A program made the translations under genes and the position numbers. A DNA stretch of 64,000 nucleotides from contig NZ_RAIR01000002.1 of NCBI RefSeq assembly GCF_003625485.1, forward strand, positions 1-64,000. Direction: 5' to 3'. This DNA is from Butyrivibrio sp. CB08. Its GTDB lineage: Bacteria; Bacillota; Clostridia; Lachnospirales; Lachnospiraceae. The notes below the pieces were generated by a model, which saw only the letters and a list, made by a program, of their open reading frames with translations, did not search any database and was not told the DNA's origin. Shown here piece by piece: positions 1 to 64,000 of the stretch (positions are counted from its first letter, which is position 1; each line of letters begins with the position of its first letter).

Positions 1-56
1 TTTTTTGGCGCGCCTTTTTTGGCTGCTGCCGTTTTTGTTGCTGTCGTTCTTGCCAT
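1..56 (-). CDS. Start of a phage gene, probably terminase small subunit (partial)
   Basis: An ATG on the minus strand at 54-56 follows a good ribosome site (GAGAGG, 8 bases upstream) and opens a frame that runs off the left edge. The 19 visible residues are basic and low-complexity (MARTTATKTAAAKKGAPKK), which resembles the N-terminus of many small terminase subunits. The assignment rests mainly on position: in many cos phages of Firmicutes the gene after the HNH endonuclease is the small terminase. Function is therefore inferred from context. Confidence 0.5.
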   Translation of the reverse strand, partial: MARTTATKTAAAKKGAPK

Positions 57-230
57 GTTCTTACCTCTCTACCCCCGCCCCCCTACTACACTACGCGTGC
101 GCCCGCCTGCGGAGTAAAATTAGAGTTCCCCCCTCGGTTACTGTACCCCTTAGTCTTTGTGATCTAATGGGGGGAGTTGTCAAGCTGGGCTTTGCAATAA
201 ATAATTTTCAAAAAATAATTTGATTATTAT
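57..230. other. Gene-free stretch between HNH gene and terminase start; possible cos region
   Basis: No convincing gene is present. The stretch has several G/C runs (six C-type bases near 129-134, six G at 168-173, C runs near 70-82) within otherwise ordinary sequence. In HNH-containing cos phages the cohesive-end site usually lies between the HNH gene and the small terminase, so this is where cos would be expected. I see no proof of a cleavage site. Confidence 0.3.
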
Positions 231-515
231 TTATTTTTCGCTAGGAATTATATTTCCGTCACTATCAAAGCTGTAGCGCTTGGGTTTGTTGTGGTGTTCT
301 TTGTTATGGCAGTCTTGGCATAACGCCTCTAGGTTATCCCAGCTAAGCGTTATGCTTACGTCGTTAATATTCTTTGCGGTTAAGTATTTCTTGTGGTGCA
401 CAACCTTTGCAATGTCGCCGCAGCGCTCGCATACGTTGTGCTGGCTAATGAGATATGCAGCCCTGCACTCTCGCCAGCTGCTACTTTCGTAAAACTCTTT
501 TGCCCATGCTTTCAT
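231..515 (-). CDS. Phage HNH endonuclease
   Basis: This 94-residue protein has the HNH fold signature: a zinc-binding pair CERC near residue 29, the catalytic HH doublet (VVHHKKYL) near residue 41, the central LSWDNLEALC segment with Asn, and the closing CQDCHNKEHH near residue 67. Small HNH proteins of this size beside terminase genes are known in cos phages (for example HK97 gp74) to assist terminase cleavage during DNA packaging. It is the last complete gene of the leftward block. A 14-base palindrome lies just upstream of its start. Confidence 0.9.
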   Translation of the reverse strand: MKAWAKEFYESSSWRECRAAYLISQHNVCERCGDIAKVVHHKKYLTAKNINDVSITLSWDNLEALCQDCHNKEHHNKPKRYSFDSDGNIIPSEK

Positions 516-532
516 ACTTTCCCACTCACTAA

Positions 533-546
533 CATTGTATACAATG
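533..546. promoter_or_regulatory. Perfect 14-base palindrome upstream of HNH/terminase genes
   Basis: CATTGTATACAATG is a perfect palindrome ending 17 bases before the HNH start codon and containing a -10-like TATACA. It lies between an ArpU/RinA-like regulator gene and the packaging genes, which is where a late promoter and its activator site would be expected. Binding is inferred. Confidence 0.4.
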
Positions 547-600
547 CCTTAGCCTCAAAAAATATCATAAAAAAATCACGCCTGCCATTTTATCTGCTGC

Positions 601-1065
601 TTATATAATCGTATCGTCTATGCCCCAAAGCATAACGCTTAGCTCTTGTACTATAGCTGTTACCCAGCGGCGCGGTGTAGCCTCGCCTGTGTTAAGTGCC
701 TCTGCTATGTACTGGTATGTCCTGCCCTCTAAGAAATACAACTTAAACGCCTCGTACTCGTGCTGCCTGCCGTCCTTAGCTTTGTCTGCCTCTATCTGCT
801 GCATAGCTGCGTTAATATGCTCTACTGCTATTTCTGTCTTAAGCCTGTTAGCTTTTAACTTAGCCTGCTGCAATAGCTGCCCGCCGTCTGCTGGCGCTTG
901 CTTTGTACTAAACAGTGCAGCCCTGTAGCTCTTCATAAGGTTAAACGTGTCTGTGTATCTGTCTCGCTGCTGGCGTTCTGCTTTCTCTTGTCTCTTGTAT
1001 TCCTTTACGCCTGCTGCTACTGCCTGCGTTATGATCTGGGTTAACTCGTCCTGTGTTAGTTCCAT
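601..1065 (-). CDS. ArpU/RinA-like phage late-gene transcription regulator
   Basis: A 154-residue protein with a long charged helical N-terminal half (about residues 15-85) and a C-terminal helix-turn-helix resembling sigma-70 region 4 (EAFKLYFLEGRTYQYIAEAL, about residues 105-124). Size, layout and position immediately before the HNH and terminase genes match the ArpU/RinA group, which switches on phage late transcription in Gram-positive hosts. The start is supported by a GGGGGC ribosome site. The exact family was not checked by search; the HTH is clear, the role is inferred from position. Confidence 0.65.
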   Translation of the reverse strand: MELTQDELTQIITQAVAAGVKEYKRQEKAERQQRDRYTDTFNLMKSYRAALFSTKQAPADGGQLLQQAKLKANRLKTEIAVEHINAAMQQIEADKAKDGRQHEYEAFKLYFLEGRTYQYIAEALNTGEATPRRWVTAIVQELSVMLWGIDDTII

Positions 1066-1078
1066 AAGCGCCCCCTAA

Positions 1079-1486
1079 TCACTTAAACGGTAGTTCCTCG
1101 TCTATACCGTCTGGTATGTTCATAAAGCCGCTGCCGTCGTCCTCAGTCTGTGGCTGCTGGCTCTGTGTCTGTCCTCTGTTCTCTGCGTCTGTCTTACTCT
1201 CTCCAAAGCCCACGCTATTAGCTCTTACCTCTGTGTAGTAAACCTTAACGCCGTCTTTGTTGGTATAGCTGCCCGTCTTAATCTTTCCTGTTAGCTCTAC
1301 CTTTGTGCCTTTGCTTGCCCACTTCTCTAACCACTCTGCCTGCTTATCGAAAGCGACGCAGCTTATAAAGTCTGTCTCTTTGTAGTCGTCTACTGCCAGT
1401 GTAAAGCGCGCTACTGCTTTGCCCTCTTGCGTGTACCTTACGTCTGGCTCTCTAGTAAGTCTGCCTACTAAGCATGCGTTATTCAT
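1079..1486 (-). CDS. ssb: Phage single-stranded DNA-binding protein
   Basis: A 135-residue SSB. The OB fold occupies residues 1-100, with the typical opening NNACLVGRLTREPDVRYT, the strand FTLAVDD, and WLEKWASKGTKVELTGKIKTGSYTNKDG split over two strands. A Gln-rich linker follows, and the acidic tip ends in DEELPFK, a variant of the partner-binding tail (usually D-D-I/L-P-F). I chose the internal ATG at 1486 because a GAGGG ribosome site precedes it and the upstream in-frame residues are not SSB-like. It coats single-stranded DNA during phage replication and recombination. Confidence 0.95.
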   Translation of the reverse strand: MNNACLVGRLTREPDVRYTQEGKAVARFTLAVDDYKETDFISCVAFDKQAEWLEKWASKGTKVELTGKIKTGSYTNKDGVKVYYTEVRANSVGFGESKTDAENRGQTQSQQPQTEDDGSGFMNIPDGIDEELPFK

Positions 1487-1625
1487 TCTTAGCGCCCTCG
1501 CTTTCTGTAATTCCTGCTGCAAGCTCTAGCCTGCGTCTCTTTGTCTTGCCTGCCTCGCTCACGATCTGAAACGCTAAGAGCGTTAAGCAGATAATGCCAG
1601 TAATTGCTATTGCTGTTGTGTTCAT
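1479..1625 (-). CDS. Small single-pass membrane protein
   Basis: A 48-residue protein starting at the ATG that overlaps the stop of the VRR-NUC gene (ATGA at 1622-1625). Residues 4-20 (TAIAITGIICLTLLAFQ) form one hydrophobic helix, followed by a basic stretch KTKRRR that would sit in the cytoplasm. Its end overlaps the SSB start by 8 bases, so the three genes are probably translationally coupled. No family recognised. Confidence 0.6.
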   Translation of the reverse strand: MNTTAIAITGIICLTLLAFQIVSEAGKTKRRRLELAAGITESEGAKNE

Positions 1626-2011
1626 AGTTTTACCTCGCTTTCTAAGTAGTCTGTTAGTGTCTGTATTGTCTCGTCGTAGCCGTAGCATACAGCTGTAAAG
1701 TAGCCCTGCTCTTGTAATGCCTCTAGCCACTCTTTCTGCAGCTTTGTTGGCTTGTTGCTGTGGTCGCTCTTCTTAAGCTCGATATACAACCCGTGAAAGC
1801 CTAGCCTCGATACTGGTAGCATTAAGTCTGGTACGCCTGCCTTTACGCCCTGCCGCTTTAGTGCTATGGCTGTGCTCTTGTTTCTCTGCCCGCCGTTTGG
1901 TATGTGGTGCAGTAGCTTAAGCTCTGGGTAAGTGTTCCGCATAATGTCACACCAGCTAAATACTGCCTCTTGTGCCCCTGCCTCTGTGTCTAGTCTGTAG
2001 TTGTGCCTCAT
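1622..2011 (-). CDS. VRR-NUC domain nuclease
   Basis: A 129-residue single-domain protein of the VRR-NUC branch of the PD-(D/E)xK nucleases. The visible core is PNGGQRNKSTAIALKRQGVK (about residues 39-58), then AGVPDLMLPV with the catalytic Asp and GLYIELKKSD with the E-x-K pair near residue 77. A conserved WLEALQEQGYF follows, typical for the family. Phage stand-alone VRR-NUC proteins are thought to act as structure-specific or Holliday-junction-type nucleases in replication and recombination; that role is inferred. The start follows a GGGGG ribosome site. Confidence 0.9.
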   Translation of the reverse strand: MRHNYRLDTEAGAQEAVFSWCDIMRNTYPELKLLHHIPNGGQRNKSTAIALKRQGVKAGVPDLMLPVSRLGFHGLYIELKKSDHSNKPTKLQKEWLEALQEQGYFTAVCYGYDETIQTLTDYLESEVKL

Positions 2012-2012
2012 G

Positions 2013-2099
2013 TTATCCCCCTTGCTCGTCCTCTTTGCACTCGTCGTAGTGCCTGCATGTTAAGCAGCAGCTATGGCAGCCCTTGCCTCTTTTAAATCA
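2013..2099 (-). other. Cysteine-rich open frame lacking a start codon
   Basis: Directly after the TGA of the small membrane protein gene the same frame continues for 28 codons to a TAA. It encodes a zinc-knuckle-like pattern CHSCCLTCRHYDEC, as found in small phage zinc proteins. No ATG, GTG or TTG start is available in the frame. It could be a decayed gene, a readthrough product, or chance. Confidence 0.25.
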
Positions 2100-2237
2100 G
2101 TGGCTAAGCCTCTGCTTAAACTGTGCGCCGCTGTCCTCTGCTGCCTGCTGCGCGCCTGCCTTACTGATAGCTACGCCTGCTGCCAGTACAAGCGCTATAA
2201 ACACTGCTGCCGTAATAGTAATAAATGCTGTTATCAT
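2097..2237 (-). CDS. Small single-pass membrane protein
   Basis: A 46-residue protein whose ATG overlaps the TGA of the upstream lipoprotein gene (ATGA at 2234-2237), suggesting translational coupling. Residues 2-24 form one hydrophobic helix (MITAFITITAAVFIALVLAA), followed by a polar Gln/Ala-rich tail. No family recognised. Its coupling to the transglycosylase-like gene hints that both act at the cell envelope. Confidence 0.55.
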   Translation of the reverse strand: MITAFITITAAVFIALVLAAGVAISKAGAQQAAEDSGAQFKQRLSH

Positions 2238-2884
2238 TTCCCGTGTAACCTCTCTAGGCGCTTGCTCTCTTCTATGATCTCTAGCGCATAGTCTGTATAC
2301 GCGCCCTCTTTATACAGCCTGTTTGCTGTGTCTGTCGCCATGTTATACCTCATAAGCACGTATATAATGTCGTACCCGTAGTCTGTAGTGTCTCTAAGCT
2401 CTGCCAGATAGTCTGCAGCTACAAGTATGTTGCCTCTTACGTCGTATATGTCCGTAACGCCTAAGCGCTCCATGCGGTCTGCGTGCCAGCGCTCGCTTAC
2501 CTGCATAAGCCCTTTGCAGTCGCCGTTAGTAGCCATAATGTAAAGCGTGCTCTCACGCTCTGCCATTGCCTGCAGTATCTCTGGGCATATCCCGTACATG
2601 TTGCCGTATTCCTCGGTAATCTCTATAAGCTCTAGCTCGCTTATGTAGCCCTCTGCTGCCTGCGTGCTAGGTATGTACTCGTACTGCGTCTCTACTACCT
2701 CGTCGCCTGCTGCCTCTGCTGGCGCTTGCTCTATAACCAGCTCTATAACTTCTAGCTCTGGCTCTTCGGTTTCTACTACTGCCTCTACTGCCTCGTCTCT
2801 CACAAAGCAGCTGCCCAGTAGCACAAGTGTAAGCACTGCTGCAATGCTCGCCGCTATAACTCTCTTTGCTTTTGCCTTTGTCAT
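2234..2884 (-). CDS. Lytic-transglycosylase-like lipoprotein
   Basis: A 216-residue protein. Residues 9-26 are a hydrophobic signal ending in the lipobox LGSC, which predicts a lipid anchor on the outer face of the membrane. An acidic linker (about residues 30-85) leads to an SLT-type muramidase domain: EILQAMAERES with the catalytic Glu near residue 110, then NGDCKGLMQVSERW in place of the usual G-A-x-G-L-M-Q, and a conserved AADYLAEL helix. This would cleave peptidoglycan glycan strands. A lipid-anchored lysozyme-like gene in the replication region, not in a lysis cassette, is unusual. Confidence 0.75.
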   Translation of the reverse strand: MTKAKAKRVIAASIAAVLTLVLLGSCFVRDEAVEAVVETEEPELEVIELVIEQAPAEAAGDEVVETQYEYIPSTQAAEGYISELELIEITEEYGNMYGICPEILQAMAERESTLYIMATNGDCKGLMQVSERWHADRMERLGVTDIYDVRGNILVAADYLAELRDTTDYGYDIIYVLMRYNMATDTANRLYKEGAYTDYALEIIEESKRLERLHGK

Positions 2885-2899
2885 GGTTAGCCCCTCTCT

Positions 2900-3658
2900 T
2901 TACTCTAGCCGTACCATTGTGTACCTAAACCAGCCATAGCCGTAATACTCTGGGCTTGTTACGCCCTGCTCTATGCTGTCTGCTGGTATGTAGTAGCCTT
3001 TAGGTGGTTTAATATCCTCTCGCACTCTGTAGTAAGCGCGTGTGGTGCATATTTCATACTTTGGCTCTGGGTGTACTAGGTTGCGGCTACTGTTGTAGCG
3101 CTTGCCCATAAGTGCGCCCTCGTCTCTGCGGTGCTCGCTGGTGTACTTAATCAGATATGCCGCCAGCTCTGCGTAGTTGCCTGTATCGTCTAGCGGGAAT
3201 ACCTTAACGCGGTTGTGCCCCTCGTATGCTTTGTACCACGCCTGCTGCAATAGCTCAGTGTCTAGCTTGTTTATAACTAAGTGGTGGTGGCGTGCTCCCT
3301 TTTTGCCTATCTCCATTACGTGCACATACTTAAGCTCTTTGCCTGCTTTCTTGTATAACTTTCTCAGCTCACGCAGAAACTTAGCTATATCTGTCTGCAT
3401 TTCCTCTTTGGTGCGATCTGGCTTACCCTCTTGTCTGATGTAGTCAAGTATTACGTGGTAGTCTCCATAACCAAAGTTAGCATTAAGCAGCAGCCTTAAC
3501 TTTCTCTCTGCCTGCTTATTGTTAATTTTTTTCTGTGCCTCTTTCGTAGGCTTTACTTTATCGGCTCTGCACTGCCCCTTACGGTTGTACTGGCTGGTGT
3601 AGTAGTACTCTACCTCTATTGTCTTTCCTGCTTGGGTTGTTCTCTTAACATAAGGCAT
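2900..3658 (-). CDS. HUH-type rolling-circle replication initiator
   Basis: A 252-residue protein. The metal-binding HUH motif is seen as GARHHHLVINK (about residues 127-137) and a candidate nicking Tyr lies in YAELAAYLIKYTSEHRRDEG (about residues 162-181). The spacing and the preceding VHVMEIGKKG strand fit the REP_ORF2-G2P type of replication initiators in phages and plasmids of Firmicutes. It would nick one strand at the origin and bind the 5' end. The start has a GGGGGA site 12 bases upstream. It lies between the lipoprotein and glycosyltransferase genes, with 91 non-coding bases just upstream that could hold the origin. Confidence 0.8.
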   Translation of the reverse strand: MPYVKRTTQAGKTIEVEYYYTSQYNRKGQCRADKVKPTKEAQKKINNKQAERKLRLLLNANFGYGDYHVILDYIRQEGKPDRTKEEMQTDIAKFLRELRKLYKKAGKELKYVHVMEIGKKGARHHHLVINKLDTELLQQAWYKAYEGHNRVKVFPLDDTGNYAELAAYLIKYTSEHRRDEGALMGKRYNSSRNLVHPEPKYEICTTRAYYRVREDIKPPKGYYIPADSIEQGVTSPEYYGYGWFRYTMVRLE

Positions 3659-3749
3659 ATTATTTTTTATCCCCCTGTCGGTAAGTTAATACTTTTATCA
3701 AGTGTTTTAAGAGCGCTTACCGCGCCTGTTTCTTCCTATATATATGTAG
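3659..3749. other. Non-coding gap upstream of the replication initiator
   Basis: This AT-rich gap is one of the few in the leftward operon. It contains TAAGAGCGCTTA around 3708-3719 with the palindrome AGCGCT. An HUH protein often nicks near its own gene, so this is a candidate double-strand origin, but no nick site is recognised. Confidence 0.25.
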
Positions 3750-4829
3750 TTAATTTTCGATTAGCTTTACTAAGCCCATGCTTAGCAGCTTGTTTGCTCT
3801 CGGTATACTCATGTAGTGGCGCTCGCCAGCTACTACTACTTTGCCTAGTGCATTGTCTAAGTAGTCCTGTGTCGCCTCTACGTGCAGTTTTTCTGCTGGC
3901 TTATATGTGGGCTTGTGCGTTGGCTTGCCTATGATCTGCCGCCAGCGCTTTAATATTTCCTTGTCCTCGCTCTTGTAAGTAAAGCCTGTGGGTATCTGCT
4001 CGTATATCTTCTTAACGTCTATGCCCTGCATATCAAACGGCACTACATAGCCGTTAACGCCGTCCTCTACGCCTATTTCGTCTGCTACGCTAATAGGTGT
4101 AGTAATTACTGGCGTGCCTAAGCTAAACGCCTCTACAATGCTGTAGCAGTAGCTCTCGTTGTCCGAAAGCTGCACTAAGTAGTCTGCTGCTGCAATATAT
4201 GGCTTAATCTCTAAGTCTGGCTGCATTACTACAATGCCTTTAGGCGTGCCGTTAAATGCGTTGGCTGTAAATACCAGCCATATAAACGGTATATGCTCGT
4301 CGTTTAATGCCTTTGCCAGCGCTTTAATACGGTCTGCGCCCTTTTCCTCAGTAAGCCTAGTAGCGCTTAAGAGCTTAAGCAGCTTTCTAGGCTTTTTGTT
4401 GTTTCCGATATTGTGCAGTACGCCTGCTGCCGCTGCTATCTCGTCGTCGTAGCTGTCCTTTGCGGTCTGGCTTACTGCTATGTACTCGTCGCGCCCCTCT
4501 GGTATTACGTAAAAGTCGCGCAGCTTGCAGCTGTGTATAAGCTGTAGTGTTTTTTTGGCTGTGATCTGTACGGGCGGCTTATCAAAAAGGCTGTTCATAA
4601 TAAGCAAATCGCAGCTAGCCTCTAGCTCGTTGCCTAACTGCAGTGTCATTACTACGCCCTGCAGTCTCTCTACTTGCTTGTCGTCGCCGTTCTTATATAT
4701 AACCGTTATGTCGTACTCTTTATGGAGTGCGCAGCATAGGTTATATATAAAAGTCTCTATGCCGCCTACTGGCGCTAATAGTTCTGCGTATATAATTACT
4801 TGTGCTGTTATAGCCTTGTCATATTGCAT
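3750..4829 (-). CDS. GT-B fold glycosyltransferase (GT4-like)
   Basis: A 359-residue protein. The N-terminal half has the donor/acceptor glycine loop LLAPVGGIETFIYNLC (about residues 16-31). The C-terminal half starts LLSATRLTEEKGADRIKAL, the standard GT4 opening, and has the nucleotide-sugar binding region YLVQLSDNESYCYSIVEAFS with the E-x7-E motif, followed by GTPVITTPI and GVNGYVVPF. It would move a sugar from an activated donor to an unknown acceptor in the cytoplasm. About 70 further residues follow the catalytic core. It overlaps the upstream OB-fold gene by 22 bases. Possible roles are DNA-base glycosylation or surface modification of the lysogen; the sequence does not decide. Confidence 0.88.
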   Translation of the reverse strand: MQYDKAITAQVIIYAELLAPVGGIETFIYNLCCALHKEYDITVIYKNGDDKQVERLQGVVMTLQLGNELEASCDLLIMNSLFDKPPVQITAKKTLQLIHSCKLRDFYVIPEGRDEYIAVSQTAKDSYDDEIAAAAGVLHNIGNNKKPRKLLKLLSATRLTEEKGADRIKALAKALNDEHIPFIWLVFTANAFNGTPKGIVVMQPDLEIKPYIAAADYLVQLSDNESYCYSIVEAFSLGTPVITTPISVADEIGVEDGVNGYVVPFDMQGIDVKKIYEQIPTGFTYKSEDKEILKRWRQIIGKPTHKPTYKPAEKLHVEATQDYLDNALGKVVVAGERHYMSIPRANKLLSMGLVKLIEN

Positions 4830-5425
4830 ATTGATACCTCGTAGCTGGTGCGCTTAATATCCTCTGCGCCCTCTTGTTTTTTGATAAAGTCGCGGCTCTG
4901 CAGCCTGCCTGTAAGTTCTACTGTGTCGCCTACTTGCCAGTCTTTAGCTTTGTCTGCTAGTGACTGCCAGCAAATACAAGGTATATAGCAGTTAGTGTTA
5001 ACCCTAAATACGCTGGGCACTTCTAGCATTAAGTTAGTAATGCGCTTGCCGCTCTTCTTTACGCGGTACTCTATGCCCTTGCCTAGCTTGCCCGTTATCT
5101 TAACGTCGTTCTGCAGCTCGTAGCCCTCGCCCTGTACTACGCCTATGTAGTCGGCAGCTACAAAAGTAAGCACTCTGTTAGTTTTAAAGTCCTTAGCTGT
5201 CTGCATTTTTCCTATTACCATTACGGGCATGCCCTTAACAAACGGTAAAAGCTCCTGCTCTGTTTTCTCTGTAAAGTAAATCTGCTCATAATCTGGCGTG
5301 CCGCTGTGTCTGTCCGTCCTAAGCAGGATATGCCAGCACTTAACTTTAGTGCCGTTGATGTTTTCGCGCTCTTCTACGTCTGTTTCTGCAATTCCTAACA
5401 ACGTAATAAGGTTTTGTGTTTCCAT
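4808..5425 (-). CDS. Double OB-fold, SSB/PriB-like protein
   Basis: A 205-residue protein with two halves that each look like an OB fold. Residues 1-100 include VKCWHILLRTDR and GMPVMVIGKMQTAKDFKTNR. Residues 105-205 begin NDVKITGKLGKGIEYRVKKS and continue with NCYIPCICWQSLADKAKDW and VGDTVELTGRLQSRDF, close to SSB/PriB strands. It has no acidic SSB tail. A replication or recombination role is likely, given a second, classical SSB gene 3.3 kb downstream. The family name was not verified. Confidence 0.7.
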   Translation of the reverse strand: METQNLITLLGIAETDVEERENINGTKVKCWHILLRTDRHSGTPDYEQIYFTEKTEQELLPFVKGMPVMVIGKMQTAKDFKTNRVLTFVAADYIGVVQGEGYELQNDVKITGKLGKGIEYRVKKSGKRITNLMLEVPSVFRVNTNCYIPCICWQSLADKAKDWQVGDTVELTGRLQSRDFIKKQEGAEDIKRTSYEVSICNMTRL

Positions 5426-5429
5426 AGGT

Positions 5430-5801
5430 CTATATATCCCCCTGTAACTCGTTTTTTGCTGCCTCTTCTGCCTCAGCTCGCCAGCTATCGCGCTGCAGCT
5501 TTCCGTTTAAATCTGTTATGCCTTTTACTGGCTTGCCTAGCTCGTCGTCTGGTAGCTTGTCGTAAAGCTCTAGGGCTGTAGTATCAAAAGTGCGCTGCCC
5601 TGCTACCTCTATGTCGTAAACGTCGTAGCCCAGCTCTGCGTATTTCTTTTCTACGCGTTTCTGTGCCGCGTCTACGTTAAAGTCTGCGCCCAGTATCTCT
5701 ATTGCCTCTGCTTTGCTGTTCTTGCCGTTTCGCCTGTCTGTAAGCTCGACTTTAAATTTAATGAATACAATTTTTATATGATCTGCAGTACACTTAATCA
5801 C
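5430..5801 (-). CDS. Phage protein of unknown function, 123 residues
   Basis: No family recognised. The protein is mixed alpha/beta in character with a charged C-terminal helix (RDSWRAEAEEAAKNELQ). It starts one base after the stop of the upstream nucleoside-hydrolase-like gene and ends five bases before the double OB-fold gene, so it belongs to the leftward operon and is probably co-translated with them. Confidence 0.75.
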   Translation of the reverse strand: MIKCTADHIKIVFIKFKVELTDRRNGKNSKAEAIEILGADFNVDAAQKRVEKKYAELGYDVYDIEVAGQRTFDTTALELYDKLPDDELGKPVKGITDLNGKLQRDSWRAEAEEAAKNELQGDI

Positions 5802-6167
5802 TTATAAGTACCTCTCTATAGCGTTCTTAATAACGTCTACGTCGTCCTGCCCGTCTATTACAATTACGGGTATATCTGCTGCGCCTGCTGCCTGTAGCTC
5901 GCCCTGCATGCCTGCGCTAATGCCGTAACGGTTGCCCATAACGCAAAAATCGCAAGTTAGTAATAGCGCTGTGCCTGCCTCTAAGCCTCTGGCTCTTTCG
6001 TCTGGCTTGCTATCGTCCGTAACTTGCGTTAAATACAAGTGCGGCGTAATTGGTGCTAGTCCTGCTGCTAGCGCGGTGCGTGTAAGCTCCTGCGCGTAGT
6101 CTATGTGGTTGTCTAGCTGTGCCTCACTTGTCGCCCTATAAGGGCTGCATATATATACTGTTTTCAT
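5802..6167 (-). CDS. Nucleoside 2-deoxyribosyltransferase-like protein (DUF4406 type)
   Basis: A 121-residue Rossmann-like protein with the start MKTVYICSPYRATSEAQ, typical of DUF4406 and related nucleoside deoxyribosyltransferase-like phage proteins. The middle has APITPHLYL and DERARGLEAGTALLLTCDFC, followed by a glycine-rich turn SAGMQGELQAAG with the conserved Glu. Enzymes of this superfamily cleave or exchange N-glycosidic bonds of nucleosides. Whether this one acts on nucleotides for phage DNA synthesis or base modification is unknown. Confidence 0.7.
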   Translation of the reverse strand: MKTVYICSPYRATSEAQLDNHIDYAQELTRTALAAGLAPITPHLYLTQVTDDSKPDERARGLEAGTALLLTCDFCVMGNRYGISAGMQGELQAAGAADIPVIVIDGQDDVDVIKNAIERYL

Positions 6168-6191
6168 ACGCTCCCATATTCTCCCAAAGTT

Positions 6192-6853
6192 TTATAGTAA
6201 TCTCTCTTTTGCTATCTCGTAGTATTCTGTGTCTAGCTCGCAGCCTATAAAGTCTCTGCCTAGTTCTTTACACGCTACCCCTGTTGTGCCGCTGCCCATG
6301 AATAAATCTAAAATCGTGTACCCCTCTGGCAATATGCCTACTATGTTTTTCATAACTTCTACTGGCATTTGACAAGGGTGTGCGGTTTTCTCTGCGCTAG
6401 TGTTCTTTACTTGGTTTATGTTCCACCAGTCGTATAAAGCTGCGCCTGTCTTTCCTGCCGCAATAAGCGCCTTTACCCTTTTGTCTGTTGGGTTTTTATA
6501 TGGCTGTGTCACTTGCCTAAAGTCTGGTGTAACGCCAAAGTATGCTACGTCTCTGTGTTGGCGTTTGTTGTTGCTGTTGTACGTCCAGCTGCAGACTTTG
6601 TTGGGCGCTTGCCCCGTCTCTATTGCTAATCTGTATAGCGCCTCTGGGTAATGTATAACCACATAAGGGCTTTTAAGCTCTGTAAGTAGTCCTGCTATCC
6701 ACTGCCAGTACTCTTGCTCTTTCTTTCTGTCTTTATATGTCCTGTACTTGTAGCCGATATTAAAAGGTGGATCAGTAACAATAATTATTTTTCTGTCGCG
6801 TAGCTGCCCCCCCTCAAAAGTTCGGCGCAGTCGCAGTTAAAAAGCTCTATCAT
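6192..6853 (-). pseudogene. DNA adenine-type methyltransferase split by a frame change at a G7 tract
   Basis: Read with one extra base at the G tract, the gene gives a complete beta-class methyltransferase of about 220 residues. It starts MIELFNCDCAELLR from the ATG at 6851-6853 (GAGG site upstream), carries the catalytic DPPF motif (IIIVTDPPFNIGYKY), then HYPEALYRLA, and ends with the AdoMet motif LDLFMGSGTTGVACKELGRD. As written, the frame starting at the ATG stops after 22 codons just past the seven G (seven C on the plus strand, 6807-6813). The downstream frame is open from there to 6192. The in-frame hexamer and next base read G GGG GGC, so programmed -1 slippage, tract-length variation, real decay or a base error are all possible. 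The target base is probably N6-adenine, judged from DPPF. Confidence 0.8.
6807..6813 (-). repeat. G7 homopolymer at the frame break of the methyltransferase gene
   Basis: Seven consecutive C on the plus strand. Eight (or five) would put the start and the DPPF motif in one frame; seven leaves the gene off. Confidence 0.75.
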
Positions 6854-6856
6854 GTG

Positions 6857-7171
6857 TTAATACCTCGCATAGCTCCTAAAGTCCTTTTCGCGTGCCCGCC
6901 TCTCACGCTCTACATTGTCGCTGCCCCTCAGTTCGTAGTATTCCTCTTGCAGCTTTCGCCTGCAGCGTCCTACTGTCTCTATGCTGGGTATTGCGCTGCG
7001 CTTTACGCTGCTAAAAAAGCTAATTACTGAAACTCTGCTAAAGTCCACGTTAAGCCGCTTGCCGTAATACTCTAATACCCTGCAGTAAAGTACGTTGTCG
7101 CTGTCTCTTGCTGCCTTGTCCTCTTTCAAAATGTCGTAAACTAAGTCTGTTGTCTTTCTAAGTTCGCCCAT
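6857..7171 (-). CDS. Phage protein of unknown function, 104 residues
   Basis: A basic, mostly helical protein. The C-terminal part (VGRCRRKLQEEYYELRGSDN then a run of Arg and Glu) is typical of small phage proteins from replication regions, which often bind nucleic acid. It ends four bases before the methyltransferase start codon, so translation of the two is probably linked. No named family recognised. Confidence 0.75.
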   Translation of the reverse strand: MGELRKTTDLVYDILKEDKAARDSDNVLYCRVLEYYGKRLNVDFSRVSVISFFSSVKRSAIPSIETVGRCRRKLQEEYYELRGSDNVERERRAREKDFRSYARY

Positions 7172-7174
7172 TTC

Positions 7175-7558
7175 TTAGCCCTCGCTTTCGTTTGTATAGC
7201 GCCACGCTACTACCTCTGGCGTGTTCTTTGGTTTGTATTGCAATGTACTTTTAAAGGTGCTTTCTTTTACTAGCCATTTCTCGCGGTTGTACTTGTCTGT
7301 ACGCTGGTAATAAGTAATACACTCTGCTAGCTGCCAGTCTTTGTTATGCGGTATGTCGCGCCCGTCGTCTACTAAGTGCCAGCCGTCTGACTTCAAAAGC
7401 ATTTTGTTGCCGTCTACGCAGTAGTTGCCCTCTGTATCGTAGGCGCAGCAGCTTGCAAAGTTGTTAAATACGCATTTATCGCAAGGCAGCGCCGCGCTTG
7501 GGTTTTGCTCTTCATTTCCTAAAATATCCCATATAGTTAGCTGCTTATACTGCTGCAT
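7175..7558 (-). CDS. Small cysteine-containing phage protein, 127 residues
   Basis: Residues 24-47 contain five cysteines in the pattern CDKCVFNNFASCCAYDTEGNYC, which looks like a zinc-binding knuckle. The rest is polar with several Trp and Tyr. The gene ends four bases before the next start. No family is recognised; a nucleic-acid or protein-binding role is a guess from the zinc pattern. Confidence 0.7.
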   Translation of the reverse strand: MQQYKQLTIWDILGNEEQNPSAALPCDKCVFNNFASCCAYDTEGNYCVDGNKMLLKSDGWHLVDDGRDIPHNKDWQLAECITYYQRTDKYNREKWLVKESTFKSTLQYKPKNTPEVVAWRYTNESEG

Positions 7559-7592
7559 ACTTGTTACCTCTCGCGTGTTAATGATCTGGCGC

Positions 7593-7958
7593 TTAGTCCT
7601 CTAAGCTCTTTTTATCTGTTACCGTTCTTTCGCATTTAATGCTATTTTCTTTGGCTGTAAGCGTTGCTCTTACGCCGTCTGCGGTTGTTACTGTAATTTT
7701 CTTAATGTTCTGTGCTGCTAAGCAGCCTGTGCTTTCTAGTAGCACATGTCTAAGCCCTGCGCAGTCGCCCTCGAAAAGCCTTTTAATGTTCGCCTCTGCG
7801 TATGTTTTCTTTTGCTCTACTTTCTGTAGTGCCTGTGCCTCGTCGCAATTACACTGCAGCGTTGCCAGCTTGTTAACTTCGTCCTCAGTTAAGCCCTCGC
7901 CCGCTACCACGTTTGCTAACTGTCCGCAATAAATGCAGCAGCCTGTATAACTTGCCAT
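7593..7958 (-). CDS. Small zinc-knuckle phage protein, 121 residues
   Basis: The N-terminus has CCIYCGQ (about residues 7-13) and CNCDEAQALQ (about residues 36-45), which together could bind one zinc ion. A short helix and a compact beta region (KKITVTTADGVRATLT) follow. No family recognised. The gene lies in the leftward operon between two other probable zinc proteins. Confidence 0.7.
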   Translation of the reverse strand: MASYTGCCIYCGQLANVVAGEGLTEDEVNKLATLQCNCDEAQALQKVEQKKTYAEANIKRLFEGDCAGLRHVLLESTGCLAAQNIKKITVTTADGVRATLTAKENSIKCERTVTDKKSLED

Positions 7959-7984
7959 GTTTCTACCTCTCTTTCGTCGTTGTA

Positions 7985-8080
7985 TTATTTACGTTTCCAG
8001 CCCCCGCGCAGTCTGCGCTTTTTCTCTACAATGTACATGCCGTACTCTCTTACTGTGCTTTTGTTTTTCTTTGGTGTCAT
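7985..8080 (-). CDS. Very small basic protein, 31 residues
   Basis: The gap between two larger genes holds a complete frame beginning MTPKKNKSTVREYGMYIVEK and ending in KRRLRGGWKRK. About 14 of the 31 residues are Lys or Arg. A strong ribosome site (AGAGAGGG) precedes the ATG at 8078-8080, in the same style as the neighbouring phage genes, which is why I consider it translated. Function unknown; nucleic-acid binding is plausible from charge alone. Confidence 0.55.
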   Translation of the reverse strand: MTPKKNKSTVREYGMYIVEKKRRLRGGWKRK

Positions 8081-8099
8081 GTCTTGCCCTCTCTTTCCT

Positions 8100-8657
8100 T
8101 TACCACTTGCCCTGCTCTTTTAACTGTTCTAAAAAGTGCGCTAAGTCGTCTGCGGCTTTCTGCCAGTCGTAAGCGTCCTTTTTAGCTTTTAATAGCTCTT
8201 TTTGTCCTGCTATTAAGTTGTCGCGTGTGTTGTTTAGTAGTTCCTGCAGCTGCTCTAGCTGGTTTATAAGCTCAGCGTTAAGCTCGTCTGCCTTTTTCTT
8301 TTCTTTCTTAGCCTCTGTAAGCTGGCTCTTTAGGTCTTTAATCTCTGCTTTTAGCTCGCTAATTGTTTCCATGTCTTTAGCGTCCTCTTGCGCCTGCTGC
8401 CCTGCTGCAGCTAAAGTACCCTCTATGTTAATTTCTCCCGTGTTTGCAGCTGTAAAGCTCTGCCTGCGTCGTAGTTCTGGTCTTTCTACTACTGTTAGGC
8501 TTAAGCTCTTGCCCGCAATGTCTACAAAATGCTGCTGCCCGCAGTACTTGCACTCTATAACCTCGTTATCGTGCTGCCAGTCTGTAAGCTCGCTGCCGCA
8601 TTTTAAGCAATTATGCCCGCCTTTTGCATGTAGGCTGCTTACTCTCTTAAGTGCCAT
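8100..8657 (-). CDS. Zinc-ribbon plus coiled-coil phage protein
   Basis: A 185-residue protein with two parts. A zinc ribbon near the N-terminus has CLKCG (about residues 18-22) and CKYCGQQH (about residues 36-43). Residues 95-180 are one long charged coiled coil (SELKAEIKDLKSQLTEAKKE and onwards) with heptad leucines. The architecture suggests a structural or DNA-associated oligomer. It overlaps the upstream gene by 11 bases. No family recognised. Confidence 0.75.
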   Translation of the reverse strand: MALKRVSSLHAKGGHNCLKCGSELTDWQHDNEVIECKYCGQQHFVDIAGKSLSLTVVERPELRRRQSFTAANTGEINIEGTLAAAGQQAQEDAKDMETISELKAEIKDLKSQLTEAKKEKKKADELNAELINQLEQLQELLNNTRDNLIAGQKELLKAKKDAYDWQKAADDLAHFLEQLKEQGKW

Positions 8658-8985
8658 TTGTTGCCCCGTCTTTCTCTATTGTTATTTCGTAGTAAAGCCT
8701 TAGCTCTAAGTCGCTAAAGCTGTATGCTGGCGTGTCCTCTGGGTGCATGCTTTCAATAAGCCCCAGCTCTTTAGCCCGTTTGTGGTTTATTTCTGGTATC
8801 ATGCGCAGCTTAAGCACTTTATAGCCTAAGTACTCGCGGTCTAAGTTGCCGCCTAGCTTGCCCTCGCTATCTATTGCAAGTGCCTTGTAGCTGTCAAATA
8901 CTACAAAAGTGTTAGTTATGCGCTGGTCTAGTATGCGTACCCTGCAGCTATGATCTATAACGCTTAACTGGCTCTGTAAGTTCAT
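8647..8985 (-). CDS. Phage protein of unknown function, 112 residues
   Basis: A mixed alpha/beta protein without cysteine pairs or hydrophobic helices. It overlaps both neighbours by a few bases (the HTH gene upstream and the zinc-ribbon gene downstream), so the three are probably translated together. No family recognised. Confidence 0.75.
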   Translation of the reverse strand: MNLQSQLSVIDHSCRVRILDQRITNTFVVFDSYKALAIDSEGKLGGNLDREYLGYKVLKLRMIPEINHKRAKELGLIESMHPEDTPAYSFSDLELRLYYEITIEKDGATNGT

Positions 8986-9194
8986 GCCTCGCCCTCGCTT
9001 TCTGGTCTTTTGCTGCCGTACTCTATATAGTTCTTAAGTGCCGCCTCTGGTATGTTGTAAGCCCAGCGGCTAGACATTTTAACGGCAGTGCCGATAGGTA
9101 AAACGCCCTGCTGCAAGCCTACGCGTACAAATTGCGGGCTAACGCCTAATATCTTTGCCGCCTCGCTTGGTGTTACGTTCTTACTGCTCTGCAT
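8982..9194 (-). CDS. Excisionase-like small helix-turn-helix protein
   Basis: A 70-residue protein with the compact winged HTH of the MerR/excisionase (HTH_17) type: VTPSEAAKILGVSPQFVRVG at residues 7-26, followed by the wing SSRWAYNIPEAALKNYI. Such proteins act as excisionases or small regulators in phages. Here it sits in the early leftward operon, far from the integrase, so a regulatory role is as likely as excision. The start follows an AGGGG site. Confidence 0.8.
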   Translation of the reverse strand: MQSSKNVTPSEAAKILGVSPQFVRVGLQQGVLPIGTAVKMSSRWAYNIPEAALKNYIEYGSKRPESEGEA

Positions 9195-9384
9195 TTCCTA
9201 CCCCTGCTGCCGTCGCAGCTATAACGCCCTGCGCAAAAAGCGCTACTTTTGTCTGCTGCTCTTTTGGCAGCTGTGCTACCTCTGCCGCAAGGTCTTTAAA
9301 CTCTGTGTACTGTGGGTTATTCTCTAAAAAGTTTCGCTCTTTAGCCTCTTCTATGATCTGGTCTACGTTCTGCTTTTTTCTCAT
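9181..9384 (-). CDS. Phage protein of unknown function, 67 residues
   Basis: A small, mostly helical protein beginning MRKKQNVDQIIEEAKERNF and ending with an Ala-rich, weakly hydrophobic helix (VALFAQGVIAATAAGVG). It overlaps the next gene by 14 bases. No family recognised. Confidence 0.65.
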   Translation of the reverse strand: MRKKQNVDQIIEEAKERNFLENNPQYTEFKDLAAEVAQLPKEQQTKVALFAQGVIAATAAGVGNAEQ

Positions 9385-9401
9385 TTCCTTTTAACCTCGT
9401 A

Positions 9402-9683
9402 TTAAATGTCTAGTACTTGCTCTTTGGTAAGCATTAAGTAAATGCCTAACGGTACTAGGAATACTGCCGCCGTTATGTCGCCGTCTAGTACGTAAGCGGC
9501 TAGTACGTTTGCTGCTACCAGCACAAGCCCTACGCTGCGCTGTATTAAAAAGTACTTGCGGCGCTGGGCTGCTGCCCTTTGCCGCTTTCTGCGCTTTGCG
9601 TCTCTTTCTACCATGTCTGCTACTGCTGCTGCATAGCCTGCGCTATATGCCTGTATATCTTCTAAAGTTCTATAATTTTCCAT
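9402..9683 (-). CDS. Small two-helix membrane protein
   Basis: A 93-residue protein. A basic stretch (AKRRKRQRAAAQRRKYF, about residues 29-45) precedes two membrane helices, about residues 48-66 (SVGLVLVAANVLAAYVL) and 70-87 (ITAAVFLVPLGIYLML). The positive charges predict that the N-terminus stays in the cytoplasm. It is the second gene of the leftward operon; an early membrane protein in this position could affect the host membrane or exclude other phages, but there is no direct evidence. Confidence 0.7.
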   Translation of the reverse strand: MENYRTLEDIQAYSAGYAAAVADMVERDAKRRKRQRAAAQRRKYFLIQRSVGLVLVAANVLAAYVLDGDITAAVFLVPLGIYLMLTKEQVLDI

Positions 9684-9705
9684 ACACGCTGCCCCCTCTA
9701 TGCTT

Positions 9706-10464
9706 TTAATGCTCTGCTACGCAGTAGCTAGTAATAACTGCCTCGCGTTTAAGTGAAAACATAAGGCTTTCTAGTTCGTACTCTGTGTCGCTGTGGTCTA
9801 AGATATTCTGCGCTACTATCTGCAGCTTAGCTGTGTCTATGTCTTGCCCTGTTTCCTGCCAGTAGAAAAGCATATTAGCAAGTCGTGTGTATTCCTCGTT
9901 AGTACCGCGTGTGTAAAGGTTTTTGCTTATACAAAAGCTGCGTACGTCGTCAAAGTCTAAGCGGCTGCGCTCTTGCATTTTGTTGCCCTTTACTTGTAGC
10001 TCTGCTGGGTAAACGTCGTAGCACTCGTCGTTAATGCTTACTTGTACTGCGTCTGGTACGTTTACGCTTTCAATAAATAAGGCTGCCTGCTCGAAAGTGT
10101 CGAAACCAAACTTAGTTTGGTATTCATGGTTAGGCTTTCCGTCTGGTATTCTTAACGCCTCGCCTGCCACGTTCCAAAACATTACTTCAAACTCTGGCGG
10201 GTATGCTCTGTAGCCGTTCTCTTTGTTAGCCGCCCATATTTTAATAACTGTTTCTGCGTCGCCTGCTGCCTCTGCGTCCTTTTCTGCTTTCTTTATGTCC
10301 TTTTCGATTAGTTTTCTATATTCTGCTAAAAACTTAGTAATGTAGCTTACTGTTAATGTGCCCAGCTTGTACGGTAACTCTTTCTCGCTGTTCACTGCGT
10401 CTATGCAGCCCGTAATAACCTTTACTGCGTCCTGCTGTGCCTCTAATGTTCTGTACTCTGTCAT
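9706..10464 (-). CDS. First gene of the leftward operon, unknown function, 252 residues
   Basis: The protein has a helical, charged N-terminal third (EYRKLIEKDIKKAEKDAEAA) and a mixed remainder with several Trp and Tyr. No motif is recognised. It starts at an ATG preceded by a GAGAGG site and lies about 80 bases downstream of a strong minus-strand promoter next to the repressor operator. It will therefore be the first protein made when lysogeny is lost. Confidence 0.75.
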   Translation of the reverse strand: MTEYRTLEAQQDAVKVITGCIDAVNSEKELPYKLGTLTVSYITKFLAEYRKLIEKDIKKAEKDAEAAGDAETVIKIWAANKENGYRAYPPEFEVMFWNVAGEALRIPDGKPNHEYQTKFGFDTFEQAALFIESVNVPDAVQVSINDECYDVYPAELQVKGNKMQERSRLDFDDVRSFCISKNLYTRGTNEEYTRLANMLFYWQETGQDIDTAKLQIVAQNILDHSDTEYELESLMFSLKREAVITSYCVAEH

Positions 10465-10550
10465 GTTGTTACCTCTCTTTCGTAAGTTAAATTGTGTTTT
10501 CTCGTTTCCGTAGGCACTAAATATAGTGTCGCGGTGTTTCTATATGTAAC

Positions 10551-10579
10551 AGTATAGTTACTTTACGTACGCGTGTCAA
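10551..10579 (-). promoter_or_regulatory. Leftward early promoter
   Basis: On the minus strand TTGACA (plus-strand 10,574-10,579) is followed after 17 bases by TATACT (10,551-10,556). This near-consensus promoter would drive the whole leftward operon. Its -35 box overlaps the left arm of the operator palindrome, so repressor binding should block it. Confidence 0.75.
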
Positions 10580-10601
10580 CATATTATTTATAAATATGTT
10601 G
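10577..10601. promoter_or_regulatory. Palindromic operator between the divergent early promoters
   Basis: Arms CAACATATT and AATATGTTG (9 bases, perfect) are separated by seven A/T bases. The left arm overlaps the -35 box of the leftward promoter and the right arm overlaps the -35 region of the repressor promoter. This is the expected place for a CI-type operator. Nearby TAGTTACTTTACG and TAGTAACTTTACG (one mismatch) flank it. Confidence 0.6.
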
Positions 10602-10627
10602 CGTTTAGTAACTTTACGCTTTATAAT
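10599..10627 (+). promoter_or_regulatory. Repressor promoter
   Basis: A perfect TATAAT (10,622-10,627) lies 17 bases after a weak -35, TTGCGT (10,599-10,604). The -35 overlaps the right arm of the operator, which fits autoregulation by the repressor. Confidence 0.55.
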
Positions 10628-10671
10628 CTAGGTATCAAAAGGCATATATACTTATTAAGGAAAGCGGAATT

Positions 10672-11034
10672 ATGAAAGAAAGAGTAAAAGCAATAAGAAT
10701 AGCGCTAGGTATGTCTATGGAAAGTTTCGGCGCGCGTCTTGGTGTTACTCGTGCTACTATTTCTAGGATAGAAAGCGGCGTAAATAACGTTACCCCTCAA
10801 ATGCTTATAGGTATCTGCAGGGAATTTAACGTTAATAAAGAATACTTAGAGACTGGCAGCGGCGACATGTTCGTTAAAGTTTCCGACGACGAGCAGCTAG
10901 CTAAGCTGTTAGGTGCAGTATTTACAGACGGCGACGAGTTCATTAAAAAGACTTTCTTAGCACTAGGGCAGCTTAGCCCGCAGCAGTGGCAGCTAGTAAA
11001 AGACTTTGTAGACAAAATTAAAAGCGGCACGTAA
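10672..11034 (+). CDS. XRE-family phage repressor
   Basis: A 120-residue protein. Residues 4-60 are a lambda-repressor-like HTH (AIRIALGMSMESFGARLGVT then RATISRIESG), followed by the usual QMLIGICREFNVNKEYLETG. The C-terminal 50 residues are helical and probably dimerise. There is no LexA-type peptidase domain, so it is not a self-cleaving CI. Induction would need another signal such as an antirepressor. It is transcribed away from the leftward operon and followed by a terminator. Confidence 0.92.
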   Translation: MKERVKAIRIALGMSMESFGARLGVTRATISRIESGVNNVTPQMLIGICREFNVNKEYLETGSGDMFVKVSDDEQLAKLLGAVFTDGDEFIKKTFLALGQLSPQQWQLVKDFVDKIKSGT

Positions 11035-11052
11035 TAGCGCCGCTTATTTTTT
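11023..11052 (+). terminator. Terminator of the repressor gene
   Basis: The stem AGCGGC/GCCGCT has a 10-base loop and is followed by TTATTTTTT. It overlaps the last codons of the repressor gene and the end of the opposing 39-residue gene. Confidence 0.65.
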
Positions 11053-11170
11053 ACCTTATTAGCTTGTCTTTTATGCCTAAGATAAACTGCAGTATGATTT
11101 TAAGCGCCTGCTGGTCGTTTAGTCCGTCCAGCGCGTCTATGATCTGCTGCTTAAGTTCCTTGTTATCCAT
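11051..11170 (-). CDS. Small protein, 39 residues, between repressor and integrase
   Basis: A complete frame starting MDNKELKQQIIDALDGLNDQ and ending in IKDKLIR, predicted to be two short helices. A clear ribosome site (GTGAGGTAG) precedes the ATG at 11,168-11,170. It converges on the repressor gene. Small proteins of this kind next to phage repressors can be antirepressors or regulators, but nothing in the sequence proves it. Confidence 0.5.
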   Translation of the reverse strand: MDNKELKQQIIDALDGLNDQQALKIILQFILGIKDKLIR

Positions 11171-11250
11171 GCTGCTACCTCACTTTCTTAAAGATTAGCT
11201 TTAGGTTATTAAAACTTATTGCCCTAAAACGTACATAAACGGTACAGCAT

Positions 11251-11309
11251 ATATTTAAGCCCTTTTTAGTCACTCTATCCCCTTTTTATGCACTTTAGGG
11301 CTTAAATAT
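11251..11309. repeat. 13-base perfect inverted repeat upstream of the integrase
   Basis: ATATTTAAGCCCT (11,251-11,263) and AGGGCTTAAATAT (11,297-11,309) are perfect mirror copies separated by 33 bases. They lie 30 bases upstream of the integrase start, with another GCCCTAAA at 11,221. They could be operator half-sites or integrase/excisionase binding sites controlling int. Confidence 0.5.
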
Positions 11310-11338
11310 CCACATTTTACATACGAAAGCGTGATTAT

Positions 11339-12394
11339 ATGAAACTACCAAACGGCTACGGCTCTGTGTATAAGTTATCTGGTAAACGTCGTAACCCTTA
11401 TATAGCTCGTAAAACTACGGGCTGGTCTATTGATGATAGCGGCAAAGCTAAGCAGCATTTCGTAACAGTCGGCTATTATCCTACTAAAGCTGCTGCACTA
11501 CAAGCGCTGGCAGACTTCAACGCAAACCCCTACGACATACAAGTAAATACTATTACCTTTAAAGAAGTGTACGAAAAGTGGGCTAAAGAGCACTTCGAGC
11601 TTATAGTACCCAGTGCCCGCCGTACATGGATAAGCGCGTATAACCATAGCGCCCCGCTGCACGACATGCGCTTTAGAGACATACGCGTAAACCACTTAGA
11701 GCAAACAATAAAAGACGCTGCAGCAGGGCAGCCCACTAAGCAGCGTATGAAAAGTCTATATAATCTCATGTATAAATACGCTCTTAAGCACGAAATATGC
11801 GACAAAGACTACGCGGCGCTGTGCAATAGCGTTAAAAAGGGCGAAAAGGTTATTAAGCGCGTGCCGTTTACTGATAATGAAATAGAAACGCTGTTTAGTA
11901 ATCTGGCTTACCCGTTTGTAGACATGCTGCTTATAGGAATATATAGCGGCTTTCGTCCACAAGAGCTAGCTATACTAAAGCTAAGCGACGTAGACTTAAA
12001 AGAGCGCACTATAGTAGGCGGCTTAAAAACAGACGCAGGGCGCAATAGGGTTGTACCGATACATAGCCGCGTTTATGATCTGGTCGAAAGCTGCTATAAC
12101 AAAGCTGCTGCCGCTGGCTGTGATACTCTTTTTTATGATGAAAGCAGCCAGACTGGTAAAGAGCTTACGTACGATAAGTGGCGCGGGCGCTTTCGTAAGA
12201 TTATGAAACGCTTTAAAATGTCTCATACGCCCCACGATACCCGCCACACGTTCATAACTAAGGCTAAAGAGTGCGACGTAGACGAGTACATACTTAAACT
12301 TATCGTAGGGCACGCTATAGACGACGTAACAGAAAAGGTATACACGCATAGAACACTAGACGAGCTTAAGCAGGAAATAGAGAAAATAAAGTAA
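11339..12394 (+). CDS. int: Tyrosine recombinase integrase
   Basis: A 351-residue phage integrase. An N-terminal arm-binding region (AP2-like, about residues 1-55), a core-binding domain (about residues 60-155) and the catalytic domain are in the usual order. Catalytic residues visible are Arg in YSGFRPQELAILKL (about residue 207), the box TPHDTRHTFITKA (His-x-x-Arg, about residues 300-312), His in VGHAIDDVTEKV, and the nucleophile Tyr in VYTHRTLDELKQE. It catalyses insertion and excision at att. The ribosome site is weak, so translation may be low. Confidence 0.96.
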   Translation: MKLPNGYGSVYKLSGKRRNPYIARKTTGWSIDDSGKAKQHFVTVGYYPTKAAALQALADFNANPYDIQVNTITFKEVYEKWAKEHFELIVPSARRTWISAYNHSAPLHDMRFRDIRVNHLEQTIKDAAAGQPTKQRMKSLYNLMYKYALKHEICDKDYAALCNSVKKGEKVIKRVPFTDNEIETLFSNLAYPFVDMLLIGIYSGFRPQELAILKLSDVDLKERTIVGGLKTDAGRNRVVPIHSRVYDLVESCYNKAAAAGCDTLFYDESSQTGKELTYDKWRGRFRKIMKRFKMSHTPHDTRHTFITKAKECDVDEYILKLIVGHAIDDVTEKVYTHRTLDELKQEIEKIK

Positions 12395-12397
12395 GAA

Positions 12398-12437
12398 AAA
12401 AGAGCTAGCCAGCTGCTATACTGGTTAGCTCTTTTGT
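12398..12437 (+). terminator. Integrase terminator
   Basis: A 15-base-pair stem (AAAAGAGCTAGCCAG with CTGGTTAGCTCTTTT, one G-U pair) with an eight-base loop starts three bases after the integrase stop. The A and T runs make it work in both directions. Confidence 0.8.
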
Positions 12438-12479
12438 TAGTTACGTCTGTTAGTTACTTGTTAGTTACGTGTTAGTTAC
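12436..12479. repeat. Four direct copies of GTTAGTTAC, probable integrase arm-binding sites
   Basis: Identical nine-base copies start at 12,436, 12,449, 12,460 and 12,471, with periods of 13, 11 and 11 bases, about one helical turn. They sit between the integrase terminator and the host gene, where arm-type binding sites of an attachment region are expected. Confidence 0.65.
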
Positions 12480-12545
12480 CCGTACTATTTTGTACTAACT
12501 CACATTGTTTTTAATTTTTCCAAAGTCTCATATTTACGGCATTTC
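12480..12545. other. Probable right attachment region (attR or attL)
   Basis: This AT-rich stretch joins the integrase repeats to the stop codon of the host GGGtGRT gene at 12,546-12,548. The recombination core must lie here or within the 3' end of that gene. It cannot be pinned down without the other end. Confidence 0.5.
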
Positions 12546-13565
12546 TTAAAACTTGCCAGCCTTAGCAGCCTCTTCGATTGAAACGGCTGTTGAAACAGTC
12601 ATACCAACCATAGGGTTGTTACCAGCGCCGATAAGACCCATCATCTCAACGTGTGCAGGAACTGATGAAGAACCAGCGAACTGAGCATCTGAGTGCATAC
12701 GTCCCATTGTATCTGTCATACCATAGGAAGCTGGGCCAGCTGCCATGTTATCTGGGTGAAGTGTACGTCCTGTACCGCCGCCTGAAGCAACTGAGAAGTA
12801 CTTCTTGCCAGCCTCGTTACGCTCCTTCTTGTATGTACCAGCAACTGGATGCTGGAATCTTGTAGGATTGGTTGAGTTACCTGTGATAGATACGTCAACG
12901 TTCTCCTTCCACATGATAGCAACACCTTCGCAAACATCGTTAGCGCCGTAGCAGTTAACCTTTGCACGAGGTGAATTTGCATCCTTGGAGTAGCACTTTC
13001 TTGAAACTTCCTTAACAGTGTTTGTATAAGGATCGTACTCTGTCTCAACAAATGTGAATCCGTTGATACGTGAAATGATCTGAGCAGCATCTTTGCCGAG
13101 ACCATTAAGAATAACTCTAAGAGGTTTCTGACGAACCTTGTTAGCCTTCTCTGCGATACCAATAGCACCCTCAGCAGCTGCGAATGACTCGTGGCCAGCA
13201 AGGAATGCGAAGCACTCTGTATCCTCTTCAAGAAGCATCTTACCAAGGTTACCATGGCCAAGACCTACCTTACGTGTATCAGCAACAGATCCAGGAATAC
13301 AGAAAGCCTGAAGTCCCTCACCGATAGCTGCAGCTGCATCAGCAGCCTTTCTGCAGCCCTTCTTGATCGCGATAGCAGCACCTACTGTGTAAGCCCACTT
13401 AGCGTTCTCAAAGCAGATTGGCTGAATGCCTTCGATAAGGCTGTAAACATCAATACCAGCTGCCATTGTAATATCTTTACATTCTTCGATAGAAGAGATT
13501 CCGTACTGCTTAAGGCAAGCCAGGATCTGGGGCTCTCTTCTTTCATATGATTCAAATAAAGCCAT
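12546..13565 (-). CDS. GGGtGRT protein
   Basis: A 339-residue member of the family named for its motif, seen here as ASGGGTGRTLHPDN (about residues 268-281). Other conserved blocks are GLGHGNLGKMLLEEDTECFA and the C-terminal MGLIGAGNNPMVGMT. The biochemical function is not established. The family is regularly found next to an iron-sulfur scaffold-like gene, as here (24 bases upstream), which suggests a shared role in iron-sulfur or metal handling. The start has an AGGAGG site. The prophage abuts its 3' end. Confidence 0.9.
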   Translation of the reverse strand: MALFESYERREPQILACLKQYGISSIEECKDITMAAGIDVYSLIEGIQPICFENAKWAYTVGAAIAIKKGCRKAADAAAAIGEGLQAFCIPGSVADTRKVGLGHGNLGKMLLEEDTECFAFLAGHESFAAAEGAIGIAEKANKVRQKPLRVILNGLGKDAAQIISRINGFTFVETEYDPYTNTVKEVSRKCYSKDANSPRAKVNCYGANDVCEGVAIMWKENVDVSITGNSTNPTRFQHPVAGTYKKERNEAGKKYFSVASGGGTGRTLHPDNMAAGPASYGMTDTMGRMHSDAQFAGSSSVPAHVEMMGLIGAGNNPMVGMTVSTAVSIEEAAKAGKF

Positions 13566-13589
13566 TATTATTTCCTCCTTCTCACCTTA

Positions 13590-14282
13590 TCACTGTTTTC
13601 TAGGATCGATGCATCTAGCAGCATCAGCTACACGGCCATACTGACCCTTAGCCTTGTCAAATGCTGTGTTAGCATCGTCGCCGGCCTTGATGAAGTCCAT
13701 CATCTTGCCGAAGTTTACATACTTATATCCAATGATCTCATCGTTCTCATCAAGAGCGATATCTGTGATGTAACCATCAGTAAGCTCAAGATAACGAGGT
13801 CCCTTGTCAAGTGTTCCGTAGGTTGTACCAACCATTGAACGTGATCCCTTACCAAGATCCTCAAGACCTGCACCAATCTGAAGTCCGCCCTCTGAGAATG
13901 CAGACTGTGTACGTCCATAAACGATCTGAAGGAAGAGCTCTCTCATAGCAGTATTGATAGCATCACAAACAAGGTCTGTGTTAAGAGCTTCAAGAACTGT
14001 AAGTCCTGGAAGGATCTCAGCTGCCATAGCTGCTGAATGAGTCATTCCTGAACATCCGATAGTCTCTACGAGAGCCTCCTGGATGATACCTTCCTTAACG
14101 TTGAGTGAAAGCTTACATCCACCCTGCTGAGGAGCACACCAGCCGATACCATGTGTATAGCCGGAAATGTCCTTTACCTCTTTGGACTTTACCCATTTAG
14201 CCTCTTCAGGAATGGGAGCAGCGCCATGATGTACCCCTTGTGTTACGGGACACATATTTTTTACCTCTGTTGAGTAAATCAT
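13590..14282 (-). CDS. NifU-like iron-sulfur cluster scaffold protein
   Basis: A 230-residue protein with a NifU/IscU N-domain-like core. Cys sites include GWCAPQQGGC (about residues 48-57), IGCSGMTHSAAM (about residues 76-87) and VCDAIN. The fold residues ALVETIGCSGMT resemble the scaffold Cys loop. It probably assembles or binds an iron-sulfur cluster. It is longer than canonical IscU (about 130) and is of the type paired with GGGtGRT proteins. It is the first gene of the two-gene leftward unit, with an AAAGGAG ribosome site. Confidence 0.85.
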   Translation of the reverse strand: MIYSTEVKNMCPVTQGVHHGAAPIPEEAKWVKSKEVKDISGYTHGIGWCAPQQGGCKLSLNVKEGIIQEALVETIGCSGMTHSAAMAAEILPGLTVLEALNTDLVCDAINTAMRELFLQIVYGRTQSAFSEGGLQIGAGLEDLGKGSRSMVGTTYGTLDKGPRYLELTDGYITDIALDENDEIIGYKYVNFGKMMDFIKAGDDANTAFDKAKGQYGRVADAARCIDPRKQ

Positions 14283-14326
14283 GTGAAAATCTCCTTTCGT
14301 ATTGTAAAGTAAAACTCTACTTACTC

Positions 14327-14356
14327 ACAATAAGCATCGGGCATAGCCCGTGACAA
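14327..14356 (-). promoter_or_regulatory. Candidate promoter with a palindrome in the spacer, before the scaffold/GGGtGRT genes
   Basis: On the minus strand TTGTCA (14,351-14,356) and TATTGT (14,327-14,332) are 18 bases apart. The spacer contains the perfect inverted repeat CGGGC-ata-GCCCG (14,338-14,350), right next to the -35. A repressor or MerR-type activator could bind there. It lies 45 bases upstream of the start codon. Confidence 0.4.
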
Positions 14357-14430
14357 TACCTATTTTCGCATACAATTGCGCTTATTTCAATGGCAATGAT
14401 ATATTTTTAACGGATTTTTTAGCGGTTTTA

Positions 14431-17400
14431 TCAATCAAACTTAAATACTACCCTGTATTGTTCATCAAAGGCGAGCATAGCATCAAAGCTGTTTCCTGAC
14501 TTGCTGGTGAAACCAGAAATCTTGTCTGTTACCTTGTCAGTAAGAAGCTTGATCACAGCCTCCTTTGGTAGTTCAAGGCCAGCCACCTTGCCAATAAAGA
14601 AGTCGCAGCTGCCTTCCACGTCTTTCTGGTTGCCCTCGCACTTATAACCCCAGTGATTTTTGATAACTGGCTTGCCACACTTAGGACACTTGACTCCTTC
14701 AAGGGCCTCTTCCTCATTTTCGAAGACGAACCTGATGCCAGTAACCTTTCCAGCATCATCCTTAGAAAGTGCCAGTTTTGCTTCGAAAGGCTTTCCTGCC
14801 TTGGACTTAAATCCAGAGATTGGCTGGGTAACCTCCATCGTAAGAAGTTCCTTTACCTGACTGTCATTAAGCTTCTTACCAGCGATCTGACCTATATTGA
14901 ACTTGCAGCTGTGCTCAGGATCTTCTCTATTGTAGTTCTTGCAGCCATAGCCAAAGCTGGTCTTAACTATCTCGCCGCCGCAGACAGGACATAAAACACC
15001 CTTAACAACCTTGGCCTCTACGTTCTCAAAATCAAAGGTAATATCGCTCTTGCCCTCTTCATTCTTTTTAAGAACAAGGCATGCATCAAAGGACTTCTTG
15101 TCCTTATTTTTGAAACCTCTGATAGTTCCAGTCTTACCTTCTTTAAGAAGCTGCACTACATTTGCTTCAGAAAGCTGTTTCTGGGCCACCTTTCCAATAA
15201 AGAACCTGCAAGACTCTGGGTCATCCTTTTTGTTGTTCTCACAGCAAATACCTGCTGAGAGTTTGATTATCCTGCCACCGCAGTCTGGGCAAACCACATC
15301 TTCCAGGTACTCTGGTTCAATTCCTTCAAAGTCAAAGCCTACTTCTGTCTTGCCTTCTTCGTTCCTTTTAAGGACAAGCTTTGCGTCAAAGCTTGTCTTT
15401 GATTTGGACTTAAAGCCCCTTATTACATCAGTTGTCCCATTTGTTATAAGAGTCCTGATGGTCTCATCATCCAGCTTTTTGCCCGCAACTTCGCCTATGT
15501 TGAAGTAGCAGCCATTCTCTTCTTTGCCTCGGTTTTCGCAGGCCACCCCATATCCGGTCCTGACCATCTTGCCGCCGCATACAGGGCATGCAATGCCCTC
15601 AATATATTCATCAGGAACGCCGTCAAAGTCAAAGCCTATAGTATGTTTACCATTCTCATCTTTGGTAAGAACAAGAATAGCCTTAAACTTCTTCTTGTTT
15701 TTACTGGTAAAGCCTTCGATAACTCCGGTCTTGCCTTCTGTTATCAGCTGCTTAACCTCTTCTTCAGAGAGCCTCTTACCTGCTATCTCTCCAACGGAAA
15801 ATCCACACTTTACCTGATCGTTGAAGTAGTTGCTGCAGCCATAACCAAAGGATGTGGTGGTCATCTCACCGCCGCAGGCAGGACACTTTACACCGATTGG
15901 TCTGCGACCTGCTGGTCCCTTGGCATCTTTTCCAGCAAACTGACTGATATTGGAAGCTATGGAAGCCGTGAGATCTGCACCTATCATCTTGTTGGTCTCA
16001 CGTCTTATATAGTCTTCCAGTTTCTTGCGGTACTCTCCAGAGTCAACGGAACCGTTATAAATTCCCTCAAGCCCCTTCTCCCAGCTGGCAGTCATCTCCG
16101 GGTTAAGAAGTGTAGGTATTGAGAGATTAACTACCTCATAGATCATCTCCCCAAGATTACCAGGGGTGATAACCTGAGACTTGTTGACATTAAGGTATTT
16201 ATTGGTAATGAGCTTATCGATAATACCTGACCTGGTAGCGGCTGTTCCAATTCCGCTCTTCTTGATCTGGGCACGAAGCTCTTCATCCTCTATGAGATTA
16301 CCTGCATTCTCCATGGCAAGGATAAGGGTACCAGAAGTATATCTCTTAGGAGGCGATGTCTTGCCTTCCTTGATCTGATACTCATTAACTGTTACAACAT
16401 CGCCCTTTTTGGCGCTATCTACAAACTTAATGAAGTCCTCTTTTGAGATTCCAACATCTTCCTCATCGTTGCCTTCTGATGATGACCCTCCCTCAGCGCC
16501 AGCTTCTACCTTGTTGTCTGAAGGAAGTCCTGCCACCTCCAGGTATCCTGGAGAAACCAGCACTTTTGAAGAAGCAAAAAATCTTTCTCCGTCCACAAGA
16601 ACCTGAATCTTGGCTGTCTTGTACTGAGCTGGAGGATAAAAGATAGAAAGGAATCTCTTCACAATAAGCAGATACACATCTCTTGCCAGTGGAGAAAGTG
16701 ACCCTAAAGCCGCAGTCTGCCCTGTCGGGATAATTGCATAGTGATCTGTAACCTTGGAATCATCTGTATAAGATGACTTCTCAATTCCTTTGTACATGCC
16801 ATTTTTAAGCACGTTATCTACAAACCTGGAGACTTCGTTTATGCCCGATAATCCCCTTACATTCTTGGTTATCTCTTTTGCCACAGCTGTCGTGAGAACT
16901 CTGGCATCAGTTCTTGGGTAAGTGGTGAGTTTCTTCTCATAGAGTTCCTGGGCAACCTCAAGGGTCTGTGATGGGCTTATTTTAAAACGCTTGGAGCACT
17001 CTCCCTGAAGCTCCGCCAGGTTAAAGAGCATAGGAGCTTTCTTGGAAGTCTTGCCTGATTCGATGCTGTCGATGACAGCCTCTTTTCCTGTAAGACTGTC
17101 TATAAGTGCCTGCGCATCATCCTGCTTGCTGAACCCATTCTCCTTGTATAAAAGAGGTGACTCAAAAAACTTAGATCCCTCAACGGCTTTCCACTCTGCC
17201 AGGATCTTAGCATCAGAAAATGAACCCACAATCCTATAGAATGGGGTCTCAACAAAATCTCTTATCTCACGCTCGCGCCTTACGACCATGCCAAGAACAC
17301 AGGTCATTACTCGTCCAACAGCAATAGCTGTGTAGCTCTTGGTAGCTGCTGCGTCGTTTAAGAGCTTGCCATATTTAATTGATAACGCTCTGGAAAAATT

Positions 17401-17928
17401 GATACCTAGACTGTAGTCCTCAATGGCACGCATGATTCCGGACTCGCCAAGAAGAGCATAGTCAGACATGGGTTTTGCCTCAGCAATTCCCCTTCTGATC
17501 TCTTCATCGGTCTGAGAGTCAATCCAGACTCTGAGCTCCGTCATGCCATCACGGACTCCACCATAATTTCTGATGTTTTCCTCGATGGTCTGTCCCTCTT
17601 TTCCCGAGTCACCTGCCCAGTAGACAGTATCGATGTCCTCTCGGTGAAGAAGTTCATTGACGATCTTGTATTGATCTTTAGATTTTTCAATTACGCCGTA
17701 TTTGTAATTAGCTGGCAGAAATGGCAAATCTTCTATACGCCACTTGCTGTACCTCTCGTCGTATGCCTCTGGATAGAGCATCTGGACAAGGTGTCCAACA
17801 CACCATGAAATCACATACTGGTCATTTTCTATGTAACCCTTCTGGTTGCCAGAGACATTAAGCACTCTGGCAAAGTCTCTTGCAACCGAAGGTTTCTCAG
17901 TTATAATAAGCTTTTTGCTATCAGCCAT
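14431..17928 (-). CDS. topB: DNA topoisomerase III with five C-terminal zinc-ribbon repeats
   Basis: A 1,165-residue type IA topoisomerase. The Toprim domain has LIITEKPSVARDFARVL (residues 7-23) and YWAGDSGKEGQTIEENI (residues 103-119), where the usual D-x-D is D-S-G. The core includes GRVMTCVLGMVVRREREI, and the nucleophile Tyr337 lies in LTTYPRTDARVL. From about residue 625 to the end there are five tandem units of roughly 110 residues, each opening with a four-Cys ribbon (CPACGGE, CPVCGGK, CPDCGGR, CPVCGGE, CPKCGKP) and closing with GF(K/T)SK. Most TopB proteins are about 700 residues. It relaxes or decatenates DNA by single-strand passage. Its start overlaps the upstream ATPase-like gene by eight bases. 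Confidence 0.93.
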   Translation of the reverse strand: MADSKKLIITEKPSVARDFARVLNVSGNQKGYIENDQYVISWCVGHLVQMLYPEAYDERYSKWRIEDLPFLPANYKYGVIEKSKDQYKIVNELLHREDIDTVYWAGDSGKEGQTIEENIRNYGGVRDGMTELRVWIDSQTDEEIRRGIAEAKPMSDYALLGESGIMRAIEDYSLGINFSRALSIKYGKLLNDAAATKSYTAIAVGRVMTCVLGMVVRREREIRDFVETPFYRIVGSFSDAKILAEWKAVEGSKFFESPLLYKENGFSKQDDAQALIDSLTGKEAVIDSIESGKTSKKAPMLFNLAELQGECSKRFKISPSQTLEVAQELYEKKLTTYPRTDARVLTTAVAKEITKNVRGLSGINEVSRFVDNVLKNGMYKGIEKSSYTDDSKVTDHYAIIPTGQTAALGSLSPLARDVYLLIVKRFLSIFYPPAQYKTAKIQVLVDGERFFASSKVLVSPGYLEVAGLPSDNKVEAGAEGGSSSEGNDEEDVGISKEDFIKFVDSAKKGDVVTVNEYQIKEGKTSPPKRYTSGTLILAMENAGNLIEDEELRAQIKKSGIGTAATRSGIIDKLITNKYLNVNKSQVITPGNLGEMIYEVVNLSIPTLLNPEMTASWEKGLEGIYNGSVDSGEYRKKLEDYIRRETNKMIGADLTASIASNISQFAGKDAKGPAGRRPIGVKCPACGGEMTTTSFGYGCSNYFNDQVKCGFSVGEIAGKRLSEEEVKQLITEGKTGVIEGFTSKNKKKFKAILVLTKDENGKHTIGFDFDGVPDEYIEGIACPVCGGKMVRTGYGVACENRGKEENGCYFNIGEVAGKKLDDETIRTLITNGTTDVIRGFKSKSKTSFDAKLVLKRNEEGKTEVGFDFEGIEPEYLEDVVCPDCGGRIIKLSAGICCENNKKDDPESCRFFIGKVAQKQLSEANVVQLLKEGKTGTIRGFKNKDKKSFDACLVLKKNEEGKSDITFDFENVEAKVVKGVLCPVCGGEIVKTSFGYGCKNYNREDPEHSCKFNIGQIAGKKLNDSQVKELLTMEVTQPISGFKSKAGKPFEAKLALSKDDAGKVTGIRFVFENEEEALEGVKCPKCGKPVIKNHWGYKCEGNQKDVEGSCDFFIGKVAGLELPKEAVIKLLTDKVTDKISGFTSKSGNSFDAMLAFDEQYRVVFKFD

Positions 17929-19297
17929 TTGTTAATTCATCTATTCCAATCAGCCTCAGCTTCGATCCTGGCTTAAGGGATGCATCCACCAGCCACTCAT
18001 CGAATCCTGCAGTTGAAAAGAGATAGATCAGATCTCCCTCAAGTCTTGCTTTTTTCGCGCAGTCCTCAAGCTTAATAAGGTCCTCGTGGGTGATCTGTCT
18101 CTGCCATGCGCAGATACCAATTGCGGTATCTCCCATGTCACTCTGGGCAATGATATCAATGTTGCCCTCTTTGCCGATCCATTCTCCCTCATCTCCTATC
18201 TCGAATGGAAGAAGTCCCCTCTCCTCGAGCCTGAAGACATACTCACGGCAGATGCCCTTGAAGAACTCATTAGCATAATTTTGAATTCCTGCAGATATAA
18301 ATATATCATAAAACTTATCTGCCGGCATCATAAGAAGACTGCTCTCATTTGGGAAGATAAACTTGAAATAGAAGTAGATCAAAGGGTCAGCTATCTTATA
18401 TACTCCCTTCATGACATTCTCTCTTCCAGCGTTGCCAAAAGAGTATGCCTTGTAGGCAAAGTCATGATGGATAAGTGTCTTTAGATATACGGAGATCTTA
18501 GCTCTGGAAAATCCTGTTGCATGATAGAGGTCATTGAGTTTGCTCACACCTGATGCCATCTCTGACAGGATCGTATGATAAACTGATGTCTCTCTAAGGC
18601 TGTATTCTGTGAGCCTTAATGCCTCTCCATAAAGGAATGATCCGGGATCTAAGATGTTCTTGCAGACGTTCTCTTTGAAGGAGAGGTTCTCGTCAAAGTA
18701 TCTCCAAAGCATTGTCTGTCCGCCAAGAACTGAATAGGTAAGAACAGCGTCTCTGTATGGCATGTTCTTAAAGTAGCTTCTCATCTCAGAAAATGGCAGG
18801 GGCTTGATCTTGCGGAATCCTGCGATATTAGCAGAAAGAGACCCAAGTGTTGCCACCATGCTGTTCTCAACCCAGGATACGTCGCTACTTACAAGAAGTA
18901 CCAGTATCTGTCTGAACTTGCCGTTCTGCTCAATAAAATTCACCAGCTCCTTCATAAAGGAATCGGAGTTTTTTATGATGTACTCAAAGTTTTTGACAAC
19001 AAAAATAACGGGGTGTCTGGCATTTGTACCAATGCTGGTATTGAAGATATCTGTATAAGTCAGGTCTTCACCAGTCTTGTTCCCCGCCTCCATAAGCTCT
19101 TTTGACCACAGACGGATCTGCTCCCTTTCGGAGACACTCCTGGCTGTGTAAAAGACATTTCGTCTGTTCTCAATAAACTTAAAAAGCAAAGAGTCCTGCT
19201 CCACATTCCTGTGTCCATAGACCACAAGAATATTGGAGCGTCCACTCTCGTAATATCTGTTTAAAAAAGTTAAGTCGATTTTTCTAAGCTCTTCCAT
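17921..19297 (-). CDS. DUF234-type AAA ATPase homologue that has lost its P-loop
   Basis: A 458-residue protein with the layout of archaeal-type ATPases carrying a C-terminal DUF234 nuclease-like domain. The place of the Walker A motif reads VVYGHRNVEQDSLLF instead of V-Y-G-R-R-R-V-G-K-T-x-L. The Walker B region reads PVIFVVKNFEYI rather than a hhhhDE-type box. The winged helix (YHATGFSRAKISVYLKTLI, about residues 258-276) and DUF234 region (GNIDIIAQS, near residue 370) are intact. It probably binds DNA or a partner without hydrolysing ATP. It overlaps topB and follows asd by 19 bases. Confidence 0.75.
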   Translation of the reverse strand: MEELRKIDLTFLNRYYESGRSNILVVYGHRNVEQDSLLFKFIENRRNVFYTARSVSEREQIRLWSKELMEAGNKTGEDLTYTDIFNTSIGTNARHPVIFVVKNFEYIIKNSDSFMKELVNFIEQNGKFRQILVLLVSSDVSWVENSMVATLGSLSANIAGFRKIKPLPFSEMRSYFKNMPYRDAVLTYSVLGGQTMLWRYFDENLSFKENVCKNILDPGSFLYGEALRLTEYSLRETSVYHTILSEMASGVSKLNDLYHATGFSRAKISVYLKTLIHHDFAYKAYSFGNAGRENVMKGVYKIADPLIYFYFKFIFPNESSLLMMPADKFYDIFISAGIQNYANEFFKGICREYVFRLEERGLLPFEIGDEGEWIGKEGNIDIIAQSDMGDTAIGICAWQRQITHEDLIKLEDCAKKARLEGDLIYLFSTAGFDEWLVDASLKPGSKLRLIGIDELTNG

Positions 19298-19316
19298 AGC
19301 TTCTCACATCTATAAA

Positions 19317-20402
19317 TTATTTTTTATTGATATATCCGCTAGCCTTAAGAAGCTCTGCGCACTCTACAGCGCCGCCTGCTGCGCCACGAAGAGTATTGTG
19401 AGAAAGACCAACAAACTTCCAGTCGTAGATTGTATCCTCACGAAGTCTTCCGATGCTTACACCCATACCACCCTCGTAGTTAACATCAAGAGTAACCTGA
19501 GGTCTGTTGTCATCCTGCATGTACTGGATAAACTGCTTAGGTGCGCTAGGGAGCTGAAGCTTCTGTGGAAGTCCGGAGAAGGTCTCGAGCTTTTCGATAA
19601 GCTGCTCCTTGGTTGGGTTCTTTTTGAACTTGACAAATGCAGCTGCCGTGTGACCATAAAGAACAGGAATTCTAATGCACTGACATGTGATCTTAACATC
19701 ATCAGCAGGAACGATAACGCCGTTCTCAACCTTACCCCAGATTCGAAGGGGCTCTTTTTCTGACTTCTCTTCCTCTCCTGAAATGAAAGGAATAACGTTT
19801 CCTACCATCTCTGGCCACTCTTCAAAGTTCTTGCCTGCTCCTGAAATAGCCTGGTAAGTTGTAGCAACCATCTCGTATGGCTCAAACTCCTTCCATGCAG
19901 TAAGAGCTGGAGTATAGCTCTGGATTGAGCAGTTTGGCTTAACAGCGATAAAGCCGTTTGTTGTGCCAAGTCTCTTTTTCTGATATTCAATAACATCCAT
20001 GTGCTCAGGGTTGATCTCAGGGATGATCATAGGAACATCTGGTGTCCATCTGTGAGCTGAGTTGTTTGATACAACTGGAGTCTCTGTCTTAGCATACTCT
20101 TCCTCAATGGCCTTGATCTCATCCTTGGACATATTTACAGCTGAGAGAACGAAATCTACGTCCTCTGAAACAGCCTTAACGTCTGTAACGTCCTTGATAA
20201 CAATGTTCTTAACAGACTCTGGCATAGGATTTTCCATCTTCCATCTCTTGCCAACTGACTCCTCGTAAGTCTGTCCAGCAGAACGTGGGCTTGCTGCAAT
20301 TGTTGTTACCTCAAACCATGGGTGGTTCTCAATAATAGAGATGAACCTCTGTCCAACCATACCTGTTCCGCCAAGAACTGCTACCTTTAATTTGTCGCTC
20401 AT
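19317..20402 (-). CDS. asd: Aspartate-semialdehyde dehydrogenase
   Basis: A 361-residue enzyme that reduces aspartyl phosphate to aspartate semialdehyde with NADPH, the branch point to lysine, methionine, threonine and diaminopimelate. The NADP loop AVLGGTGMVGQRF (residues 8-20), catalytic Cys in VKPNCSIQSY (about residue 152), and His in RIPVLYGHTAAAF are visible. Length and sequence fit the fungal/archaeal-type branch found in many Clostridia. The AGGAGGAG ribosome site is strong. It follows argH by 38 bases on the same strand, so the two may be co-transcribed. Confidence 0.95.
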   Translation of the reverse strand: MSDKLKVAVLGGTGMVGQRFISIIENHPWFEVTTIAASPRSAGQTYEESVGKRWKMENPMPESVKNIVIKDVTDVKAVSEDVDFVLSAVNMSKDEIKAIEEEYAKTETPVVSNNSAHRWTPDVPMIIPEINPEHMDVIEYQKKRLGTTNGFIAVKPNCSIQSYTPALTAWKEFEPYEMVATTYQAISGAGKNFEEWPEMVGNVIPFISGEEEKSEKEPLRIWGKVENGVIVPADDVKITCQCIRIPVLYGHTAAAFVKFKKNPTKEQLIEKLETFSGLPQKLQLPSAPKQFIQYMQDDNRPQVTLDVNYEGGMGVSIGRLREDTIYDWKFVGLSHNTLRGAAGGAVECAELLKASGYINKK

Positions 20403-20440
20403 AATAGTTACTCCTCCTAAATATTATTGAATATGTATTA

Positions 20441-21829
20441 TTATTTTAATTTGAATGAACTAAGGAAATCATCACCTGCTGCAAGCACCTGCTTCATGGC
20501 GTCGCTACTTGGTGCGCCAACAGTAAGTCTCTTTTCAACGCAGGTCTTTAAGCTGATGGCATCAAAAATATCTTCATCGAACAGCTCCGAAAAAGTCTTG
20601 AGCTCAGAAAGAGGCAGCTCGTCTATCGCACAGTTTTTGTCAATGCAGTAAAGCACAAGCCTTCCAATGACAGAGTGGGCATCTCTAAATGGCATACCCT
20701 TAACTACCAGGTAATCTGCCGCATCTGTGGCATTGGTAAAGCCTCTCATGGCACTCTTTTCCATGTTGTCCTTATTGAATTTCAGAGTACTAAGCATATC
20801 GGTAAACAATGTCACACAGTTCTTGACTGTATCCATTGCATCAAAGGCCGCTTCCTTGTCCTCCTGCATATCCTTATTGTATGCAAGGGGAATTCCCTTC
20901 ATTGTGGTCAAAAGAGACATCAGATCTCCGTAGACTCTTCCTGTCTTGCCACGAACAAGCTCCGCAATGTCAGGGTTCTTTTTCTGTGGCATGATGCTGC
21001 TACCGGTTGAATAAGCATCATCGATCTCCACAAACCTGTATTCATTGCTGTTCCAGATAATGATCTCCTCTGAAAGCCTTGAGAGGTGCATCATTATGGT
21101 AGAAAGAGCTGACATATACTCTATCAGATAGTCCCTGTCTGAGACAGAGTCCATGCTGTTAAGTGTAGGTCCGTAAAAATCAAGAAGCTGAGCTGTATAT
21201 TCCCTGTCCAGGGGATATGTGGTTCCTGCAAGAGCTCCAGCTCCAAGTGGACAATAATTCATCCTGTTATAGATATCCTTCATGCGAAGGAGATCTCTTT
21301 TAAACATCTCAAAGTAAGCACCGAAATGATGTGCCAGAGTAACGGGCTGAGCCTTCTGAAGGTGTGTAAAGCCTGGCATGTAGGTGCCAAGGTTGTCCTT
21401 CATGATCTGGCTGATAGTCTTTAAGAGGTCCTGCAAAAGAGCTGCCATCTGTTCAACTTCGTCTCTTGCATAGAGCCTCATATCAAGAGCCACCTGGTCA
21501 TTCCTGCTCCTGCCAGTGTGAACCTTCTTGCCAGCATCCCCAATCCTCTCTATGAGATTAGCTTCGAGGAAGCTGTGAATATCTTCGTATTTATCAGTTA
21601 TTACAAGCTTACCATCTTTGACATCGGAAAAGATGCTATCCAGTCCTTTAATGATGTCTTCTTTTTCCTGCTCAGAGATAATGCCCTGCTTGGCAAGCAT
21701 TGTCGCATGGGCCTTACTACCTCTTACATCAACCTCTAAAAACCTCTGGTCAAAAGAAATAGAGGCATTGAAATTCCATGCCAGTTCATTGATACTTCCA
21801 GTAAATCGTCCGCCCCATAGCTGTGCCAT
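20441..21829 (-). CDS. argH: Argininosuccinate lyase
   Basis: A 462-residue enzyme of the aspartase/fumarase superfamily that splits argininosuccinate into arginine and fumarate. It opens MAQLWGGRFTGSINELAWNF. Conserved blocks are HTGRSRNDQVALDMRLY, GFTHLQKAQPVTLAHHFGAY, and the superfamily signature GSSIMPQKKNPDIAELVRG. I chose the ATG at 21,829 because a GGAGAAT site precedes it and homologues start there; an upstream in-frame ATG adds 12 atypical residues. No arginine genes adjoin it. Confidence 0.96.
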   Translation of the reverse strand: MAQLWGGRFTGSINELAWNFNASISFDQRFLEVDVRGSKAHATMLAKQGIISEQEKEDIIKGLDSIFSDVKDGKLVITDKYEDIHSFLEANLIERIGDAGKKVHTGRSRNDQVALDMRLYARDEVEQMAALLQDLLKTISQIMKDNLGTYMPGFTHLQKAQPVTLAHHFGAYFEMFKRDLLRMKDIYNRMNYCPLGAGALAGTTYPLDREYTAQLLDFYGPTLNSMDSVSDRDYLIEYMSALSTIMMHLSRLSEEIIIWNSNEYRFVEIDDAYSTGSSIMPQKKNPDIAELVRGKTGRVYGDLMSLLTTMKGIPLAYNKDMQEDKEAAFDAMDTVKNCVTLFTDMLSTLKFNKDNMEKSAMRGFTNATDAADYLVVKGMPFRDAHSVIGRLVLYCIDKNCAIDELPLSELKTFSELFDEDIFDAISLKTCVEKRLTVGAPSSDAMKQVLAAGDDFLSSFKLK

Positions 21830-21924
21830 ACTGTATTCTCCATTACTGCATAGTGGTAAAGTCAAAAAAAATATAATAAAAACTTAACATACAAATAATT
21901 TTAGCACAACTGCATTTTTTCACA

Positions 21925-21954
21925 AAAAATACTGCCAGAGTAAACTCTGACAGT
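21925..21954 (-). terminator. Terminator of the first FapA gene
   Basis: Stem ACTGCCAGAGT/ACTCTGACAGT (21,931-21,954) with a tiny loop; on the minus strand it is followed by ATTTTTTGTG. It separates the FapA gene from argH. Confidence 0.75.
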
Positions 21955-21971
21955 ACATTTTTACTATTGGT

Positions 21972-24494
21972 TTATATAATTACGATGTTTTCCCTTGCTC
22001 CGTCAGCCTTGATGATCATCTTGTCATAGGTCTTTCTGTCGGTGTCAAACTTGTAGATGATACCTGCTATCACAAAGATAGCGTTGGCATAAGCTGTTTC
22101 TGTGATGACAGCCTCAGCACTGTTGCCCTTTCCTATCTCCACTTCCAGAGAAAGAAGTTCCTTCTCAAGCTCTTTTATCCTGGTCTCCTTAGTGGCAACT
22201 GCAGCATTGATCTTAACCTTCCACTGCATGAGCTGTCTGTCACCGCCTCCAACCTCTTTGAGTCTTTCCTTCTCCTTGTTGAGGGTCTCAAGCTGTTCTG
22301 TCTCTCTGCTGATGTTCTTCTTAGTCTGGTTGTACCTGGAAAGAACATTGGAGTTAACGCCGATATTGATGATAGTCTTGGCTCCTGCCTTGTTTCCAAC
22401 TGAAGCTGCTTCTATTCCAAAGAGGCTGTTGATGGTTCCGCCATAGATCATTCCGGCTCTTCCCAAAGTCTTGACCATACCCTTGGATTCAACCTTGCAG
22501 TTGATAAAGTAGTTAGCAACAATATCTTTTCCAACAATGGTAGCACCCTCAAAGTACTTGGCTGTAATATCTCCGCCTGCATAGATGCTTCCTCTTATAG
22601 GACATGTAACTCCGCCTTTGATGACCACATTTCCGCCAGCATTGACGTCAGAGCTCTCAAGATGTCCTCCGATTATTACATCTCCAGTTGCATCTATGAC
22701 GCTTCCGGAAAAGACATCTCCCTTTACGTATACTGTTCCGTCGTATTTAATGGCCTTATCTGTGATCTTAACTTCCTCAGTAACAAGGAGCTTTGTTATC
22801 TCCACTTTTCCGTCTACCATTCTGATGGCTCCAGAATAAGTAGCCACGTAGCTGACTCTGTCATTAAGGATCATAAAGCCGGTACCTTTGAGAATAGGTA
22901 TCTCTTTTCCAGGCATAGCCTTTAAAAAGGTTCCAAAGACGTCATATCCATCAACGCCCTTAGAGGCTCTGTGGTACTCAGCAATCTTATCTCCAACCTT
23001 TACAGACTGGATGTATTCAATATTATCAAGGTTAACGGTTCCATCCTTAAGAAGCTCAGGTTCTTCAGTGATCTCAGTGTTAAAGTAGAAGGTATAATGA
23101 CCATTAGCCCCGTTCACAACTGGTTTTCCTGAAGCCACAAGCTCTCTTATAACAGATCTTCCTGCAGAACCGATCCTCTTTACCGCTTCCTTGTCAACTC
23201 CGTAAATGATATTAGCTTTTTCAAGGAACTTAAGGATTATCTCCTCAGTGTACTTCTTGCCATCAAGACGATCAGGAAGGGACAGAAAGCACTTCATGTT
23301 GTTCTCTTCATAGGCAAGATATGTCTCCTTATGAAGGATCATCTCCTTGACGAAAGCATCTATTTCACTTGTATCTTCTGTTGGTGTATAGCCTGCAGCA
23401 GCACCATTTTCTGCCGCTATGGACTTCTCGATATCGTATGCGCCAGACTCCAGTTTACGCCTTATACGGCGCATGTCTCTGGCGGTATACATCATGGTTG
23501 AATACTTGCTGATATCAAGGCTTGCTTCAATACCAAGCCTTATCTCCCTCATCTGGTCAGCCTGGTATAAAGGCTTCCTGTAAGGAGTGATATCTATCTG
23601 GTGCTCAAGGCCCATTCTCATCTCATACATCTGTTGCCATCCATATGCAACATCTGCATACTGTTTAACGTCTACACCATTCTCAAGACCAAGACGGATC
23701 TCTTTTATGGCGTCTCCTCGCATATCACCGGTAATATAGTCATCAATAGGAAGTCCTTCCTTGATGGCAAGTCTTACCTGTTCAAGCTGCTCATCATCAA
23801 ATCTTTCACGGACGTATTTGTTGATGTCAATCTTATCAAGAAATGCCTTGTGCATCTGATCTAAGATGTTGGCATTGTATCTTTCAAAAACAGCTTTATC
23901 GAATTTAAGACCATCCTGGGCAGCAAGCCTTACAACCCTCATCTTAAGGAATGGAACATGAGGATGAGCATACATGGAAATATCAAGGCCATTTTCAAGG
24001 CCTTTCCTGATCTCACGCATCTGCATGGAGTCAAAGGCAGGATCCTGATAGAAAACAATAGGTACTCCACCTTCTTTGCTAAGCCCAAGGCGAAGCTCTC
24101 TCATCTGATCTGCGAAGTACTCCTTCTTGGCATAGACTGACACGTCGATGCCTGCTGCAATTCCCTGTCTGATCTGGGCCAGCTGCAGAACATCAAAGCC
24201 CTGCTTGCGATAACTGGACATATCGATGCCCGAGTACATCTCAAGGCGGATCTCCTCCATAGCTGACCATGATAAAGAAGGGTCCATATATTTGGACACA
24301 TCAACTTTATCTGCGATTCCTTTTCTGATCTCTGCAAGCTGCAAGCTGTTAAACTTTAGGGCTTTAAGCTTTTCAACATCTGCGCCAAACTGTCTGCACA
24401 GCTCCAGCTCTCTTTCATAGGTGTTGTCGCCAAAGGAATCCAGACCTGAATATGTACTTCCACTATTTAGCATGTTAGTCTCGTTAGTTGCCAT
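21972..24494 (-). CDS. FapA/DUF342 protein with N-terminal helical repeats (paralogue A)
   Basis: An 840-residue protein. Residues about 46-360 are twelve tandem units of roughly 26 residues with the pattern F-x3-QM-x-EIR-x-GL-x2-G-x-DIS-x-YA (for example FDSMQMREIRKGLENGLDIS). Residues 385-840 are the FapA region: a beta domain (GDKIAEYHRASKGVDGYDVF), a right-handed beta-helix (VKGDVFSGSVIDATGDVIIG, then GGNVVIKGG), and a C-terminal coiled coil (about residues 720-785). Members are linked to membrane or cell-shape functions and respond to localisation signals, but the precise role is unsettled. I prefer the ATG at 24,494 over an in-frame TTG 12 bases upstream. A close paralogue is at 61,207. 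Confidence 0.85.
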   Translation of the reverse strand: MATNETNMLNSGSTYSGLDSFGDNTYERELELCRQFGADVEKLKALKFNSLQLAEIRKGIADKVDVSKYMDPSLSWSAMEEIRLEMYSGIDMSSYRKQGFDVLQLAQIRQGIAAGIDVSVYAKKEYFADQMRELRLGLSKEGGVPIVFYQDPAFDSMQMREIRKGLENGLDISMYAHPHVPFLKMRVVRLAAQDGLKFDKAVFERYNANILDQMHKAFLDKIDINKYVRERFDDEQLEQVRLAIKEGLPIDDYITGDMRGDAIKEIRLGLENGVDVKQYADVAYGWQQMYEMRMGLEHQIDITPYRKPLYQADQMREIRLGIEASLDISKYSTMMYTARDMRRIRRKLESGAYDIEKSIAAENGAAAGYTPTEDTSEIDAFVKEMILHKETYLAYEENNMKCFLSLPDRLDGKKYTEEIILKFLEKANIIYGVDKEAVKRIGSAGRSVIRELVASGKPVVNGANGHYTFYFNTEITEEPELLKDGTVNLDNIEYIQSVKVGDKIAEYHRASKGVDGYDVFGTFLKAMPGKEIPILKGTGFMILNDRVSYVATYSGAIRMVDGKVEITKLLVTEEVKITDKAIKYDGTVYVKGDVFSGSVIDATGDVIIGGHLESSDVNAGGNVVIKGGVTCPIRGSIYAGGDITAKYFEGATIVGKDIVANYFINCKVESKGMVKTLGRAGMIYGGTINSLFGIEAASVGNKAGAKTIINIGVNSNVLSRYNQTKKNISRETEQLETLNKEKERLKEVGGGDRQLMQWKVKINAAVATKETRIKELEKELLSLEVEIGKGNSAEAVITETAYANAIFVIAGIIYKFDTDRKTYDKMIIKADGARENIVII

Positions 24495-24652
24495 AGTACC
24501 CCACAATGAAGCTATATTAGTCTTATATTCATTATAGGAATCGTTTTTCTATTCCGTCAATAAATAAACAATAAAACAGAACAGTTTTTATATAGTTTTA
24601 ATGAATGCTATGTAATATGTGTTTATACGGATTATCGAAAATGCACTAAAAA

Positions 24653-24681
24653 TTGACAGTATAAGCTTCATATATTAGACT
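24653..24681 (+). promoter_or_regulatory. Promoter of the 2-hydroxyacyl-CoA dehydratase operon
   Basis: A consensus TTGACA (24,653-24,658) is followed after 17 bases by TAGACT (24,676-24,681). Transcription would start about 33 bases before the GTG start at 24,721. The surrounding 24,507-24,652 is AT-rich, without a gene. Confidence 0.65.
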
Positions 24682-24720
24682 AAATTAATAAGTAATTTAA
24701 CTTTAAAGGTAGGGGAAAAA

Positions 24721-25923
24721 GTGAAGGATCTAAAAAATTTAATATTCTTTGAGAATCTGCTCCTTGAGGCGAACAATGAGCTGGTTCAGAAGGCACAGTC
24801 CGAGGGGAAGGTTTGTGCCTGCTACACTTGTGAGAACACTCCTGAAGTGCTTCTCAATCTTGATGGCTGTTTTTCTGCACGTCTGCGTGCACCAAGAACA
24901 GGATCTTTGGATATTTCCACTTATTACATGACAAGTTTTCTGTGCGAATACTCTCGCGCCCTTTTAGAGCGCGCTATTGAGGGCGGCTATAACTTTGCTG
25001 ACTGCATCATCACCCCTGATGGATGCTCAATGATGAACCGCTGCATAGAGAATATGGAACTGCTTAAGGCAGTAGGTAAAGGGAAGGACAAGTTCTTTTT
25101 CGAATACATGGAGATTCCAATGAAAGCCGATGACAATGGTCTTAATCTCTATGTTCTTCAGTGCAAAAACCACATCCTTAAGCCTCTTAATGAAACTTTC
25201 GGAATTGATACCTCTGACGCCGCCATCAGAAAGGCTGTTAAAGAACACAATCATATCTGTGAGCTTATTCGCGCTATTGGTGATTATAGAAAAGAAGAAA
25301 ATCCAAGGATCACAGGTTATGAGTTTAATGTAATTACTCTTGCTACTTATGTGGCTCCCAAATATCTCATAGTAGATAAACTTGAGGAGACTCTTGAAGA
25401 GCTTAAGACAAGACAGCCGGATGACACAAACAGATTCAGAGCCCGTGTAATGGTAGTTGGCTCCGAGGTTGATGACACCGACTTTGTTAAGCTTATTGAG
25501 GACTCCGGCGCATATGTATGTGCTGACAGATTCTGCTACGGCTCTCTTCCTGGCAGAAATCCAATTATTCTCAATGACGAGGAAGATGCACTCACACAGA
25601 TCTGCAGACAGTATATGATGAGGGGTGAATGCCCTCGCTTCATGAACACTGACAAGATGGATCACAGAAGAGTTTATGTAGATGAACTGGCAAAAGAGTA
25701 TAAGGCTGACGGTATCATCTACGAGCAGATGAAGTTCTGCGACCCATGGGCCTATGAAAAGATGATGGGCTCACAGATACTCAGAAACAAGTACGGATAC
25801 CCTGTTCTTGCTGTAGACAGACCATATTCCATCGGAACATCAGGCCAGATGCAGACAAGAGTACAGGCTTTTGTTGAGAGTATTGAGATCAAGAAGATTC
25901 AGAGAGGTGAAGCAAATGGCTAA
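24721..25923 (+). CDS. 2-hydroxyacyl-CoA dehydratase, HgdB/BcrC-type subunit
   Basis: A 400-residue subunit of the HgdB/FldC/BcrC family that, with its partner, eliminates water from (R)-2-hydroxyacyl-CoA by a ketyl radical mechanism. Candidate iron-sulfur cysteines lie at CACYTCENTPEVLLNLDG (about residues 32-49), CIITPDGCSMMNRC and near RFCYGSLPG. The C-terminal segment ADGIIYEQMKFCDPWAYEK and VLAVDRPYSIGTSGQMQTRV matches the family's substrate and cluster region. Translation starts at GTG with an AGGGG site. The next subunit starts inside its last codons. The ATP-driven activator (HgdC type) normally needed is not in the window. Confidence 0.88.
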   Translation: MKDLKNLIFFENLLLEANNELVQKAQSEGKVCACYTCENTPEVLLNLDGCFSARLRAPRTGSLDISTYYMTSFLCEYSRALLERAIEGGYNFADCIITPDGCSMMNRCIENMELLKAVGKGKDKFFFEYMEIPMKADDNGLNLYVLQCKNHILKPLNETFGIDTSDAAIRKAVKEHNHICELIRAIGDYRKEENPRITGYEFNVITLATYVAPKYLIVDKLEETLEELKTRQPDDTNRFRARVMVVGSEVDDTDFVKLIEDSGAYVCADRFCYGSLPGRNPIILNDEEDALTQICRQYMMRGECPRFMNTDKMDHRRVYVDELAKEYKADGIIYEQMKFCDPWAYEKMMGSQILRNKYGYPVLAVDRPYSIGTSGQMQTRVQAFVESIEIKKIQRGEANG

Positions 25924-27481
25924 GCAGATTGGCGCCGACAGGTTTGGCGATTTTTATATAGAAGGTTCCAGAGTCAGAAAACGCCGTGAATGGCGTGGCT
26001 TTGTGGACACCATGTACGATTATTCAAGATGGCTCAAGATAATGATGACTCTTGGCAAGTTCGTTATGAAGCCAAGAAACGTAAAGGCAATGTTCCGCTA
26101 TCGCTGGATGGCCAATTATCTTGCAGTTCCCATGATGGTTGACAGACACACCCAGGGACTTAGAGGCGAATACCTTCGCATCTGCCACGAGGAGCAGGAC
26201 CTGGTTATTGACGACGTAGCCAAGCTCCTTGATTCCCTATTCAGGGGCGATCGAAGGATCGGTAACGACAAGAAGTTCTCTGATAAGGTTGTACTTGTTG
26301 ACGAGAACGAAATGACAGCAGTAATGATGGGATTTCCAACACTTAAGGTTCTTAGCCGCGAGACTCCATCTACTTATGTTTCAGTTCTTCTCAACCAGCG
26401 AGCTGCATGCCACTACATCGATGTAGCTCAGGAATTTGGTCTTGCCGGAGATGTATGTCCTATGCCAGAGGCTGAGGCCGGTGTTTCAATTGATGACGAC
26501 GCTCCTATCCTTGGAGCCTGCGCTATCCAGTGTAACACCACCTGTGACGGATCACTTCTTGGCAATGGCGTTATCTCCCAGCGTCTCGAACACGAGGATG
26601 GAATCCCGGTATTCCAGCTTGCTGCTCCACTTCGCCACAGAGAGGACGACGTTCAGGAGTACGCTGCACAGGAGATTCGAAATGCCATCGCCTTTGTAGA
26701 AAAGCACACAGGAGTTAAATGGGACTGGAAAGCATACTTTGAATGTGCAAAGCGTGTAAACTACGCAACAAAGTGCCGTCAGGAATGGCTTGAGATGAAC
26801 CGCACTCCTTATCCACAGGTATTTGGTTCTAACCTGGCACTCTACACAGAGACCAACTACATGGCTATCTGCGGAAGAGTCCCAGCCTTTGAAAAAGCTG
26901 ATAGAAAGATCACCAAGCTTGCAAGACAGGCTTATGCTAAAAAGAAAATGGCAGCCAAGGAATATCGCCACCGCGCAATCGTATGGGGCGTTCAGTCACA
27001 TTACTACATGGACTTCCTTGTATGGCTCCTTAACTGCTGGGGAATCGTTCCTCTTACAGATATGCTCTCAATGGTATCAACTAAAGAGATCGCTGAGGTT
27101 GACACTCCAGAGAACAGAGAACAGGCCATCTATGATATGGCTTGGCTTACAGAGAACATGATCATGAGAAACCGTACCCACGGTGGTTATAAGGTACTTC
27201 TTGATGAGCTTTGGGAGTTTGTAGAGATGTTCAACGCAGACATGGTTATCCTTTGGGAGCACATGAGCTGCAAGGCCCTCGATGGAATGCATGGTCTCTT
27301 CGAAGAAAAGGCCCGTGAAAAAGGAATCCCTCTTGTATGGGTATCCCACGACCTCTTCGATCCACGTATCATCTCCCGCCAGGGCGTTCGTGACCAGATC
27401 AATTCCTTCATGCGTACTGTAATGCAGGAAGAACCAATCGACCCATCACTTGAGATTCTGCCAGACGATCAGAGCTGGTAA
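25916..27481 (+). CDS. 2-hydroxyacyl-CoA dehydratase, second subunit
   Basis: A 521-residue partner subunit of the same family, longer than usual owing to an N-terminal extension of about 150 residues. Core segments are ILGACAIQCNTTCDGSLLGN with three candidate cluster Cys, a central VFGSNLALYTETNYMAICGR, and the end segment ADMVILWEHMSCKALDGMHG with VWVSHDLFDPR. The ATG at 25,916 overlaps the upstream stop by eight bases and is preceded by AGAGAGGTG, so the two are translationally coupled. Upstream in-frame residues are not used. The substrate is unknown; lactoyl-, 2-hydroxyglutaryl- or aryl-lactyl-CoA are all possible. Confidence 0.85.
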   Translation: MAKQIGADRFGDFYIEGSRVRKRREWRGFVDTMYDYSRWLKIMMTLGKFVMKPRNVKAMFRYRWMANYLAVPMMVDRHTQGLRGEYLRICHEEQDLVIDDVAKLLDSLFRGDRRIGNDKKFSDKVVLVDENEMTAVMMGFPTLKVLSRETPSTYVSVLLNQRAACHYIDVAQEFGLAGDVCPMPEAEAGVSIDDDAPILGACAIQCNTTCDGSLLGNGVISQRLEHEDGIPVFQLAAPLRHREDDVQEYAAQEIRNAIAFVEKHTGVKWDWKAYFECAKRVNYATKCRQEWLEMNRTPYPQVFGSNLALYTETNYMAICGRVPAFEKADRKITKLARQAYAKKKMAAKEYRHRAIVWGVQSHYYMDFLVWLLNCWGIVPLTDMLSMVSTKEIAEVDTPENREQAIYDMAWLTENMIMRNRTHGGYKVLLDELWEFVEMFNADMVILWEHMSCKALDGMHGLFEEKAREKGIPLVWVSHDLFDPRIISRQGVRDQINSFMRTVMQEEPIDPSLEILPDDQSW

Positions 27482-27542
27482 AAACTAGCGGCTATAAGGC
27501 CCGTAAGAGTAAAACAAATTATATACAAGGAGTACCAATAAA

Positions 27543-27710
27543 ATGGCATTGTTTCTACATGTACTTAAGATAATCGCAATCGTGATCGTAGCGCTGTTCG
27601 CATTAACCTTCACAGTCTACATCTTTAACCTGGACATGAAGCTCACAGCTGCTATAGAGCCATGGCTCTTAAAACACTACGATAAGATTGACAGAGATCA
27701 GCATCTATAA
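27543..27710 (+). CDS. Small single-pass membrane protein in the dehydratase operon
   Basis: A 55-residue protein starting MALFLHVLKIIAIVIVALFA. Residues 4-27 form one membrane helix, then a polar tail with KHYDKIDRDQHL. An AAGGAG site lies 12 bases upstream of the ATG, 61 bases after the dehydratase stop. The position suggests co-expression with the dehydratase; a membrane anchor is a possible role, not shown. It was too short to be obvious as a gene. Confidence 0.65.
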   Translation: MALFLHVLKIIAIVIVALFALTFTVYIFNLDMKLTAAIEPWLLKHYDKIDRDQHL

Positions 27711-28229
27711 CACTTCATACCCGCTTTATTGAATTGTAACGTCCTGCCAAAATCCCTCAAGGGGCTTTCACGGCATATCCCCTTGCCCGATTTTGGTAGG
27801 ACGTTTTTTTGTGATCAATCGGGCTATGAAATTTCCAAAAATTCAGTTTATCACTCCCCTCTATCAAACCTCATACGGCTCAAATGCGTAGTAACGCTTC
27901 TCTGGTCCGTAATTTTTCAGCATTCACAAACTCGAAAAAGATGGTTTTTCAGACCAAATGCAAAGAAGTATTGATTTGGTCCGTAAAATTCCCTTTATTT
28001 TACCCTTGATCAACCAATCGATTTGCCAAAATTACAGACCAAATAGCATTAATCTTGTCCCTGGTCCGTAATTTAATTAAATATCATTTGATATACCCCT
28101 GAAAACTACATACCATTTGCATAAAAACCAGGCTCTGGTCCGTAAATTACGTAAAATCGCAATTTCATCATCTTACGGCCAATCACCTATACGTTTAAAA
28201 TCTTTTCATCTCCCCTGTCGCACACAAAA
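27711..28229. repeat. About 520 bases of non-coding structured repeat DNA
   Basis: No credible gene. GGTCCGTAA occurs four times on the plus strand (27,904; 27,978; 28,063; 28,137), each followed by an A/T run, and the mirror-type CAGACCAAAT twice (27,950; 28,036). Pairs form hairpins: ACCAAAT/ATTTGGT around 27,953-27,980 and AAATTACAGACCA/TGGTCCGTAATTT at 28,029-28,074 (one mismatch). The left end is a long terminator-like hairpin. It may be a decayed mobile repeat, a regulatory array or a structured RNA. Confidence 0.55.
27738..27810 (+). terminator. Large hairpin and T-run after the dehydratase operon
   Basis: AACGTCCTGCCAAAATC (27,738-27,754) pairs with GATTTTGGTAGGACGTT (27,789-27,805; one G-U), enclosing a second stem CAAGGGG/CCCCTTG (27,758-27,764 and 27,779-27,785), then seven T. 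It is much longer than a usual terminator and could be the end of a small RNA. Confidence 0.65.
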
Positions 28230-28262
28230 AAGGGCTGCGCACCATATGGTGCACAGCCCTTT
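28227..28262 (-). terminator. Terminator of ppdK
   Basis: Stem AAGGGCTG(C)GCACC/GGTGC(A)CAGCCCTT around ATAT, followed on the minus strand by TTTTTTGTG. It closes the ppdK transcript. Confidence 0.85.
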
Positions 28263-28286
28263 AATTATGCTTATTAGCGGAAACAA

Positions 28287-31124
28287 TTATTTGTTTCTTG
28301 TCTCTTTGTAAGCCTTAACAGCAGCGTCAACGCCTGCCTTAAGTCCCTCGAGACCAGCCTTAGCTACATCAGCAGACTGATTAGCAAGTTCTCTTGCGAT
28401 CTCCTCTGCCTTCTTAGCAGCCTCTTCAAGCTTAGCCTTTGTCTCGTCATCTACGAATGACTTCTTTGCATCATCAGCGCCCTTGCTAGCCTTGTCAGCG
28501 ATAGCTGCCTGAGCTGCAGCAAGACGTGCAACAGGTACACGGAATGGTGAGCATGATACATAATCAAGACCAATCTTGTGGCAGAACTCAACTGATGAAG
28601 GATCTCCACCGTGCTCGCCGCAGATACCTACGTGAAGTGAAGGATTAACTGGCTTGCCGAGCTTGAGAGACATCTCCATAAGCTTACCAACACCTGTCTG
28701 GTCAAGCTTAGCAAATGGATCGTTCTCGAAGATCTTTGTGTCATAGTAAGCGTTAAGGAACTTACCAGCATCATCACGTGAGAAACCAAATGTCATCTGT
28801 GTAAGGTCGTTAGTACCGAAGCAGAAGAAATCAGCTTCCTTAGCGATCTCATCAGCTGTAAGAGCAGCTCTTGGGATCTCGATCATTGTACCAACTTCGT
28901 ACTCAAGCTTAGCGCCTGCAGCAGCGATCTCAGCGTCAGCTGTCTCAACAACTACCTGCTTAACGTACTTAAGCTCTTTTACTTCGCATACAAGAGGAAT
29001 CATGATCTCAGGCTTTACATTCCAGTCAGCGTGAGCCTTCTGAACTTCAAGTGCTGCACGGATAACAGCCTTTGTCTGCATCTTAGCAATTTCAGGATAT
29101 GTAACTGCAAGACGGCATCCTCTGTGACCCATCATAGGGTTGAACTCGTGAAGAGAATTGATGATAGCCTTGATCTCGTCTACTGACTTGTTCTTAGCAT
29201 CAGCAAGCTTCTTGATCTCGTCCTCTGTTGTAGGAACGAACTCGTGAAGAGGTGGATCAAGGAATCTGATTGTAACAGGGCATCCCTCAAGAGCTTCATA
29301 GAGCTGCTTGAAGTCGTTCTGCTGATAAGGAAGAATCTTCTCAAGAGCTTCTTCTCTCTCTTCTACTGTATCTGAGCAGATCATCTCACGGAAAGCAGCG
29401 ATTCTGTCTTCCTCGAAGAACATGTGCTCTGTACGGCAAAGACCAATACCCTCAGCGCCAAGCTCTCTAGCCTTCTTAGCATCTGCAGGTGTATCAGCGT
29501 TTGTACGAACCTTAAGTCTTCTGAACTGATCAGCCCAAGCCATGATACGTCCAAACTCGCCAGCGATCTGAGCGTCAACTGTTGCGATCTGTCCGTCATA
29601 GATGTTACCTGTTGTACCATCGATAGAGATGAAGTCTCCCTCGTGGAACTCTTTTCCACCAAGAGTAAACTTCTTGTTCTCCTCGTCCATGTTGATGTCG
29701 CCACAACCTGATACGCAGCACTCACCCATACCACGAGCAACTACGGCAGCGTGTGATGTCATACCACCACGAACTGTAAGGATACCCTGAGCAGCCTTCA
29801 TACCTGTGATATCTTCTGGAGATGTCTCAAGACGAACAAGAACAACCTTCTCGCCTCTCTCAGCCCAAGCTACAGCGTCATCAGCTGTGAATACAACCTT
29901 ACCGCAAGCAGCTCCAGGTGAAGCGCCAAGTCCCTTTCCGATTGGTGTAGCAGCCTTAAGAGCAGCTGCATCGAACTGAGGATGAAGAAGTGTATCAAGG
30001 TTACGAGGATCGATCATTGCTACAGCTTCTTCTGGAGTCTTGTGTCCCTCATCAACAAGGTCACAAGCGATCTTAAGAGCAGCAGGAGCTGTTCTCTTAC
30101 CGTTACGGCACTGGAGCATGTAAAGCTTCTTGTTCTCTACTGTGAACTCCATGTCCTGCATATCATGGTAGTGATTCTCAAGAGTCTCACATACCTTGAT
30201 GAACTCTGCATATGCTTCTGGGAATTCCTTCTCCATCTGAGCGATTGGCATAGGTGTACGAACACCAGCAACTACGTCCTCACCCTGAGCGTTGATAAGG
30301 AACTCACCCATAAGCTTATTCTCACCTGTTGCAGGGTCACGTGTGAATGCAACACCTGTACCAGACTCATTATTAAGGTTACCGAATACCATAGGCATTA
30401 CGTTAACAGCAGTACCCCATGAATAAGGGATATCGTTGTCACGACGGTATACGTTAGCACGAGGGTTATCCCATGAACGGAATACAGCCTCGATAGCAAG
30501 CTTAAGCTGCTCTACAGGATCTGAAGGGAAGTCCTTGCCAAGCTGGTTCTTGTACTCAGCCTTGAACTGCTCAGCCAGCTCCTTAAGATCTGCTGCTGTA
30601 AGGTCAACGTCGAACTTAACACCCTTCTTCTCTTTCATTGCATCGATAAGCTGCTCGAAGTACTTCTTACCTACTTCCATAACAACATCAGAGAACATCT
30701 GGATGAAACGACGATATGAATCATAAACGAAACGCTCGAAAGCTGGATCAGGATTGCCCTTGATCATTGCAGCTACTACTTCGTCGTTAAGACCGAGGTT
30801 GAGGATTGTATCCATCATACCTGGCATAGATGCACGTGCACCAGAACGAACTGATACAAGAAGAGGATTCTGAAGATCGCCGAACTTCTTGCCGTTAATC
30901 TCCTCCATCTTCTTAACGCCTTCCATAGCCTGAGCCATGATCTCGTCGTTAATCTTACGTCCATCCTCGTAGTACTGTGTGCAGGCCTCTGTTGTGATTG
31001 TGAAGCCCTGAGGTACTGGAAGGCCAATGCTTGTCATCTCAGCAAGGTTAGCACCCTTACCACCGAGAAGGTTACGCATTGTCATGTCACCTTCGCTAAA
31101 CATATAAACCCACTTGTTCGCCAT
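28287..31124 (-). CDS. ppdK: Pyruvate, phosphate dikinase with an extra C-terminal tail
   Basis: A 945-residue enzyme that interconverts pyruvate, ATP and phosphate with PEP, AMP and pyrophosphate, central in many Lachnospiraceae. The nucleotide domain opens KWVYMFSEGDMTMRNLLGGK. The swivelling phosphohistidine is in GGMTSHAAVVARGMG (about residue 455), and the PEP/pyruvate barrel ends with HVGICGEHGGDPSSVEFC containing the catalytic Cys. Typical length is about 875. Here about 70 further Ala/Lys/Glu-rich helical residues (KSFVDDETKAKLEEAAKKAE and on) follow the family end. I chose the ATG at 31,124, with AGAAAGG upstream, over an earlier in-frame start. Confidence 0.95.
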   Translation of the reverse strand: MANKWVYMFSEGDMTMRNLLGGKGANLAEMTSIGLPVPQGFTITTEACTQYYEDGRKINDEIMAQAMEGVKKMEEINGKKFGDLQNPLLVSVRSGARASMPGMMDTILNLGLNDEVVAAMIKGNPDPAFERFVYDSYRRFIQMFSDVVMEVGKKYFEQLIDAMKEKKGVKFDVDLTAADLKELAEQFKAEYKNQLGKDFPSDPVEQLKLAIEAVFRSWDNPRANVYRRDNDIPYSWGTAVNVMPMVFGNLNNESGTGVAFTRDPATGENKLMGEFLINAQGEDVVAGVRTPMPIAQMEKEFPEAYAEFIKVCETLENHYHDMQDMEFTVENKKLYMLQCRNGKRTAPAALKIACDLVDEGHKTPEEAVAMIDPRNLDTLLHPQFDAAALKAATPIGKGLGASPGAACGKVVFTADDAVAWAERGEKVVLVRLETSPEDITGMKAAQGILTVRGGMTSHAAVVARGMGECCVSGCGDINMDEENKKFTLGGKEFHEGDFISIDGTTGNIYDGQIATVDAQIAGEFGRIMAWADQFRRLKVRTNADTPADAKKARELGAEGIGLCRTEHMFFEEDRIAAFREMICSDTVEEREEALEKILPYQQNDFKQLYEALEGCPVTIRFLDPPLHEFVPTTEDEIKKLADAKNKSVDEIKAIINSLHEFNPMMGHRGCRLAVTYPEIAKMQTKAVIRAALEVQKAHADWNVKPEIMIPLVCEVKELKYVKQVVVETADAEIAAAGAKLEYEVGTMIEIPRAALTADEIAKEADFFCFGTNDLTQMTFGFSRDDAGKFLNAYYDTKIFENDPFAKLDQTGVGKLMEMSLKLGKPVNPSLHVGICGEHGGDPSSVEFCHKIGLDYVSCSPFRVPVARLAAAQAAIADKASKGADDAKKSFVDDETKAKLEEAAKKAEEIARELANQSADVAKAGLEGLKAGVDAAVKAYKETRNK

Positions 31125-31137
31125 GTTTTTACCTTTC

Positions 31138-31158
31138 TTACCGGTTCTTGTCCGGTAA
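31138..31158. promoter_or_regulatory. Inverted repeat in the ppdK leader
   Basis: TTACCGG and CCGGTAA, seven bases each, flank a seven-base loop and end 14 bases before the ppdK start, next to its AGAAAGG ribosome site. The hairpin could affect translation, or it could be an operator. Confidence 0.35.
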
Positions 31159-31221
31159 CCTTTCATATATACATTTATTTATAACTACCAATTTTGATAA
31201 CACTATCATAATTGGGAATTA

Positions 31222-32079
31222 TCACATTTTATCGCTCCCTGGAATGAAGCTGTCAAAGATATAGATGTCGAAATCTCTTTTGGCATCCTCAAGCTGCTCC
31301 TGGCTCTTGATGGTCCAGGCTGCTGTCAGGCACCCATACAGATGTCTGTTTACCCAAAGTGAAAAGCTCTTTGGATACTTCCTGTTAAATGCTATGAAAT
31401 CAGGCTTACCTAGGAAATTAAAGAAAAGATGAGTGAGAACGAAGTACAGTATTCCTTTAAATTCCTGTGGATCCTCCTTGTGGAACTCATCAGAAAGCTG
31501 TCCTCTCATAACATCAGGGCGATGCTTCCTGTACCAGATAACTCCCAGTGGATTGAAGGACTCGATACAATAAACGCCCTTGTAATCACTAAGAAGTCCA
31601 TTGACTGCCGGACAAACAGATAAGTCCTTCAGTTCTATCTTAAGCTCTACAATAAGTGGAACCCTGCCGTCGACAAGTCTTAGGAAATCCTCAAATTTAG
31701 GAATCTTCTCGTTAGAATTGAAAAGGTGGAACTCCTTTAGCTCTTCATAGGTATAATCAATTACCTTGCCCTCTGGAGACTGGCCATCAGACGTCCTTGC
31801 CACCCTTTTTAATGTGAAATCATGAAAAATAACAGGGATACCGTCCTTGGTCAGCTGCACATCACACTCGATACCGTATCCAGCTTCCACAGCCTTCTTA
31901 AAAGCTGCCATGGAGTTCTCTGGAGCATCGCCAGCATTATCATGAAGTCCCCTGTGTGCATAAAGAACATTAATGTGTGGTCCTCTTTCAGGTCTGCCTA
32001 TCATTCTGGGCATTGTCATAAGCAGATACAAAACTGCCAAAATCCCCAAAACCACGCATAAACACTGAATTACTGCCAT
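31222..32079 (-). CDS. Membrane-anchored glycerophosphodiester phosphodiesterase
   Basis: A 285-residue protein. Residues 2-22 (AVIQCLCVVLGILAVLYLL) are a membrane anchor. The catalytic GDPD domain follows with the HRGLHDNAGDAPENS block (His and Arg at about residues 43-44), the ECDVQLTKDG metal site and the IFHDFTLKRV second His. It hydrolyses glycerophosphodiesters to glycerol-3-phosphate and an alcohol, probably outside the membrane. I place the start at the ATG at 32,079, which has AGGAAGTGG upstream; the longer TTG-initiated frame has no such site. Confidence 0.9.
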   Translation of the reverse strand: MAVIQCLCVVLGILAVLYLLMTMPRMIGRPERGPHINVLYAHRGLHDNAGDAPENSMAAFKKAVEAGYGIECDVQLTKDGIPVIFHDFTLKRVARTSDGQSPEGKVIDYTYEELKEFHLFNSNEKIPKFEDFLRLVDGRVPLIVELKIELKDLSVCPAVNGLLSDYKGVYCIESFNPLGVIWYRKHRPDVMRGQLSDEFHKEDPQEFKGILYFVLTHLFFNFLGKPDFIAFNRKYPKSFSLWVNRHLYGCLTAAWTIKSQEQLEDAKRDFDIYIFDSFIPGSDKM

Positions 32080-32140
32080 TAATAACCACTTCCTAATTGA
32101 TAATCTCGTAACTTGTCCGCCAACTATTTTACATTGCTTT

Positions 32141-32169
32141 TTGTTATAACGCAACCAATAATGTATAAT
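32141..32169 (+). promoter_or_regulatory. Promoter of the MFS transporter gene
   Basis: TTGTTA (32,141-32,146) is followed after 17 bases by a perfect TATAAT (32,164-32,169). Its position means an upstream in-frame ATG at 32,113 cannot be the start. Confidence 0.7.
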
Positions 32170-32220
32170 ATTAGTGTATTATTTCACAAAAAAATGTATG
32201 AAAAAGGGGCTTTGGGGATT

Positions 32221-33534
32221 ATGAAACTTAATTACAGACGCACTATTCTTATTGGACTGGCATTTCTTTCTATCACTGCCTTCTGGCAGTTCTACGACAA
32301 TGAGATACCCAGAATACTAAAATACACCTTTAATCTTGGCGAAACCGCTACCGGCGCTGTAATGGCAATGGATAACGTTTTTGCTCTGGTTCTTCTTCCA
32401 CTGTTTGGAGCTCTTTCAGATAAGAGCAGCACGAAATTCGGAAAAAGAATGCCCTTCATTATTATAGGAACTTTCCTTTCAGTAGCTTTGTTCCTTATCT
32501 TAATGCTTGTGGCCAAGCCAAGCGGCAATGTGTTTTTCTTCTTTATAGTACTTCTCCTTCTTCTGGTAGCTATGGGAACCTACAGATCTCCAGCTGTATC
32601 CCTTATGCCAGACTTAACACCTGCACCTCTTCGTAGCTCAGCCAACGCTGTGATTAACCTTATGGGCGCTCTTGGCGGCGTATTTATCCTTGTTATGACA
32701 ATGCTGGTTTTGGACAGACCAGAGAACCCTGCTGACACCAATTACACAGGCCTTGTTCTTAGTCTTGTTATCTGCATGATAGTATCCATCGTAGTTATGA
32801 TCTTTACCATCAACGAGAACAAGATCAAGAAACAGATTGAAGAAGAAGGCGGACTTGGCTCCCTTGGCGATCAGATCGATGATGATGAAAAAGAGATCCA
32901 GGCAAGTAAAGGAAAGCGCCTTCCAGCAGACGTCATGAAGAGCCTTGCTTTCCTTCTTATATCAGTAGCATTCTGGTTCATGGCTTACAACGCTGTTACT
33001 ACAGCCTTCACAAGATACGTCAGCGAAGTCTGGGGTCCTGAGGGCGGAAGCTACGCAGGAGCTCTTATGGTTGCCACTGTAGCTGCAGTTCTTAGCTACA
33101 TTCCAATCGGTATTCTTTCAAGTAAACTTGGCAGAAAAAAGGTGATTCTCGCCGGCGTTTTACTTATGAGCTTTTGTTACCTCAGTGTGTCCTTTATGGT
33201 CACCTACTCTCCTCTATTAAACCTGTTCTTCGTTCTTATAGGAGTGGGCTGGGCAGCCATCAACGTAAACTCCTACCCTATGGTTGTTGAGATGAGTAAA
33301 GCTGGTGATATCGGTAAATACACAGGAACCTACTACACCTTCTCCATGGCAGCACAGGTATTTACACCTATTCTCTCCGGACTTCTTCTTGAGAATATTT
33401 CTTACAGGACACTGTTCCCATATGCCTTTGTGTTCTCAACCCTCGCATTCTTTACAATGCTGATGGTTAAGCACGGTGATTCCAAGCCAGAGGCTAAAAA
33501 GAACATTATTGAGCACTTTGATGTTGATGACTGA
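32221..33534 (+). CDS. Major facilitator superfamily transporter (SLC45/GPH-like)
   Basis: A 437-residue, 12-helix membrane transporter. The N-terminus MKLNYRRTILIGLAFLSITA is followed by AFWQFYDNEIPRIL and the loop-2/3 motif GALSDKSSTKFGKRMPFIII, which resembles the G-x-x-S-D-R/K motif of sugar and sucrose-type MFS members. TM segments follow at regular spacing, with the usual cytoplasmic loop (about residues 205-240, IKKQIEEEGGLGSLGDQID). The repeated loop IGILSSKLGRKK marks the second half. Sugar or glycoside uptake is a likely role, but the substrate is unknown. The start is set by the promoter. Confidence 0.85.
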   Translation: MKLNYRRTILIGLAFLSITAFWQFYDNEIPRILKYTFNLGETATGAVMAMDNVFALVLLPLFGALSDKSSTKFGKRMPFIIIGTFLSVALFLILMLVAKPSGNVFFFFIVLLLLLVAMGTYRSPAVSLMPDLTPAPLRSSANAVINLMGALGGVFILVMTMLVLDRPENPADTNYTGLVLSLVICMIVSIVVMIFTINENKIKKQIEEEGGLGSLGDQIDDDEKEIQASKGKRLPADVMKSLAFLLISVAFWFMAYNAVTTAFTRYVSEVWGPEGGSYAGALMVATVAAVLSYIPIGILSSKLGRKKVILAGVLLMSFCYLSVSFMVTYSPLLNLFFVLIGVGWAAINVNSYPMVVEMSKAGDIGKYTGTYYTFSMAAQVFTPILSGLLLENISYRTLFPYAFVFSTLAFFTMLMVKHGDSKPEAKKNIIEHFDVDD

Positions 33535-33592
33535 TAAACGCTTAATAGAAGATTTATAATTGATTACTCATTATTTTGATAAAATATAATGT

Positions 33593-36118
33593 ATGGAACG
33601 GTACTTTATAGATAATCTTGACACAGCCATATCCAGGGAGTGGATAAAAGCCTACCACCACCCCCTGATTCGTGCTGCCAGCGGACATGTTTCTGATGAA
33701 GAATCTCTTGCAAGATGGGAAGACCCTGAAAAAGGAGTCTTTACTGCCGCTGAATTTGTCCCAGTTCTCGAAAAAGAAAAACTCTCATATAAACTTGATC
33801 TTTATATGGTTGAGCGGGTCCTTAAAAAACTTAAGGGTCAGGCTGAGCACGGTCTTCACATCGTTCCTGAGTCCGTAAATATCTCCCGCGCAGATTTTGA
33901 CTCCTGCGATATGGTAAAAGAGATAACCCAAAGAATAGATGCCTCCGGGCTTTCAAGGGATATCCTCATTGTTGAGCTTAATGAAAAAGATGTGGGAAGC
34001 GATGTGGATTACATGAAAACCCAGGTGGAACGTTTCAATAAAGAAGGAATCAAAGTCTGGCTAGACAACTACGGGGGCGGCCACTCTTCTCTTCTCATCC
34101 TCCTGAAGATCCACTTTGATCTTCTAAAGATATCCAGAGAACTGGTAGCGCAGATTGGTAAAAACGAGGCTGCGCAGATTGTTCTTACTGAATACATAAA
34201 GACCGCCATCGCTCTTGGAATGGACACTTCCGCCAAGGGCGTCGAGACCAGGGAACAAGCCATGTTCCTTAAGGAAGTTGGATGTACTAAGCTTCAGGGT
34301 TTCCATTACATAAAGCCTGTGTCGCTGGCAACTATCATCGAACGAAACGAAAAGGGCATTCAGATCGGTTTTGAGAATCCAGCGGAATTCGAATATTACG
34401 AGAAGCTTGGCAGAGTAAATCTCTACGATCTTTCTTTTTCAAGAGCTGACAGCGATTCTCTTGATAAATACTTTGATACCATGCCCATGGTCATCTTCAC
34501 TTTGGATGATAACAAGGCCACTTTTATCAGATGCAACAAAAGCTACAGGGAGTTCTTAGACAAGTATTTCCCTGATACGAAGAGATGGCGATTCTTCAAT
34601 TACGATTCCATAAGGCCAGGAGTTGGCTACTATTCGTATAACGCTGTAAGGCAATGTGCCGCAGATGGGAAAAGAGCTATCATCGATGACAGAATGAGTG
34701 ATGGAAGGACTATCCAGCTCTTTGCAAGGCGCATAGCTGTTAACCCGGTCACAGGTGCTTCTGCAGTAGCTATTGCTGTTTTATCTGTATCCGAAGCTGC
34801 AGCAAAAAACGAGCTGACCTATAACTACATAGCCAGAGCCCTTTCAGAGGATTATCTGTATCTGTTCTTCGTTGATCTTGATACAGAAGAATACACTGAA
34901 TATGCCGCCAATGGTATTAACCGCGACATAACCTTTGAAAGACACGGCGATCATTTCTTCGAATATGAAAAAACCGGTATTGATCTGGAAATTCCCGATG
35001 ATGAGCTGTCTCAGCTCAAGGTAAACTTCACAAGAAAGAACGTAGAAAAGGGTCTTGCTGAAAACGGAACCTTCTCTCTGCTGACAAAGATGTATCTAAA
35101 TCAGCAGCTGGTAAATATTTCCATAAAAGCCGTAAAAGTAAGAGGCGAAGGGAACCATATCATAGTGGGGATAAGCAACGTTGACGCCCAGATAAAAGCC
35201 CGTGAAGTTCTTGAAAAAGCCAGGGAAGAAAAGGTCATCTACTCAAGAGTTGGCGCCCTGACCGGCGATTATATCTACATTTATACCGTGGATCCCGAAA
35301 CCTTCCACTACAAGAAATACAACCCTTCGGGTATTGTATCAGACCTTGGAATTACCGATGAAGGTGATGATTTCTTTGGATCCATCATAAGTAGCGCCCC
35401 CAACGGCATCTATCATGAGGACCTTCATGAATTTCTGTCAGCCTTTACAAAAGAAGGGGTCCTTGAAGAAATAGAGAAAAAAGGAATATTTGAAAACAGA
35501 CACCGTCTGAACATCGGAGGAACCCCACGTTATGTGTTAATGCGCGCCACTATCCTTCAGGAAGAAGACGGAAAAAAACTTATCATGGGTATCTTTGACA
35601 TTGATGAAAGAGTAAAGCGTGAACAGGAGTATGAAGCTAATCTCTTTGATGCCCAGCACAGGGCAAGTTACGACGAACTTACTGGTGTAAAGAACAAGAA
35701 CGCCTACGCCAGCGTGGAAAAGAAAATGGACAGCCTTATAGTTGACGAAGTTCATTTTGATTTTGCCATCGCACTTTTTGATATCAATGATCTCAAGCTT
35801 GTAAATGACACCTATGGTCATCAGGCTGGAGATGCCTTTATCAAAAAGGGCTGCGACTATATCTGCCGGCTATTCAAACACAGTCCTGTTTACAGGATTG
35901 GAGGCGATGAGTTTGTTGTCGTAGCTCAGGGCTATGACTATTTAAACATTGATTCCATCATGGATAAACTTAGAAAGCACAATATCAAGAACAGATTAAA
36001 AGGTGAAATAGTTATAGCTGGTGGAATGTCCAAATATGATGATGATCCCACTGTCGCTGCTGTTTTTAAGCGGGCAGATGAAGAAATGTACAAGAACAAG
36101 GCGGAACTTAAGAGATAA
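33593..36118 (+). CDS. GGDEF diguanylate cyclase with a degenerate EAL domain
   Basis: An 841-residue cytoplasmic protein with no membrane helix. Residues 1-260 are an EAL fold whose key residues have changed. VELNEKDV keeps the E-L-x-E, but the usual DDFGTG is DNYGGGHSS, KIDRSF is KISREL, and EGVET is KGVET, so hydrolysis of c-di-GMP is unlikely. Three PAS-like regions follow (about residues 290-400, 410-530 and 550-670). The C-terminal GGDEF domain is intact (YRIGGDEFVVVAQG, near residue 776), so synthesis of c-di-GMP is likely. The EAL domain may sense c-di-GMP. No ribosome site precedes the ATG. Confidence 0.85.
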   Translation: MERYFIDNLDTAISREWIKAYHHPLIRAASGHVSDEESLARWEDPEKGVFTAAEFVPVLEKEKLSYKLDLYMVERVLKKLKGQAEHGLHIVPESVNISRADFDSCDMVKEITQRIDASGLSRDILIVELNEKDVGSDVDYMKTQVERFNKEGIKVWLDNYGGGHSSLLILLKIHFDLLKISRELVAQIGKNEAAQIVLTEYIKTAIALGMDTSAKGVETREQAMFLKEVGCTKLQGFHYIKPVSLATIIERNEKGIQIGFENPAEFEYYEKLGRVNLYDLSFSRADSDSLDKYFDTMPMVIFTLDDNKATFIRCNKSYREFLDKYFPDTKRWRFFNYDSIRPGVGYYSYNAVRQCAADGKRAIIDDRMSDGRTIQLFARRIAVNPVTGASAVAIAVLSVSEAAAKNELTYNYIARALSEDYLYLFFVDLDTEEYTEYAANGINRDITFERHGDHFFEYEKTGIDLEIPDDELSQLKVNFTRKNVEKGLAENGTFSLLTKMYLNQQLVNISIKAVKVRGEGNHIIVGISNVDAQIKAREVLEKAREEKVIYSRVGALTGDYIYIYTVDPETFHYKKYNPSGIVSDLGITDEGDDFFGSIISSAPNGIYHEDLHEFLSAFTKEGVLEEIEKKGIFENRHRLNIGGTPRYVLMRATILQEEDGKKLIMGIFDIDERVKREQEYEANLFDAQHRASYDELTGVKNKNAYASVEKKMDSLIVDEVHFDFAIALFDINDLKLVNDTYGHQAGDAFIKKGCDYICRLFKHSPVYRIGGDEFVVVAQGYDYLNIDSIMDKLRKHNIKNRLKGEIVIAGGMSKYDDDPTVAAVFKRADEEMYKNKAELKR

Positions 36119-36178
36119 AAAAAGCTGATACATGAAGCTCCCATTTAGGGATATCATGTATCAGCTATATTTTTTGTG
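36119..36178. terminator. Bidirectional terminator between GGDEF gene and purC
   Basis: AGCTGATACATGA (36,123-36,135) pairs with TCATGTATCAGCT (36,154-36,166), with A-runs before and T-runs after. It serves both convergent genes. Confidence 0.9.
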
Positions 36179-36189
36179 TAAAAATACTA

Positions 36190-37065
36190 TCAAACTGCCA
36201 GATCTGAGCCTGTAAGGAGCTTGTAAGCCTCAAGATATTTGGCAATAGTCTTATCGATAACATCCTGAGGAAGATCGTAGTTGCAATCAGGATTAGCCTT
36301 TAAGTAATCACGAACGAACTGCTTGTCAAAGGAAGGCTGACCATGTCCTGGCTCATAGCCTTCTACTGGCCAGAAACGTGAACTGTCAGGAGTAAGCATC
36401 TCATCAGCAAGAACTACCTCACCATTCTCATCGACACCAAACTCAAACTTGGTATCAGCGATGATGATGCCCTTTGTAAGAGCGTAGTCAGCGCACTTCT
36501 TGTAAAGAGCGATTGTGTAGTCCCTGATCTTCTCAGCGTAATCTCTGCCCTTTCCAGGGAACTCTTTTTCAAGAACCTCTATGCTTCTGTCGAAGTCGAT
36601 GTTCTCATCGTGATCGCCAATCTCAGCCTTGGTGCTTGGTGTGTAGATTGGCTGTGGAAGCTTGTCGCATTCCTTAAGTCCCTCAGGGAGCTTAATTCCG
36701 CAAACTGTTCCGTTTTCCTTGTAGCTGTTCCAGCCGCTACCAGTGATATATCCGCGAACGATACATTCAACGGGGATCATGGTGAGCTTTTTGCAGAGCA
36801 TGCTGTTGCCAGTAAACTGTGGCTGTCTGAAGAACTCTGGCATATCTGCTGTGTCAACACTTACCATGTGGTTCTTAACAATATCCTTGGTATAATCGAA
36901 CCAAAATCTGGACATCTGAGTGAGAACTGCGCCCTTCTTGGTTACCTTGTTCTTAAGGATAACATCAAAGGCTGAAATTCTGTCTGTAGCCACCATAATG
37001 AGGTTCTCACCTACATCATAGATCTCTCTTACTTTACCTTCTTTTACTGGTCTGTACTCCTGCAT
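36190..37065 (-). CDS. purC: SAICAR synthase (phosphoribosylaminoimidazole-succinocarboxamide synthase)
   Basis: A 291-residue enzyme of purine synthesis that joins CAIR and aspartate with ATP. It opens MQEYRPVKEGKVREIYDVGE, contains the signatures MIPVECIVRGYITGSGW and ALYKKCADYALTKGIIIADT, with KFEFGVDENGEVVLADEMLT for ATP and metal binding. I chose the ATG at 37,065, with AAGGAGGAG upstream; the extra in-frame codons to 37,104 overlap the ABC-F gene and are not conserved. It follows the ABC-F gene by 35 bases and may be co-transcribed. Confidence 0.96.
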   Translation of the reverse strand: MQEYRPVKEGKVREIYDVGENLIMVATDRISAFDVILKNKVTKKGAVLTQMSRFWFDYTKDIVKNHMVSVDTADMPEFFRQPQFTGNSMLCKKLTMIPVECIVRGYITGSGWNSYKENGTVCGIKLPEGLKECDKLPQPIYTPSTKAEIGDHDENIDFDRSIEVLEKEFPGKGRDYAEKIRDYTIALYKKCADYALTKGIIIADTKFEFGVDENGEVVLADEMLTPDSSRFWPVEGYEPGHGQPSFDKQFVRDYLKANPDCNYDLPQDVIDKTIAKYLEAYKLLTGSDLAV

Positions 37066-37100
37066 ATTCGCTCCTCCTTGTATTGCATTATAGCAATTTA

Positions 37101-38741
37101 TCAATCGTCCTCTTCTTCGTCAGCTGCAGCGGTATATACTGTACGCTTTCTAGCCATCTCATCACTTTCAAGATACTCATCATATGTGGATCTCTTATCA
37201 ACAAGAGTTCCGTCTGGAAGTATCTCCATGATTCTGTTGGCTGTGGTCTGTACAACCTGGTGGTCACGGCATGCGAACAGCTCTACACCTGGGAATTTGA
37301 TCATTCCATCGTTGAGGGCTGAAATTGATTCCATATCAAGGTGGTTCGTAGGCTCGTCAAAGATGAGGCAGTTAGCGCCGCTTATCATCATCTTGGAGAG
37401 CATGCAACGTACCTTTTCTCCTCCGGAAAGAACCTTAACCTTCTTGATTCCGTCCTCTCCTGCGAAGAGCATACGTCCAAGGAAGCCTCTTACATAGGTA
37501 GCATCCTTGATCTCTGAGTAGCCTGTAAGCCACTCTGTTATATTGTAATCGTTGTCAAATTCTCTTGTATTGTCCTTAGGGAAGTAAGCCTGGGATGTTG
37601 TTACGCCCCACTTGTAAGTTCCCTCGTCTGGCTCGATCTCTCCCATCAGGATCTGGAAAAGAGTTGTCTTAGCCAGCTCATTGCCTCCTACAAAGGCAAT
37701 CTTGTCGTCATGCTGAACAACAAATGAAATGTTATCAAGTACCTTCTCGCCGTTTACAGTCTTGGAGATTCCATCAACTGTGAGGACTTCGTTACCAATC
37801 TCTCTCTCAGGTCTGAAGTCGATGTATGGGTACTTTCTGCTTGATGGCTTAATCGTATCAAGCTCGATCTTCTCAAGGGCTCTCTTTCTTGAAGTAGCCT
37901 GCTTACTCTTACTTGCGTTAGCGGAGAATCTTGCAATGAACTCTTTAAGTTCCTTGATCTGCTCCTCTTTCTTTTTATTGGCTTCCTTCATCTGGCGGAT
38001 CATCAGCTGACTTGACTCATACCAGAAGTCGTAGTTACCAGCATAGAGCTGGATCTTGCCATAATCGATATCTGCAATGTATGTACATACCTTATTAAGG
38101 AAGTAACGGTCATGGGATACAACGATGACTGTGTTGTCGAAGTTGATAAGGAACTCCTCAAGCCATGCGATAGCATCAAGATCCAAGTGGTTGGTAGGCT
38201 CGTCCAGAAGAAGGATGTCAGGATTACCAAAAAGTGCTCTTGCAAGCAGAACCTTGACCTTCTGTGCGCCGTCCAGTTCCTTCATATATTTGTGGTGGAA
38301 CTCTGTCTCGATTCCAAGGCCGTTAAGAAGGCTCTCTGCATCTGACTCAGCTTCCCATCCGTTCATCTCAGCGAATTCAGCCTCAAGTTCGCTGGCTCTG
38401 ATGCCATCTTCGTCGGTGAAATCCTCTTTTGCATAGATCTCATCCTTTTCCTTCATGACCTCAAAGAGCCTTGCGTTACCACCCATTACTGTGTCGAGAA
38501 CAACGTCCTCGTCATACTTGAAGTGGTCCTGCTCCAGGAAGGAAAGTCTCTCGCCATCGGAAATAACTACGTCTCCGTTTGTGGTCTCGATCTTACCTGA
38601 AAGGATCTTAAGGAATGTTGACTTACCTGCGCCGTTGGCACCGATGATACCGTAGCAGTTACCAGGTGTGAACTTGATATTTACATCTTCAAAAAGAGCT
38701 TTTTTACCAACTCTTAAAGTTACATTATTTGCACTGATCAT
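37101..38741 (-). CDS. ABC-F ATP-binding protein (ribosome-associated type)
   Basis: A 546-residue protein with two ABC domains and no membrane segment. Domain 1 has the Walker A GANGAGKSTFLKIL (about residues 33-46), signature ELDGAQKVKVLLARALF and Walker B ILLLDEPTNHLDLD. The linker (about residues 245-315) is helical and basic. Domain 2 has Walker A FVGGNELAKTTLF, which replaces the usual G-x-x-G-x-G-K, plus signature VLSGGEKVRCMLSKMM and LIFDEPTNHLDMES. ABC-F proteins act on stalled ribosomes at the exit site. The changed second P-loop appears to be a family feature in Clostridia; I recall it but could not check. Confidence 0.9.
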   Translation of the reverse strand: MISANNVTLRVGKKALFEDVNIKFTPGNCYGIIGANGAGKSTFLKILSGKIETTNGDVVISDGERLSFLEQDHFKYDEDVVLDTVMGGNARLFEVMKEKDEIYAKEDFTDEDGIRASELEAEFAEMNGWEAESDAESLLNGLGIETEFHHKYMKELDGAQKVKVLLARALFGNPDILLLDEPTNHLDLDAIAWLEEFLINFDNTVIVVSHDRYFLNKVCTYIADIDYGKIQLYAGNYDFWYESSQLMIRQMKEANKKKEEQIKELKEFIARFSANASKSKQATSRKRALEKIELDTIKPSSRKYPYIDFRPEREIGNEVLTVDGISKTVNGEKVLDNISFVVQHDDKIAFVGGNELAKTTLFQILMGEIEPDEGTYKWGVTTSQAYFPKDNTREFDNDYNITEWLTGYSEIKDATYVRGFLGRMLFAGEDGIKKVKVLSGGEKVRCMLSKMMISGANCLIFDEPTNHLDMESISALNDGMIKFPGVELFACRDHQVVQTTANRIMEILPDGTLVDKRSTYDEYLESDEMARKRTVYTAAADEEEDD

Positions 38742-38824
38742 TTAAAAAACCTCATTAATATAAAACTACTCTTTGCAACAGTTCGTATTATATTGGATAG
38801 ACAAATAAAATGCAATGTCTTTGC

Positions 38825-38858
38825 ACAAAAAAGACAGCAGGTATACTTGCCTGCTGTC
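38825..38858 (-). terminator. Terminator of the EAL membrane protein gene
   Basis: GACAGCAGG (38,833-38,841) pairs with CCTGCTGTC (38,850-38,858); on the minus strand TTTTTTGTGC follows. Confidence 0.85.
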
Positions 38859-38875
38859 CACAAAACACACTATCG

Positions 38876-40765
38876 TCAAACAGAATATTTTTCTACGAAT
38901 TCATTCATAGGAAGAGGCTTGGAATAATAATATCCCTGGAGATAGTCACAGCCAACCTTAGTCATAACTGCAGCCATATCCTCATCCTCTATTCCTTCTG
39001 CTGTGACACCAAAACCCATGTGCTTAAAGGCCTGTATCATACTTGGAAGAATATCGTCAGGCTCTCTGAAGTAATCCCTGACAATGCTCATATCAAGTTT
39101 GACATTTATAAATGGACATTTCTTGAGTCTGGCAATGTTGGAATAGCCTGTTCCATAGTCATCAAGTACGAACTGGAAGCCTTTATTCTTCATGCTCTCG
39201 ATCTGTCTGTGCAGGAACCCATCATCAATAAGGGATTCTTCTGTGATCTCTAAATAGATCATTCCAGGATCGATATCATATTTCTTCATTATGGAAGCAT
39301 ATCTGTCTGCCAGATCAGTCTTTAAGAACTGTACAGGGGACAGATTGACGTTTATCCTGGATAGTCCCATCTTATTAATGTCATTGTCCTTAATAAACTG
39401 GCAGGTCTTTACAAACACCTGCTCACCAAGCTGATTTATCTTACCATTGGCCTCAGCTATAGGAATAAATAGTCCCGGAGGAATGAGCTTTCCTTCGTCG
39501 TCTCTTATTCTGCAAAGAGCCTCTGCACTTATGAGCCCTCCACTTTCTGCCTTTACAAGAGGCTGAAGGAACACCTCTACTTTGTCCCTTTCAACTGCAG
39601 TTTCAAGGAACCTCTTAAGGGCCATCTCATCCTCTTTTTCCCTGAGCTCTTCCTCTGAAAATACCAGTATATCACTGGAAGACCGGGTCTCAACTTTGTT
39701 AAAAGCTACGGTCAGAGTATTAAGAAGAACATCTAATGCGACTTTTTCTCCCACATCAATGAAGGCAAAGCCTGGTTCAAGATACAGCTCGACTCCCTCT
39801 TCTTTCCAGGGCGCTACAAACCTGCTGCGTATCTGCTCTACATAATTTTGATAATCCATATCGTTGCTTCCAAGAAGCAGGAATCTTCCATTTCTATAAT
39901 AGAAGGTGCTTAACTCCTTAAAGTTTCTTGTCAGATACTGGCTGATAAGGATAAGTCCATCATCTATCTGCTGTCCGCCATATATATCCCGCATCTCGTG
40001 ATAATTCTTGATCACAACGCAAAGTACTGAAAAGTGCTCCCTTCCGATCCTCTCTTCAATCAAATCCCTGAAAGCTGCGCTGTTAAATACAGCACCTCTT
40101 GTTTCCAGATAGAACTCAGGATTCTCAGTGGCAAGGTATATTATCAGAATGGCTATAAGACAGAAGGTGTCCATAAGCAGAAGGTGTGGCATAAGTCTTC
40201 TTAAGATAATGCCCACAGTCAAAACTGCAACAAAATAAAATACTGCCCAGTAGTGACGTCTTCTCTTTATCCTGTACTTAAATCTGTACAGGATTATATA
40301 GCACAATATCATATAGTAGGCATAAACAAAATAGATAATGTTGTAAAGCGGACCGCTTTCATAGAAGCCCTTGCGAACTGAATAGATAAGCCCTGTAAAC
40401 GGACTTGTAATACTCAAAAGAAAACCAACTCCAAAAGGTATATTGATTATAAGAGTTTTTACATCGTTCTTTTCCGGAATCAGCTTGAAATAGCTGGCAA
40501 TAAAATAAAACATAGCCAGTGCCCTTGCGAAGAAAAGCGCAAAGTAACTGGCATTTAAATAATCCACTAAAACAAGTGGCAAAATACTTATATTGTCATC
40601 CGCCCAACTTGAAAAAATGTCCGCGCTTATTACAAGACTCTCAACAATGAGAATCATGACATAGAAAATGTTCTTCCTAAGTGCGAGCCTTGGAAGCGAA
40701 AAGTAAAAGCATAGCACTATGAAAATAATTATACAGCTGGGAATCGCAAAGCCATAATCCCACAT
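38876..40765 (-). CDS. Membrane EAL-domain c-di-GMP phosphodiesterase with degenerate GGDEF
   Basis: A 629-residue protein. The first 215 residues hold about seven membrane helices. Residues 225-360 are a GGDEF-like fold whose signature has become YRNGRFLLLG, so it cannot make c-di-GMP. Residues 375-629 are an intact EAL domain: AEALCR, INVNLSPVQF, LEITEES, LDDYGTGYSN, VKLDMSIVRD and AEGIEDED all keep the metal and catalytic residues. It should hydrolyse c-di-GMP at the membrane. I chose the ATG at 40,765, with GAGGACGGA upstream. Confidence 0.9.
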   Translation of the reverse strand: MWDYGFAIPSCIIIFIVLCFYFSLPRLALRKNIFYVMILIVESLVISADIFSSWADDNISILPLVLVDYLNASYFALFFARALAMFYFIASYFKLIPEKNDVKTLIINIPFGVGFLLSITSPFTGLIYSVRKGFYESGPLYNIIYFVYAYYMILCYIILYRFKYRIKRRRHYWAVFYFVAVLTVGIILRRLMPHLLLMDTFCLIAILIIYLATENPEFYLETRGAVFNSAAFRDLIEERIGREHFSVLCVVIKNYHEMRDIYGGQQIDDGLILISQYLTRNFKELSTFYYRNGRFLLLGSNDMDYQNYVEQIRSRFVAPWKEEGVELYLEPGFAFIDVGEKVALDVLLNTLTVAFNKVETRSSSDILVFSEEELREKEDEMALKRFLETAVERDKVEVFLQPLVKAESGGLISAEALCRIRDDEGKLIPPGLFIPIAEANGKINQLGEQVFVKTCQFIKDNDINKMGLSRINVNLSPVQFLKTDLADRYASIMKKYDIDPGMIYLEITEESLIDDGFLHRQIESMKNKGFQFVLDDYGTGYSNIARLKKCPFINVKLDMSIVRDYFREPDDILPSMIQAFKHMGFGVTAEGIEDEDMAAVMTKVGCDYLQGYYYSKPLPMNEFVEKYSV

Positions 40766-40860
40766 ATTCCGTCCTCTGACTAAACATGGTGTGCGATTTT
40801 TAGTTATAATTATTGTCACATATCAATAATGCAAAAGCTATTAAAATTGTGTTAAATCTA

Positions 40861-41460
40861 TTAAAGCTCTTTCTTTATCGCAGTAAGAAGGTCGTTATAC
40901 TCTTCAAATGCAGGAAGTTCAGGGTAATCAGCCTTAATCTTGTCTGTGGATCTAAATAAAAATCCTGCCTTTGAAGCCTGAATCATTCCAAGATCGTTGT
41001 AGCTGTCTCCACTGGCTATAGTCTCATAGCCAATAGACTGAAGAGCCTTAACAGTTGTGAGCTTGGAGTTTTCTATTCTCATCTTAAAGCCTGTGATCTC
41101 GCCGCTGTCTGCAACCTCAAGGGAGTTACAAAAGATTGTTGGCCAGCCAAGCTTCTCCATAAGAGGAGTTGCAAACTGTGTAAATGTATCACTTATGATG
41201 ATGACCTGGGTAAGACTTCTAAGTTCATCCAAAAACTCTTTTGCCCCAGGAAGAGGATCGATCTTAGCGATAGTATCCTGAATCTCTTTAAGTCCAAGGC
41301 CATGCTCCTTAAGAATTCCAAGTCTCCATCTCATGAGCTTGTCATAGTCAGGTTCGTCCCTGGTTGTTCTCTTAAGCTCAGGAATTCCACTGGCCTCAGA
41401 AAATGCAATCCATATCTCTGGAACAAGAACGCCTTCAAGATCTAAACATACTATATTCAT
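40861..41460 (-). CDS. thrH: ThrH-type phosphoserine phosphatase / homoserine phosphotransferase
   Basis: A 199-residue HAD-family enzyme. Motif I reads IVCLDLEGVLVPEIW (Asp at residues 6 and 8), and the ThrH-specific segment SGIPELKRTTRDEPDYDKLM follows. Motif II is IIISDTFTQFA, and motif III/IV is ASGDSYNDLGMIQAS. ThrH dephosphorylates phosphoserine and can pass the phosphate to homoserine, linking serine and threonine supply. The start has an AGAGGAG site. It is a single gene between two other leftward genes. Confidence 0.9.
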   Translation of the reverse strand: MNIVCLDLEGVLVPEIWIAFSEASGIPELKRTTRDEPDYDKLMRWRLGILKEHGLGLKEIQDTIAKIDPLPGAKEFLDELRSLTQVIIISDTFTQFATPLMEKLGWPTIFCNSLEVADSGEITGFKMRIENSKLTTVKALQSIGYETIASGDSYNDLGMIQASKAGFLFRSTDKIKADYPELPAFEEYNDLLTAIKKEL

Positions 41461-41541
41461 AACGATTCTCCTCTAAATAGTTTTATTCGCTCGGATTAGT
41501 TTAGCACATTAAAGTAATAGAGACAACCTCAAAGCTGTAAT

Positions 41542-42354
41542 TTAATCAATTGCCCCAAGAATAAACTCAGCAAGTCCATCGTGATCGTTGTCCAAAGTTG
41601 TGATAACATCAGCGCTTTCTTTTACGATATCTGTTCCATTTATCATGGCGATTCCGCAGCCTGCAGCCTGTATCATGGAAATGTCGTTCTGTTCATCCCC
41701 TGCTGCATAGGTATCTTTTATATCAACCCCGATCATATCAGCAAGTCTCTTTACTGCACTGCCCTTTCCCGCATCTGATGGGAATATCTCAAGGTAGTAT
41801 GGATTTGAGTAAAGGGTGGTGAGCTTATCTCCAACCATGGTCTCAAGGGCCACCCTGAATCTCTCTTGCTTTTCATGGTCATGAAGCTCTATTGCGATCA
41901 TCTTTGACGGTGGCTCTTTTACATCCTTAAGGACATCCGTTGTAATAAGAAGCGGGGTCTTGATAACACGCCTGTAGTAGGTCATACATTCATTGTCATG
42001 CCTTGATACTATGTGGTCTTCGTTATAAGTGTGGCAGTGAACGTCGTACTCCTCAGCCAGGTCCAGGATCTTTGGCACAAGCTCCAGGGGCACTCCGGTC
42101 TTAAACAGGTATCTGTCCTCATCAACGCTGTAGATCTCTGTTCCGTTGGAGCCGCAGAGGTAGCTTCCCTTAAAGTCCAGGTGCAGTCCCTTATATACTG
42201 CCTTGGCGCTGTCTATGGCACGGCCTGTATTTATGCAAAAAGAGTTCCCGGCGTCCGTAAATCTCTGAAGGGCGTCAAGGGTCTTTAATGATATCTTCTT
42301 ATCTGTAGTAAGAAGGGTTCCATCAAGATCAAAGAAAAAGATTTTTTTACCCAT
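41542..42354 (-). CDS. Cof-type HAD-IIB phosphatase
   Basis: A 270-residue phosphatase. Motif I is FFFDLDGTLLTTDK (residues 5-18), motif II CINTGRAIDSAKAV, and motif III-IV GSAVKRLADMIGVDIKDTYA followed by AGDEQNDISMIQAAGCGIAM. The large C2-type cap lies in between (about residues 85-190). These enzymes dephosphorylate sugar phosphates, flavin or pyridoxal phosphates; the substrate cannot be told. A GGAGAA site precedes the ATG. No operon partner is evident. Confidence 0.92.
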   Translation of the reverse strand: MGKKIFFFDLDGTLLTTDKKISLKTLDALQRFTDAGNSFCINTGRAIDSAKAVYKGLHLDFKGSYLCGSNGTEIYSVDEDRYLFKTGVPLELVPKILDLAEEYDVHCHTYNEDHIVSRHDNECMTYYRRVIKTPLLITTDVLKDVKEPPSKMIAIELHDHEKQERFRVALETMVGDKLTTLYSNPYYLEIFPSDAGKGSAVKRLADMIGVDIKDTYAAGDEQNDISMIQAAGCGIAMINGTDIVKESADVITTLDNDHDGLAEFILGAID

Positions 42355-42375
42355 TTAAGTTCTCCTGTCAGTCAA

Positions 42376-42411
42376 AAAATAAGAGAGTCTGAAATACTCA
42401 TCAGACTCTCT
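42376..42411 (-). terminator. Terminator of the pheA-ppx-ppk-maf operon
   Basis: AGAGAGTCTGA (42,382-42,392) pairs with TCAGACTCTCT (42,401-42,411); on the minus strand TATTTTTTGAC follows. It ends the five-gene leftward operon. Confidence 0.85.
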
Positions 42412-42461
42412 AACCATATCACATTTATACTGGCTAAATCTATAGCCTTATCCTGCTAATA

Positions 42462-42716
42462 TCAACCCTCTACGATAAGGTATCTGCCATCTCCAATATC
42501 AAATACTTCGTCAGCATCAAGAACATTGCCACCTTCAGTGTCAACGCCTGTCTCCTCGAAGTACTCCTCAACCTCATCAACTCCGTCTACGACAACAGCC
42601 ATGCAATCCTCAAGGAATGCCTCAGCTTCCTCCATATTCTCAGCTACATTTTCCGGGAACAACTGACCCTGATTTTCCAAAAAACATCTAAGAACCGCTT
42701 CATCGTATTCGTGCAT
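42462..42716 (-). CDS. Small very acidic protein, 84 residues
   Basis: Starts MHEYDEAVLRCFLENQGQLF at the ATG at 42,716 after a strong GGAGG site. It is highly acidic: about one quarter of the residues are Asp or Glu (EEAEAFLEDCM, VDEVEEYFEE). No basic patch, membrane helix or known domain is seen. It is the last gene of the operon, 17 bases after maf. A family is not recognised; regulation of an operon partner is only a guess. Confidence 0.75.
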   Translation of the reverse strand: MHEYDEAVLRCFLENQGQLFPENVAENMEEAEAFLEDCMAVVVDGVDEVEEYFEETGVDTEGGNVLDADEVFDIGDGRYLIVEG

Positions 42717-42733
42717 ATTAACCTCCAACAAGA

Positions 42734-43318
42734 TCAAAGAAGATTGTGGTTTTTAAGCTCCTGGTAAAGCCTTGCTACTGGAAGTCCCATTACATTGTAG
42801 TAGTCGCCTTCGATGCCGGTGATGTACTTTGCAAACAGTCCCTGGATCCCGTAGGCTCCAGCCTTATCAAGGGGTTCTCCTGACGCCACGTAGGATGCAA
42901 CTTCCTCCTGTGTCATCTCTGCCACGTGAACCCTTGTCTGTTCACTAAAGGTGAAGGACTCCTCTTTTCCATCCCTGTTATAAAAACAGGTAACTCCGGA
43001 AAAGACATCGTGGTCTCTTCCCGACAACATGGAAACCATCCTTGCTGCATCATCTTCATCTGCAGGCTTACCAAGTATCTTATGATTATATGATACAACG
43101 GTGTCTGAACCGATTACAACAAGTTGGTCCGCTGTATCGGTTAAATTTTTATGAAATATTTCCGAAGCTTTCTGAAATGAAAGCTCCTCTACAATTTCCG
43201 CCGGAAGCTCTTTTGTTGCATTCTCCTCTCCCGTAGCAGGAATTATCTCAAAGTCCGGAACGACCTTCGCAAGGAGCTCCTTTCTCCTTGGGGATCCGGA
43301 TGCAAGTATGTATCTCAT
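42734..43318 (-). CDS. maf: Maf-like nucleoside triphosphate pyrophosphatase
   Basis: A 194-residue enzyme that hydrolyses non-standard or modified nucleoside triphosphates (dTTP/UTP type) to monophosphates. It opens RYILASGSPRRKELLAKV, the family substrate loop, then IGSDTVVSYNHKILGKPADE, and SGRDHDVFSGVTCFY. The end carries GAYGIQGLFAKYITGIEGDY and NVMGLPVARLYQEL. Maf is also linked to septum control. The gene lies 20 bases after ppk1 in the same operon. Confidence 0.95.
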   Translation of the reverse strand: MRYILASGSPRRKELLAKVVPDFEIIPATGEENATKELPAEIVEELSFQKASEIFHKNLTDTADQLVVIGSDTVVSYNHKILGKPADEDDAARMVSMLSGRDHDVFSGVTCFYNRDGKEESFTFSEQTRVHVAEMTQEEVASYVASGEPLDKAGAYGIQGLFAKYITGIEGDYYNVMGLPVARLYQELKNHNLL

Positions 43319-43338
43319 CAGTCTTTCTCCAAATTGTA

Positions 43339-45489
43339 TTATGTCTTGGCATCAGGGTTCATCTCAGGGATGAAAACTCTGCTACTGCCAGCGTCAAACT
43401 TTTTCGCTGCACTGACAGCCTCCTGCCCAAATATCTTCTGGGAGTTGACTTTTTCTCCATCAGAAGCAGTTTTCTTGACATAGATTCCCTTGCTGTTCAT
43501 GACATGAGCCTTCTCTGTGTCCTTAAGCTCAGTATCCAGAATGTTCCACATCTTCTCCTTAAGCCTCTTGTCTTCAACAGGGAAAAGAATCTCAACCCTT
43601 CGCTCAAGGTTTCTTGGCATCCAGTCAGCACTGCTTGCGTAAAACTCGGGGCTTCCGCCATTTTCAAAATAGAAGATCCTGCTGTGCTCTAAGTAGTTAC
43701 CAACAATTGATCTTACTGTGATGTTCTCACTTACCCCTGGAATACCGGTTCTAAGGCAGCATATTCCGCGAACTATAAGGTCAATCTTAACTCCGGCGCT
43801 GCTTGCCTTGTAAAGCTCCGCAATTACATCCTTGTGGCAGATGGCATTCATCTTGGCAACGATCCTTGCACTCTCTCCTGCCCTGGCATGCTCTGCTTCT
43901 CTTCTGATAAGATCGATTATCCTGTCCTTGAGCCAGAGCGGAGCAAGGGAAAGCTTGTTCCATCCAAGGGGCTCTGAATAACCAGAGAGCATGTTAAATA
44001 CAGCAGTTGCATCCTCACCGATTGCAGGAGCACAGGTAAAGAGACCAACATCCGTGTACTGCTTGGCTGTTGAATCATTGTAGTTACCGGTTCCAAGATG
44101 GACATAGCGCATGATGCCATCTTCCTGGCGCCTTACAACCAGAGTTATCTTACAGTGGGTCTTAAGTCCAACAAGACCGTAGATTACGTGGCAGCCCGCT
44201 TTCTCAAGCATCTTGGCCCAGACGATATTGTTTTCCTCGTCGAATCTTGCCTTAAGTTCTACGAGAACCGTTACCTGCTTGCCATTGTCAGCAGCCTTGG
44301 CAAGAGCTGCAATGATAGGTGAATTACCACTTACTCGGTAGAGAGTCTGCTTGATGGCAAGAACATTAGGATCTACAGCAGCTGTCTCAACAAACTTAAC
44401 AACGTTCTCAAAGGTCTGATATGGGTGATGCATCAGTATGTCGCCCCTCTGGATGACATCAAAGATGTTCTCACCACCCTCAAACTCTGGAACTGGCTGA
44501 GGTTCTGCATAGCTGTGCTCTTTAAGATGCTCAAAGCCTTCAAGCTTGTACATCTTAAACAGGAATGTAAGGTCCAAAGGACCATCGATCATGTATATCT
44601 CATTATCTTCAACAGAAAGCTCTTTTGCTATGAACTTAAGGAGCTTCTTGTCGATACCCTTTGGAACTTCAAGCCTTATTGCCTGGCCCCATTGACGACG
44701 CTTGATCTGCTTTTCAATCTCTTTTAACAGATCCTCCGCCTCGTCCTCGTCTATGGAAAGGTCGGCGTTTCGTCCAACCCTGTAGGAAGCGCTGGTAATG
44801 ATATCATAATTAAGGAAAAGCTTTTGCATGTTCCTCTTGATGATCTGCTCAAGGAGCATGATCTTGCGAGGGCATATTCCGTTATCCTCACATGGGATCT
44901 CTAAAACTCTTGGAAGAACATCTGGTACCTGAACCGTTGCAAAGTCAACGTCATCCTTGCCCTCCTTCTTTTTAAGAAGAGCTCCGATGTTAAGGGACTT
45001 GTTCCTGATAAGTGGGAACGGCCTTGATGAATCCACCGCCATAGGTGTAAGAACAGGATAGACATACTCATCAAAGTATCTGTCCACGTACTCAAGGTCT
45101 GTGGCAGAAAGATCACTTCCGTCTGTTATCTTAAGTCCGTTTTCCAAAAGCGCAGGAATAAGCTGCTTGTTGTAGATCTGGTACTGCTTGTCCACAAACT
45201 TATGGACCTCAGTAAGAACTGCATCAAGCTGTTCTATAGGAGTCATTCCCGCTATGTCCGGCTTTTTATAGTCAGCGTTTATCATATCCTTAAGGGACGC
45301 AACCCTGACCATAAAGAACTCATCCAGGTTACTTGCTGAGATGCTAAGGAACTTAAGCCTCTCAAACAAAGGATTGCTCTCATCCTCTGCCTCAAAGCGA
45401 ACCCTCTCGTTGAACTGAAGCCAGCTGAGCTCTCTGTTCATATAAAGCTCTGGTTTTTCAAAATCTGTGGATTTCTTATCCTTTACCAT
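43339..45489 (-). CDS. ppk1: Polyphosphate kinase 1
   Basis: A 716-residue enzyme that builds polyphosphate from ATP and can run backwards. It opens with the N-terminal signature YMNRELSWLQFNERV. Catalytic-core features are IKQTLYRVSGNSPIIAAL, VTVLVELKARFDEENNI, the phosphorylated His in KTHCKITLVVRR, and the second His region YVHLGTGNYNDSTA. Later blocks are GICCLRTGIPGVSENI and ASSADWMPRNLERRVEILFP. It lies between the exopolyphosphatase gene (15 bases upstream) and maf. The two enzymes would set polyphosphate levels together. Confidence 0.97.
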   Translation of the reverse strand: MVKDKKSTDFEKPELYMNRELSWLQFNERVRFEAEDESNPLFERLKFLSISASNLDEFFMVRVASLKDMINADYKKPDIAGMTPIEQLDAVLTEVHKFVDKQYQIYNKQLIPALLENGLKITDGSDLSATDLEYVDRYFDEYVYPVLTPMAVDSSRPFPLIRNKSLNIGALLKKKEGKDDVDFATVQVPDVLPRVLEIPCEDNGICPRKIMLLEQIIKRNMQKLFLNYDIITSASYRVGRNADLSIDEDEAEDLLKEIEKQIKRRQWGQAIRLEVPKGIDKKLLKFIAKELSVEDNEIYMIDGPLDLTFLFKMYKLEGFEHLKEHSYAEPQPVPEFEGGENIFDVIQRGDILMHHPYQTFENVVKFVETAAVDPNVLAIKQTLYRVSGNSPIIAALAKAADNGKQVTVLVELKARFDEENNIVWAKMLEKAGCHVIYGLVGLKTHCKITLVVRRQEDGIMRYVHLGTGNYNDSTAKQYTDVGLFTCAPAIGEDATAVFNMLSGYSEPLGWNKLSLAPLWLKDRIIDLIRREAEHARAGESARIVAKMNAICHKDVIAELYKASSAGVKIDLIVRGICCLRTGIPGVSENITVRSIVGNYLEHSRIFYFENGGSPEFYASSADWMPRNLERRVEILFPVEDKRLKEKMWNILDTELKDTEKAHVMNSKGIYVKKTASDGEKVNSQKIFGQEAVSAAKKFDAGSSRVFIPEMNPDAKT

Positions 45490-45504
45490 CTTATCCCCTC
45501 TAAA

Positions 45505-47052
45505 TTACATCATCTTCTTTTGCTTGATAACCGGTTTGATTCCAAATACCTCTTCGAAGAAGTCAGCCCTGTTTGTGAAAAGACCTTTCTCCAGGGTAAT
45601 GTCATCTCTGGTATCGATGTTGATGATAAGCTCTCTGTCCTTGACTGTGACCTTGACGTCCTTGAACTTCTGCTTGTGGGTCCTGTCAAGGCTGTTGGCA
45701 ACCCTTAGGATCGCTGTGAGCTTTGCCACAATCAGATAGTCCTCATAGGAGAACCCTTCAAGATACGGACTTCCCTCTCCGTAGTGGTCAAAGAGCTCGT
45801 GGTTGTATCTTACGACGTTTGCCACTATGCTCCTCTCCTTGTGGGACAGTCCTATGATCTCAGTAGACATGATTATGTTAAAAGAGCAGTCTCCAAGGTT
45901 TATCATGCTGATATATTTGCCACAGTCATGAAGCATTGTAGCTACCTGCAGAAGGAGCCTTTCTCTCTTTGAAAGGCCATGGATCTTCCTGGTGTTGTCA
46001 AAGATCTCTGATGCGATCTTCCACAGTGTCTCGCGCCTTGACTTACTTCCCATGTAGCGCTTTGAAATATTCTGAGCGCAGGAAATAATGTCGTGTTCGA
46101 AGTTATGTGGAGACTTGATGAAGTTCTTTTTCTCGGCGTACTCATAGGCGATGCCGTCGCATAAGGTTACGCCCGGAGCCCAGAGATTCTCGGCCTTGGT
46201 GATCTCAAGGATACACTTGATGAGGATTGATGATACGTAAAGGAGTGGGATGTTTTCCTCAGGCATTCCAAACATCTTGGCAACGTCTGTTGCATTGACG
46301 CCATTGGCCTTATCAAGGAATCCATAGTACTCCTGCCTTGTGGCGAATCCCTCCATGCCCTGCTCAGGCTTAAGCCTTCTGATGACGGGGCTCACATAGT
46401 CATCGATAATTATAAGATTCTCAACCTTCCTGTCCTTAAGGTACATCTTGGAAAAGACAGCCAGCTGGGAATTGACAAGCTCTGAAATGAGCTCAAAATA
46501 TCTGTGTCTTGTGGCGTGGACCGTCTGCATGATTGCATGAAGACGAAGAACACCGGTCTTAAGGTTCTGTGTGGCGATGAGGGCATCCTTCTCAAAGAGA
46601 GATATCTGGATACTTCCTCCGCCAATATCGATAATAGCTGTAGGGCGCTTGATTACTTCCTGGAACTGCTCGTTTTTAAGAGCGATGGATTTATAATCAA
46701 GAAACCTCTGCTCAGAGTTACTTAGAACATCGATCTGGATATGTGTTCTCTGCCTTATGAGCTCCTGAAGGACAACAATATCCCTGGTCTCTCTGATGGC
46801 ACTGGTTCCGTAGGCCTTGTAGTGGGTTGCTCCGTAAGATTTCATGATCTGCCTGAATTCACCAAGGATCTTGATCATCTCATCTACGTGCCTTGAGCCG
46901 ATCTTGCCGGTGGCATAAGTCTCAGAGCCCAGATCCATTCTGTGCCTTACATGATCCAGCTCTTTTACCCCGCGCTTATCTGACAGCTCAAAGATCTTAA
47001 GAGCCATCTCGTATGAACCAACATCAATTGCAGCAAATACTTCTCCAGTCAT
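45505..47052 (-). CDS. ppx: Exopolyphosphatase / pppGpp phosphohydrolase (Ppx/GppA) with HD domain
   Basis: A 515-residue protein. The actin-like core opens VFAAIDVGSYEMALKIFEL and has the nucleotide loop AIIDIGGGSIQISLFE (about residues 140-155). From about residue 320 an HD-type phosphohydrolase domain follows, with MLHDCGKYISMINLG as the HD pair. Family members remove terminal phosphates from polyphosphate or convert pppGpp. It is 17 bases after pheA and 15 before ppk1, so synthesis and breakdown of polyphosphate are encoded together. The start has AAGGAG. Confidence 0.9.
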   Translation of the reverse strand: MTGEVFAAIDVGSYEMALKIFELSDKRGVKELDHVRHRMDLGSETYATGKIGSRHVDEMIKILGEFRQIMKSYGATHYKAYGTSAIRETRDIVVLQELIRQRTHIQIDVLSNSEQRFLDYKSIALKNEQFQEVIKRPTAIIDIGGGSIQISLFEKDALIATQNLKTGVLRLHAIMQTVHATRHRYFELISELVNSQLAVFSKMYLKDRKVENLIIIDDYVSPVIRRLKPEQGMEGFATRQEYYGFLDKANGVNATDVAKMFGMPEENIPLLYVSSILIKCILEITKAENLWAPGVTLCDGIAYEYAEKKNFIKSPHNFEHDIISCAQNISKRYMGSKSRRETLWKIASEIFDNTRKIHGLSKRERLLLQVATMLHDCGKYISMINLGDCSFNIIMSTEIIGLSHKERSIVANVVRYNHELFDHYGEGSPYLEGFSYEDYLIVAKLTAILRVANSLDRTHKQKFKDVKVTVKDRELIINIDTRDDITLEKGLFTNRADFFEEVFGIKPVIKQKKMM

Positions 47053-47069
47053 ATTCGCTCCTTTTATAG

Positions 47070-48197
47070 TTAGTAATTGCCAAGGATCTTCATCATCTTA
47101 GCTTCTTCACGAAGTCCTCTGAGTGCATTCTTAACACTACTGTCCTCAAGATTGCCGTCGAAGTCGATAAAGAATCTGTACTCCCAGTTCCTGTCCTCAA
47201 TAGGTCTTGACTCGATCTTGGTCATGTTGAGGTTGTTGTAGATAAAGTGTGACATTATATGGTACAAAGCTCCAGCCTCGTGAGGAATCTCAAGGCAAAG
47301 GCTGACCTTTTTAGCACCTTCCAGAAATACCTTCTGGGTTGTAACAACGATAAACCTTGTGGAGTTGGACTCCGCCTGGTTGATACCTTCCTTAATGATA
47401 TCAAGGCCGTAAACTAGCGCCGCTCTCTCGCTGGCAATGGCAGCCTGGGTGATATCTCCGTCCTCAGCTACCTTCTTGGCAGCAAATGCATTGTTCTTCA
47501 TGCTGACCTGATTGATGGACGCATGGTCTGCAAGGAATCTCTGAGACTGCATAAGGGACTGGGGATGAGAATAAACTGTCTTGATATCCTCAAGCTTAGC
47601 GCCCTTAACCCCCATGAGGCAGTGTTTGATATCGATGATCTGCTCTCCAACAATGTAGCACTCGTACTCTGTAAGAAGGTCGTAAACCTCGCTTACGATG
47701 CCCGCTGTGGAGTTTTCGATAGGAAGAACTGCATAATCTGCGTTGCCATCCTCAAGGGCTCCAAAGGCATCTCTGAAGGTTCCCACATGGAATGCATTGG
47801 CTGTAGGTCCAAAGAACTTAACTGTAGCCGCCTCAGAATAGGCCCCTTCTGCTCCCTGATAGCATACTCTTGCCTTGTCCTTTTCAAGACTCTTTATAGG
47901 TATGAAGGGAAGTCTAAGTGACGCTCCCTCCTGTGCAAGCTTTTGGTACTGGAGCTTACGGCTCATGGACATGATCTGGGAAAAGAGCTCCTCAATTCCG
48001 ATACTGTTAAACTCAGAGTGGGTGAGACTTTTTACCGTCTGGATCTTCTCTTTTTCCCTTTCCTTATCAAATACCTTGCGGCCGTTGGCTATCTTGTAAT
48101 CCGCGATCTCTGAAGAGACCTTCATCCTCTCCTCATAAAGTTCTACAAGCTTGGCATCTATCTCATCAATCTCTTTTCGAAGCTCTGACAAATCCAT
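47070..48197 (-). CDS. pheA: Bifunctional chorismate mutase / prephenate dehydratase
   Basis: A 375-residue enzyme for phenylalanine synthesis. Residues 1-85 are an AroQ-type chorismate mutase (LRKEIDEIDAKLVELYEERM). Residues 105-285 are prephenate dehydratase, with VCYQGAEGAYSEAATVKFFG, the catalytic PIENSTAGIVSEVYDLL and QAESNSTRFIVVT. Residues 295-375 are an ACT domain with the Phe-sensing GAL (HEAGALYHIM) and ESRP (TKIESRPIEDR) motifs, so feedback inhibition by phenylalanine is expected. It is the first gene of the operon, with AAGGAG upstream. Confidence 0.97.
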   Translation of the reverse strand: MDLSELRKEIDEIDAKLVELYEERMKVSSEIADYKIANGRKVFDKEREKEKIQTVKSLTHSEFNSIGIEELFSQIMSMSRKLQYQKLAQEGASLRLPFIPIKSLEKDKARVCYQGAEGAYSEAATVKFFGPTANAFHVGTFRDAFGALEDGNADYAVLPIENSTAGIVSEVYDLLTEYECYIVGEQIIDIKHCLMGVKGAKLEDIKTVYSHPQSLMQSQRFLADHASINQVSMKNNAFAAKKVAEDGDITQAAIASERAALVYGLDIIKEGINQAESNSTRFIVVTTQKVFLEGAKKVSLCLEIPHEAGALYHIMSHFIYNNLNMTKIESRPIEDRNWEYRFFIDFDGNLEDSSVKNALRGLREEAKMMKILGNY

Positions 48198-48300
48198 TTA
48201 CTGCGCGTCTCCTTAACTCTTGTCTTTGTATTAAATGATAAACGAAATATTTCTTGATAGCAAGAAGTGACGCGGATATAATGGTTATTGGAGGAATGAA

Positions 48301-49311
48301 ATGAACAGGAAATTTATCGTGTTTTTAATCATCATACTTCTTGCTTGTGCCGGGTTTGGTACCTACTATTTCCTGGATAAGAGAGTTCCCCTTAATCCCA
48401 ATGCTGTTGGCAATTCAGCCGGCAATCTCCACAACAATGGTTTATTCTTCGAGATGAACGACAAGGTTTATTTCGCCAATTCTTCAGATAATAACTGTCT
48501 CTATGTAATGAACTCAGATGAGACCAAAGCCAAGAGACTTACAACCATGGGTGCCAAGTACATCAACGGTGCTGATGGCTTCGTATATTTCTATATGGAT
48601 TCCACCTCCAAGTCCTCAAAGGTTAAGGGCCTTGGAGCTTCCACCAATCAGTTTGGTATCTACAGATGCAAGGCCGACGGCAGCAACCAGACATGTCTTC
48701 TAAGAGACTTCTGCGGAGAGCTTCAGCTGTGCGGCGAGTATCTTTATTTCCAGTTAAAATCAGGCGGCGGATCTCTTAACAAGATGAAGGTCAACAAAAC
48801 CGATCTGACTCAGGTTACTGATGAACTGGTTTCTCCATTTTGTTATGACAATGGTTATATTTTCTTTACCGGTGTAAGTCAGGACCACAATCTCCATTAT
48901 CTTGATACAAGATCCGGAGACATTCAGAACACATTTTTAGATGGCAACTATTTCTTTCCTGTAATTCAGGATGGTTATATATACTATATGAACGGTGATT
49001 CCAATTACAGCATCTGGAGAGCAAGTCTTTCAACTGGGGAAAAAGAGCTGGTGACCTCCGACAGAGCTGATTGCTTTACAATGGATCGCAATTATATTTA
49101 CTATTCATTTTCCAATGCAGATGCTCCTTCCCTTAGAAGATGTAACCTTGACGGTTCAGACAGGGTGATACTTTTTAATGGCGTAACCAACAGCCTCAAC
49201 TTAACATCAAAATATCTCTATTTCAAAGTTTTCGGAGATGATACTCTTACATACCACATGCCACTTGATGGCTCAGCAGCACCATCTCCATTTATAGTCA
49301 GTTCCAAGTAG
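48301..49311 (+). CDS. Secreted or anchored DUF5050-like beta-propeller protein
   Basis: A 336-residue protein. Residues 4-23 (KFIVFLIIILLACAGFGTYY) are a signal anchor. The rest has repeated short strands with (I/L)Y(Y/F) and aromatic turns (VYFANSSDNNCLYVMNSD, YIYYMNGDSNYSIWRA, YIYYSFSNADAPSLRRC), the pattern of DUF5050-type propellers common in Lachnospiraceae. Probably displayed outside the cell, perhaps as a binding module; ligand unknown. It has a GGAGGAA site and is transcribed divergently from pheA. Confidence 0.75.
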   Translation: MNRKFIVFLIIILLACAGFGTYYFLDKRVPLNPNAVGNSAGNLHNNGLFFEMNDKVYFANSSDNNCLYVMNSDETKAKRLTTMGAKYINGADGFVYFYMDSTSKSSKVKGLGASTNQFGIYRCKADGSNQTCLLRDFCGELQLCGEYLYFQLKSGGGSLNKMKVNKTDLTQVTDELVSPFCYDNGYIFFTGVSQDHNLHYLDTRSGDIQNTFLDGNYFFPVIQDGYIYYMNGDSNYSIWRASLSTGEKELVTSDRADCFTMDRNYIYYSFSNADAPSLRRCNLDGSDRVILFNGVTNSLNLTSKYLYFKVFGDDTLTYHMPLDGSAAPSPFIVSSK

Positions 49312-49318
49312 TTTATAG

Positions 49319-49347
49319 GCGCGTATTCTTAGTTTAAGGATACGCGC
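49319..49347 (+). other. Strong 13-base-pair hairpin between DUF5050 gene and pyrB
   Basis: GCGCGTATTCTTA and TAAGGATACGCGC pair with one U-G and a three-base loop. No T-run follows, so it may be a leader or attenuator-like structure of pyrB or an inefficient terminator. Confidence 0.5.
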
Positions 49348-49388
49348 TTACATTAAGTATAAAAATATTTAGAAAGATGGGAGAACGT

Positions 49389-50309
49389 ATGGAAAAACTA
49401 AGACACATGATGAACCCTCTGGATTTCTCAGTGGAGGAACTGGAGAACCTCTTTGATCTGGCAGGGGATATCGAAAGAGATCTGCCCGGCTTTTCACACA
49501 AGTGTGACGGCAAGATCCTTGCAACCTGCTTCTATGAGCCAAGTACAAGAACCAGGCTCTCTTTTGAAACAGCAATGATCCGCCTGGGGGGACAGGTAAT
49601 CGGATTTGCTGATGCAAACTCCTCTTCTGCAGCCAAGGGAGAAAGCGTTGCAGATACAATAAGGGTTATCTCCTGCTTTGCAGATATCTGCGCCATGAGA
49701 CATCCCAAGGAAGGTGCTCCAATGGTAGCTGCTTCCAAGTCAACAATCCCTGTTATCAATGCAGGTGATGGTGGTCATCAGCACCCAACCCAGACCCTTA
49801 CAGACCTTCTTACCATCAGGTCTCTGTATGGCAGCCTTAAGAATTTTACCATCGGTCTTTGCGGCGATCTTAAGTTTGGTCGAACAGTCCACTCTCTTAT
49901 CAACGCCCTTAGCCGCTACGAAGGCATCCGTTTCATCTTTATCTCCCCTAAGGAGCTCAAGGTTCCTGACTACATAACAGAGATGCTTCGTCAAAAGAAC
50001 ATTCCATACGAAGAAGTAATAAAGCTCGAAGAAGTTATGCCTCAGCTGGATTTCCTGTATATGACAAGAGTTCAGAAGGAACGTTTCTTCAACGAGGAAG
50101 ACTACATAAGACTTCGCAATTTCTATATCCTGGATAAAGAGAAAATGGCTCTGGCAAAAGAAAAGATGTTCATCCTCCATCCTCTCCCAAGGGTAAACGA
50201 GATTTCTGTAGAAATAGACGATGATCCAAGAGCCGCATACTTTAAGCAGGTTCAATACGGTATGTACGTTAGAATGGCTCTGATACTGACACTACTTGGG
50301 ATCAAATAA
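49389..50309 (+). CDS. pyrB: Aspartate carbamoyltransferase catalytic chain
   Basis: A 306-residue enzyme that joins carbamoyl phosphate and aspartate in pyrimidine synthesis. The carbamoyl-phosphate loop [14 protein letters not shown] (about residues 50-63), the [16 protein letters not shown] region, and the [10 protein letters not shown] aspartate loop are all intact. I prefer the ATG at 49,389 because GGGAGAACGT precedes it at good spacing; the ATG at 49,377 would add four residues. It is followed after 15 bases by pyrI, so the enzyme is the allosteric E. coli-like complex. Confidence 0.96.
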
Positions 50310-50324
50310 TAAGGAGAAGCGATT

Positions 50325-50768
50325 ATGTTAAATATTGGAAAAATCGAAGAAGGCTTCGTTCTGGATCACATCCAGGCTGGAAAGAGCATGCAGATATACA
50401 GACACCTTGGTCTTGATAAGCTTGACTCAACCGTAGCTATCATCAAGAATGCCAAGAGTAAGGCCATGGGCAAAAAAGATATCCTCAAAGTCGAGTGTGA
50501 TATCAACTCCCTGGACCTTGACGTCCTTGCGTTTGTCGACCACAACATCACAGTAAACGTAATCAAGGACGGAGAGATCATTGAAAAGAGATCCCTGGTT
50601 CTGCCTAAGCAGATAACAGGAGTCATCAAGTGTCACAACCCTAGATGTATCTCCTCCATCGAGCAGGAGCTTCCTCAGATCTTCTATCTTGCAGATGAGG
50701 AAAGAGAGATCTACCGCTGCAAGTACTGCGACGAGAAATACTCAGAGGGCGATGCAAATAACCTGTAA
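50325..50768 (+). CDS. pyrI: Aspartate carbamoyltransferase regulatory chain
   Basis: A 147-residue regulatory subunit. The N-terminal domain (residues 1-98) contains the nucleotide effector site region and ends in LPKQITGVIKCHNP. The zinc domain has four Cys: C in KCHNPRC (about residues 107 and 112) and CKYC (about residues 135 and 138). It binds CTP or ATP and links the catalytic trimers. A strong AAGGAGAAG site lies upstream. Confidence 0.96.
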   Translation: MLNIGKIEEGFVLDHIQAGKSMQIYRHLGLDKLDSTVAIIKNAKSKAMGKKDILKVECDINSLDLDVLAFVDHNITVNVIKDGEIIEKRSLVLPKQITGVIKCHNPRCISSIEQELPQIFYLADEEREIYRCKYCDEKYSEGDANNL

Positions 50769-50780
50769 ATAAAATAATAA

Positions 50781-50806
50781 GGCTTGGGCGATTGCCCAAG
50801 CCTTTT
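50781..50806 (+). terminator. Terminator of pyrBI
   Basis: GGCTTGGGC pairs with GCCCAAGCC across GATT and is followed by TTTT. Confidence 0.85.
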
Positions 50807-50820
50807 AAAATGCACATTAT

Positions 50821-50997
50821 TTATTTGATGTATCCGTTTTGTCTGGCGTAGATATCATCGCGGTTCTTCTCCCGGCGCTTCTCCTCACCACGGAGCATTT
50901 CCTGCATGTAAGGGTTGTCATTGGCTCCCCCTACAGAAAGCGGCCTCGTCTCATTGTTGATGTAGATATCTTTCGAAGATTTTCCAAACATATCCAT
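50821..50997 (-). CDS. Small protein, 58 residues, unknown function
   Basis: Starts MDMFGKSSKDIYINNETRPL at 50,997 after a strong AAGGGGG site; ends in RDDIYARQNGYIK. The middle has a charged helix (MLRGEEKRREKNRDD). I reject the longer in-frame version starting at 51,054 because the extra residues look random. No family recognised. It is a single gene between the pyrBI terminator and a palindromic repeat. Confidence 0.6.
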   Translation of the reverse strand: MDMFGKSSKDIYINNETRPLSVGGANDNPYMQEMLRGEEKRREKNRDDIYARQNGYIK

Positions 50998-51066
50998 GTA
51001 CCCCCTTATGAGATTTTTGGGCGTGCGCCATGCTCGAAGAACACAGCTAGCCATATATAATTAAGC

Positions 51067-51146
51067 GAGGATTACTCCGCTACGCTCTCGTAATCCTCAA
51101 ACACCATTCGGAATCCGCACTATCGTGCTACTTCCTCACGGTGTTT
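51067..51146. repeat. REP-like double-hairpin element
   Basis: Two adjacent hairpins. GAGGATTAC (51,067) pairs with GTAATCCTC (51,090). Then AAACACC (51,099) pairs with GGTGTTT (51,140), enclosing GGAA/TTCC and GCAC-tatc-GTGC. The compact nested structure and intergenic location are typical of dispersed REP-type repeats. Confidence 0.5.
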
Positions 51147-51162
51147 GTTCGTAAAATAAATA

Positions 51163-51200
51163 AAATGCACAGCTATCCTGTAAACAGGAGCTGTGCATTT
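51163..51200 (-). terminator. Terminator of the CAP lipoprotein gene
   Basis: AAATGCACAGCT (51,163-51,174) pairs with AGCTGTGCATTT (51,189-51,200); on the minus strand TTATTTATTTTACG follows. Confidence 0.8.
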
Positions 51201-51215
51201 ATTTACTTTACTCGC

Positions 51216-51779
51216 TTAATATCCGAACTCCTGTGCCCAGTACCAGTTTCCACCGTCATCCTGGAATACAGCGATACCAACAGTCTTGTATCCACCATCC
51301 ATAATGTTAGCCTTATGTGTTGGTGAATTCATCCATGCTGTGTAAACACTGTCAGCTGAGCTGTAAAGCTTAGCAAGGTTCTCACCATACTGAACATTAC
51401 TGTCTACTGTCCAGAAAGCTGAACCATCAGGTCTTGTATGTGAGAATGATGATCTGCACTCCTGTGCACGTACTCTAGCTGCATCTGTAAGTGGCTCACT
51501 CCATGCAAGTGTTGCAAGGCCCTGAGCTGCTCTTGTCTGGTTCATCATGTTAAATACTGCAGTACAAGCATCAACTGCAGCCTGTGTTGATGAAGCAGAT
51601 CCTGCAAGTGCGATAGCCTGGTTATCAATCCAGATCTCGCCTGCACCTTCTTCAATTCCTCTGGTAGCAGCCTGATCATCGATAACAGCTTCCTTAGTAG
51701 CTCCACACGCAACAAGTGTGAATGTAAGAACAGCTGTAAGAGCAACTGCTACTATTCTTTTCACCTTTAACTTCTTCAT
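51216..51779 (-). CDS. CAP (SCP/PR-1) domain lipoprotein
   Basis: A 187-residue secreted protein. The basic N-terminus and hydrophobic segment end in the lipobox LVAC (Cys25), predicting a lipid anchor on the outer face of the membrane. Residues 70-187 are a CAP domain: MNQTRAAQGLATLAWSEPLT, SFSHTRPDGSAFW, YGENLAKL, AWMNSPTHKANIM and YWAQEFGY, with the conserved His and Glu sites. Bacterial CAP proteins are abundant in spore-formers and Lachnospiraceae, with unclear molecular roles. Confidence 0.92.
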   Translation of the reverse strand: MKKLKVKRIVAVALTAVLTFTLVACGATKEAVIDDQAATRGIEEGAGEIWIDNQAIALAGSASSTQAAVDACTAVFNMMNQTRAAQGLATLAWSEPLTDAARVRAQECRSSFSHTRPDGSAFWTVDSNVQYGENLAKLYSSADSVYTAWMNSPTHKANIMDGGYKTVGIAVFQDDGGNWYWAQEFGY

Positions 51780-51836
51780 AACTCTTACTCCTATACACTA
51801 ATAACGTACTTCTGGTAATCCCATAATCCTACTTAT

Positions 51837-51865
51837 ATATTAGCTTAATTAATTCATCTATTCAA
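51837..51865 (-). promoter_or_regulatory. Promoter of the CAP lipoprotein gene
   Basis: On the minus strand TTGAAT (51,860-51,865) and TAATAT (51,837-51,842) are 17 bases apart, about 57 bases before the start codon. Confidence 0.5.
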
Positions 51866-51990
51866 CAACACATTCACTAAAAAACACTAAAATGTAATAG
51901 ATTTTTTCATTTTCAAGTGAAATTAATGAAATTATGTTTTATTTATCCCCAAGCCTTGATTCGAACAGTTGTTCTTGATATGCTATAAAT

Positions 51991-53301
51991 ATGGATAATA
52001 ACCATGTTTATGACTACGACAAGTACATATTTCACATCGATGTCAACTCCGCCTTTCTTTCCTGGTCTGCACTCAAGCAGCTGCGGGATGATCCAGGCAG
52101 CGTGGACCTTCGCACCATACCCTCTGCGGTAGGTGGCGATGTCAAAAAAAGACATGGAATCATAACTGCCAAGTCAATTCCAGCCAAAAAATACGGAATT
52201 GTCACAGGAGAGCCTGTTGTTAAGGCCCTGGAGAAGTGCCCGTCTCTTGTTCTGGTCCAGTCCGATTTTGCGACCTACAGAGAATACTCTGGTGCCTTTA
52301 TCGCCATTTTAAACAAGTACTCTCCTCTTGTCCAGCAGATGTCCATAGATGAAGCCTTTGTTGATATTTCAGGCCTTAGAGAGATCTACAGTTACCTTGA
52401 AACTGAGGATGAGCCATTTCCAATCTGCCTTGCCCGTAAGATCAAGGATGAGATCAGGGATACCCTTGGCTTTACTGTAAATGTTGGCATTTCCTGTAAC
52501 AAGCTCCTTGCCAAAATGGCCAGCGACTTTCAGAAGCCCGACAGGATACACACTCTTTTCCCAGAGGAAGTGCCTGACAAGATGTGGCCTCTTCCTATTG
52601 GAGACCTCTTTGGCTGTGGCAAGTCCACTGCTGCAAGGCTCCAGTCCATTGGTATCAGAACTATTGGGGATGCAGCCCAGTCAGATCCCGAGGTACTAAT
52701 CTCCTTCCTTGGACCAAATGGCGGAAGCTATATATATCAGAGTGCCAATGGATATGGCAGCTCCGAGGTTCACGACGACTACGAAGATGCCAAGAGCTAC
52801 TCCAATGAAACTACGTTAAAGAACGACCTGACTTCAGATAACTATGATAAAGATATAGTTCCTGTACTTAAATATCTCTCAGAGAAGGTTTCAAAGCGTC
52901 TTAAGGCAGATAAGGTCTACGGACGCACCATAACAGTCTCTGTTAAAACAGGAAGCTTTAAGCGCCACTCAGCCCAGCTCCAACTTGAGAGCTCCATCTG
53001 CGATGAACAGAGGATCTACAGATATTCCAAGGAGTTGTCAGATAAACTCCTTCTCGGAGACGATGGTCTTTTTATGAAGGGCGAGACCATAAGACTGGTG
53101 GGCGTTGGACTTACCAAATTGGACGACGGCTCCTACCAGCAGCTAAGTCTCTTTGACGAGAGCATGATTACCCCTCCTGGCAATGATGCATCTCTTTTCC
53201 CCTCTCCTATAGAAAGAGAACGTCAAAAGAAACTGGATGCCATGACTGAGAAGCTACAAAAAGAGTTTGGCAAAGACATAATCAAAAAAGGACACTTATG
53301 A
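51991..53301 (+). CDS. dinB: DNA polymerase IV (Y-family, lesion bypass)
   Basis: A 436-residue translesion polymerase. The palm opens YIFHIDVNSAFLSWSALK with the first catalytic Asp; the second acidic pair is in MSIDEAFVDISGLRE (Asp-Glu). The thumb helix-hairpin-helix is VGISCNKLLAKMASDFQKPD and LFGCGKSTAARLQSIGI, and the little finger spans about residues 255-400. The C-terminus has QLSLFDES, a likely sliding-clamp binding box. It copies damaged DNA with low fidelity. No ribosome site is visible before the ATG; a TATAAA lies three bases upstream. Confidence 0.95.
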   Translation: MDNNHVYDYDKYIFHIDVNSAFLSWSALKQLRDDPGSVDLRTIPSAVGGDVKKRHGIITAKSIPAKKYGIVTGEPVVKALEKCPSLVLVQSDFATYREYSGAFIAILNKYSPLVQQMSIDEAFVDISGLREIYSYLETEDEPFPICLARKIKDEIRDTLGFTVNVGISCNKLLAKMASDFQKPDRIHTLFPEEVPDKMWPLPIGDLFGCGKSTAARLQSIGIRTIGDAAQSDPEVLISFLGPNGGSYIYQSANGYGSSEVHDDYEDAKSYSNETTLKNDLTSDNYDKDIVPVLKYLSEKVSKRLKADKVYGRTITVSVKTGSFKRHSAQLQLESSICDEQRIYRYSKELSDKLLLGDDGLFMKGETIRLVGVGLTKLDDGSYQQLSLFDESMITPPGNDASLFPSPIERERQKKLDAMTEKLQKEFGKDIIKKGHL

Positions 53302-53332
53302 ACCGTCTGTAGTTCAAAAGTGTCCTTATATT
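53290..53332. terminator. Bidirectional terminator between dinB and rluA-type gene
   Basis: AGGACACTT (53,290-53,298) pairs with AAGTGTCCT (53,318-53,326), followed by TATATTTTT; on the other strand TTTTTTG follows. The stem includes the last codons of dinB. Confidence 0.75.
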
Positions 53333-53333
53333 T

Positions 53334-54272
53334 TTATACCAGTCTCTTCATATCTTCAGGAAGCTGCGCCTCAAAGGACAGCTCTTTTCCTGTAACAGGC
53401 TGCTTGAATTCAAGATGCGCTGCATGAAGGGCTGCTCTTGTCATCCCATGGCTGTCCGATATTTCTTTTCCATAGAGATTGTCTCCAAGAAGCGGGTGTC
53501 CAAGATAAGACATGTGAACTCTTATCTGGTGCGTTCTTCCTGTATCAAGGCGGAGCCTCACAAGGGCGTAGTCTTCAAACTGTTGTACTACCTTATAATG
53601 GGTGATAGCTCTTTTCCCATCCTCTATGACCTTTCGTATCATCCGAACGCCCTCTTCCTGGCCGATTGGCGCATCTATGGTTCCTTCCTTTTTCTCAAAG
53701 ACGCCGCTGGCAAGGGCCAGATACTCTTTTCTCTTGGACATGTTCATGCGCTGGTTTGATAAAAGCGCTGCGCTGTACCTGTTCTTGGCAAAGATAAGGA
53801 GCCCTGAAGTCTCCCTGTCAAGGCGCCCGATGGTTCGGATAACATGGTCCTGGCCGGTCTTTTGATAATAGCCAGCCAGGGCATTAGAAAGTGAGTCCTG
53901 ATAGTGGGCATAGGATGGATGAACCACCATGTCCCCAGGCTTATTAATAAGAATAATGTCTTCATCTTCATATACTATGTCTATTGGCGTATCCCAGGGG
54001 ATTACTTCTCCAGCGTTGTCGTTGTCCTCATAGATTCTGATTCTTAGGACATCCCCCTCAGAAAGAGGCGTCTTTACGAGGATTGGGACAAAAGAATCCA
54101 CATCGCCCTCAGCTCTTTTCCCAGACTTAAGGCACACTCCGTCCTCAAACTGCTTGCACCTTGTTATCTCCCTGGAAGACAAGCAAAGCCTTACCGCCAT
54201 GATCTCTCTGGCAGTAAGGCCATCATCGTTTGCTGTTATATTTATACTGATCTCTCTATAGCTCTCATTCAT
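53334..54272 (-). CDS. RluA-family pseudouridine synthase
   Basis: A 312-residue enzyme that turns uridines in rRNA or tRNA into pseudouridine. The catalytic core has INKPGDMVVHPS (substrate loop), IGRLDRETSGLLIFAKN with the catalytic Asp (about residue 149), and RLDTGRTHQIRVHMSYLGHP. The N-terminal part (about residues 1-85) fits an S4-like RNA-binding domain (REITRCKQFEDGVCLKSG). The exact target (RluC, RluD or other) cannot be told. A terminator closes it towards dinB. Confidence 0.93.
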   Translation of the reverse strand: MNESYREISINITANDDGLTAREIMAVRLCLSSREITRCKQFEDGVCLKSGKRAEGDVDSFVPILVKTPLSEGDVLRIRIYEDNDNAGEVIPWDTPIDIVYEDEDIILINKPGDMVVHPSYAHYQDSLSNALAGYYQKTGQDHVIRTIGRLDRETSGLLIFAKNRYSAALLSNQRMNMSKRKEYLALASGVFEKKEGTIDAPIGQEEGVRMIRKVIEDGKRAITHYKVVQQFEDYALVRLRLDTGRTHQIRVHMSYLGHPLLGDNLYGKEISDSHGMTRAALHAAHLEFKQPVTGKELSFEAQLPEDMKRLV

Positions 54273-54328
54273 AGACTATAGTATGTCACAAAACTCCATC
54301 CCCCACAAGGTGCGCCAAAGGCCCTTTA

Positions 54329-54577
54329 TCAGGATGCGTCCTGGACTGACTCCGGAAGGCTCTCAAGAAGCGAATTGACAGGTATTGGCCTGAAATCAAC
54401 TCCAAGAACCATCATTGACTCCTCCTCCACGTACATATCGTACATCATCCACTCAGTTGAAAAAGTGATCTCAAAAAATCCGTCCCTTTGTGTTACCAGA
54501 ATTCCCTTCATTTCTCTTTCGGAAATGCCTACTTCGTTAGCTGCTGCGAAAATTACCATGTTTGTCTTATCTGCCAT
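54329..54577 (-). CDS. Small PepSY-like protein, 82 residues
   Basis: Starts MADKTNMVIFAAANEVGISE at the ATG at 54,577 with AAGGAGGG upstream. The strand pattern GILVTQRDGFFEITFSTEWMM and the tail VEEESMMVLGVDFRPI resemble one PepSY unit (basic alpha/beta fold that binds or inhibits proteases), but the match is loose. No signal peptide is present, so it is cytoplasmic. It starts 11 bases inside the end of the M56 peptidase gene. Its role might be to modulate that peptidase system. Confidence 0.6.
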   Translation of the reverse strand: MADKTNMVIFAAANEVGISEREMKGILVTQRDGFFEITFSTEWMMYDMYVEEESMMVLGVDFRPIPVNSLLESLPESVQDAS

Positions 54578-54587
54578 GATACCCTCC

Positions 54588-56132
54588 TTACCATCCAAGT
54601 ATGCTGTCAACTAGTCCTAATGTTTCTGAGGTAATGCCAAATGCAGTGTCAACTACTCCGCCTTCATCAAAGACTTCTCCCACAACTGTATCTACTGTTT
54701 CGGTTGCCACATCAGTAGCAAAGTCCTCTGTAGCAGAAACCACTTCACTTACAGGTGCAATTGATTCGATCTTTTTAAGATCATCTGTTGATACATGCAC
54801 GTGAGTTTTGCCTTTTTTCACATCCACAGTAGTGGATTCTTTTTTGGTCTCTTCTTTCTTTTCTTCTGATCTGTCTTCCTCTGGCTTTTTAACTTCAGCT
54901 GAGGCTTCTGGTTCTGACTGACTTTCCTGATGTGATTCTATAACTGTATTTTCCTGACATCTGATATCCTCTATTCTTGTTCGTACCTGGGAAGGCTCCT
55001 CTACTTTTACCTTGACCTCCACATCGGATTTCTTTTCATCAGCATCGAAGTCTTCCCCAACATAAGTAATGCCCTTAATCGTTACGCTTTGTGTGTTTGA
55101 GGAGGAGGCATTACCCACTTCTTCTACTTCCTTAACATAACTTACAGAGTATGGAGTTACTACAACCCTGTCTGCAGCTCTGGTAAAAGAGCATGTGGTG
55201 AGAACGCCAGTTGTGATAGCCAGCATCAGTAAAAGATAAAATGAAGGTTTTCTGTAATTGAAGATTCCCTTTATCCTGGTTCCCACTGCAACTTCGCCAA
55301 AGGCTACAGGATAGACCATCATCCTTCTCTTTTTGGTGCTGCAGGACAATAGTGACTCTGCGTAAGATTTCTTTTCATCAACAGACATCCTGCTGATAAC
55401 TCTCTCATCGCAGGCAAGCTCAATGTCTCTGCAAAAGAGAACGTAGGCAAGCCATACAAATGGATTGAACCAGTGAATGGTCAGAATAAGAAAGCCAAGC
55501 TGTTTTCTTAAATGATCCTTCCTCTTTAAGTGCACTCTCTCATGAGCCAGAACATTGACTATTGTCTCGTGATCAAGACCTGAAGGAATGTAGATTGCTG
55601 GCTTTATCAGTCCAAAGATGAAAGGCGTGTCTATCTCATCGCAGACATATACCCTCTCACTGGACCTGTATCTTATGGATATCCTGGTCTTAAGCCTTAT
55701 GGAAATGTAGCTATAGGAAGCATAGCCAAAGGCCATAAGCATTCCAATGATCCAAAGAACAACCAGATATACAAAGCTTCCAGCGCTTTTAGCAGCTACA
55801 TTCTGAGTCTCTACAGGCGCTGCATCTCCAGAAGCGATGTCCTCAAGAACTCCTGTGGCAGGAGCCAGCGTATCTTCAGAGACGTAAGTAGCTACGTTGT
55901 TTGTATTCTCTTTTCCGAAAGCAGACTCTATCATGTTCCCAAAATCTGGCATAAAGCCTATACCAGACTGTATCTGAACAGGAACAAGGAGCCTTAAAGC
56001 CACAATGGTCCACAATACCCCCATGAACCACTTTGGCGCTTTCTTAAGCGGTATTCTAAGTAGTGACACTGCCACGATCAAAAGAACCGAGGCAAAACTC
56101 ATTTCAAGTACTTTACCAAATATTAACCCCAT
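54588..56132 (-). CDS. BlaR1/MecR1-type M56 membrane metallopeptidase
   Basis: A 514-residue protein. Four membrane segments lie at about residues 10-30, 35-55, 120-140 and 300-320. The zinc site NVLAHERVHLKRKDHL (HExxH type, near residue 190) sits on the cytoplasmic side. The C-terminal 200 residues are outside the membrane but do not resemble the penicillin-binding sensor of BlaR1. They are Glu/Lys-rich and disordered (EVKKPEEDRSEEKKEETKKE), so the signal sensed must differ. It would cleave or relieve the paired BlaI-type repressor gene, 31 bases upstream. Confidence 0.88.
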   Translation of the reverse strand: MGLIFGKVLEMSFASVLLIVAVSLLRIPLKKAPKWFMGVLWTIVALRLLVPVQIQSGIGFMPDFGNMIESAFGKENTNNVATYVSEDTLAPATGVLEDIASGDAAPVETQNVAAKSAGSFVYLVVLWIIGMLMAFGYASYSYISIRLKTRISIRYRSSERVYVCDEIDTPFIFGLIKPAIYIPSGLDHETIVNVLAHERVHLKRKDHLRKQLGFLILTIHWFNPFVWLAYVLFCRDIELACDERVISRMSVDEKKSYAESLLSCSTKKRRMMVYPVAFGEVAVGTRIKGIFNYRKPSFYLLLMLAITTGVLTTCSFTRAADRVVVTPYSVSYVKEVEEVGNASSSNTQSVTIKGITYVGEDFDADEKKSDVEVKVKVEEPSQVRTRIEDIRCQENTVIESHQESQSEPEASAEVKKPEEDRSEEKKEETKKESTTVDVKKGKTHVHVSTDDLKKIESIAPVSEVVSATEDFATDVATETVDTVVGEVFDEGGVVDTAFGITSETLGLVDSILGW

Positions 56133-56163
56133 ACATTACCCCTCTTGCTGTCACATGATGTCG

Positions 56164-56523
56164 TTACTGTATTTTGTCAATTATGTTGCGTATTTCCTCT
56201 ATGTCCTTTCTTGATAGCTGCTGATGTGAAGTAAATGCAGCCAGAAATGCCGGAAGGGAACCACCAAAAGCTTCATCCACAAATTCTTCGCTCTTTTTTG
56301 TATAAAACTCTTCCTTGGAGATCTTTGCAGATACAACTCCGTCTATGTTCTGAAACAGCCCCTTGTCGCAGAGCTTTTTGAGAACCGTGTAGGTAGTTGA
56401 CTTCTTCCAGTCAAATCTCTCAGCGCAGAGCTTAACCAGTTCCCCTGAGCCAATGGGCTCTCTCTCCCAGATAAGCTCAGCAAACTTCATTTGTACTTCA
56501 CCAAATTCTACAGCCATGATCAT
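56164..56523 (-). CDS. BlaI/MecI-family transcriptional repressor
   Basis: A 119-residue winged-helix repressor: FAELIWEREPIGSGELVKLC (about residues 14-33), the recognition segment KKSTTYTVLKKLCDKGLF and wing NIDGVVSAKISKEEF, then a helical dimer domain. In the Bla system it dimerises on its operator and is released when the sensor peptidase cleaves it. It is encoded just before the M56 peptidase gene. The inverted repeat at 56,534-56,583, just upstream of the gene, is a candidate operator. Confidence 0.92.
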   Translation of the reverse strand: MIMAVEFGEVQMKFAELIWEREPIGSGELVKLCAERFDWKKSTTYTVLKKLCDKGLFQNIDGVVSAKISKEEFYTKKSEEFVDEAFGGSLPAFLAAFTSHQQLSRKDIEEIRNIIDKIQ

Positions 56524-56533
56524 ATCCCCTCAT

Positions 56534-56583
56534 TGGTCTATTCGATATCGACTTCCTGATGTTAGTTTATCGTGAATAGACCA
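56534..56583. promoter_or_regulatory. Inverted repeat upstream of the BlaI-type gene
   Basis: TGGTCTATTC (56,534-56,543) and GAATAGACCA (56,574-56,583) are perfect mirror copies with 30 bases between. Spacing fits two half-sites flanking a promoter that would control the repressor-peptidase pair. Confidence 0.45.
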
Positions 56584-56607
56584 AAATGTCAACCTTAAAA
56601 GTGATAA

Positions 56608-56644
56608 TAAAAAAATGGCATTGCGGAAATGATCCGCAATGCCA
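56608..56644 (-). terminator. Terminator of the PhoH gene
   Basis: TGGCATTGCGGA (56,616-56,627) pairs with TCCGCAATGCCA (56,633-56,644); on the minus strand TTTTTTTATT follows. Confidence 0.85.
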
Positions 56645-56659
56645 CATATTCAGTAACAA

Positions 56660-58045
56660 TCAGCCCTTGTCTCTCATCCTCTCTATGGCATCCATAGCAA
56701 GAAGGCTTCGCTCACACTCTGATGCTGACAGTGAGATCTGCCATGCAAATGGGCTGCCCTTCATATGCTCTGATGCATAGGAAAGTCCGTTGGTCCTCTC
56801 ATCAAGGAAAGGTCTGTCGATCTGATTAGGATCTCCAAGAAGAATGATCTTGGTGTCCTTACCAGCTCTGGTGATGATACCCTTAGCCTGTGTAGGAGTC
56901 ATGTTCTGGGCTTCATCGATAATGAGGTAGGTCTTAAGGATTGAACGTCCTCTTATGAAGTTTAAGGCCTCGCACTGAACAATGCCTCTCTCGAAGACCT
57001 CATCGGTCTTGCCCTGGAGCTCTTTTTCATCCTTGTAGCGCTCCTCCTCGTTGGAGTCAATGAGCTGCTCAAGGTTATCAATGATAGGTCTCATAAGAGG
57101 AGAGATCTTCTCCTGCTCATCACCTGGTAAAAATCCGATATCGTCGTCAAACTGAGAATTTGGTCTGCACACCAGGATTCTTCTGTACTCTCCGGTAGGA
57201 CGGTTTATCATCTTCTCAAGACCAACTGCCAGTGAGTAGAAGGTCTTGGCTGTTCCTGCCATACCCTTTACGATTACAAGGGGTGCAACCTCAGCTGGCT
57301 GCATAAGCGCTTCCTGAAGGAAGTACTGTCCTGCATTTCTGGGCTTAACGCCGTAGGGCTGACTCTTTTCAAACTCAAGCTTTTTGATCATGCCCTTGCA
57401 CACACGACCCATCTGGGTCTTAGAAAGGGACTGATCAGCCCTGACAACTACAAATTCATTCTCATAAAGCTCCGGTGCATACTGATTGCCGTTCTCATCA
57501 CAGCAATATACCTTATCTACCGGAATGCCTTTCTTCTTAAAGTCCTTAAATACATCTTCAGGGGCATAAACATCAATTCTGCCGCTGTACTGCTCGCCTC
57601 CTCCCGCAACCTGCTCGGTTGTGAAATCCTCTGACTTAATACCAAGAAGCTGAGCCTTGATACGCATCAGAATGTCCTTGGTAACCAGAATAACCTGTTC
57701 CTTACGAGACTCCTTAAGGCCCTTGCATACCTTTAGTATGCGGTTGTCAGACTTGTAATCTGACATATCCTTGGGAAGCTCCACATCCTTGAAGTTCTTC
57801 TCAACTCGAAGAAGCCCTCCATTATCAAGCTCCACACCGGCTACAAGATCCCCTGCTCCACGCAGCTGCTCTAAGATCCTGATTGCCTCTCTTACATTCG
57901 CTCCCCTCTCACCCTCATCTCTCTTGTGAGTATCGAGCTCCTCTAAGACTACCAGCGGAAGAACGACCTCGTTATCATCGAAGCACTTCAGAGCGTGAGG
58001 TGCCTGAATCAAAACGTTGGTGTCCAGTACGTAGATCTTCTTCAT
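56660..58045 (-). CDS. PIN domain - PhoH-type ATPase
   Basis: A 461-residue protein. The N-terminal 150 residues are a PIN-type nuclease: MKKIYVLDTNVLIQAPHAL with the first catalytic Asp, then VVLEELDTHKRDEGERGANV and NRILKVCKGL. The C-terminal part is a PhoH-like P-loop ATPase with VIVKGMAGTAKTFYSLA (Walker A) and TYLIIDEAQNMTPTQAKGII (Walker B, with DEAQN). PIN-PhoH fusions (PhoH2-type) are RNA helicase/ribonucleases. I chose the ATG at 58,045, with AGGGGGA upstream. It is transcribed alone. Confidence 0.9.
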   Translation of the reverse strand: MKKIYVLDTNVLIQAPHALKCFDDNEVVLPLVVLEELDTHKRDEGERGANVREAIRILEQLRGAGDLVAGVELDNGGLLRVEKNFKDVELPKDMSDYKSDNRILKVCKGLKESRKEQVILVTKDILMRIKAQLLGIKSEDFTTEQVAGGGEQYSGRIDVYAPEDVFKDFKKKGIPVDKVYCCDENGNQYAPELYENEFVVVRADQSLSKTQMGRVCKGMIKKLEFEKSQPYGVKPRNAGQYFLQEALMQPAEVAPLVIVKGMAGTAKTFYSLAVGLEKMINRPTGEYRRILVCRPNSQFDDDIGFLPGDEQEKISPLMRPIIDNLEQLIDSNEEERYKDEKELQGKTDEVFERGIVQCEALNFIRGRSILKTYLIIDEAQNMTPTQAKGIITRAGKDTKIILLGDPNQIDRPFLDERTNGLSYASEHMKGSPFAWQISLSASECERSLLAMDAIERMRDKG

Positions 58046-58135
58046 GCGTAGATCCCCCTCTATTTGTATGACTTGTAAACTCATTATACCATATATTGTG
58101 TTTGCAAGTAAATAAATGAAAGATCCACATTATTA

Positions 58136-61039
58136 CTAGCTTAGTATTCTGGACAGCTCCAAAAGCATCTTCTTTACGTCGATCGGCTTTGCTATATGTC
58201 CGTCCATGCCCGCCTCCTGGGCCTTTTTGATGTCCTCATAGAAGGCATTGGCCGTCATTGCTATAACTGGTATGGATGACTGAAGAGGATCGCTTAAACT
58301 TCTTATGGCCATGGTCGCTTCATAGCCGTTAAGTAGCGGCATCTGAATATCCATAAGCACAACATCGTAATAACCAGGATCACTCTCTCTTACCTTTTCA
58401 ACAGCCTCCTGTCCATTCTCAGCCTGTTCCACCACAAAGCCGTTCCTTTCAAGAAGCTTGGCAGCAATCTTTCTGTTTATAGGCATATCATCAACAAGAA
58501 GGGCAATCTTGCCAGTAAAGTCCATGATTTCCGTATTGCCTGCGCTTGATTCCTTTGCCTTTAAAATATCCTCCTGGGTCTGAAGTGGAAGTTCAAGATT
58601 TACCACAAACTCAGAGCCCTTATCCTTTTCGGATGTAACTTCAATTGTTCCACCCATCATTTCCACGATGTTCTTTACAATGCTAAGTCCAAGACCGGTT
58701 CCCTGAATACCGCTTATTGTGGAGTCAACCTCCCTTTCAAAGGCATCAAATACCCTCTCAGTAAACTCCTTGCTCATTCCGATTCCATTGTCTTTTACAC
58801 TGATCTCGTAAAGGGCATTTCCAGGCTCTTTTGCCGGCTTTTCTATTACACTTACTGCGACCCTTCCTCCTTCCGGAGTGAACTTATAGGCGTTACTTAC
58901 AAGGTTAAGAAGCACTCTGTTAAGTCTGGTTTTATCGCAATATACGTATTCATTTTTGATTCCACTGGCATCAACACTATATTCGATCTTCTTCTCTTTC
59001 ATCTGGGAGGAAAAGAGATCCCTAAGGTCGTCCATGGTGCTACTAAGGTCCACAGGAATCGCCTCAAGCTCCATCTTTCCGCTCTCAATCCTGCTCATTT
59101 CCAGAATGTCATTGATAAGAGCCATCAGATGACTGCTTGCTCCCCTGATCTTGCCCAGATACTCCTTAAGTTCTTCATAGGTCTTTGCTTCGCTCTCAGC
59201 AAGATCAATGTATCCAAAGATAGCATTCATAGGTGTCCTTATGTCATGGGACATATTGGACAGGAAAACCGTTTTGGACCTGCTCCTTTCATTGGCCTTG
59301 GTGGTCTCAATAACAGCATCTCTCTCCCTCTTGGCAATGATGGAATAGATAAAGAACATGATGATAAGGGAGATTATATTAAGCGACATCTGAATGATGA
59401 TGTTATTCGTAATTCGCCTGTCAGTTTTATTTAGAAGATTCTCGATATAGAGCTCCGTCTCATACACATCTATAGGTCCCTGAGCCGGGTCATGTTCCTC
59501 ATAGTAGGAACGTATCTCTCCTACTACTTCAGCTGTCATCTGGTCGGTAGCTCTTTTCACCCAAAGAAGCGATGTCAGGAAGATCAGGAACAAAAGCCCG
59601 ATCCATACAATGGTCGACTTGCCAAAGCGCCTGTCCCTGTCCCTCTCAAATACAGCCCTGAAGCAAAGGAATCCAAGAATACTCCAGGTGGCCAGTATCA
59701 GGTAGCTCTCTGTGGACATTCCGTCGGAATACAGGAGCATAAAATACACCAGAAACAGGATGGACATAATAAAGCCCGCTATGCCGGTAATCTGAATCTT
59801 CGTGTTTTTCTCTCTTCTTGCCACAAGAAAGGCTGACGCTGAGGTGTAGGCATAGGCAATAACCGCACCAATGGTGTTAACGTCCACGATCCAGCCAATA
59901 GCTGTCCTTCCAAGGAATGGGATCAGCACAGATATGCACATAAGGAAAAGCAGCGCATTCTTTGGAGTGTAGTCTTTTCCAAGAACACCAAACCATGCAG
60001 GAAGCATTCTGTTTGCGGACATGGAATACATAAGCCTTGAAGCAGCAATGAAATTACCTATAAGTCCTGTAAGTATTCCAGCAAATGCCGCTATTCCAAG
60101 GATCTTAACGCCGTAGTCACCCGCAGCAGAATAAGCACCGTAGAATGTGGGAAGTCCCTTAAGTCCACTAAAAGAGCCAAGGTTTCTTGTATACTGCTCC
60201 CACCTGGTAACCCCCTCTGGAAGTGATGTTATGGCAATCTGAGACAGAGCCACATAGGAGAACACCGAGGTCAAAAGAGCTATCGTCATTATTGGCAGTG
60301 ATTTACTGGTGGAGAACTTGAATCCCGCAGTGGAATTGGAAATTGATTCAAAGCCAACAAAGGCCCAGGGCGAAAGGGCTATTATGCAAAACAGCTGCTT
60401 AAATGATGAGCCCTGGTCAGTGGCAAAGGCGGGCACAGGAACAGCATGGGAATCTCCGCTTTTAAGCCCTACCGCCACCACTATAATGGCAATTCCAAGA
60501 ACCATGGCAAGAGCAAGCACCACCTGAATCCAGACGGCCAGTCTCTTGGCATTGATACAGATGGTTCCGCAGACAAGGACCGCTGCAATTGACAAAAGAA
60601 TTTCTCCAAAATATACATCATATCCAAGGATCTGATAATAAAAACCAAACTGGAAGGTGCTTCCGAAGAGATTTTTGCTGATAAGAGCAAGAGCCGACGC
60701 ATTGGCCCAGATGATCGCAACATACACGAGAATAAGAAACCAAGCACTCATGAATCCATGATCGTAGCCAAGATTTTTGACGGTATAGGTCAGGGTTCCG
60801 CCTGCATCCTGATACCTGTTCATCAGAAAATGGTAGTTGATGCCTATGATAAACATAACGACAGCGCCAAGAATTAGTCCCAGGCTGGTTCCAAGAGGCC
60901 CTGCCATTGGCAGAAACGTAGTTCCCGGCATTACAAAAGCGCCCCATCCCACAGCGCATCCAAAGGACAGCGCCCAAACCTGCAAAGGGTTCAGGTATCG
61001 CTTAAGCTCATTAGCGGTCTCTCTACTGCTATCTGACAT
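58136..61039 (-). CDS. APC-family amino-acid permease fused to a hybrid histidine kinase and receiver
   Basis: A 967-residue fusion. Residues 15-465 form a transporter of the amino acid/polyamine (APC) type with about 12 helices; the N-terminal glycine-rich GWGAFVMPGTTFLP and the late TALIA-like helices fit. Residues 475-570 add two more helices flanking a 55-residue outside loop. Residues 585-660 carry the H-box with His598 (FLSNMSHDIRTPMNAI), residues 705-820 the HATPase (N716, DNGIGM, GTGLGLSI), and residues 845-967 a receiver with Asp897 (VVLMDIQMPLLNGYEA) and the C-terminal KPID. Conserved active-site residues are all intact. It has a GGAGG site and stands alone, divergent from the second FapA gene. 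Confidence 0.92.
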   Translation of the reverse strand: MSDSSRETANELKRYLNPLQVWALSFGCAVGWGAFVMPGTTFLPMAGPLGTSLGLILGAVVMFIIGINYHFLMNRYQDAGGTLTYTVKNLGYDHGFMSAWFLILVYVAIIWANASALALISKNLFGSTFQFGFYYQILGYDVYFGEILLSIAAVLVCGTICINAKRLAVWIQVVLALAMVLGIAIIVVAVGLKSGDSHAVPVPAFATDQGSSFKQLFCIIALSPWAFVGFESISNSTAGFKFSTSKSLPIMTIALLTSVFSYVALSQIAITSLPEGVTRWEQYTRNLGSFSGLKGLPTFYGAYSAAGDYGVKILGIAAFAGILTGLIGNFIAASRLMYSMSANRMLPAWFGVLGKDYTPKNALLFLMCISVLIPFLGRTAIGWIVDVNTIGAVIAYAYTSASAFLVARREKNTKIQITGIAGFIMSILFLVYFMLLYSDGMSTESYLILATWSILGFLCFRAVFERDRDRRFGKSTIVWIGLLFLIFLTSLLWVKRATDQMTAEVVGEIRSYYEEHDPAQGPIDVYETELYIENLLNKTDRRITNNIIIQMSLNIISLIIMFFIYSIIAKRERDAVIETTKANERSRSKTVFLSNMSHDIRTPMNAIFGYIDLAESEAKTYEELKEYLGKIRGASSHLMALINDILEMSRIESGKMELEAIPVDLSSTMDDLRDLFSSQMKEKKIEYSVDASGIKNEYVYCDKTRLNRVLLNLVSNAYKFTPEGGRVAVSVIEKPAKEPGNALYEISVKDNGIGMSKEFTERVFDAFEREVDSTISGIQGTGLGLSIVKNIVEMMGGTIEVTSEKDKGSEFVVNLELPLQTQEDILKAKESSAGNTEIMDFTGKIALLVDDMPINRKIAAKLLERNGFVVEQAENGQEAVEKVRESDPGYYDVVLMDIQMPLLNGYEATMAIRSLSDPLQSSIPVIAMTANAFYEDIKKAQEAGMDGHIAKPIDVKKMLLELSRILS

Positions 61040-61081
61040 ATGCTACACCTCCATTAACTATATTTTATAACATTTTTTATA

Positions 61082-61104
61082 CTCTTTTAATACCATTAAA
61101 AGAG
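61082..61104. promoter_or_regulatory. Perfect 10-base inverted repeat upstream of the permease-kinase gene
   Basis: CTCTTTTAAT-acc-ATTAAAAGAG, ending 42 bases before the kinase start and 103 before the FapA start. No T-run follows, so it is more likely an operator for one or both divergent genes than a terminator. Confidence 0.5.
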
Positions 61105-61206
61105 CCGCTTGATTTCTGAATTTAAGCGAATTCATGCCGTTTGTGCCGTCTTGACCTATGAGCCAAGTTATCGGAAAATTAATACACATTTTTTCGGGAG
61201 AATTGT

Positions 61207-63711
61207 ATGATCGCAAAAGATACTGTAATGCTAAGTGGATTCAAACTGCACAATGGCCTTGATTCTTTTGCTGATGAAGCATTAGAAAAAGAGCTGGCTC
61301 TATGCAGCCGCTTTGGTCTTAATGCAGACAAACTTCGAAAATTCAATTACAACGCCCTTCAGCTGTCTGAGATCAGAAAGGGCCTTGATGCAGGTGTTGA
61401 TATACAACAATACTTAAGTCCCAAACTCTCCTGGCTTGAAATGGAGGAGATCCGTCTCGAGCTCATGCAGGGCATAGATATGTCCTCCTACAGGGAACAG
61501 GGCTTTAGCAGTAATCAGGTCTATCAGATACGAAGAGGCATCTATGAAGGCATCGACGTTTCTGTCTATGCCAAAAAAGAATTTCTTCCGGAGCAGATGA
61601 AGCAGATCCGTAAGGGACTTGCTTTTTCTCCTGACTTCCCTGTAATCTTCTATCTCGATCCCGAATTTGACTGTCTTCAGATGAGGGAAATAAGAAAGGG
61701 CCTTCAGGCGCAGCTTGACGTTTCAACCTTTGCCCACGTAGACATACCATATATGAAGATGCGTGTCATTAGGGAAAGTGCTGAAGACGGCCTTGTATTT
61801 GATGAATATCAGATAAAAAGATACTCATCTGGTGTCCTAAACCAGATGCATAAGGCTTTCCGGGACAATGTGGACCTTGGAAAGTACATTACCTCGGGCT
61901 ATGACGCTGAACAGCTTGAGGAAATAAGGCACAGCCTGATAGAGTGTCTTCCTATAGACGATTACCTCTCTATCGATATGCGTGGCGACGCTATTAGAGA
62001 GATCCGCCTTGGGCTTGAACACGGCGTGTTAGTAGATCAGTATGCAGATGCTGAGTTTAACTGGCAACAGATGTACGAAATGCGCCTTGGTCTTGAGCAC
62101 CAGATAGACATCACCCCATACTGTAAGCCTCTTTACTGGGCTAATCAGATGAAAGAACTTCGTCTCGGTCTCGAAGAAGGCCTTGATATCAGCAAGTTCT
62201 CTTCTATGATGTTCACCGCCAAGGATATGCGCAGGATCCGCCAGCAGCTTCTTTTAGGTACCTATATGGACAGTGAATCTGAGGAAGCTGAGACCACGCA
62301 GGATTTTGGTACCCAGAATGAAATGAAGACCATCCTCTTCATGCTGGACCACAAAAGCGAGTATCTTTCTTTTTCCCACGAGAACATGATCTGCTGGTTA
62401 ACTGTTCCTGAAAAGAAATACAAAAAGACCTATACAGAAAAAATCGTCCAGGGATTCTTAAGCAGATGCGGCATAAAACAAGGCATTGATCCAAAAGGCA
62501 TTTCAGATTTTATCAAAGATCATGAACCGGGAAAACAATACCTTGTAGCATCAGGTATAGATGCCATTGATGGAACTGATGGATACTATGAATACTTCTT
62601 CAATTCCTCAGGAGACTGCCTTCTTAAAGAAAACGAAGACGGAACTGTTGATCTGAGTGGTCTTGATCAGATCGTAAAAGTTAATGTTGGTGATAAGCTG
62701 GCCGTGTACCACAGAGCCACAAAAGGCATCGACGGCTGCGATGTATTTGGGAAAAAGGTCATCGCCAAAAAAGGAAAAGAAATTCCAATCATCCAGGGTG
62801 AAGGATTCATGATCCTTAATGACAGAGTAACTTACGTCGCCAAATATACCGGAGCACTTAGCATTGTAAATGGTGATATTTTTGTACAGAAGATCCTGGT
62901 GATGTCTGAAGTTAAGATAACAGATAAGATCATCAGATATGATGGCACTGTACTGGTAACCGGGGATGTAAACTCCGGATCAGAGATTCACGCATCCGGA
63001 AACATCATAATAAGCGGGCACATGGAAAGTTCCCTTTTAGTAGCTGGCGGCGATGTATCCATCAAAGGCGGAGCAACCTGCCCTGTCCGTGGCGGCATCG
63101 AGGCCAATGGAAATGTATCTGGCAAGTACTTTGAAGGCGTTAAGATAACTGCTAACAACGTGTACGCAGGCTCTTTTATCAACTGTACTGTCCTGGCCAG
63201 AGGCATTGTTAAGACCTACGGAATTGACGGCGTAATTTATGGCGGAAGCATACAGAGCCTGTCCGGTGTTGAGACTGCTATCCTTGGCACAAAGAAAGGC
63301 GCCAAGACAATCCTTAGCATCGGTGCTATAGACAGCCTGCTTGCTGATTTCAATGCAGTTAAAAAAGCTATTGCCAGAGAGGAAGAAGAACTAAAGTCCC
63401 TAGAGAGTGAAAAACTTCGTCTTCAGGAACTGGGCGCAGTTACAAGAGAAATGCTCCAGTGGAAGATCCGAATAAATGCTGCTGTTGGAGTAAAAGAGAA
63501 AATAATTGGTGATCTCGAAAAGAGACTTGCTGATATGGACAAGACCATAAAAAGCAGCAGCAATTCAAAGGCGATCATTACCCAGACCCTCTACAGCGGC
63601 GTAATCTTCGTGATATGCGGCGTAGTCTACAGGGTTGAACAGGACCGAAGACTTTATAGTCCCGCTACTGTAAAGATCGACAGTAGAAAAGAGAACATCC
63701 TCATCCTCTGA
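61207..63711 (+). CDS. FapA/DUF342 protein with N-terminal helical repeats (paralogue B)
   Basis: An 834-residue paralogue of the protein at 21,972-24,494 with the same order: about twelve 26-residue units of the F-x3-QM-x-EIR-x-GL-x2-G-x-D-x-Y type (residues 45-360; for example FDCLQMREIRKGLQAQLDVS), then a beta domain (GDKLAVYHRATKGIDGCDVF), the beta-helix (GGDVSIKGGATC), and a coiled coil. The two differ throughout but line up end to end. The start follows a CGGGAGAA site. It is transcribed away from the permease-kinase gene. Confidence 0.85.
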   Translation: MIAKDTVMLSGFKLHNGLDSFADEALEKELALCSRFGLNADKLRKFNYNALQLSEIRKGLDAGVDIQQYLSPKLSWLEMEEIRLELMQGIDMSSYREQGFSSNQVYQIRRGIYEGIDVSVYAKKEFLPEQMKQIRKGLAFSPDFPVIFYLDPEFDCLQMREIRKGLQAQLDVSTFAHVDIPYMKMRVIRESAEDGLVFDEYQIKRYSSGVLNQMHKAFRDNVDLGKYITSGYDAEQLEEIRHSLIECLPIDDYLSIDMRGDAIREIRLGLEHGVLVDQYADAEFNWQQMYEMRLGLEHQIDITPYCKPLYWANQMKELRLGLEEGLDISKFSSMMFTAKDMRRIRQQLLLGTYMDSESEEAETTQDFGTQNEMKTILFMLDHKSEYLSFSHENMICWLTVPEKKYKKTYTEKIVQGFLSRCGIKQGIDPKGISDFIKDHEPGKQYLVASGIDAIDGTDGYYEYFFNSSGDCLLKENEDGTVDLSGLDQIVKVNVGDKLAVYHRATKGIDGCDVFGKKVIAKKGKEIPIIQGEGFMILNDRVTYVAKYTGALSIVNGDIFVQKILVMSEVKITDKIIRYDGTVLVTGDVNSGSEIHASGNIIISGHMESSLLVAGGDVSIKGGATCPVRGGIEANGNVSGKYFEGVKITANNVYAGSFINCTVLARGIVKTYGIDGVIYGGSIQSLSGVETAILGTKKGAKTILSIGAIDSLLADFNAVKKAIAREEEELKSLESEKLRLQELGAVTREMLQWKIRINAAVGVKEKIIGDLEKRLADMDKTIKSSSNSKAIITQTLYSGVIFVICGVVYRVEQDRRLYSPATVKIDSRKENILIL

Positions 63712-63744
63712 TATTTTTGTGAATCAAAGATAATTAATGAATAA

Positions 63745-63779
63745 GAGCCATGGGAATACATAAATCCCATGGCTCATTT
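63745..63779. terminator. Terminator between FapA paralogue B and the STAS-domain gene
   Basis: GAGCCATGGGA (63,745-63,755) pairs with TCCCATGGCTC (63,765-63,775), followed by ATTTTG; it can serve both convergent genes. Confidence 0.8.
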
Positions 63780-63798
63780 TGCTTATATCTATTATCTA

Positions 63799-64000
63799 TC
63801 AGATCTCTGCTGCTCTCTTAAGCGCGTCATCGATGTGTGGAAGGAAGTTCTCTCTTCCAACCATGTCTACAAATCCATCTTTTTCCATAGTGCTCATTGG
63901 CTGCTCATTAACGTGTGAGAAAACAAGCTGAACACCGTTCTTTTTGCACTTCTCATAGAGCTGCTCAAAGGAATGCATTGCTGTGGCATCAATAGCTGGT
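63799..64000 (-). CDS. C-terminal STAS domain of a SulP-type anion transporter (partial)
   Basis: Only the last 67 codons are in the window, on the minus strand. The segment PAIDATAMHSFEQLYEKCKK and VQLVFSHVNEQPMSTMEKDG matches the STAS domain that closes SulP sulfate or anion permeases, where the Asp-Ala-Thr/Ser turn is the usual phosphorylation region. The stop is at 63,799-63,801. The membrane part lies beyond the right edge. A free-standing STAS protein is less likely but not excluded. Confidence 0.8.
   Translation of the reverse strand, partial: PAIDATAMHSFEQLYEKCKKNGVQLVFSHVNEQPMSTMEKDGFVDMVGRENFLPHIDDALKRAAEI

Follow-up and report, generated by a model that had tools for sequence, protein, structure and literature searches.

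A probable transporter-derived receptor kinase of the APC family in Butyrivibrio sp. CB08 and its predicted link to c-di-GMP regulators

Introduction

CbrA, CrbS and RpuS are histidine kinases that carry a transporter core, and CrbS is also a hybrid kinase. In yeast, the APC-family proteins Ssy1 and Gap1 are nutrient receptors; these are eukaryotic and have no kinase in the chain, whereas the sensor described here has one. According to excerpts of PMC13022988, PMC9100948 and PMC5715377, CbrA, CrbS and RpuS (SLC5-STAC) resemble this sensor in joining a transporter core to a histidine kinase in one chain for nutrient sensing, and the CbrA preprint calls such one-chain transceptors rare (PMC13022988, excerpt). 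Their core belongs to SLC5, they have a STAC domain and their partner is a transcription regulator, whereas the sensor has an APC core (PF13520/PF00324), a TM13-loop-TM14 unit ahead of the kinase, and HPt and c-di-GMP regulators as likely partners.

In LysP-CadC, an APC permease controls a separate membrane regulator (PMC12764776, excerpt). An APC permease is thus used in sensing in both cases, but LysP-CadC consists of two proteins with a transcription output, whereas the sensor is one chain that probably feeds a phosphorelay. The 5TMR/S-component-fold kinases BtsS and YpdA use a transporter-related fold as kinase input (PMC11109136, excerpt), but this fold differs from the APC fold of the sensor. 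GkApcT, of the CAT family, shares with the sensor the fold, the broken TM1 and TM6 and an alignable inner gate; however, it is a working proton-coupled transporter with D237 and T43, where the sensor has E231 and W32. We found no description of an APC-histidine kinase fusion in the titles and opening lines of abstracts listed for CC-licensed PMC articles, a search that was in part poorly suited to the question.

Results

Gene and domain architecture

In the window, which is the whole stretch of 64,000 nucleotides analyzed, positions 58136-61039 on the minus strand form one open frame of 967 amino acids, with the following features.

58136..61039, minus strand: whole gene, APC permease - HisKA - HATPase_c - receiver, 967 aa (frame, Pfam, relatives)
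61048..61052, minus strand: ribosome-binding site GGAGG, 8 nt 5' of the ATG (read directly)
59723..60994, minus strand: APC transporter core, residues 16-439, AA_permease_2 (Pfam)
60941..60949, minus strand: TM1 broken-helix motif G31-W32-G33; GTG in GkApcT, with carboxylate contacts there (alignment)
60323..60370, minus strand: TM6 segment, residues 224-239, with sensor-type E231, S234 and N235; D, P and Q in nearly all stand-alone relatives (alignment)
60053..60055, minus strand: N329 in TM8; F in stand-alone relatives, and the inner-gate residue M321 in GkApcT (alignment)
59558..59614, minus strand: added helix TM13, residues 476-494 (hydropathy)
59402..59557, minus strand: predicted outside loop, about residues 495-546 (hydropathy; sidedness deduced)
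59345..59401, minus strand: added helix TM14, residues 547-565, running into the kinase (hydropathy)
59078..59275, minus strand: HisKA domain with H598 (Pfam and motif reading)
58589..58936, minus strand: HATPase_c catalytic domain with N and G boxes (Pfam and motif reading)
58163..58501, minus strand: receiver domain with D897 and K951 (Pfam and motif reading)

Pfam placed AA_permease_2 at residues 16-439 (2e-21; 76.9 bits against a cut-off of 27; profile 1-409 of 427), HisKA at 589-654 (8e-19), HATPase_c at 702-817 (6e-28) and Response_reg at 847-959 (4e-26). The near full-length AA_permease match above the cut-off assigns the transporter half to the APC family. Among the six Pfam families matched by the sensor at E 0.01, AA_permease was found instead of an SSF/SLC5 core; a STAC linker was also absent from these six matches, drawn from a database that may lack a STAC model. 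The transporter half itself had no match in the PDB at E 0.1, and a stand-alone relative served as an alignment bridge between the sensor family and PDB 5OQT.

Motif reading located H598 in SHDIRTP, N716 in NLVSN, DNGIGM at 750, GTGLGLSI at 780 and, in the receiver, D850/D851, D897 and K951, which we take to be the kinase and receiver motifs. The chain therefore holds the phosphoacceptor histidine, the N and G boxes and the receiver phosphoacceptor aspartate of a hybrid histidine kinase. Helices were called by a simple hydropathy scan rather than a dedicated predictor; peaks ran throughout the transporter region, and two extra peaks at 476-494 and 547-565 enclosed a loop of about 48-52 residues. 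Since a 12-helix APC core has both ends inside, this loop is predicted to lie outside. These results, together with the relatives described below, agree with the preliminary description, which had proposed an APC-type transporter of about 12 helices in one chain with a hybrid kinase, two further helices around an outside loop, an intact kinase core (His598, N-box, G-boxes) and an intact receiver.

Distribution and phylogeny

All of the best 120 database proteins (query included) carried AA_permease, HisKA, HATPase_c and REC in one chain, which makes a missed stop or frameshift unlikely, and a reading as two genes was rejected. The other 119 were 55-78% identical to the query and 964-1122 residues long. 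At one locus (L158), APC and HK-REC were two frames. Fused relatives were present in 27/61 genus genomes and, among the matches listed, in at least 28/396 family genomes. The family-wide searches covered genomes of at least 80% completeness; in their first pass the best three candidates per genome were scored in many cases, and absences there are not firm. The fusion recurs in Lachnospiraceae, Selenomonadaceae and Oscillospiraceae, and many of these bacteria come from ruminants. The architecture, earlier called rarely described, is therefore not a rare one.

In the tree, all 35 sensors grouped together as a single clade within the APC transporters (support 0.82), and the GGDEF forms were nested in this clade. 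One relative, L077, was very divergent (branch 1.73). For the seven members labelled FeADH, the Pfam scan covered L085, L089 and L091, and the label of L084, L087, L088 and L090 comes from length and tree position. Pfam scans of relatives revealed the APC core plus TM13/14 unit joined to HisKA-HATPase-REC, PAS-GGDEF, GGDEF or GGDEF-REC-EAL. These comparisons suggest that the family is one widespread group of transporter-fold sensors whose output modules have been exchanged.

Inner-gate residues of the transporter core

Position 231 aligns with D237 of GkApcT, a residue whose replacement by alanine abolished transport altogether (PMC5803215, excerpt). Position 231 was E in every sensor of the wider and close sets (35/35 and 120/120) and D in 27/29 and 118/120 transporters, respectively. 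Position 234 was P in all transporters (29/29 and 120/120) and in none of the sensors of the same sets. The TM6 signature GFDxIPQ of the nearest stand-alone relatives is unmatched in this gene, which has GFESISN. The sensor-specific changes lie at inner-gate positions 231, 235 and 329 and at the neighbouring P234, in an examination of gate positions made after TM6 had stood out; F329 was kept in 4/35 sensors, and position 105 was class-specific in the close relatives' set but not in the wider set. The alignment puts E115 of GkApcT at position 105, and its equation with N113 was rejected. Glutamate loss at 238-239 was also rejected as a mark of sensors: it was confined to 239 in close relatives (E in 2/120 close sensors), and 20/35 wider-set sensors keep E239.

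Other core residues were shared by all classes. G31, G33, W100, P224 and G229 did not vary across 35 sensors, 21 stand-alone relatives and 8 relatives fused to enzymes, and W32 differed in two of the stand-alone relatives only. For this gene, a vestigial transporter was ruled out by the conserved core residues and the near-full AA_permease match.

Since the inner gate of the sensors differs from that of the transporters sampled, transport may be weak or lost in the sensors, and the earlier term "transport-coupled" is unsupported as it stood. The protein would be a true transceptor if the APC half still transported and the kinase responded to flux or to the transport cycle; a mechanism of this kind has been proposed for CbrA, whose transporter part takes up histidine (PMC13022988, excerpt). 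The complete core, with TM1 GWG and TM6 P(W)xFxGF mostly retained in sensors and transporters, is in keeping with this, and the conservative D to E change leaves an acid at the gate, so that transport could persist; however, the residues that separate sensors from transporters lie in the inner gate itself and at the adjacent P234, and we consider a transceptor unlikely. The gene is the only full-length APC-HK-REC copy and the only PF13520 gene in its genome, which fits the transceptor and receptor readings alike.

HPt and c-di-GMP partners

No operon partner was seen within the window, in line with the earlier remark that no output regulator lies beside the gene; what that remark lacked is a likely pair elsewhere in the genome. 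This pair consists of an HPt of 110 aa (G000:C27:172605-172937) and an adjoining REC-EAL gene (C27:172961-174712), the latter a GGDEF-degenerate EAL protein with EAL motifs present, and is unlinked to the APC-HK-REC gene. The REC-EAL and HPt were 45-48% and 36-47% identical to sister-group copies, respectively. The suggestion that phosphate passes to an unlinked phosphotransfer protein is thus probably correct, with this HPt as the candidate. The genome also holds at least nine other hybrid kinases and nine other HPt matches.

REC-EAL adjoined the APC-HK-REC gene in 7/32 sensor loci (L074, L076, L078-L081, L083), with HPt in five, and one APC-GGDEF gene (L092). Among 79 named loci (80 were considered; L187, where the APC frame was not found, was left out), REC-EAL lay at most two genes away in six and REC-GGDEF in five. 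A partner lay beside the fusion in about 9/32 sensor loci and in 12/79 named loci, most fusion loci having none. In 8/8 genus loci, which had been picked for a nearby HPt, the genes for HPt, REC-GGDEF and the fusion (or what is left of it) were consecutive. In Butyrivibrio proteoclasticus P18, the HPt gene immediately precedes the fusion. The REC-EAL class (47-49% identity) was itself fused to APC-GGDEF in G466, G577 and G825. Full-length REC-EAL relatives were also listed among the matches in G794 and G844, both without the fusion; in this genus search the best 22 candidates were scored in many cases, and absences are not firm.

The HPt class occurred in 23/28 fusion genomes of the family sample (fusions among the matches listed), G240, G556, G621, G763 and G768 being without it, against 16/368 genomes without the fusion. 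Within the genus, the counts were 25/27 with and 2/34 without (G803, G832), and among 35 near-complete genus genomes 14/15 with (two broken) and 0/20 without; the score cuts for HPt were chosen after a gap was apparent. The near-complete exception, G825, has only GGDEF-type fusions; G466, G577 and G773 keep the HPt class though only GGDEF-type fusions were found there. Another HPt type, which the CB08 genome carries on C16, was taken as an internal control and had no clear link (24/27 with, 26/34 without). The HPt class associated with the fusion may also act with other kinases, since some genomes have this class and lack the fusion.

It is quite improbable, in our judgement, that the protein is an ordinary hybrid kinase acting mainly on transcription regulators, with an association with c-di-GMP that merely reflects how many such genes these genomes contain. 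Some adjacency is expected, since this genome yields 76 first-pass candidates for the REC-EAL query besides its many hybrid kinases; yet the APC module is fused directly to GGDEF and GGDEF-REC-EAL, gene rows are repeated, and HPt co-occurrence holds within one genus with a fitting exception.

Discussion

From sequence comparison, the gene product is probably a transporter-derived receptor kinase with a phosphorelay to c-di-GMP. Its APC (LeuT-fold) core would take a small nutrient from outside. With the inner gate rewired, occupancy would shift TM6 and TM8 instead of, or more than, passing the solute, and this shift would alter the kinase via the added TM13-loop-TM14. Phosphate would then move from H598 to D897, to the separate HPt (C27) and to the receiver of the REC-EAL protein, a putative phosphodiesterase, so that the nutrient would set the c-di-GMP level in this strain. 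That the APC half is a mere membrane anchor or vestige, the signal coming from the TM13-TM14 outside loop or the cytoplasm, is very improbable: the variable loop, the divergence of L077 and the broken or partial fusion copies in G799, G802 and G831 would suit it, but the invariant G31, G33, W100, P224 and G229 exceed what an anchor would require, and the loop is poorly conserved and only about 14-30 residues long in other members.

The ligand of this receptor kinase need not be an alpha-amino acid. Some of the nearest stand-alone relatives are encoded within gene clusters of the choline-kinase/BCCT, sulfopropanediol or sulfoacetaldehyde type, and the amino-acid ligand first proposed is unsupported in that form.

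The described one-chain transceptors, as far as the excerpts consulted extend, use the SLC5 fold; here a different transporter family, APC, seems to have yielded a receptor on a single occasion, and this receptor was then combined with various outputs. In a fuller scenario, to which we give slightly less than an even chance, one ancestral APC transporter, of a group with gene neighbours acting on choline-, taurine- or sulfonate-like compounds, lost or slowed transport by inner-gate rewiring and gained two helices. The resulting plug-in 14-helix receptor module would have been exchanged between histidine kinases, diguanylate cyclases and GGDEF-REC-EAL proteins, with c-di-GMP as the main output, and would make up a family of transporter-fold receptors for nutrients that is widespread in rumen bacteria. 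With sister transporters and few fixed residue changes, the question of how a pump becomes a receptor is open to point mutation. The family also provides a possible route from nutrients to c-di-GMP in rumen bacteria, Butyrivibrio among them, and this route might perhaps bear on plant-fibre attachment.

Within the window, the gene is neighboured by PhoH-PIN and FapA-like genes and by genes that, judged by eye, are BlaI/BlaR1-like.

Domain organization and distribution of the fusion protein

The fusion gene was read as one frame with all four Pfam domains, and with H598, N716 and the G boxes of the kinase as well as D897 and K951 of the receiver in place, confirming the preliminary description of a permease, kinase and receiver in one chain. 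Hydropathy analysis of the protein indicated two helices C-terminal to the transporter core, separated by a loop of approximately 48 residues.

Features of the fusion gene and its protein
58136-61039, minus strand: fusion gene, 967-aa frame; ATG start preceded by GGAGG
Residues 16-439 (minus-strand gene): AA_permease_2, Pfam
Residues 589-654 (minus-strand gene): HisKA, Pfam
Residues 702-817 (minus-strand gene): HATPase_c, Pfam
Residues 847-959 (minus-strand gene): Response_reg, Pfam

The gene was the sole full-length copy and the sole PF13520 gene of its 3.54-Mb, 99.6% complete genome. Divergent from it in the window, at 61207-63711 (+), lies a gene for a FapA-like protein (PF20250, PF03961) whose N-terminal part has, by eye, a long series of imperfect repeats of the form QMxEIRxGLExGxDxxxY. 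At 54588-56523 (-), a gene for a BlaI-like repressor precedes one for a BlaR1-like membrane metalloprotease (both by eye).

A protein search scored the 8000 candidates with the most words in common, and AA_permease, HisKA, HATPase_c and REC were present in all of the best 120 proteins (query included); their source names, where given, were "amino acid permease", "ATP-binding response regulator" or signal-transduction kinase. In genome searches with the first 572 residues, 4 of 398 genomes sampled phylum-wide had long fused frames (>800 aa), namely G000, the genome of origin, and G240, G028 and G348. Within the family, the fusion was counted in 28 of 396 sampled genomes (matches with E <1e-90 in frames of 750 aa or longer, or split across contig ends, as in G708). 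Fusion matches (E 1e-20) were found in 27 of 61 genomes of the genus, including a fragment only (G802), split frames (G799), and fragments plus one 553-aa frame (G831). A pattern scan of named genomes gave at least 588 confirmed stretches, some sharing a locus. The 80 loci kept, many from ruminants, belonged largely to three families: Lachnospiraceae (Butyrivibrio, Pseudobutyrivibrio, Oribacterium), Selenomonadaceae (Quinella, Schwartzia) and Oscillospiraceae. Binning errors may account for the single matches in MAGs of Flexilinea, Victivallales and Verrucomicrobia.

The arrangement had been called rarely described. No description of an APC-kinase or APC-GGDEF fusion was found among the listed titles and abstract beginnings of openly licensed articles. 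The nearest described kind is the SLC5-STAC kinases (CbrA, CrbS, RpuS), and the portion consulted of a CbrA preprint describes one-chain transporter-kinase proteins as rare (PMC13022988).

Output modules and phylogeny

The main architecture after the APC domain of relatives was HisKA-HATPase-REC, and several loci carried other outputs.

Other output arrangements among relatives, by locus
HisKA-HATPase-REC with a second REC: L066, L069
PAS-GGDEF: L072, L073
GGDEF: L092
GGDEF-REC-EAL: L070, L071, L209
APC-kinase fusions in tandem, kinases weakened: L093, L094 (a different family of the same phylum)

The tandem APC-kinase pairs (L093:4504-9406, L094:393-5382) had a single receiver + CheB-like gene (CheB by eye) nearby; in the two L093 proteins the HisKA match was absent and one HATPase_c match was below the Pfam cut-off. 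An APC frame was present in 79 named loci: APC-HK-REC (63), open-ended APC-HK-REC (3), open-ended APC-HK (4), the kinase as two matches (2), two RECs (3), APC-GGDEF (2), an open-ended APC (1), and a single locus, L158, in which HK-REC followed as a separate frame.

FastTree analysis of 64 transporter domains placed all 35 sensors in one clade (support 0.82, with 0.93 and 0.91 at the nodes next inside it). The node uniting this clade with the nearest stand-alone APC proteins had support of 1.00, and the latter by themselves formed no supported clade (0.11). GGDEF forms joined locus L074 (1.00), nested among kinase forms; a single origin of the GGDEF forms was unsupported in this tree (0.12). 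Two hydrophobic segments preceded the output in 32 of 35 sensors, GGDEF forms included, and one in the other 3. From the single clade, the nested GGDEF forms and these segments, it seems that one transporter lineage turned into an input module whose outputs changed later.

Inner gate and substrate region

We compared the 35 sensors with 29 transporter-type relatives (21 stand-alone and 8 labelled enzyme-fused), as well as close sets of 120 sensors and 120 stand-alone proteins, using the transporter GkApcT (5OQT) as reference.

Residues at class-specific positions (fusion protein numbering: sensors; transporters; close sets, sensors:stand-alone; GkApcT)
231: E 35/35; D 27/29, G 2; E120:D118; D237
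234: S23/T9/M2/A1; P 29/29; S119:P120; S240
235: mostly H18/N7/Y6, Q in 1; Q 29/29; N114:Q120; T241
329: N21/L8/F4/G2; F 29/29; N116:F120; M321

Position 105 aligned with E115 of GkApcT, and its class separation was unclean in the wider set. According to the sections consulted of the GkApcT study, the thin inner gate includes M321, I234 and E115, a water bridge links E115 and D237, T241 contacts R327, and D237A loses all function (PMC5803215). In the close sets, 32 of 450 positions were class-specific, and these included all four that align with E115, D237, T241 and M321 (probability by chance 2e-5, looked up after TM6 stood out). The substrate region (G31-W32-G33, P224-W225) was largely kept in sensors and transporters. 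In the form given, the earlier notion of a transport-coupled sensor is not supported: at the inner gate the sensors have residues of their own, and transport may be weak or lost. The kept substrate region and changed gate residues suggest, at the sequence level, that binding is retained and inward release altered, which is compatible with transport being kept.

Possible ligands

Of the stand-alone loci nearest the sensors, L100 adjoins a sulfopropanediol dehydratase (1543 bits, cut-off 1000) and its activase (571, cut-off 500), whereas L099 has two informative neighbours, a choline-kinase/NTP-transferase protein and a transporter of the BCCT type. Somewhat more distant are L103 and L104, both with HTH-NTP-transferase neighbours and L103 with an additional cytidylyltransferase-like gene; L105 has a similar neighbour (by eye). 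Still further out, L107 adjoins a sulfoacetaldehyde acetyltransferase (772, cut-off 676) and an aminotransferase. No comparably clear theme was seen around L101, L102 and L109-L111. The few informative loci point to small head-group-like compounds in common (choline, taurine, sulfonates). W32 of the sensor occupies the position of T43 in GkApcT, a residue that touches the carboxylate of the substrate through its backbone (PMC5803215). These neighbours and W32 suggest that an alpha-amino acid is not the sole, and perhaps not the best, ligand guess.

HPt and c-di-GMP genes

The preliminary description raised the possibility of phosphate transfer to an unlinked phosphotransfer protein. Contig 27 of the genome of origin carries an HPt gene (110 aa, HALKG) paired with a REC-GGDEF*-EAL gene (583 aa). 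EAL motifs were present in the latter protein; Pfam matched a GGDEF domain there, but a search for the GGDEF motif itself found none.

A REC-EAL gene directly adjoined APC-HK-REC in 7 of 32 sensor loci, 5 of which also had a 112-119-aa HPt gene. The APC-GGDEF locus L092 adjoins a REC-EAL-GGDEF gene, and an HPt of lower similarity precedes the fusion in L066. In named genomes, fusion, REC-EAL and HPt occurred together in L115, L176, L184, L186 and L191, REC-EAL and a 123-aa unassigned gene lay near the fusion in L171, and REC-GGDEF lay at most 2 genes away in L137, L152, L161, L168 and L170. Eight genus loci were picked for a nearby HPt. In G793, G797, G800 and G838 it lay immediately 5' of the fusion on the same strand (gaps 30-33 nt), and in G802 it preceded the remnant; in all five, a divergent REC-GGDEF was its neighbour. 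In G815, G816 and G824, REC-GGDEF was immediately 5' of the fusion and HPt pointed away. The GGDEF motif was present in 4 of 4 inspected REC-GGDEF proteins from these loci, and likewise in L204.

The class of the contig 27 HPt, taken as matches with E of 2e-35 or lower (the next being at 2e-24), occurred in 27 of 61 genus genomes: within 2 kb of a fusion or remnant in 8, beside REC-EAL in 16, and with neither seen in 3. It was present in 25 of 27 fusion genomes compared with 2 of 34 others (1e-12, kinship ignored), and, among the 35 genomes at least 90% complete, in 14 of 15 compared with 0 of 20 (6e-9, kinship ignored), two of the 14 (G799, G802) having broken fusions. As internal control, the other HPt type that this search gave (C16 in the genome of origin) was present in 24 of 27 fusion genomes and 26 of 34 others. 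The exception among the 35, G825, had two fusion matches, APC-GGDEF-REC-EAL and APC-GGDEF; its lack of HPt fits, since these forms need none. The other, G817, is 79% complete. In the family, the HPt class, with E of 3.4e-31 or lower (the next match being at 7e-28), occurred in 23 of 28 fusion genomes compared with 16 of 368 others (Fisher 3e-22, kinship ignored), and the REC-EAL class in 21 of 28 compared with 16 of 368.

Twelve fusion-less genus genomes had a GGDEF-EAL protein, 58-61% identical to the REC-EAL protein of the genome of origin, that starts after the receiver (443-479 aa; for example L202:7561-8904). Such proteins, likewise kept in fusion-bearing G800 and G828, are possibly linked to sensor loss; no HPt gene was seen beside that of G139.

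However, several genomes argue against this association. G466, G577 and G773 retain HPt though only GGDEF-type fusions were found there, the 16 family genomes have HPt without a fusion, and fusion-less G794 and G844 have full-length REC-EAL relatives. The relative in G794 (G794:C25:27346-29058; L219:5335-7056) is 84% identical and probably intact, one TAG within the match notwithstanding, as a 573-aa frame was read; the genus searches found neither a fusion match nor an HPt of the class in G794. The HPt/REC-EAL pair is thus not exclusive to the APC-kinase sensor.

Other APC fusions

In a more distant APC clade, the permease and an iron-containing alcohol dehydrogenase form one chain in L085:5780-8563, L089:3721-6612 and L091:2533-5376 (Pfam); L084, L087, L088 and L090 were assigned to this type from length and tree position. 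With a recurrent class-III aminotransferase-like neighbour (named by eye), this clade looks like a permease-enzyme fusion of an amine or sulfonate pathway. In L086:6151-8280, a cytidylate-kinase-like domain (PF13189) is joined to an APC permease.
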